Origin: an uncultured Bacilli bacterium
Lineage (GTDB): Bacteria > Bacillota_I > Bacilli_A > RF39 > UBA660
NCBI GenBank assembly: GCA_947630515.1
Contig: CANRHY010000005.1
Span: 1-18,420 of the forward strand
Reading direction: 5' to 3'
Length of the DNA: 18,420 nt
Shown: positions 1-18,420 of the stretch, piece by piece
Layout of the letters: every line of letters starts with the position of its first letter
Numbering within the stretch: the first letter of the stretch is position 1
Notes under the pieces: model-generated
Database searches by the model: none
The model's input: only the letters and a program-made list of their open reading frames with translations
Told to the model about the DNA's origin: nothing
Made by a program: the position numbers and the translations under genes

Positions 1-1999
1 CTCGCAAGATATTACTTATACAACTAATAATGAACTTGGATTTGACTATTTAAGAGATAATATGGTTGTAAGAAAAGAGCAAAGGGTACAAAGAGGATTA
101 AACTTTGCAATTATTGATGAAGTTGACTCAATACTTATAGATGAAGCTAGAACACCATTAATTATTAGTGGCGGTGTTAGTCGTGGGGCTGATTTATATA
201 AACTAGCTGATAGAACTGCAAAAAGTTTGACAGTTGACGACTATGTAATTGATGAAAAAACTCGTAGTGTAACTTTAACAGAAGATGGTATTAAAAAATG
301 TGAAAAGTTATTAAATTTAGATAATATGTATGATATAAAAAATGCTGCTATTGTGCATAATTTAGATAAAGCACTTGTTGCTAACTATGCTTTTAAAAAA
401 GATGTAGATTATGTAATTGAAGCAGATAAAATTGTTATAGTAGATGCATTTACTGGAAGACTTATGCACGGAAGACAATATAGTGATGGGCTTCATCAAG
501 CACTTGAAGCAAAAGAGGGAGTACATATTAATGAAGAAACTAAGGTTTTGGCAACAATTACTTTCCAAAATTTATTTAGGATGTATAATAAACTTTCTGG
601 TATGACTGGTACTGCTAAAACTGAGGAAGAAGAGTTTAGAAATATATATAACATGTATGTAATTGAAATTCCTACAAATAAACCTGTTATTAGAGAAGAT
701 ATGGAAGATATTATATATGTTAATATGCGTGGAAAATATAATGCAATTGCCAATACTATAGAAGAGTTACATAAAAAGGGTCAACCAATTCTAGTTGGTA
801 CTGCTTCTATTGAAAGTTCTGAAGTTTTAAGTAATTTACTTCAAAAAAGAGGTATTAAACATGAACTTCTTAATGCTAAAAATCATGAGAGAGAAGCACA
901 TATAATCGAGCAAGCTGGACAAAAAGGTGCGGTTACCATTGCAACTAATATGGCTGGTCGTGGAACTGATATTAAGCTTGGAGAAGGTGTTGCTGAGTTA
1001 GGTGGACTTGCAGTAATTGGTACTGAAAGACATGAAAGTAGAAGAATTGATAACCAATTAAGAGGTAGAAGTGGTCGTCAAGGAGACCCTGGTGTTACTA
1101 GATTCTTTATATCTATGGAAGATGATTTAATGATTAAATTTGGTAGTGAAAAAATGAAAAGTGTTATGACTACTTTAGGTTTTACAGAAGATATGCCAAT
1201 TACAAATAAATTAATGAGTAAGAATATAGAAAGTTCTCAAAAAAGAGTTGAAGGATTTAACTATGACAGGCGTAAAGCATTACTTGATTATGATAATGTT
1301 ATTAGTAAGCAAAGAGAGATTGTTTATGAAAGAAGAAATGAAATATTAGATAAAGATAGTATTCGTGATAGAGTTTTATCTATATTTAAGGATTTTGTAA
1401 TAGATGAAGTAAATAACCACTTTGTACCAGAAGATACTTTAACACATAATGACATTGTTAATATTTGTGAGTTATTTAATGCAAATTTACTTAAGAGTAA
1501 AAAGTTAAATGAACAAGATTTAGAAAATAAGGAAATTAATGACGTTCAAGATACTATTTATGATATAGTGGTAGATGATTATAATACTAAGTTAAAAGAT
1601 GTTCCAGAAGAAATTCAAAATGATTTTGAAAAAGCTGTAACATTAAGAATTTTAGATAAAAACTGGATGGAACAACTAGATGCTATGGAACAATTAAAAG
1701 AAGGTATTGGTTTAAGAGGATATGCACAAACTAATCCACTTCAAGCTTATGCATTAGAAGGATTTGATTTATTTGATAATATGCTTAAAGATACTAATAA
1801 GGAGATTACTACTTATTTATTAAAGGCAGAAGTAAGACAAAACCTAGAAAGAGAAGAAAATAAAAATATTAGAACTAATGATTCTAAAGAAGGAGTTAAA
1901 AAGCAACCTAGGAAAGCTGAAAAGAAAATAGGTAGGAATCAAATGTGCCCATGCGGCTCCGGTCTTAAGTACAAGCAATGTTGTGGAAAAAATTTATAA
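1..1999 (+). CDS. secA: Protein translocase ATPase SecA, 5'-truncated by window edge
   Basis: SecA is the cytoplasmic motor ATPase that pushes preproteins through SecYEG. The frame is open from base 2, so about 665 residues are visible, and roughly the first 180 (with the Walker A site) lie outside the window. The visible part opens with the SecA-typical TNNELGFDYLRDN segment, followed by DEVDSILIDEARTPLIISG, the DEAD-type Walker B region. Further on are the preprotein cross-linking region, the second nucleotide-binding fold with TNMAGRGTDIKLG and QLRGRSGRQGDPG, and the helical scaffold and wing. The C-terminus has a charged linker and then CPCGSGLKYKQCCG, the SEC-C zinc-binding tail (CxC, eight residues, CC), which normally contacts SecB or lipid. 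Nothing looks broken. The next gene starts 34 bp after the stop, so co-transcription is likely. prfB, a common neighbour of secA in Firmicutes, is not found here. Confidence 0.97.
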   Translation, partial: SQDITYTTNNELGFDYLRDNMVVRKEQRVQRGLNFAIIDEVDSILIDEARTPLIISGGVSRGADLYKLADRTAKSLTVDDYVIDEKTRSVTLTEDGIKKCEKLLNLDNMYDIKNAAIVHNLDKALVANYAFKKDVDYVIEADKIVIVDAFTGRLMHGRQYSDGLHQALEAKEGVHINEETKVLATITFQNLFRMYNKLSGMTGTAKTEEEEFRNIYNMYVIEIPTNKPVIREDMEDIIYVNMRGKYNAIANTIEELHKKGQPILVGTASIESSEVLSNLLQKRGIKHELLNAKNHEREAHIIEQAGQKGAVTIATNMAGRGTDIKLGEGVAELGGLAVIGTERHESRRIDNQLRGRSGRQGDPGVTRFFISMEDDLMIKFGSEKMKSVMTTLGFTEDMPITNKLMSKNIESSQKRVEGFNYDRRKALLDYDNVISKQREIVYERRNEILDKDSIRDRVLSIFKDFVIDEVNNHFVPEDTLTHNDIVNICELFNANLLKSKKLNEQDLENKEINDVQDTIYDIVVDDYNTKLKDVPEEIQNDFEKAVTLRILDKNWMEQLDAMEQLKEGIGLRGYAQTNPLQAYALEGFDLFDNMLKDTNKEITTYLLKAEVRQNLEREENKNIRTNDSKEGVKKQPRKAEKKIGRNQMCPCGSGLKYKQCCGKNL

Positions 2000-2033
2000 G
2001 TAATTAAAATTTTTAAGGGAGATTTGGTTTTTA

Positions 2034-2537
2034 ATGAAAAAATATATTGATTGTGATGGAGTGATACTTGATACAGAAACTGGTTTATTTGACCAATATT
2101 ATGAGCAAAAGAAATTAAATAGGAATTTAAAAAAAGTTCAATACTTACAACAATTAGATTGGATTTGGTGGATAAAACAGGCAAAAGTTTTAGAAAATGC
2201 AATTGAAATACTTAAAAGTTATAATCCAATTGATATTATAATTCTCACAAAAGTTTATTCTTTAGGAGAAGCATTAGCAAAAATTAATTATTTTAGAGAG
2301 AACAAGTTAAAAAATGATATAGTAATTGTGCCAAATGGAATAAACAAATCTAGTGTTGTGGAAGCTAAAGGAAATATTTTAGTGGATGATAGTTTAAATA
2401 ATTTGGAAGATTGGAAAATAGAAGGAGGTATTCCAGTTTATTATGGGTCTTCTATAGGTGATTTTCAAAGTATTTATAATTTAGAAGAAGTTTTGAATCC
2501 TGCGAAACTTGAAAAAGTTCTTCGCTATTATATATAA
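2034..2537 (+). CDS. HAD-superfamily phosphatase, 5'(3')-deoxyribonucleotidase-like
   Basis: This 167-residue protein carries all four haloacid dehalogenase motifs. Motif I is DCDGV, with D6 as likely nucleophile and D8 as acid/base. Motif II is the Thr in IILTK (T72). Motif III is the Lys in NGINKSS (K105). Motif IV is ILVDDSLNN (D118, D119). The short cap and the ILT...P.G..KS..V pattern resemble small 5'(3')-nucleotidase or phosphatase-like HAD proteins, so a phosphomonoester is the likely substrate, but this is family inference. The ATG at 2034 follows an AAGGGAG site at 2015-2021 with a rather long spacing of about 12 nt. It lies just downstream of secA and its end is close to the next gene, suggesting an operon. 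No signal peptide is seen, so it is cytoplasmic. Confidence 0.75.
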   Translation: MKKYIDCDGVILDTETGLFDQYYEQKKLNRNLKKVQYLQQLDWIWWIKQAKVLENAIEILKSYNPIDIIILTKVYSLGEALAKINYFRENKLKNDIVIVPNGINKSSVVEAKGNILVDDSLNNLEDWKIEGGIPVYYGSSIGDFQSIYNLEEVLNPAKLEKVLRYYI

Positions 2538-2598
2538 TTTGGTAGTGCTTAATATTAAAATTTTTGATTTTTCTTGTAATATTATTTGGGTGGTAGTA

Positions 2599-3135
2599 AT
2601 GAATAAAAATAGAATAAGATATAGACAAGCGGATTACACGATAAGCGAATTTAAAGATAAACGTGAAAATTGGGATATTCCTCATATGGGGTGTGGGGCA
2701 ACTTCAATTGCAATCATTCTTTCAAATTATAATTTAAAATATAATCCTGTTCAAATAGTAAAAAAAATAATTATAGATAAAAATGGTAATTTTGATAATA
2801 CCTATTTAACGCCTAAGGAAATAATAAAAATTAATTTTAATAATCCTGAAGAACAAAAAATGGAAATTATTAATAACATAAAAAGTGGAAATATGGCTAT
2901 TATTCATGTAGGACCGTCAAATAACTATGAAAATTATAAAGGTATCTTTTCTCGTAACGGACATTATTTAGTGGTAAGTGATGTGGATAAAGAAAATAAT
3001 TTTTATGTGATTAATCCAAATAGAATAGGTGATAATCAAATTGGTGTTCCTTTTTCTTACGAAAGTTTAATTAGAGAAATTTATGGAAGGAAAGAATCAT
3101 TTAATTTTTTAGTTATAAAGAGAATTGATAAATAG
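2599..3135 (+). CDS. C39-like cysteine peptidase-fold protein
   Basis: This 178-residue protein has the pattern of the C39-like papain-fold family (Peptidase_C39_2 type). GCGATSIAIIL holds the candidate catalytic C32, NGHYLVV holds candidate H122, and VINPN holds N139, in the order and spacing expected for a Cys-His-Asn/Asp triad. I chose the ATG at 2599 because GGGTGG lies just upstream. The frame is open back to a TTG at 2509, but that start has no ribosome binding site and overlaps the HAD gene. The longer form would begin with a hydrophobic stretch that could act as a membrane anchor, so the choice affects predicted localisation. With the 2599 start the protein looks cytoplasmic, which is unusual because many family members are secreted. 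The substrate is unknown. Confidence 0.65.
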   Translation: MNKNRIRYRQADYTISEFKDKRENWDIPHMGCGATSIAIILSNYNLKYNPVQIVKKIIIDKNGNFDNTYLTPKEIIKINFNNPEEQKMEIINNIKSGNMAIIHVGPSNNYENYKGIFSRNGHYLVVSDVDKENNFYVINPNRIGDNQIGVPFSYESLIREIYGRKESFNFLVIKRIDK

Positions 3136-3182
3136 ATTATAAATAATTGAAATTGTTGTATGTGAAAAAATTAAGTGTAATT

Positions 3183-3209
3183 CAACTTGTGCAATTTTTG
3201 CACAAGTTG
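3183..3209. repeat. Perfect 12-bp inverted repeat (hairpin)
   Basis: CAACTTGTGCAA at 3183-3194 is followed by TTT and then its exact reverse complement TTGCACAAGTTG at 3198-3209. It lies 48 nt after the stop of the C39-like gene. No T-run follows on the + strand, so it is not a standard intrinsic terminator for that gene. It could be an attenuated terminator, an mRNA 3'-end stabiliser or an operator for a dimeric protein. The repeat is certain; the role is open. Confidence 0.85.
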
Positions 3210-3237
3210 AAAGCAAAAACAATTTACTTTATAAAAA

Positions 3238-3265
3238 TTCTTTAATACTTATGTTTTGGTATAAT
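3238..3265 (+). promoter_or_regulatory. Extended -10 promoter
   Basis: TATAAT at 3260-3265 is preceded by TGG, giving the extended -10 motif TGnTATAAT. A weak -35, TTCTTT (3238-3243), lies 16 bp upstream. Transcription would start near 3272 and run through the hairpin at 3309-3333 towards the 90-aa gene. Confidence 0.55.
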
Positions 3266-3308
3266 TTTAGTGTTAAAGTTTGAAGTAGTGTTAATCTAAG
3301 TAAAATAA

Positions 3309-3333
3309 CATATGTTCCAAAATAGAACATGTG
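3309..3333 (+). other. Hairpin in leader region
   Basis: CATATGTTC (3309-3317) pairs with GAACATGTG (3325-3333) through nine pairs, one of them G-U if transcribed, around a 7-nt loop CAAAATA. It lies inside the predicted leader of the 90-aa gene. No T-run follows, so it is not a simple terminator. The role is unknown. Confidence 0.5.
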
Positions 3334-3387
3334 GAAAAATAATAACAATAGTAATAGAAACAATTATTAGTGTAACAATAGAGTTAA

Positions 3388-3393
3388 TATAAT
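3388..3393 (+). promoter_or_regulatory. Possible -10 box close to the 90-aa gene
   Basis: A perfect TATAAT lies 40 bp upstream of the start codon at 3434, which would give a leader of about 34 nt with the AGGAGG site inside it. The -35 region has no good match, so in AT-rich DNA this could be chance. Confidence 0.35.
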
Positions 3394-3433
3394 GTATCAT
3401 TTAAAAATAATTGAAATGGAATAGGAGGATAAA

Positions 3434-3706
3434 ATGGAAGAAAAAATAAGTGATAATATTAAAAAATATTATAATATAATACAAAGATATAGAAATGGTG
3501 AGTTTGGGAAAGAGCATTTAACATTACATGAAATACTTACTATCGCAAATGAGCAAAATCTTTTGAATGATATGACTATTACTGAAGTTCAATATTTATG
3601 TGAACATAGTTCGGGTATGCTTAAATTAATGTTTTTATCGTTACAGAAACAAAAATTAACTCAACTTAGTGATTTATCTGAAGTAAATAAGTTAAAAAGA
3701 GTATAA
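3434..3706 (+). CDS. Small protein of unknown function, 90 aa
   Basis: I do not recognise this protein. It is predicted soluble and mostly helical, with no signal peptide or membrane segment. The first half has HLTLHEILTIANEQNLL and the second half ITEVQYLCEHSSGMLKLMF, amphipathic stretches that could form a small helical bundle. It is a convincing gene because of the strong AGGAGG site just before the ATG, its compact length and its position 24 bp ahead of the DUF84 NTPase gene, with which it is probably co-transcribed. It has its own upstream promoter region, so the pair forms a small separate unit. Nothing in the sequence indicates a DNA-binding motif or catalytic residues. Confidence 0.7.
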   Translation: MEEKISDNIKKYYNIIQRYRNGEFGKEHLTLHEILTIANEQNLLNDMTITEVQYLCEHSSGMLKLMFLSLQKQKLTQLSDLSEVNKLKRV

Positions 3707-3730
3707 AAATTAAAATCAGGGAGGCTAATA

Positions 3731-4291
3731 ATGAAAATAATATTAGGTTCAGAAAACAAATCTAAAATAGATTCTATTGCTTTGGCTTTAGAAAATTTAA
3801 ATATTCATGATTTTGAAATTATATTTTTAAGTGTTCCATCTCATGTTAGTTCTAGGCCTATAAATGAGGAAACTTTAATTGGTGCTCATAATAGAAATGA
3901 AGAAGTGAAAAAATATTGTTTAGAAAATAATGTTTTGTATGATTACTTAATTAGTATCGAAGGTGGTTATGAACAAGTAGGTGAGTATTATTTTATAGTT
4001 ACTTATACATCAATTGTTGATAAAAGTGGGCATGAATTTATTGGTAAATCTCAAGGATTACAAATTACTCGCAGTATGTTTGAATGGGTGAAGGAAGGTA
4101 AATCTCTAAATAAAGTAATAGAAAAGATATTAGGTACTCAAGAAAATAAGAAAGGTAATGGAATTAGTGGTTTTTTAACTAATGGATATTATTATAGAAG
4201 TTATTTTGATTCTTCTTCAGTAATTAGTGCTTTTCAAGTTATGAAAAATTATGATTTATCTTATGAAATATTAGAAAAAAAGTTAAAATAG
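3731..4291 (+). CDS. DUF84/YjjX-like non-canonical purine NTP phosphatase
   Basis: This 186-residue protein matches the inosine/xanthosine triphosphatase family (NTPase_I-T, YjjX-like). It opens with IILGSENKSKIDSI, the N-terminal nucleotide-binding strand and loop. VSSRPINEETLIGAHNR (about 39-55) is the family signature with acidic residues E46-E47, and SIEGGY (75-80) is the usual (L/I)EGG motif with a metal-binding Glu. Family members hydrolyse deaminated purine nucleotides such as ITP and XTP and so clean the nucleotide pool. It acts in the cytoplasm. A GGGAGG site precedes the ATG. It ends the two-gene unit with the 90-aa protein and is followed by a clear terminator at 4305. The exact substrate is inferred from family membership only. 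Confidence 0.85.
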   Translation: MKIILGSENKSKIDSIALALENLNIHDFEIIFLSVPSHVSSRPINEETLIGAHNRNEEVKKYCLENNVLYDYLISIEGGYEQVGEYYFIVTYTSIVDKSGHEFIGKSQGLQITRSMFEWVKEGKSLNKVIEKILGTQENKKGNGISGFLTNGYYYRSYFDSSSVISAFQVMKNYDLSYEILEKKLK

Positions 4292-4304
4292 TTATAAATA
4301 AATG

Positions 4305-4342
4305 ATGCTAGCATGTGATAAATGTGTTAGCATTGTTTTTTT
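4305..4342 (+). terminator. Rho-independent terminator after the DUF84 gene
   Basis: ATGCTAGCA (4305-4313) pairs with TGTTAGCAT (4325-4333) with one G-U pair, followed by TGTTTTTTT ending at 4342. It begins 13 nt after the stop codon. Confidence 0.85.
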
Positions 4343-4376
4343 GTTGTAGAATTGAGTAGAAAAAAGGTCTATTATT

Positions 4377-4385
4377 TGATATAAT
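4377..4385 (+). promoter_or_regulatory. Extended -10 promoter of the yitT cluster
   Basis: TGATATAAT is a perfect extended -10 motif with TATAAT at 4380-4385. It lies after the terminator and 32 bp before the yitT ATG. No convincing -35 box is seen at 17 bp. Because the promoter overlaps the open frame upstream of 4418, it supports the later ATG as the true start. Confidence 0.6.
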
Positions 4386-4417
4386 TGTTTTGTATAGATA
4401 AAAAGGATAAAAAAAAT

Positions 4418-5293
4418 ATGAATAAAGTTAAAAAGGAGACAATTAATTTTGCATTATTTTTGTTAGGGACATTATTAATATCTTTAACTTATAATATTTT
4501 TTGTGTTCCTAATAATTATATGGTTGGTGGTATTAGTGGTATTGCTATTGTATTTAATTATTTATTTGATTTTAAAGTATCATTCACTCTTTTAGTTGGT
4601 AATTTACTTTTAATAGTAATTGGGCTAATAGTATTAGGACTTAAAGATACTTCTAAAAGTATAATAGGCTCACTTGTATATACAACGTTTGTATTTATGA
4701 CAGAAAATATTAATAGTATTTTAAATATACAACTATCTAGTCATTTTCTAAATATAATTACTATAGGGCTTCTATATGGAATTGGTTGTACAATGATATA
4801 TTTAGCTGGCTATACAAGTGGAGGATGTGATATATTAGCAATAATATTTAATAAAAAACATGGTGTTCCAATGGGTAAAGCTCTTCTATACATAAATGTA
4901 ATAATATATATTTTAGGTACAGTGGTGTTTGGATTTGAAATGCTAGTAATTGCGCTTCTTATAAGGTTTATAGAAAGTACAGTTATTGATAATTTCTTAG
5001 TTGGAAAGAGTGATTCAAAAGTTTTATTTATTAATACTGAATTTATAGATGAAATAAAATCATATATAATTAATGAGTTAAAAAGTGGGGCTAGCGAGTT
5101 AAAGACTACAACTGGGTTTAAAAATAAGACTGGAAAAATTATTATGTGTGTAGTTCCTACAGAAAAATATTTGTTGTTAAGAGATAAAGTGAAAAAAATA
5201 GATAAAAAAGCGTTTATAACTGCGATAGATGCTTATGAAGTATATGGTGGAACTAATAGGTATAAACTACCACTACACGATTATAGAATATAG
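4418..5293 (+). CDS. YitT family membrane protein (DUF161 plus DUF2179)
   Basis: This 291-residue integral membrane protein belongs to the YitT family, whose transport or other function is not established. The first ~190 residues contain about five hydrophobic segments with the family pattern FCVPNNYMVGGISGIA in segment one and LAGYTSGGCDILA in the middle. The last ~90 residues form a soluble DUF2179 domain, including the stretch SGASELKTTTGFKNKTGK and the ending YEVYGG, and are probably cytoplasmic. I set the start at the ATG at 4418, preceded by AAAGGA. The frame runs back to a TTG at 4385, but that lies in the promoter. It is the first gene of a cluster that continues into ftsE 27 bp later. 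A link to division is suggested only by position. Confidence 0.88.
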   Translation: MNKVKKETINFALFLLGTLLISLTYNIFCVPNNYMVGGISGIAIVFNYLFDFKVSFTLLVGNLLLIVIGLIVLGLKDTSKSIIGSLVYTTFVFMTENINSILNIQLSSHFLNIITIGLLYGIGCTMIYLAGYTSGGCDILAIIFNKKHGVPMGKALLYINVIIYILGTVVFGFEMLVIALLIRFIESTVIDNFLVGKSDSKVLFINTEFIDEIKSYIINELKSGASELKTTTGFKNKTGKIIMCVVPTEKYLLLRDKVKKIDKKAFITAIDAYEVYGGTNRYKLPLHDYRI

Positions 5294-5320
5294 TGATATA
5301 ATAAGAAAAGGAGTGAATTT

Positions 5321-6007
5321 ATGAATTTAATAGAAGTAAAAAATGTTTATAAGCAATATAAAAATGGTGTTACAGCGCTTTGTGATATTAATGTGTCTAT
5401 TCCTAAAGGAGACTTTGTATTTGTAATAGGCTCTACTGCGAGTGGAAAAAGTACTTTAATTAAGTTATTATATAGACAAGAAAGACCATCTAGAGGAGAA
5501 GTTTATGTAGGTGGAATTAATGTTGCAAAGTTAAGAAATGGAAAAGTATATAAGTTAAGAAGAAAAATAGGTGTAGTATTCCAAGATTATAAACTACTTC
5601 CTAATATGACAGTTTATGAAAATGTTGCTTTTGCGCTTGAAATATACGGACTTCCTGAAAAAGAAGTTAGAAAGAAAGTTATGTCTGCTATAGATAAGGT
5701 TGGGCTTAAAGAAAAATTTAGAAGTTATCCTGACCAATTATCAGGAGGAGAGCAACAACGTGTTTCAATAGCAAGAGCAATTGTACATAATCCTAAGATA
5801 TTGATTTGTGATGAGCCTACTGGTAACTTAGACCCTACAACTTCATTAGAAATAATGGAAATAATTAATAAAATAAATGAAGATGGAACTACAGTTATAA
5901 TGGCAACACATGATAAAGATATAGTTAATAAATATAAAAAGAGAGTAATAACTCTTGAAAAAGGAATCTTAAAGGGAGATAAAGAAAAAGGAGGTTACTC
6001 TAAATGA
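5321..6007 (+). CDS. ftsE: Cell division ATP-binding protein FtsE
   Basis: FtsE is the cytoplasmic ATPase of the FtsEX complex, an ABC-type mechanotransducer that switches peptidoglycan hydrolases on outside the cell rather than transporting a substrate. The 228-residue length is standard. Walker A is GSTASGKST (37-45), a slight variation of the common GPSGAGKST. The Q-loop is at VVFQD (Q88), the signature is LSGGEQQRV (140-148), Walker B is ILICDEPTGNLD (160-171) and the switch His is MATHD (H197). A good AAAGGAG site precedes the ATG. The stop overlaps the ftsX start in ATGA, showing translational coupling. Confidence 0.96.
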   Translation: MNLIEVKNVYKQYKNGVTALCDINVSIPKGDFVFVIGSTASGKSTLIKLLYRQERPSRGEVYVGGINVAKLRNGKVYKLRRKIGVVFQDYKLLPNMTVYENVAFALEIYGLPEKEVRKKVMSAIDKVGLKEKFRSYPDQLSGGEQQRVSIARAIVHNPKILICDEPTGNLDPTTSLEIMEIINKINEDGTTVIMATHDKDIVNKYKKRVITLEKGILKGDKEKGGYSK

Positions 6008-6906
6008 TAAAAAAAATAAGAATTTTAATTACGGGGATTAAAGAAAGCTTTAAAAGCGTATTTAGAAATTTTTCGTTAAGTTTAGCATCTATTTCATGTA
6101 TTACTATTACTTTAATTTTAGTAGCGGTTTCAGTGTTATTATCTGAAAATGTTAATAAATTTACTGACGATATTGAAAAAGATGTTACAGTTGTTGTATA
6201 TCTTAATAAAGAAACTACTGAAGAAGAAAGAAATTCATTGGAAGCTAAAATTAAAGCCTTATCAAATATAGATAGTATTAATTATGTATCTAATGAAACT
6301 ATTAGAAAAGATATGGCTGATGATTCTGAAGGCCTTGGTAATATTTTAAATGAGTATAATGAAGAAAATAATCCATTACTTGATGAGTTTTTAGTAAAAG
6401 TTATTGATACTGAAAGCATTGGTAAAACAGCTAAACAAATAGAGAAAATGAATAGTGTTAATTCAGTTAAATATGGTGAGGGTATGGTTGAAGAACTTGT
6501 TAAGATATTCGATATTGTAAAAAAGATAACATTATTTGTTGTAGTAGGATTAATAGTTGTAACAGTTTTCTTAATTGCTAATACTATTAAGATAACTATT
6601 TCTAATAGAAAAAGACAAATAGAAATTATGCGTTTAGTAGGTGCATCTAACTCATATATTAATTTACCATTTTTCTTTGAAGGTATTATATTAGGATTTT
6701 TAGGTAGTTTGATACCTATATTCTTAGCTTGTTATGGTTATGTTTTCTTATTTGAGAAATTAAATGGTGTTTTATTTACTGAGGTAATATCATTAGTAAA
6801 TCCAGATAAAATATTATTAACTACTTCTTTAGTACTTGTAGTAATTGGTGTTGTAGTAGGTGCTTTAGGTAGTGTATGGGCAGTAAGGAGGCATTTGAAA
6901 GTATAA
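6004..6906 (+). CDS. ftsX: Cell division permease-like protein FtsX
   Basis: FtsX is the membrane half of FtsEX. The 300-residue protein has the expected topology: a short cytoplasmic N-terminus, TM1 at about 24-46, a large extracellular domain (about 47-170), then three more membrane segments at about 171-193, 220-245 and 270-292. The motif RKRQIEIMRLVGAS between TM2 and TM3 is the family's cytoplasmic coupling region that contacts FtsE. The extracellular domain normally binds the coiled coil of a murein hydrolase or its activator, and the next gene encodes exactly such a protein. The ATG overlaps the ftsE stop by 4 bp and the stop overlaps the next ATG by 1 bp, so the three genes are tightly coupled. 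Confidence 0.95.
   Translation: MIKKIRILITGIKESFKSVFRNFSLSLASISCITITLILVAVSVLLSENVNKFTDDIEKDVTVVVYLNKETTEEERNSLEAKIKALSNIDSINYVSNETIRKDMADDSEGLGNILNEYNEENNPLLDEFLVKVIDTESIGKTAKQIEKMNSVNSVKYGEGMVEELVKIFDIVKKITLFVVVGLIVVTVFLIANTIKITISNRKRQIEIMRLVGASNSYINLPFFFEGIILGFLGSLIPIFLACYGYVFLFEKLNGVLFTEVISLVNPDKILLTTSLVLVVIGVVVGALGSVWAVRRHLKV
6885..6891 (+). promoter_or_regulatory. Ribosome binding site that sets the hydrolase start
   Basis: A perfect AAGGAGG inside the end of ftsX lies 14 nt before the ATG at 6906. The reading frame extends back to a TTG at 6876, but that start would lie upstream of this site and spoil the signal peptide. This supports 6906. Confidence 0.7.
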
Positions 6907-8090
6907 TGAAAAAAGTTATAGTTTTAATATTAACAATAGTTTTCTTTATTCCAGTTTTGAAAGCAGAAAATATAACATCTTATAGAACACTCGGAGATTT
7001 GGAACGTGCATTAGCTCAAGCTGAAGAAGAAAAAATAGCACAAGAGAATGAAAAGCAATTAACAGAAGCTGAGTATAATAAATTAGCGCAAGATATTGCG
7101 ACTTCTGAAGCTAAAGTTCAAACATTAAATAAAGAAATAATCGATGCAAATAATCGAATTACAGAACTTGGTGTAGAGATAGAAGACAAAAAGGAAGAAA
7201 CAAATAATATATTAGTATTTTTGCAACTTTCTAATGGAGAAAAAATGTATTTAGAGTATATTTTTGAAGCAAAGTCATTTACAGATTTCATTCATAGGGT
7301 TTCTATTGTTGAGCAAATAAGTAAATATAATAAAGAACAAATTAAGAAAATGAATGAATTAATAAAAGAATTAGAGGCTTTAAAAATAGAAAATGCTAAT
7401 AATATAAAAGAACAAGAAAGTTTACAAGCTGAACTGCAAGAAAAAAGAAGTCAAGTTGGTAGTAGGTTATCCCAATTATATGATGGAGCATTAAAAATTG
7501 ATGATAAAATAAATGAGTTAAGAGAACAAATTGAGTTAATGCATGATAATGGTTGTTATGATAGTAGTTCTCAAATTTTGGCTTGTTTAGGTGTGCCTAT
7601 GTCAACAGGATTTATTAGACCTTTTGCAGTTGGTATTGTAACAGACGTTTTTGGATTTAGAACTGCGCCTTTATATGGCATGCATAGTGGAGTAGATTTA
7701 GGAACTCATACACCAGCTGAGGGGACTCCAATTTATCCAGTTGCGCCTGGTGTTGTTGCAAGTAAAGTTTATTATAATTCTTGTGGTGGAAATCAAATGT
7801 ATATATATCACAATATAAATGGTGAAAGTTATACTTCTCTTTATATGCATATGTTAAATTTTAATGAAGATATTCAAGAAGGAGATATTGTTACTACTGA
7901 TACCGTAATAGGGTATATGGGTGGATGGTCAACAAGTGCTCAAAATGGTGGATATGACACATGTGCATTTGGAGCACATCTCCATTTAACACTTGCTTAT
8001 GGTCATACATTAGACCACTATAGCGCTCTAATTGATCCGGAAACTTTGATATACTTTCCAGATGGCTGGTGGTACTCAAGAACTTGGTAG
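6906..8090 (+). CDS. FtsEX-linked coiled-coil M23 murein hydrolase
   Basis: This is a 394-residue secreted peptidoglycan endopeptidase. It starts with a Sec signal peptide (MKKVIVLILTIVFFIPVLKA), followed by a long coiled coil (about 25-215) rich in Glu, Lys and Gln, as in EnvC, PcsB and CwlO. The C-terminal half is an M23/LytM domain. Zinc and catalytic residues look complete: HSGVD (H260, D264), YMHM (H315) and GAHLHL (H358, H360). The domain is therefore likely enzymatically active, unlike EnvC, which only activates amidases. Four cysteines (217, 227, 293, 353) lie in the extracellular part and could form disulfides. Its start overlaps the ftsX stop, so the known FtsX-coiled coil partnership is the obvious model: FtsEX ATP hydrolysis would move the coiled coil and release the M23 domain at the septum. 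whiA follows after 6 bp. Confidence 0.9.
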   Translation: MKKVIVLILTIVFFIPVLKAENITSYRTLGDLERALAQAEEEKIAQENEKQLTEAEYNKLAQDIATSEAKVQTLNKEIIDANNRITELGVEIEDKKEETNNILVFLQLSNGEKMYLEYIFEAKSFTDFIHRVSIVEQISKYNKEQIKKMNELIKELEALKIENANNIKEQESLQAELQEKRSQVGSRLSQLYDGALKIDDKINELREQIELMHDNGCYDSSSQILACLGVPMSTGFIRPFAVGIVTDVFGFRTAPLYGMHSGVDLGTHTPAEGTPIYPVAPGVVASKVYYNSCGGNQMYIYHNINGESYTSLYMHMLNFNEDIQEGDIVTTDTVIGYMGGWSTSAQNGGYDTCAFGAHLHLTLAYGHTLDHYSALIDPETLIYFPDGWWYSRTW

Positions 8091-8096
8091 GTTATT

Positions 8097-9020
8097 ATGT
8101 CATTTACAACGAATATTAAAAATGAAATTATTAATATAGAGTATCCAAATACAGAAACAATAGCTGAACTTTCGGCTATTGTTAATATTGGTGGTCAATT
8201 ATCTAAAGATAAGATAGAAATTTATATAGAAAATTTAGGAGTTTCTAGAAGAATTTATAAATTATTTAAAGATAATTTTAAAACTCAAGTTATTGTTGAA
8301 AAAAGTAGTGTTAATAGACTTAATAATAATATAGTTATGCATATAGAGATTTCTGATAATGATAATCAAATTTCTAAAGCTTTAGGTGTAGTTGATAATA
8401 ATGGTAAAAGACTTTATGCACCTTTAGATTATATATGCGATAATGTAGAAGAAAAGAAAGCATACTTAAGAGGTGCTTTTCTAATTTGTGGAAGTGTAAA
8501 TGATCCAAAGACTAGTAGGTATCATTTGGAATTTATAATAGATAATAAAAAAACTGCTATGTATGTTAATAATTTGATAAATGAATTAAAGTTAAATAGT
8601 AAAGTATTAAAAAGAGAGAAAAACTATATGGTATATTTAAAGGAAGCTGAAAAAATAAGTGATTTTATTAAGTTACTAAATGCTTATACTAATTTGTTTT
8701 ATTATGAGGATATTAGAATTTATAGAGACCATAAAAATATGACTAATAGACTTAATAATTGTGAACAAGCTAATATAGATAAAATAGTATTTTCTTCCAA
8801 AGAACAACTTGAAAATATAAAAAAATTAAAAGAAATTAAAGACTTTGATTTATTAGATGATAAAATTAAAGAAATATGTATTTATAAAGAGAAATATCCT
8901 GAAAGTTCTATGGGTGAACTTGCTGAAATTATAAGTATGGAAACAGGACAAAAAATTACTAAGAGTGGAGTTAATCATAGATTTAGAAAGATTAAAGAAA
9001 TGATAAATGAAACTCGTTAG
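8097..9020 (+). CDS. whiA: WhiA family DNA-binding regulator
   Basis: WhiA combines a LAGLIDADG homing-endonuclease-like N-terminal fold with a C-terminal helix-turn-helix. The 307-residue length is normal. The N-terminus has SFTTNIKNEI and ELSAIVNIGGQLS, and YLRGAFLICGSVNDPKTSRYHLEF is the hallmark LAGLIDADG-derived segment. The C-terminal SMGELAEII...KSGVNHRFRKI (about 270-300) is the helix-turn-helix with the family's SGVNHR motif. In actinobacteria WhiA drives sporulation septation genes with WhiB; in Bacillus it affects division and chromosome segregation. Its usual partners rapZ and yvcK are absent from this window. Instead it ends the ftsEX-hydrolase cluster, 6 bp after the hydrolase gene. 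Confidence 0.94.
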   Translation: MSFTTNIKNEIINIEYPNTETIAELSAIVNIGGQLSKDKIEIYIENLGVSRRIYKLFKDNFKTQVIVEKSSVNRLNNNIVMHIEISDNDNQISKALGVVDNNGKRLYAPLDYICDNVEEKKAYLRGAFLICGSVNDPKTSRYHLEFIIDNKKTAMYVNNLINELKLNSKVLKREKNYMVYLKEAEKISDFIKLLNAYTNLFYYEDIRIYRDHKNMTNRLNNCEQANIDKIVFSSKEQLENIKKLKEIKDFDLLDDKIKEICIYKEKYPESSMGELAEIISMETGQKITKSGVNHRFRKIKEMINETR

Positions 9021-10222
9021 TAAGTTAGTAGTTTTTTATGTTCTTCACTACCTAAGTAATTCTCAGGTAGTGTTTTTGTATCTAATTTTTTATATTTCAT
9101 TTCTAATATTTTGCTAACGGAACTATTAATTAATTCAATGTCAATTGTACCTTCATTAATAGATTCACTTATGAGATTTATAGCGCTTTCTATGCTAGTA
9201 GGTCTTAACAATATGTTAGTTCCGGCATTAATTGCTTTTTCATAAATTTCTTTTTCACTGTAATTATTAGTTAGTGCTTTCATCATTAATGCGTCTGTTA
9301 TGACTAGACCTTTATAATTTAATTCATTTTTTAGAAGGTCTGTAATAATTACTTTTGAAAGTGAAGCAGGTGAACCAGTTTCATCTATAAGTGGTAAAGC
9401 TATGTGTCCTATCATTATGATTTCTGCGTTATGATTTATTGCATTTTTAAATGGAATTAAATCTGAATTTAATAGTTCTTCTTTAGTTTTGTATATAACT
9501 GGCAAATCATAATGTGAATCAGTCGTAGTAGCGCCATGGCCTGGGAAGTGTTTAAATACTGGAATAACTCCTGTACTTTTAATTCCATTTGCTAGAGATA
9601 ACCCCATTTTAGACACTAAATCTTTATCGCTTCCAAAACTTCTACTTCCAATGAAACTTTCTTCAGTTTGTATGTCTATAACTGGAGCAAAATCTATATT
9701 TATACCAAAAACTTTTAGTTCTTCTCCTATTACTTTTCCCACGTTTTTAGCATATTCTGTGTCATTAGTTTTTCCTACATCTTCCATTGATGGAATAATT
9801 GAAGCTCCATCTATTTGTTTTAGTCTTTGAACTAGGCCACCCTCTTGGTCTATTGATATAAACATAGGTATTTCATTTGTGCTTTTTATGTCATTTATGA
9901 ATTGTAAGGTATTACTATAGTCTGTAAGATTATCCGCAAATAAAAGATATCCTCCAGGTTTATATGTTTTTAAAGTACTCAATAATTCTTCACTCATATA
10001 TGTATCATTAGAAGATATAATAATCATTTGGCCTATTTTTTCTTCTAAAGTCATATTTTCTAGTGTTTCTTTAACTATGTCTTTTTCTTTTGTTGTTACT
10101 TTTTCTTCGTTATTATCTTTGGTCTCTTCACTATTTATGTTTGAATTATTTTTAGGTATTATATAAACTATAATAGCTAGTGATAAAATTAAAAAAATTG
10201 TTATTATTATATTCTTTTTCAT
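9017..10222 (-). CDS. Membrane-anchored GH3 beta-N-acetylglucosaminidase (NagZ-like)
   Basis: This 401-residue enzyme is a family 3 glycoside hydrolase of the NagZ type, which releases N-acetylglucosamine from muropeptides. An N-terminal hydrophobic segment (residues 4-22) without a lipobox is a signal anchor or signal peptide, followed by a charged linker, so the enzyme works outside the membrane. Motifs in order are EKIGQM (61-66), SIDQEGG (123-129), KHFPGHG (224-230), the TDSH loop carrying the Asp-His general acid pair (D235, H237) and VITDALMM with nucleophile D310. In Gram-positives such extracellular NagZ enzymes act in wall recycling together with an amidase. It faces the FtsEX-hydrolase cluster, overlapping whiA by 4 bp at the 3' ends. 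No ribosome binding site precedes the ATG (see the promoter entry). Confidence 0.9.
   Translation of the reverse strand: MKKNIIITIFLILSLAIIVYIIPKNNSNINSEETKDNNEEKVTTKEKDIVKETLENMTLEEKIGQMIIISSNDTYMSEELLSTLKTYKPGGYLLFADNLTDYSNTLQFINDIKSTNEIPMFISIDQEGGLVQRLKQIDGASIIPSMEDVGKTNDTEYAKNVGKVIGEELKVFGINIDFAPVIDIQTEESFIGSRSFGSDKDLVSKMGLSLANGIKSTGVIPVFKHFPGHGATTTDSHYDLPVIYKTKEELLNSDLIPFKNAINHNAEIIMIGHIALPLIDETGSPASLSKVIITDLLKNELNYKGLVITDALMMKALTNNYSEKEIYEKAINAGTNILLRPTSIESAINLISESINEGTIDIELINSSVSKILEMKYKKLDTKTLPENYLGSEEHKKLLTY
9046..9077 (+). terminator. Terminator of the whiA cluster, inside nagZ coding sequence
   Basis: CACTACCT (9046-9053) pairs perfectly with AGGTAGTG (9065-9072), followed by TTTTT. 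It starts 25 nt after the whiA stop and lies within the last codons of the opposing glycosidase gene. The sequence therefore serves both as a + strand terminator and as - strand protein code. Confidence 0.85.
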
Positions 10223-10228
10223 ATTTAT

Positions 10229-10257
10229 ATTTTAACATATTATTTTTTAATTTTAAA
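10229..10257 (-). promoter_or_regulatory. Predicted promoter of the glycosidase gene, possibly leaderless
   Basis: On the - strand, TTTAAA (10252-10257) and TAAAAT (10229-10234) are 17 bp apart, and the -10 is preceded by TGT (extended -10). Only 6 nt separate the -10 from the ATG at 10222, so transcription would begin at or next to the start codon. No Shine-Dalgarno sequence is present. Confidence 0.5.
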
Positions 10258-10267
10258 TCCCTTAAAA

Positions 10268-10296
10268 TTGACAAATTAGTACTTATATGATATCAT
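10268..10296 (+). promoter_or_regulatory. Strong sigma-A-type promoter
   Basis: A perfect -35 TTGACA (10268-10273), an exact 17-bp spacer and -10 TATCAT (10291-10296) drive the 323-aa gene. The predicted start near 10303 gives a leader of about 20 nt containing AAGGGTGG. It lies within the divergent region shared with the glycosidase gene. Confidence 0.85.
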
Positions 10297-10322
10297 AATT
10301 CTCGCTAAAAAAGGGTGGTATT

Positions 10323-11294
10323 ATGTATAAATTAAGTAATGAAGATATTATGGATATAAAAATGTTACAAGAAGTAGGGAAATTTATTAAAGAAGATACA
10401 AAGAGATTTGTTACTGCTGAAGTAAAAAATGGGTGTATAAGTAAGGAAGATATAGATTTATATAATAGTCATGTAAAAATAGAAGATTCGATTTTGGATA
10501 GGTTACTTAGTAGTCATAAAAAAGCAGTTGGTGTTTTAAATTATTTTGGAGTTTCTGTTAATGATAATGAATTAAATTTTAATGATAATTTTGATGATGA
10601 TAATATAAGAATTGTAATGTATATTAATAGTATGTATTTAGAAGCAAATAACTTATCTTTAGAAAGGCTTAATGAAGAGTTAGGAATGGTTGTTGCAAGT
10701 AGAAAAGATTTAATAGATGTTTATCAAAAGTCTTTATTGTTTTTTGATACTTTTGAAAAGGAAATAACTGAAGCTTTTTATGTTAAGTTAAATAGAATGA
10801 TTGCTTCACCAATATATAAAAAATATAGGGATTTATTAATTAATGCTAAATATAATTCATTTTACAAAGAGAAAAGTACTAATTTGGATATAGTAAATTT
10901 AAATAATAAAGAAAGATATATTACAAGTAGAGTTTATTTAGAAAGTTTACCAATAGATATTGAATATTTAAAATTTTATTATGATAGATTTTTATTAAAA
11001 CAAATTGGTAGTGAAATTAGTCGTATTCTTTCAATAGAAGATACTTATTATTTAGATAAATCTCATTATGTAACTGGACTAATAAGACAAATTAAATTAA
11101 GAACTCTTTTGGAGTTATTATCTCCTCAAATGTTAGATTACGTTAATGATAGTTTTCATGAAATGATTGATTCAAGTGAATTTTTGCCACTTGAGAGTAC
11201 ACATATTACTTCTGTAGAGTTAATAAAAGATGCTTTCTTATTTTATAAAAAAGATAAAAGGGAAGTTAGTATACTTTCTTTAACACAAAATTAG
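10323..11294 (+). CDS. Protein of unknown function, 323 aa
   Basis: I do not recognise this protein. It has no signal peptide, no membrane segment and no catalytic motif that I can name. Composition is acidic and predicted mostly helical. There is a cluster of Asn and Asp around residues 75-90 (NDNELNFNDNFDDDN) and long amphipathic helices before and after it. It is certainly a real gene: near-ideal promoter, good ribosome binding site and codon use like its neighbours. It stands alone as a monocistronic unit, 4 bp from the convergent clpP gene. It may be a lineage-specific cytoplasmic protein; homology or fold search is needed to say more. Confidence 0.8.
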   Translation: MYKLSNEDIMDIKMLQEVGKFIKEDTKRFVTAEVKNGCISKEDIDLYNSHVKIEDSILDRLLSSHKKAVGVLNYFGVSVNDNELNFNDNFDDDNIRIVMYINSMYLEANNLSLERLNEELGMVVASRKDLIDVYQKSLLFFDTFEKEITEAFYVKLNRMIASPIYKKYRDLLINAKYNSFYKEKSTNLDIVNLNNKERYITSRVYLESLPIDIEYLKFYYDRFLLKQIGSEISRILSIEDTYYLDKSHYVTGLIRQIKLRTLLELLSPQMLDYVNDSFHEMIDSSEFLPLESTHITSVELIKDAFLFYKKDKREVSILSLTQN

Positions 11295-11298
11295 TGAG

Positions 11299-11871
11299 TT
11301 ATTTGTCTATTACTTTATCAATGAGACCATATTCAAGTGCTTCATAGGCGTCTAGGAAATGGTCTCTTTCTGTGTCTTTACATATTTTTTTGTAGGTTTT
11401 ACCTGTGTTTTCTGCAAGTAGATTATTAAGTTTTTTCTTAAGTTTTAGTATTCTTTCAGCAGCAATTTTTATTTCTGTAGCTTGTCCTTCGGCTCCACCA
11501 AGAGGTTGGTGAATCATAATTTCACTGTTTTTTAATGCAATTCTTTTTCCTTTTTTTCCACTTGATAGTAAAAATGCAGCCATAGAGGCACACATACCTA
11601 TACATATAGTTGATACGTCTGCATCTATGTAATTCATTGTATCATAAATAGCCATTCCAGCAGTCACACTGCCACCTGGACTATTAATATACAAATATAT
11701 ATCATCTTTACTTTGACTATTTAAAAATAGAAGTTCTCCTACTATTAAATTTGCTACTTCATCTGTTATTTCTCCACTTAAAAATATAATTCTGTCTTTA
11801 ATTAATCTGCTATAAATATCATAAGCAACTTCTTTCCCATTTTCTTTTTCTAATATAGTTGGAATTATCAT
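11299..11871 (-). CDS. clpP: ATP-dependent Clp protease proteolytic subunit
   Basis: ClpP is the serine peptidase that forms a double-heptamer barrel and degrades proteins unfolded by ClpX or ClpC. The length of 190 residues is standard. The catalytic triad is intact: S96 in [12 protein letters not shown]121 in MIHQPLGG and D170 in [11 protein letters not shown]. The active-site block has SMAA where many proteins have SMGA, a known variation. YINSPGGSV (61-69) is the oxyanion-hole region. The N-terminus [20 protein letters not shown] includes the axial loops. AGGTGA precedes the ATG at 7-nt spacing. It appears monocistronic, and no CtsR or HrcA operator was recognised in the upstream 108 bp. 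Confidence 0.95.
11323..11366 (+). terminator. Possible terminator of the 323-aa gene, inside clpP
   Basis: GAGACCAT (11323-11330) and ATGGTCTC (11359-11366) are perfect complements around a 28-nt loop, followed by TTTCTGTG. The T-run is weak and the loop long, so this is only a candidate. There is no room for a terminator between the two convergent stop codons. Confidence 0.3.
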
Positions 11872-11979
11872 ATTTTTTTCACCTATAATTATATTTACGA
11901 AAAAATAAAAATTTTATACAAAAAATAGAAGAAATTATAAAATTGTGATAGAATATATATAGAATAAAGGGTGAATTAA

Positions 11980-13629
11980 ATGAAAGATACGATTGTTGTA
12001 AATATAAATAATGAGCAAAGATTGGTTATAAAAAGCGGTAGTACTATAGAAGAGGTTGTTAAATCTTTAAATGTAGATTATGATTCTATTATTGCTGCTT
12101 TAATAAATAACGAGATAGTCGAGCTTAGTTATGTTTTAAAAGAAGATACTTTTATTAAATTTATTAAAACTAATGAAAGGTTAGGTTCTAAGATATATAG
12201 AAGTGGTCTTAAATTTTTGTATGTAACAGCTATTAGGGAACTATATGGTAATACTAAAGTAGAGTTAAAGCATTCTTTAGATAAAGGAATTTATACAAGA
12301 CTTCAAATGAACGTTAATGAAAAAGTTGTTAGTGATATAAAAGCAAAGATGACAGAATTATCTAATAAAGATTTAAAAATTGGGAAAATTACTGCTAGTA
12401 GAAAAGAAGCAATTAAGTATTTTAATAGTATGGAAGAAACTGAGAAGGTTTTAAATTATACTCAAATGACTAGCGATACTGTAACTTTGTATACTATGCT
12501 TGATTATTATAATTATTTTTATAGTTTAATGCCAACAAGAACGGGTATTCTTAAGTATTTTGATTTAACTTTAACTAAAGATGGTGGAATAATGCTTCAA
12601 TATCCTACTACATATGATGGTAAAATTCCCCCATTTACGCATTTAGATAATGTTTTAGAGGTATTTAATAATTATGGTAAGTGGGCTAGTATGCTTAATG
12701 TTAGATATGTGTGTGATGTCAATAATATAGTTATTAATGGAAAGATAAAGGAATTTGTAGAGTTAAATGAAATAAGACAAAATGAGGATATTAGTGAGAT
12801 TGCAAATTATATAGAAAAAAATTTAGGTAAGATAAAACTTGTTTTGATTGCAGGTCCATCTTCTAGTGGAAAGACAACTACTTCAAGAAAGTTAGCATTA
12901 TATTTAAAGAGTAAGGGAATTAATCCTTTTGTTATTTCAACAGATGATTATTTTAAAAATAGAAGTGAAACTCCTAAAAATGATAAGGGAGAGTATGAGT
13001 ATGATATTTTGGAAGCAATAGATGTAAAGTTATTCAATGAGTGTTTAACTAAGCTTCTTAATAAAGAGCCAGTTAAGTTACCAACTTATAATTTTATAAC
13101 TGGAGAAAAAGAATATATTCATGAAAGTATTGTTCTTACAAATAGAGATTTAATTATAATAGAGGGGTTACATACTTTAAATGAAGAGTTAACAAAAAGT
13201 ATAAATAGAGAAAATAAATATAAAATATATATAAGTCCTTTTACTCCTTTAGGACTTGACAAGCATAATCATATTTCTACTGTAGATTTAAGGCTTATAA
13301 GAAGACTTGTAAGAGATTATAGAACTAGAGGATATTCTGCAAGTGATACTTTGAATAATTGGAAAGGCGTTAGAAGAAGTGAAGAAAAATATATCTTTCC
13401 TTATCAGAAAGAAGCAGATAAAGTGCTTAATACAGCCTTAATATATGAACTTGGGGTTTTAAAAACTTATGCTATGCCAATACTTCAAAGTATTGATATA
13501 AAGAGTGATGGATATAAAGAGGCTTTAAGAATTATGACATTTTTGAAATATTTTTTAGATATACCAGAAAGCGTACTCCCTGAAACGGCTTTAATTAGAG
13601 AGTTTGTTGGTGGAAGTTATTTTGAATAG
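11980..13629 (+). CDS. Nucleoside (uridine) kinase with TGS and ThrRS-like N-terminal domains
   Basis: This 549-residue fusion has a C-terminal P-loop uridine kinase domain (about 285-490) and an N-terminal half resembling the editing part of threonyl-tRNA synthetase. Residues 1-65 look like a TGS domain. About 75-270 resembles the second additional domain, with HSLDKGIYTRL (98-108) in place of the ThrRS metal-site region. Kinase motifs are Walker A GPSSSGKTT (292-300), the STDDYF substrate motif (320-325), IIIEGLHTL (392-400) and RLIRRLVRDYRTRG with phosphate-binding arginines. This architecture is known in Firmicutes and Thermotogales, where the protein is annotated as a nucleoside kinase; its true substrate and the role of the ThrRS-like part are unresolved. 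The stop codon overlaps the AGGAGG site of gap, so the two genes are probably co-transcribed. Confidence 0.88.
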   Translation: MKDTIVVNINNEQRLVIKSGSTIEEVVKSLNVDYDSIIAALINNEIVELSYVLKEDTFIKFIKTNERLGSKIYRSGLKFLYVTAIRELYGNTKVELKHSLDKGIYTRLQMNVNEKVVSDIKAKMTELSNKDLKIGKITASRKEAIKYFNSMEETEKVLNYTQMTSDTVTLYTMLDYYNYFYSLMPTRTGILKYFDLTLTKDGGIMLQYPTTYDGKIPPFTHLDNVLEVFNNYGKWASMLNVRYVCDVNNIVINGKIKEFVELNEIRQNEDISEIANYIEKNLGKIKLVLIAGPSSSGKTTTSRKLALYLKSKGINPFVISTDDYFKNRSETPKNDKGEYEYDILEAIDVKLFNECLTKLLNKEPVKLPTYNFITGEKEYIHESIVLTNRDLIIIEGLHTLNEELTKSINRENKYKIYISPFTPLGLDKHNHISTVDLRLIRRLVRDYRTRGYSASDTLNNWKGVRRSEEKYIFPYQKEADKVLNTALIYELGVLKTYAMPILQSIDIKSDGYKEALRIMTFLKYFLDIPESVLPETALIREFVGGSYFE

Positions 13630-13639
13630 GAGGAAAAAG

Positions 13640-14638
13640 ATGATAAAAGTAGCAATTAATGGTTTTGGAAGAATAGGAAGGTGTGCTTTAAGGCAATTAA
13701 ATGTTATACCAAATGTAGAGGTTGTGGCAATTAATGATTTAACAGATTCGTTATCATTAGCTTATTTATATAAATATGATTCTGTTCATAGGGTAGTTAA
13801 TAATAAAGTTGGATATGAAGATAAAAAGATTGAAATAGATGGTAAAAGTATTAAGGTTTTTAGTGAAAGTGACCCTAAAAATTTATCTTGGAAGGAATTA
13901 GATGTAGATATTGTTCTTGAGTGTACTGGAGTTTTTACTAGCAAAGAAAAATGTATGGCTCATATAGAGGCAGGAGCTAAAAGGGTAATAATAAGTGCAC
14001 CAGCAAAAGATGATACAAAAACTATAGTGTTTGGTGTTAATGAAGAAGATTTATCAAGTGAAGATAAAATAATAAGTTGTGCTTCTTGTACTACTAATGC
14101 TTTAGCGCCTGTTCTTAATTTATTAGATAAAAATTATAAAGTAGTAAGTGGTTTTATGTGTACTGTACATGCGATTACAAATGACCAAGAGACTTTGGAT
14201 ATTCCACATAAGAAGGGAATTGAATCTCGTCGCGGAAGAGCTGCTAGCATTAATATAATTCCAACAAGTACTGGAGCTGCTTCTCAAATAGGAAAAGTAA
14301 TAAAAAGTTTGGAAGGTAAACTTGATGGTATTGCTTATAGAGTTCCTGTTGCTGATGGTTCTTTAGTTGATTTAACTGTTATTTTAAAAGAAAAAGTAGA
14401 AGTGAAAAAAATAAATGAAATGTTTAAAAATAATCAAAGTGATACTTTAAAAATAGTAAATGTACCTTTAGTAAGTAGTGATATTATAGGAACTACAAGT
14501 GGGGCTATAGTAGATGGTCTTTTAACTAAAGTTATCGATATGGAAGTTGGTTCTATAGTTAAGGTTTCTGCTTGGTATGACAATGAGTGGGGGTATACTG
14601 CTCAAATGATTAGAACTATGTTACATTGGTGTAAGTAA
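13640..14638 (+). CDS. gap: Glyceraldehyde-3-phosphate dehydrogenase
   Basis: GAPDH makes 1,3-bisphosphoglycerate from glyceraldehyde 3-phosphate with NAD and phosphate. The 332-residue protein begins MIKVAINGFGRIGR, the Rossmann dinucleotide-binding motif. D33 in INDL favours NAD over NADP. The catalytic Cys is C150 in SCASCTTNAL and the active-site His is H177 in CTVHAIT. IIPTSTGAA binds phosphate, and AWYDNEWGY closes the C-terminus. I chose the ATG at 13640 because AGGAGG (13628-13633) precedes it; the open frame runs back into the kinase gene to 13604. The PGK-TIM gene, encoding the next and previous glycolytic steps, lies one gene downstream. Confidence 0.97.
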   Translation: MIKVAINGFGRIGRCALRQLNVIPNVEVVAINDLTDSLSLAYLYKYDSVHRVVNNKVGYEDKKIEIDGKSIKVFSESDPKNLSWKELDVDIVLECTGVFTSKEKCMAHIEAGAKRVIISAPAKDDTKTIVFGVNEEDLSSEDKIISCASCTTNALAPVLNLLDKNYKVVSGFMCTVHAITNDQETLDIPHKKGIESRRGRAASINIIPTSTGAASQIGKVIKSLEGKLDGIAYRVPVADGSLVDLTVILKEKVEVKKINEMFKNNQSDTLKIVNVPLVSSDIIGTTSGAIVDGLLTKVIDMEVGSIVKVSAWYDNEWGYTAQMIRTMLHWCK

Positions 14639-14662
14639 GCCTAATTTTGGGCTTTTTCTTTT
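14637..14662 (+). terminator. Terminator after gap
   Basis: AAGCCT (14637-14642) pairs with GGGCTT (14649-14654, one U-G pair) around AATTTT, followed by TTTCTTTT. It begins inside the gap stop codon. Confidence 0.85.
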
Positions 14663-14675
14663 AAAAGAAATAATG

Positions 14676-14681
14676 TATAAT
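14676..14681 (+). promoter_or_regulatory. Possible -10 box of the 215-aa gene
   Basis: TATAAT lies just after the gap terminator and 23 bp before the ATG at 14705. The position is right for a promoter but the -35 region (TTTTTC, overlapping the terminator T-run) is poor. Confidence 0.4.
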
Positions 14682-14704
14682 ATAAAAATTAAGGAGGCAA
14701 TAGT

Positions 14705-15352
14705 ATGACATTACCTTTTAGAAAAGAAGTTATAAATGATAATATTCTTGATATATGGAGTATAAAATATCCACATTTTGTGGGATATTTAAATAAGGTT
14801 GGAGAAATTATTGAATTTGATTACCCTTTAACATTTGGACATGGTGCTACTAATGGTCTAACTGATAAATATTTAGGAATATTTAAAAAGTATTATAATT
14901 ATTTAAATGTTGGATTTTGTGAAAAGGTGACAAATAGAAAGATGTTATTAGATATATCTCGAATGTTAGAATTTTCTTTAAAAGACTTAAAATATAATCA
15001 AGAAAACAACTATACTATAAATCTATTTGATATTTTAGAAGTTGAATTACTTTCATTTTTTAGAAATTGTTTCTTAGGAGATAATCTAGAATATGCAATT
15101 AATAGTAACATTAAAATTGAAAAAAATGAGTCTTCACTTTTGATGCTTTTAAAGGAAATTTTAGTTTCTTACCTAGGATATCATGCTATTGAAAGAGTAC
15201 CAAGAATGATTTATGATAGTAAGTTACACAGGTACGTGCCATATCAATTTAATGAATTTTTTGCACTTGATAGTGATAATAGACTAAAAGATGAAATTAT
15301 TTCTATTAAAAAGTTAGTTGCTAAGGATGAATTGGTAAGGTATTATAGATAA
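14705..15352 (+). CDS. Protein of unknown function, 215 aa
   Basis: I do not recognise this protein. It has no signal peptide, membrane segment or catalytic motif that I can name. The first 50 residues contain aromatic-rich stretches (DIWSIKYPHFVGYL) and TFGHGATNGLTDKYLG. The rest looks helical, with SYLGYHAIERVPRMIYDSKLHRYVPYQFN near the C-terminus. A strong AAGGAGG site (14691-14697) and placement between gap and the PGK-TIM gene make it a real gene. It lies between a terminator and the next promoter region, so it may be transcribed alone. Position suggests a link with glycolysis, but that is weak evidence. Confidence 0.75.
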   Translation: MTLPFRKEVINDNILDIWSIKYPHFVGYLNKVGEIIEFDYPLTFGHGATNGLTDKYLGIFKKYYNYLNVGFCEKVTNRKMLLDISRMLEFSLKDLKYNQENNYTINLFDILEVELLSFFRNCFLGDNLEYAINSNIKIEKNESSLLMLLKEILVSYLGYHAIERVPRMIYDSKLHRYVPYQFNEFFALDSDNRLKDEIISIKKLVAKDELVRYYR

Positions 15353-15446
15353 AATCTAAATAGTAATTAAAATTATAAAGATAATCTTTTTGTTAATTAA
15401 GTGTTAAAAAGTTATATACTTTGTATGAAAAGGTTAAAATAAATAG

Positions 15447-15452
15447 TATAAT
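15447..15452 (+). promoter_or_regulatory. Possible -10 box of the PGK-TIM gene
   Basis: TATAAT lies 28 bp before the ATG at 15481, with AGGTGA near 15471 as ribosome binding site. The -35 match is poor (TTGTAT at 15421 is 20 bp away). If used, transcription would start near 15460, ruling out the upstream TTG at 15421 as start codon. Confidence 0.4.
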
Positions 15453-15480
15453 ATTTATAGATGAAATTATAGGTGAAAGT

Positions 15481-17298
15481 ATGAAAACGATAACTGATTT
15501 AAATGTAGAAAATAAAACTGTAATATTAAGGTTAGACTTAAATGTTCCAATTAAAGATGGAAAAGTTGTTGATAATAATAGAATAGTAGAAAGTTTAGAG
15601 ACTATAAAGTATTTAATTACAAATAATGCTAAAATAATTATTATGTCACATTTAGGTAAAGTAAAAACTAAGGAAGATTTAAAAAATACATTGTTTCTAG
15701 TTAAGGAAGAGTTAGAAAAATTGTTAAAGATGCCTATTAAGTTTAGTGAAAATTTAAAGGGAAAAGAATTAGAAAGTTTGGTATCTAATTTGAAACCTAA
15801 AGAAATATTGCTTCTAGAAAATACTAGATTTATGGATTATCCTAATAATTTAGAAAGTGGTTGTGACGAAAAACTATCTAAATATTGGGCAGGTTTAGGA
15901 GATGTTTTTGTTTTAGATGCTTTTGGTAGTTCTCATAGGGCACATGCATCAACTTATGGAATTAGTAAGTATTTACCTCATGCTGTTGGATTTTTAGTGT
16001 TAAAAGAAGTTACAGAATTAGATAAAATAAAGAGTGAAGACAAGATAATTATTTTAGGTGGGGCTAAGGTTAGTGATAAGATTAAGTTAATTAAAAATTT
16101 AATGAGTTCTACTTCACTATTTTTAATAGGTGGGGCAATGTGCGCTAGTTTTTTGAAAGTTAGTGGAGTGGATGTTGGCTCTACTTTTGTGGAAGTGGAA
16201 AATAAAGAAGAACTAAAAGAATTACTAGATACTAAAAAGATAATATTACCGGTAGACGTTGTAACTGAAAATGGAGTGAAAGATTTAAATCATATTGAAA
16301 AAGCAGAGCATATTTTAGATATAGGACCTAAAACAATAGAAATGTTTACAAGTAAGTTAGATAAATCTAAATTAATTTTGTTAAATGGCACTATGGGAAA
16401 ATATGAAGAAGAAGCTTATGAAAATGGTACTAAGAAAATTTTTGATTATTTAGGTAGGGATAAATATAAAGTAGTTGTGTGTGGTGGAGATACAGTTAGT
16501 GCGTCTAATAAATATAATTTTAAAGCATATTTTAAGTCTACTGGTGGAGGAGCAAGTTTAGAATATATTGAAGGTAATGTGTTAAAGCCACTAGAGATTA
16601 TGAATGAAGAGGATAATAAATTAATAGTACTTAATAATAAAAGTTATTTAAGTTATGATGAAATGTTAAATTATATTGATAGTTTAAAGGGTATTTCATA
16701 TAAAAATTTAGTAGTACTTCCTAATATTGCATATATTTCTTTATTTAAGAATACTAATATTTTGTTAGGAGCACAAAACTTTTATAGTTATAATTACGGC
16801 GCGTATACTGGGGAAACATCACTTGAGTTACTTAAAGATTTAGGAGTTACTTACACTTTGGTCGGACACCCTGAAAGATTAACGCTACAACTTGATTTTT
16901 ATGAAGAAGTGAAAGATAAATTATTTAAGAGTTTAAGTAGTGGTTTTAATACTATACTTTGTCTTATGCATGATGGTAAAGTTAGTACTTTAAAAAAAGA
17001 ATTAAGGTTTTATTTAAAAGGTATAGATTTGGAATCTTTAGAACACTTAATTATTTCTTTTGAGCCAGCAGATCGTATAGAAAGTGGTAATGTAGATTTA
17101 AAAAATATAGAATATGTAAGAAATTTTGTTAAATCTTATATGAAAAAGAATTTTGATAAAGATGTTCCATTTTTGTATGGTGGAGGTGTTACATTAGATA
17201 ATATTAAAGATGTGATTAAAATTACTGATGGTGTTATTCTTGGAAAAAATAGTACAAATATAGAAGTTATTAAAAATATTTTAAAAGTGATAAATTAA
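15481..17298 (+). CDS. Fused phosphoglycerate kinase-triosephosphate isomerase
   Basis: This is a 605-residue bifunctional glycolytic enzyme. Residues 1 to about 372 are phosphoglycerate kinase: RLDLNVP (17-23), SHLG (56-59), AFGSSHRAHAST, GGAKVSDK (193-200), NGTMG (302-306, canonical NGPMG), GGDTVSA (335-341) and STGGGASLE. From about residue 380 to the end is triosephosphate isomerase. It keeps the catalytic set: N385 and K387 in LNNKSY, H463 and E465 in VGHPERL, E528 in SFEP, and YGGG (566-569). The isomerase part is only about 225 residues and is divergent: mobile loop 6 reads EPADRIESG instead of EPVWAIGTG, the phosphate loop is GKNST instead of GGASL, and the LCxGE motif is LCLMHDG. PGK-TIM fusions are known, for example in Thermotoga maritima. 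I chose the ATG at 15481 because AGGTGA precedes it and PGK homology begins there. A terminator follows. Confidence 0.93.
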   Translation: MKTITDLNVENKTVILRLDLNVPIKDGKVVDNNRIVESLETIKYLITNNAKIIIMSHLGKVKTKEDLKNTLFLVKEELEKLLKMPIKFSENLKGKELESLVSNLKPKEILLLENTRFMDYPNNLESGCDEKLSKYWAGLGDVFVLDAFGSSHRAHASTYGISKYLPHAVGFLVLKEVTELDKIKSEDKIIILGGAKVSDKIKLIKNLMSSTSLFLIGGAMCASFLKVSGVDVGSTFVEVENKEELKELLDTKKIILPVDVVTENGVKDLNHIEKAEHILDIGPKTIEMFTSKLDKSKLILLNGTMGKYEEEAYENGTKKIFDYLGRDKYKVVVCGGDTVSASNKYNFKAYFKSTGGGASLEYIEGNVLKPLEIMNEEDNKLIVLNNKSYLSYDEMLNYIDSLKGISYKNLVVLPNIAYISLFKNTNILLGAQNFYSYNYGAYTGETSLELLKDLGVTYTLVGHPERLTLQLDFYEEVKDKLFKSLSSGFNTILCLMHDGKVSTLKKELRFYLKGIDLESLEHLIISFEPADRIESGNVDLKNIEYVRNFVKSYMKKNFDKDVPFLYGGGVTLDNIKDVIKITDGVILGKNSTNIEVIKNILKVIN

Positions 17299-17320
17299 AA
17301 GACTTAAGTGTCTTTTTTTT
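17297..17320 (+). terminator. Terminator after the PGK-TIM gene
   Basis: AAAAGAC (17297-17303) pairs with GTCTTTT (17310-17316) around TTAAGT, and the T-run continues to 17320. It starts within the stop codon. Confidence 0.85.
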
Positions 17321-17324
17321 AAAG

Positions 17325-17338
17325 TTTTGATATCAAAA
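17325..17338. repeat. 14-bp perfect palindrome upstream of spo0A
   Basis: TTTTGATATCAAAA is its own reverse complement. It directly abuts the GACA array, so it may be an operator half of the same regulatory region. Chance is possible in such AT-rich DNA. Confidence 0.45.
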
Positions 17339-17374
17339 TCGACATTTAATGACAAAAATCGACAATTTTAGACA
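17338..17374 (-). promoter_or_regulatory. Putative array of 0A boxes upstream of spo0A
   Basis: GACA occurs at 17341, 17351, 17361 and 17371, exactly one helical turn apart. The first and third are ATCGACA, whose complement TGTCGAT matches the Spo0A box TGTCGAA at six of seven bases. The second and fourth are weaker (ATGACA, TAGACA). All lie on the same strand, as expected for Spo0A molecules binding in tandem. Autoregulation is inferred. Confidence 0.6.
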
Positions 17375-17398
17375 AAGTTAGAACTTTTTTGCTCTAGA

Positions 17399-17425
17399 GT
17401 ATTATATAATACCTATTATATAATA
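17399..17425 (+). promoter_or_regulatory. Two copies of a TATAAT-containing palindrome before spo0A
   Basis: TATTATATAATA occurs at 17400-17411 and again at 17414-17425, 14 bp apart; the first copy extends to the 14-bp palindrome GTATTATATAATAC. Each contains a TATAAT -10 (17405-17410 and 17419-17424). The upstream one gives a sensible leader before AAGGAG at 17433. No good -35 is visible, which would suit an activator-dependent promoter. Confidence 0.5.
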
Positions 17426-17445
17426 TTAAAGTAAGGAGAAAAGAT

Positions 17446-18207
17446 ATGAAAAAAAGAGTTATGATTGTCGATGACAATATAGCAATGTGTGAAATGCTTA
17501 AGGAGTTTTTTAGTAGTAATAAGAATTTTGAGGTTCAATATGAAGCTCATGATGGGGAAGAGGCTTGGATACAAATAAGAGATGGGTATAAGGACATAGA
17601 CGTTGTTTTATTAGATTTAATTATGCCTAAAAAAGATGGAATTTATGTTCTTGAAAATGTTAAAGAGAAAAAGATTCCAATTAATATAATTGTTGTTACT
17701 AGCTATAATGAGCAAGAAACTATAAGAAATATAAGTGAGTATGGTGTTAAGTATTTTGTTCTTAAGCCGTTTGATTTAAAGGAATTAGAGAAAAGAATGT
17801 TAGATATAACAAATGAAAGGCCTAAGAGTAAGATTTTAAATTTACAATCTAATAATCTTCAAATACAAATTACAAAAATTCTTCATGAGTTAGGTATACC
17901 ATCTCATATAAAAGGATATCAATATATAAGAGATGCGATTAATATGGTTTATGATAACCCATCTTTGATAGGAGGAATAACAAAGGAATTGTATCCTGAA
18001 ATAGGAGGCAAGTATAATACATCTGTAACTAGAGTTGAAAGAGCAATTAGGCATGCGATAGAAGTTAGCTGGAATAGAGGGGACTGGGATTTAATGGAAG
18101 AAATTTTTGGTCATTCTGTGGATATAGATAAAGCAAAACCTACTAATTCTGAATTTATTGTTACGATAGCTGATAAATTAAGACTTGAAATGTTAAAGAT
18201 AAGTTAG
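17446..18207 (+). CDS. spo0A: Sporulation master regulator Spo0A
   Basis: Spo0A is the response regulator that starts sporulation and other stationary-phase programmes. The 253-residue protein has a receiver domain (1-120) with the acidic pocket D9-D10, phosphorylation site D57 in [10 protein letters not shown]85 in VVTSY and K107 in VLKPFD. After a linker, the effector domain (about 135-253) has the strongly conserved [39 protein letters not shown] and [20 protein letters not shown]. The recognition helix ([15 protein letters not shown]) is close to classical Spo0A, so it should read 0A boxes, and such boxes lie just upstream. AAGGAG precedes the ATG. It is monocistronic, and the stop is only 3 bp from the -35 of the first small-RNA gene, with no terminator in between. 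The kinase and phosphorelay partners are not in this window. Confidence 0.97.
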
Positions 18208-18209
18208 TG

Positions 18210-18238
18210 TTTACAAATTAGTATAATTATGGTATTAT
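18210..18238 (+). promoter_or_regulatory. Promoter of small-RNA copy 1
   Basis: -35 TTTACA (18210-18215), a 17-bp spacer and -10 TATTAT (18233-18238). It lies directly after the spo0A stop codon. The -10 and its surroundings are repeated almost exactly in copy 2. Confidence 0.75.
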
Positions 18239-18244
18239 TAGTAC

Positions 18245-18323
18245 CAGAGTGATTAGTTGGTCCATACCCATGGCTGAACTTATAATAAGTTGGAAGCCTT
18301 CTATGGCAACTAATCATTTTTTT
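18245..18323 (+). ncRNA. Small structured RNA, copy 1 (about 80 nt)
   Basis: No open frame is present. The predicted RNA is one long interrupted rod. Stem 1 is UGAUUAGUUG (18250-18259) with CAACUAAUCA (18307-18316). Stem 2 is CCAUA (18262-18266) with UAUGG (18302-18306). Stem 3 is GGCU (18272-18275) with AGCC (18295-18298). Stem 4 is AACUUA (18277-18282) with UAAGUU (18286-18291), capped by UAA. An asymmetric G/GGA internal loop separates stems 3 and 4. Seven U residues (18317-18323) follow stem 1, so the closing stem acts as the terminator. Copy 2, 115 bp downstream, preserves the fold with compensatory changes. It is probably a trans-acting sRNA with its own promoter. I do not recognise the family; it should be compared with all Rfam models, including those known to occur in tandem in Firmicutes. 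Confidence 0.8.
18307..18323 (+). terminator. 3' stem arm and U-tract of small-RNA copy 1
   Basis: CAACTAATCA closes a 10-bp stem with 18250-18259 and is followed by seven T residues. As nothing terminates spo0A before it, this probably also ends spo0A readthrough transcripts. Confidence 0.75.
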
Positions 18324-18324
18324 G

Positions 18325-18353
18325 TGGACAAAACAGTAAATGTATGGTATCAT
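18325..18353 (+). promoter_or_regulatory. Promoter of small-RNA copy 2
   Basis: -35 TGGACA (18325-18330), a 17-bp spacer and -10 TATCAT (18348-18353), beginning 2 bp after the U-tract of copy 1. The spacing is identical to the copy 1 promoter although the -35 and most of the spacer differ in sequence. Confidence 0.75.
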
Positions 18354-18359
18354 TAGTAC

Positions 18360-18420
18360 CAGAGTGATTAGTTGGCCCATCTTCCTTGGCTGAACCTATA
18401 ATAGGTTGGAAGCCTCTGAT
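18360..18420 (+). ncRNA. Small structured RNA, copy 2, cut by the window end
   Basis: Same layout as copy 1: stem 1 5' arm TGATTAGTTG at 18365-18374, stem 2 5' arm CCATC (18377-18381) with the visible start of its partner GAT (18418-18420), stem 3 GGCT/AGCC (18388-18391, 18411-18414), and stem 4 AACCTA/TAGGTT (18393-18398, 18402-18407) with the same TAA loop. The 3' arm of stem 1 and the U-tract lie beyond the window. Confidence 0.75.

Follow-up and report, generated by a model that had tools for sequence, protein, structure and literature searches.

A tandem pair of predicted genes for a rod-shaped RNA of about 80 nt lies at the end of the window, the whole 18,420-base stretch of DNA analysed here. 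At most of its related loci in other genomes, the RNA converges on a gene, or the traces of one, for a stand-alone protein that resembles large polyvalent protein-associated domain 3 (LPD3). We think, with a probability of roughly 0.6, that these RNAs act as antitoxins, inhibiting a stand-alone LPD3-type toxin by binding to it, in a manner like type III systems but with a different construction.

The window is an entire contig (G000:C5) of an assembly of about 900 kb that is 74% complete. Therefore, the assembly and not the choice of window cuts the second RNA copy, and further copies would be off the contig. A first-pass annotation of this DNA had described two copies with a period of about 115 bp. 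The direct repeats agree with this: one block pairs 18208-18265 with 18323-18380 (84% identity, spacing 115), and another pairs 18268-18299 with 18384-18415 (91% identity, spacing 116). The same annotation had proposed that the array is cut and might hold more copies. The cut is real, with the contig ending at 18420, but the rest of the window's own 74%-complete assembly yielded no third copy.

Other parts of that description also stood. It had given each copy a -35 and a -10 separated by 17 bp, and predicted promoters with a TG-extended -10 are present at both (Table 1), even though a promoter scan of the window alone was weak (8 sites versus 6.6 expected in shuffles). It had also described a rod-like RNA. 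Copy 1 has a predicted fold of -27.1 kcal/mol (z = -3.89), which none of 200 shuffles equalled. The rod consists, in order, of an outer stem, a 2-nt bulge, a CCAUA/UAUGG helix, an internal loop, a GGCU/AGCC helix, a G/GGA internal loop, and an apical hairpin. Its outer stem enters a T7 tract, as expected of the terminator that had been noted for copy 1. A generic terminator scan of the window returned 0 sites because it counts only hairpins with loops of 3-8. The promoter-like sites and the terminator support the earlier suggestion that each copy would be its own transcription unit. A small ORF within the RNA (ATGGCTGAAC) was considered and rejected. It is open in copy 1, but in G003 a stop follows the fifth codon, and its ATG is absent from copy 2 and G004.

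Table 1. Positions of features in the window
Feature	Position	Strand	Details
spo0A	17446..18207	+	Pfam Spo0A_C and Response_reg; upstream neighbour of the RNA array
Predicted promoter, copy 1	18210..18238	+	TTTACA, 17 nt, TATTAT, TG extended -10; 10/12 consensus
Near-palindrome TGGTATTATTAGTACCA, 17 bp	18230..18246	.	Over the copy 1 -10; exact also at two other places in the genome
RNA copy 1	18245..18324	+	Rod; ends with terminator T run 18317-18323; fold, R1 match, covariation
Core UGAAC of copy 1	18275..18279	+	Opposite strand of the rod, GUUGGAA 18289-18295
Predicted promoter, copy 2	18325..18353	+	TGGACA, 17 nt, TATCAT, TG extended -10; 10/12 consensus
Near-palindrome TGGTATTATTAGTACCA, one mismatch	18345..18361	.	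Copy 2
RNA copy 2	18360..18420	+	3' side cut by contig end; UGAAC 18391-18395, GUUGGAA 18405-18411

In a DNA search of nine genomes of the genus, two others in addition to the window's own, G003 and G008, contained the RNA. The G003 and G008 RNAs, together with copies 1 and 2 of the window, served to build model R1. Copy 1 scored 101.8 bits with R1 and copy 2 scored 58.1 bits as a 3'-cut match, each being part of the R1 training set. R1 then found the RNA in G004 (79.5 bits), in G197 (49.7 bits), and at two loci of G082 (46.5 and 33.8 bits), none of which were in its training set. The first-pass annotation had recommended such a covariance-model search of relatives. In all, the comparison took in seven related loci in five genomes. 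The RNA was present in 4 of 386 genomes of the family with R1; a further model, R2, returned those four genomes again from 385 of the order, a sample that overlaps the first. R2 found no further genome among these 385 and 39 relatives of G082. The RNA family is rare. However, runs over more than 40 genomes scored 12 candidates per genome, a small number that makes absences in the large samples soft. The first-pass annotation could name no known RNA family that fits, and Rfam indeed gave no match at the gathering cut-off for the window and nine further loci (best sub-threshold E value, 3.8). A phage origin was also rejected. The core pattern occurs in 27 viral contigs, about the number expected by chance on a rough estimate, and R1 scored at most 16.1 bits there (E = 0.34).

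Paired changes back the rod fold. In an alignment of eight sequences that was fitted to the RNA model, 15 of 27 pairs had changes on both sides (29 cells), which was matched in 0 of 500 shuffles, and slid controls gave 0-2 pairs. Plain MAFFT followed by RNAalifold produced a similar rod, in which 13 of 25 pairs had changed on both sides. Paired changes also distinguish copy 1 from copy 2 in the window. Within the rod, GUUGGAA is identical in all eight rows and UGAAC in seven (it is UGAUC in G082b). Because this internal loop is kept while the stems change, it looks like a recognised three-dimensional site and not an antisense loop.

A shared promoter layout precedes the rods. We scored 11 units: win1 and win2 in the window, those of G003, G004, G008, G197, and G082:C75, two at G082:C112, and two at G082:C95. 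In all of them the best site had a 17-nt spacer and a TG extended -10, and the distance from it to the outer stem was 7-11 nt, although the units are related and so are not 11 independent cases. With spacing fixed at 17 and the TG counted, no more than 2% of 200 shuffles matched for 10 of the units, and 8% did for the other. With spacing free (16-18) and the TG not counted, the shuffle fractions ranged from 0.005 to 0.5 over the 11 units. A twelfth unit, A' at G082:C95, shows no promoter of its own and is outside the scored set. These data bear on the idea that the array is a repeat, or a terminator acting in both directions, from which no RNA is made. The rod shape, tandem copies, and U tract would suit such an element. 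However, the promoter layout, the fixed internal loop amid covarying stems, and the low copy number (at most a few per genome, not scattered) make it very improbable. The RNA was found as a single unit at G003, G008, G004, and G197, and the window has at least two.

The near-palindrome TGGTATTATTAGTACCA that lies over the copy 1 -10 is exact on contigs C5, C89, and C95 of the window's assembly and has one mismatch at copy 2 on C5 and on C64 and C91. It covers the -10 of several unrelated promoters in the same genome (L121 1501-1517, L122 645-661, and L125 1463-1479), and a form of it covers the -35 of the G008 RNA (L137). Allowing up to 3 mismatches, there are 62 places, versus 22 for the reversed pattern. 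It is a possible operator site. Two of these promoters have apparently structured stretches behind them. At L122, ~600-645 on the minus strand (G000:C95), 60 nt fold into a stable hairpin (-23.8 kcal/mol) that has a T run; it is ahead of a gene that looks pilin-like by eye and is perhaps a regulated leader. At L125, ~1480-1700 on the plus strand (G000:C91), there is a G+C-rich stretch that appears structured by eye. It had no Rfam match up to an E value of 1 and could be a structured RNA candidate.

The location of the array after spo0A had suggested a link to this gene and to development. That link was not supported, and a spo0A-linked regulator was rejected. At L013 and L014, the closest spo0A loci among the matches listed (Spo0A 82% and 83% identical), the RNA is absent after spo0A, and the next coding frame begins within about 70 nt of the gene. 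The seven related RNA loci have other neighbours, including genes for EF-Tu, SMC, ribosomal protein L20, a tyrosine recombinase, a short-chain dehydrogenase (SDR), and YetF, and an AP-endonuclease-like gene. The spo0A survey took in 80 of at least 575 listed loci, from uncultured Bacilli and the like in metagenome assemblies, and the 3' region of the gene was inspected in 12. The exact core pattern was found in 0 of the 80, a pattern that diverged members would escape. We judge the adjacency of spo0A and the RNA to be incidental. Two other features were seen nearby. Upstream of spo0A are two tandem AAAATCGACA repeats (17335-17374), which we take to resemble Spo0A boxes and which would fit autoregulation. 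Further upstream, phosphoglycerate kinase and triosephosphate isomerase are in a single 625-aa reading frame (15421-17298).

A different neighbour recurs. A gene for an LPD3-like protein of about 170-195 aa, or traces of one, is tail to tail with the RNA at six of the seven loci, in five genomes. The frame is open at G003 and G008 (174 aa and 194 aa) and at G082:C95, where the contig stops before the 5' end of the gene is reached. At G082:C112 the gene is frameshifted, and the adjoining diverged rod is a marginal match to R2 (20.9 bits, E = 0.011). G197 has decayed pieces of the gene in different frames. In G004 the last LPD3-like codons are beside the RNA, and the main body is on another contig, near that contig's end, as if something had been inserted between the gene body and its usual last codons. 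On G004 contigs C43/C44 (the ends of L155 and L138), the gene stops short near the contig end. At G082:C75, no gene was seen in the 318 nt from the RNA to the contig end. The G082 RNA loci L142 (1580-1897) and L143 (minus strand, from ~1500 down) have long shared flanks, which include a copy of the smc 3' end, as after a segmental duplication.

The G082:C95 locus is more elaborate. Towards the convergent open gene, it has a promoter, rod A, rod A', a second promoter, rod B, and a T run. Rod A' is a 150-nt stretch ending in T7. R2, which was not trained on these rods, gave 30.6 bits for B (E = 7.5e-5), 22.3 bits for A' (E = 0.0054), and 12.5 bits for A (E = 0.86). The inner loop of rod B is unlike that of the main group, and the protein encoded there is 36% identical to that of G003. 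A divergent loop beside a divergent protein would fit matched RNA-protein pairs.

The RNA and the protein also tend to occur in the same genomes. Among the nine genomes of the genus, the protein was in three, all within the four with the RNA (Fisher p = 0.048). In the order sample of 385, the RNA was in four, the protein in three, and both in two (p = 2.4e-4). G247, with a 671-aa frame and no RNA, was counted as protein positive and therefore against co-occurrence. The RNA-only genomes in this sample were the window's, in which the contig stops inside copy 2, and G197, which has a gene relic. A single-protein search of 193 genomes of the family found G082 only. Protein search A3 over 377 genomes of the phylum had one match, a frame with a stop in G672, where R2 scored at most 14.7 bits (E = 0.07). 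The window's own assembly (74% complete) yielded no LPD3-like gene, so we infer the window's partner from its relatives. Its gene would either be located past the end of the contig or have been lost.

The convergent layout raises the possibility of a type I-like arrangement, in which an antisense RNA would block the mRNA of the convergent gene by pairing with it, at the 3' end or elsewhere. In the convergent type I pairs of Firmicutes, such as RatA/TxpA and SR4/BsrG, the RNA likewise converges on the 3' end of its partner gene. Here, RNA and reading frame overlap by 15 nt in G003 and 11 nt in G008. However, for all three RNA-gene pairs, the best duplex was no better than 60 shuffles each (fractions of 0.28, 0.18, and 0.60; longest exact complement, 7-8 nt) in a test that covered the gene up to, but not including, the overlapping 3' end. 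The nearly fixed internal loops inside covarying stems also argue against antisense pairing. In addition, the partner is a 174-aa protein with a folded predicted model, not a small hydrophobic peptide as in the type I pairs. Therefore, we consider this explanation quite unlikely.

Another explanation is a multicopy trans-acting sRNA that pairs with the mRNAs of other genes, with the LPD3 link due to hitch-hiking on a mobile islet. The LhrC sRNAs of Listeria are tandem copies, each with a promoter and a terminator, and have a conserved single-stranded C-rich pairing loop. The array resembles them in its tandem copies with their own promoters and terminator, and copies without a neighbouring gene (the window and G082:C75) would also fit. 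However, the C-rich internal loop is not kept here: it is CCC in four of eight rows, CC in one, and absent from three. The conserved part is instead an internal loop within pairs, and, unlike LhrC, the RNA has a linked protein gene, found as such or as traces at six of seven loci. This makes an LhrC-like role improbable.

The partner protein has a confident predicted model and looks soluble. With the PF18798 (LPD3) profile, the G003 protein scored 21 bits, below the cut-off of 27, and the G008 protein had no match; 4 of 18 homologues carry the PF18798 label in precomputed annotations. Because the score is below the Pfam cut-off, we call the protein LPD3-like, a relative rather than a member. 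A Foldseek search of the model against BFVD gave nine rows at E ≤ 0.001, two of them named LPD3 (4.1e-7 and 6.0e-4), so the predicted fold agrees with phage LPD3 proteins. LPD3 (PF18798; PMC5512222) is similar in both sequence and predicted fold. However, phage LPD3 sits in large multidomain proteins, whereas here it is a stand-alone protein beside an RNA. Those who described the domain called its function elusive (PMC5512222). PADLOC gave no match for the LPD3-like protein, PHROGs gave nothing below an E value of 0.03, and plasmids gave no match. Among phages there was one unannotated record, with 34% identity. Sequence searches of solved structures had a best E value of 0.26, with no ToxN, CptN, or TenpN chain below an E value of 1, and Foldseek against PDB had nothing at E ≤ 0.001. 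With no such match, a BECR fold remains a guess.

The linkage and co-occurrence would suit any protein-RNA pair. Thus, the RNA could be a working partner of the LPD3-like protein and not its inhibitor, for example a cofactor, guide, or preferred substrate in a ribonucleoprotein, perhaps for defence. We consider this unlikely. Where the gene has been disrupted or is missing (G197, G004, and G082:C75), the RNA remains sound, and this fits an antidote better than a cofactor. Likewise, a broken gene beside a sound RNA (G197, G004, and G082:C112) fits the loss of a toxin. An RNA antitoxin is the simplest reading of a structured RNA with strong-looking promoters, a stand-alone phage domain, and genes that decay while their RNAs are kept. 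As an RNA antitoxin system, the tandem genes would make structured RNA steadily. The protein, as the predicted toxin, would recognise the UGAAC/GUUGGAA internal loop, and binding by the RNA would block it. A stop in the RNA supply, as might happen during phage takeover, would free the protein, which may then be toxic; it could be an RNase with a BECR fold.

Known RNA-protein pairs have some of these features. PMC12373285 describes RCd22-AbiF of Clostridioides difficile, in which a short, structured RNA, flanked by a promoter and a terminator of its own, is linked to one protein gene. By binding AbiF directly, this RNA neutralises it both in cis and in trans. However, AbiF is in another protein family, and RCd22 precedes its gene on the same strand, with transcription reading through into that gene (PMC12373285), whereas here RNA and gene converge. 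The type III systems ToxIN, CptIN, and TenpIN (PMC5086642) also have an RNA that adjoins its protein partner, and their RNA units can be tandem. A noncoding RNA linked to a partner gene is likewise found at six of seven loci in the relatives, the window's own assembly having yielded no partner. According to PMC5086642, type III systems are one operon, with a single promoter, the RNA upstream, a terminator, and then the toxin gene. Here, no gene is downstream of the RNA, and the two converge at all six loci with the gene or its traces. The units are rods of about 80 nt, mostly with a promoter each, and not the 34- to 50-nt repeats given there, and the partner is an LPD3-type protein. Because RNA and gene do not form one operon, we have not filed the pair as type III, although it would work like one. 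We found no printed account of this RNA-LPD3 pair in the open-access literature, the part of the literature covered by our search.

A broader version is possible but doubtful. It holds that this is a new class of RNA-protein toxin-antitoxin system, with arrays of covarying rods, mostly with their own promoters, that converge on the gene of a stand-alone LPD3 toxin. Arrays that have no toxin gene, maybe including the window's, would then be a form of RNA immunity that soaks up phage-delivered LPD3 effectors, and this would be the first function for LPD3. If the antitoxin reading is true, then RNA antitoxins have another layout, that of convergent and self-contained RNA genes, and LPD3 gains a testable role as a toxin. 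Furthermore, an RNA of about 80 nt and a protein of about 174 aa would be a small pair with which to study how an RNA rod is recognised through one nearly fixed internal loop.
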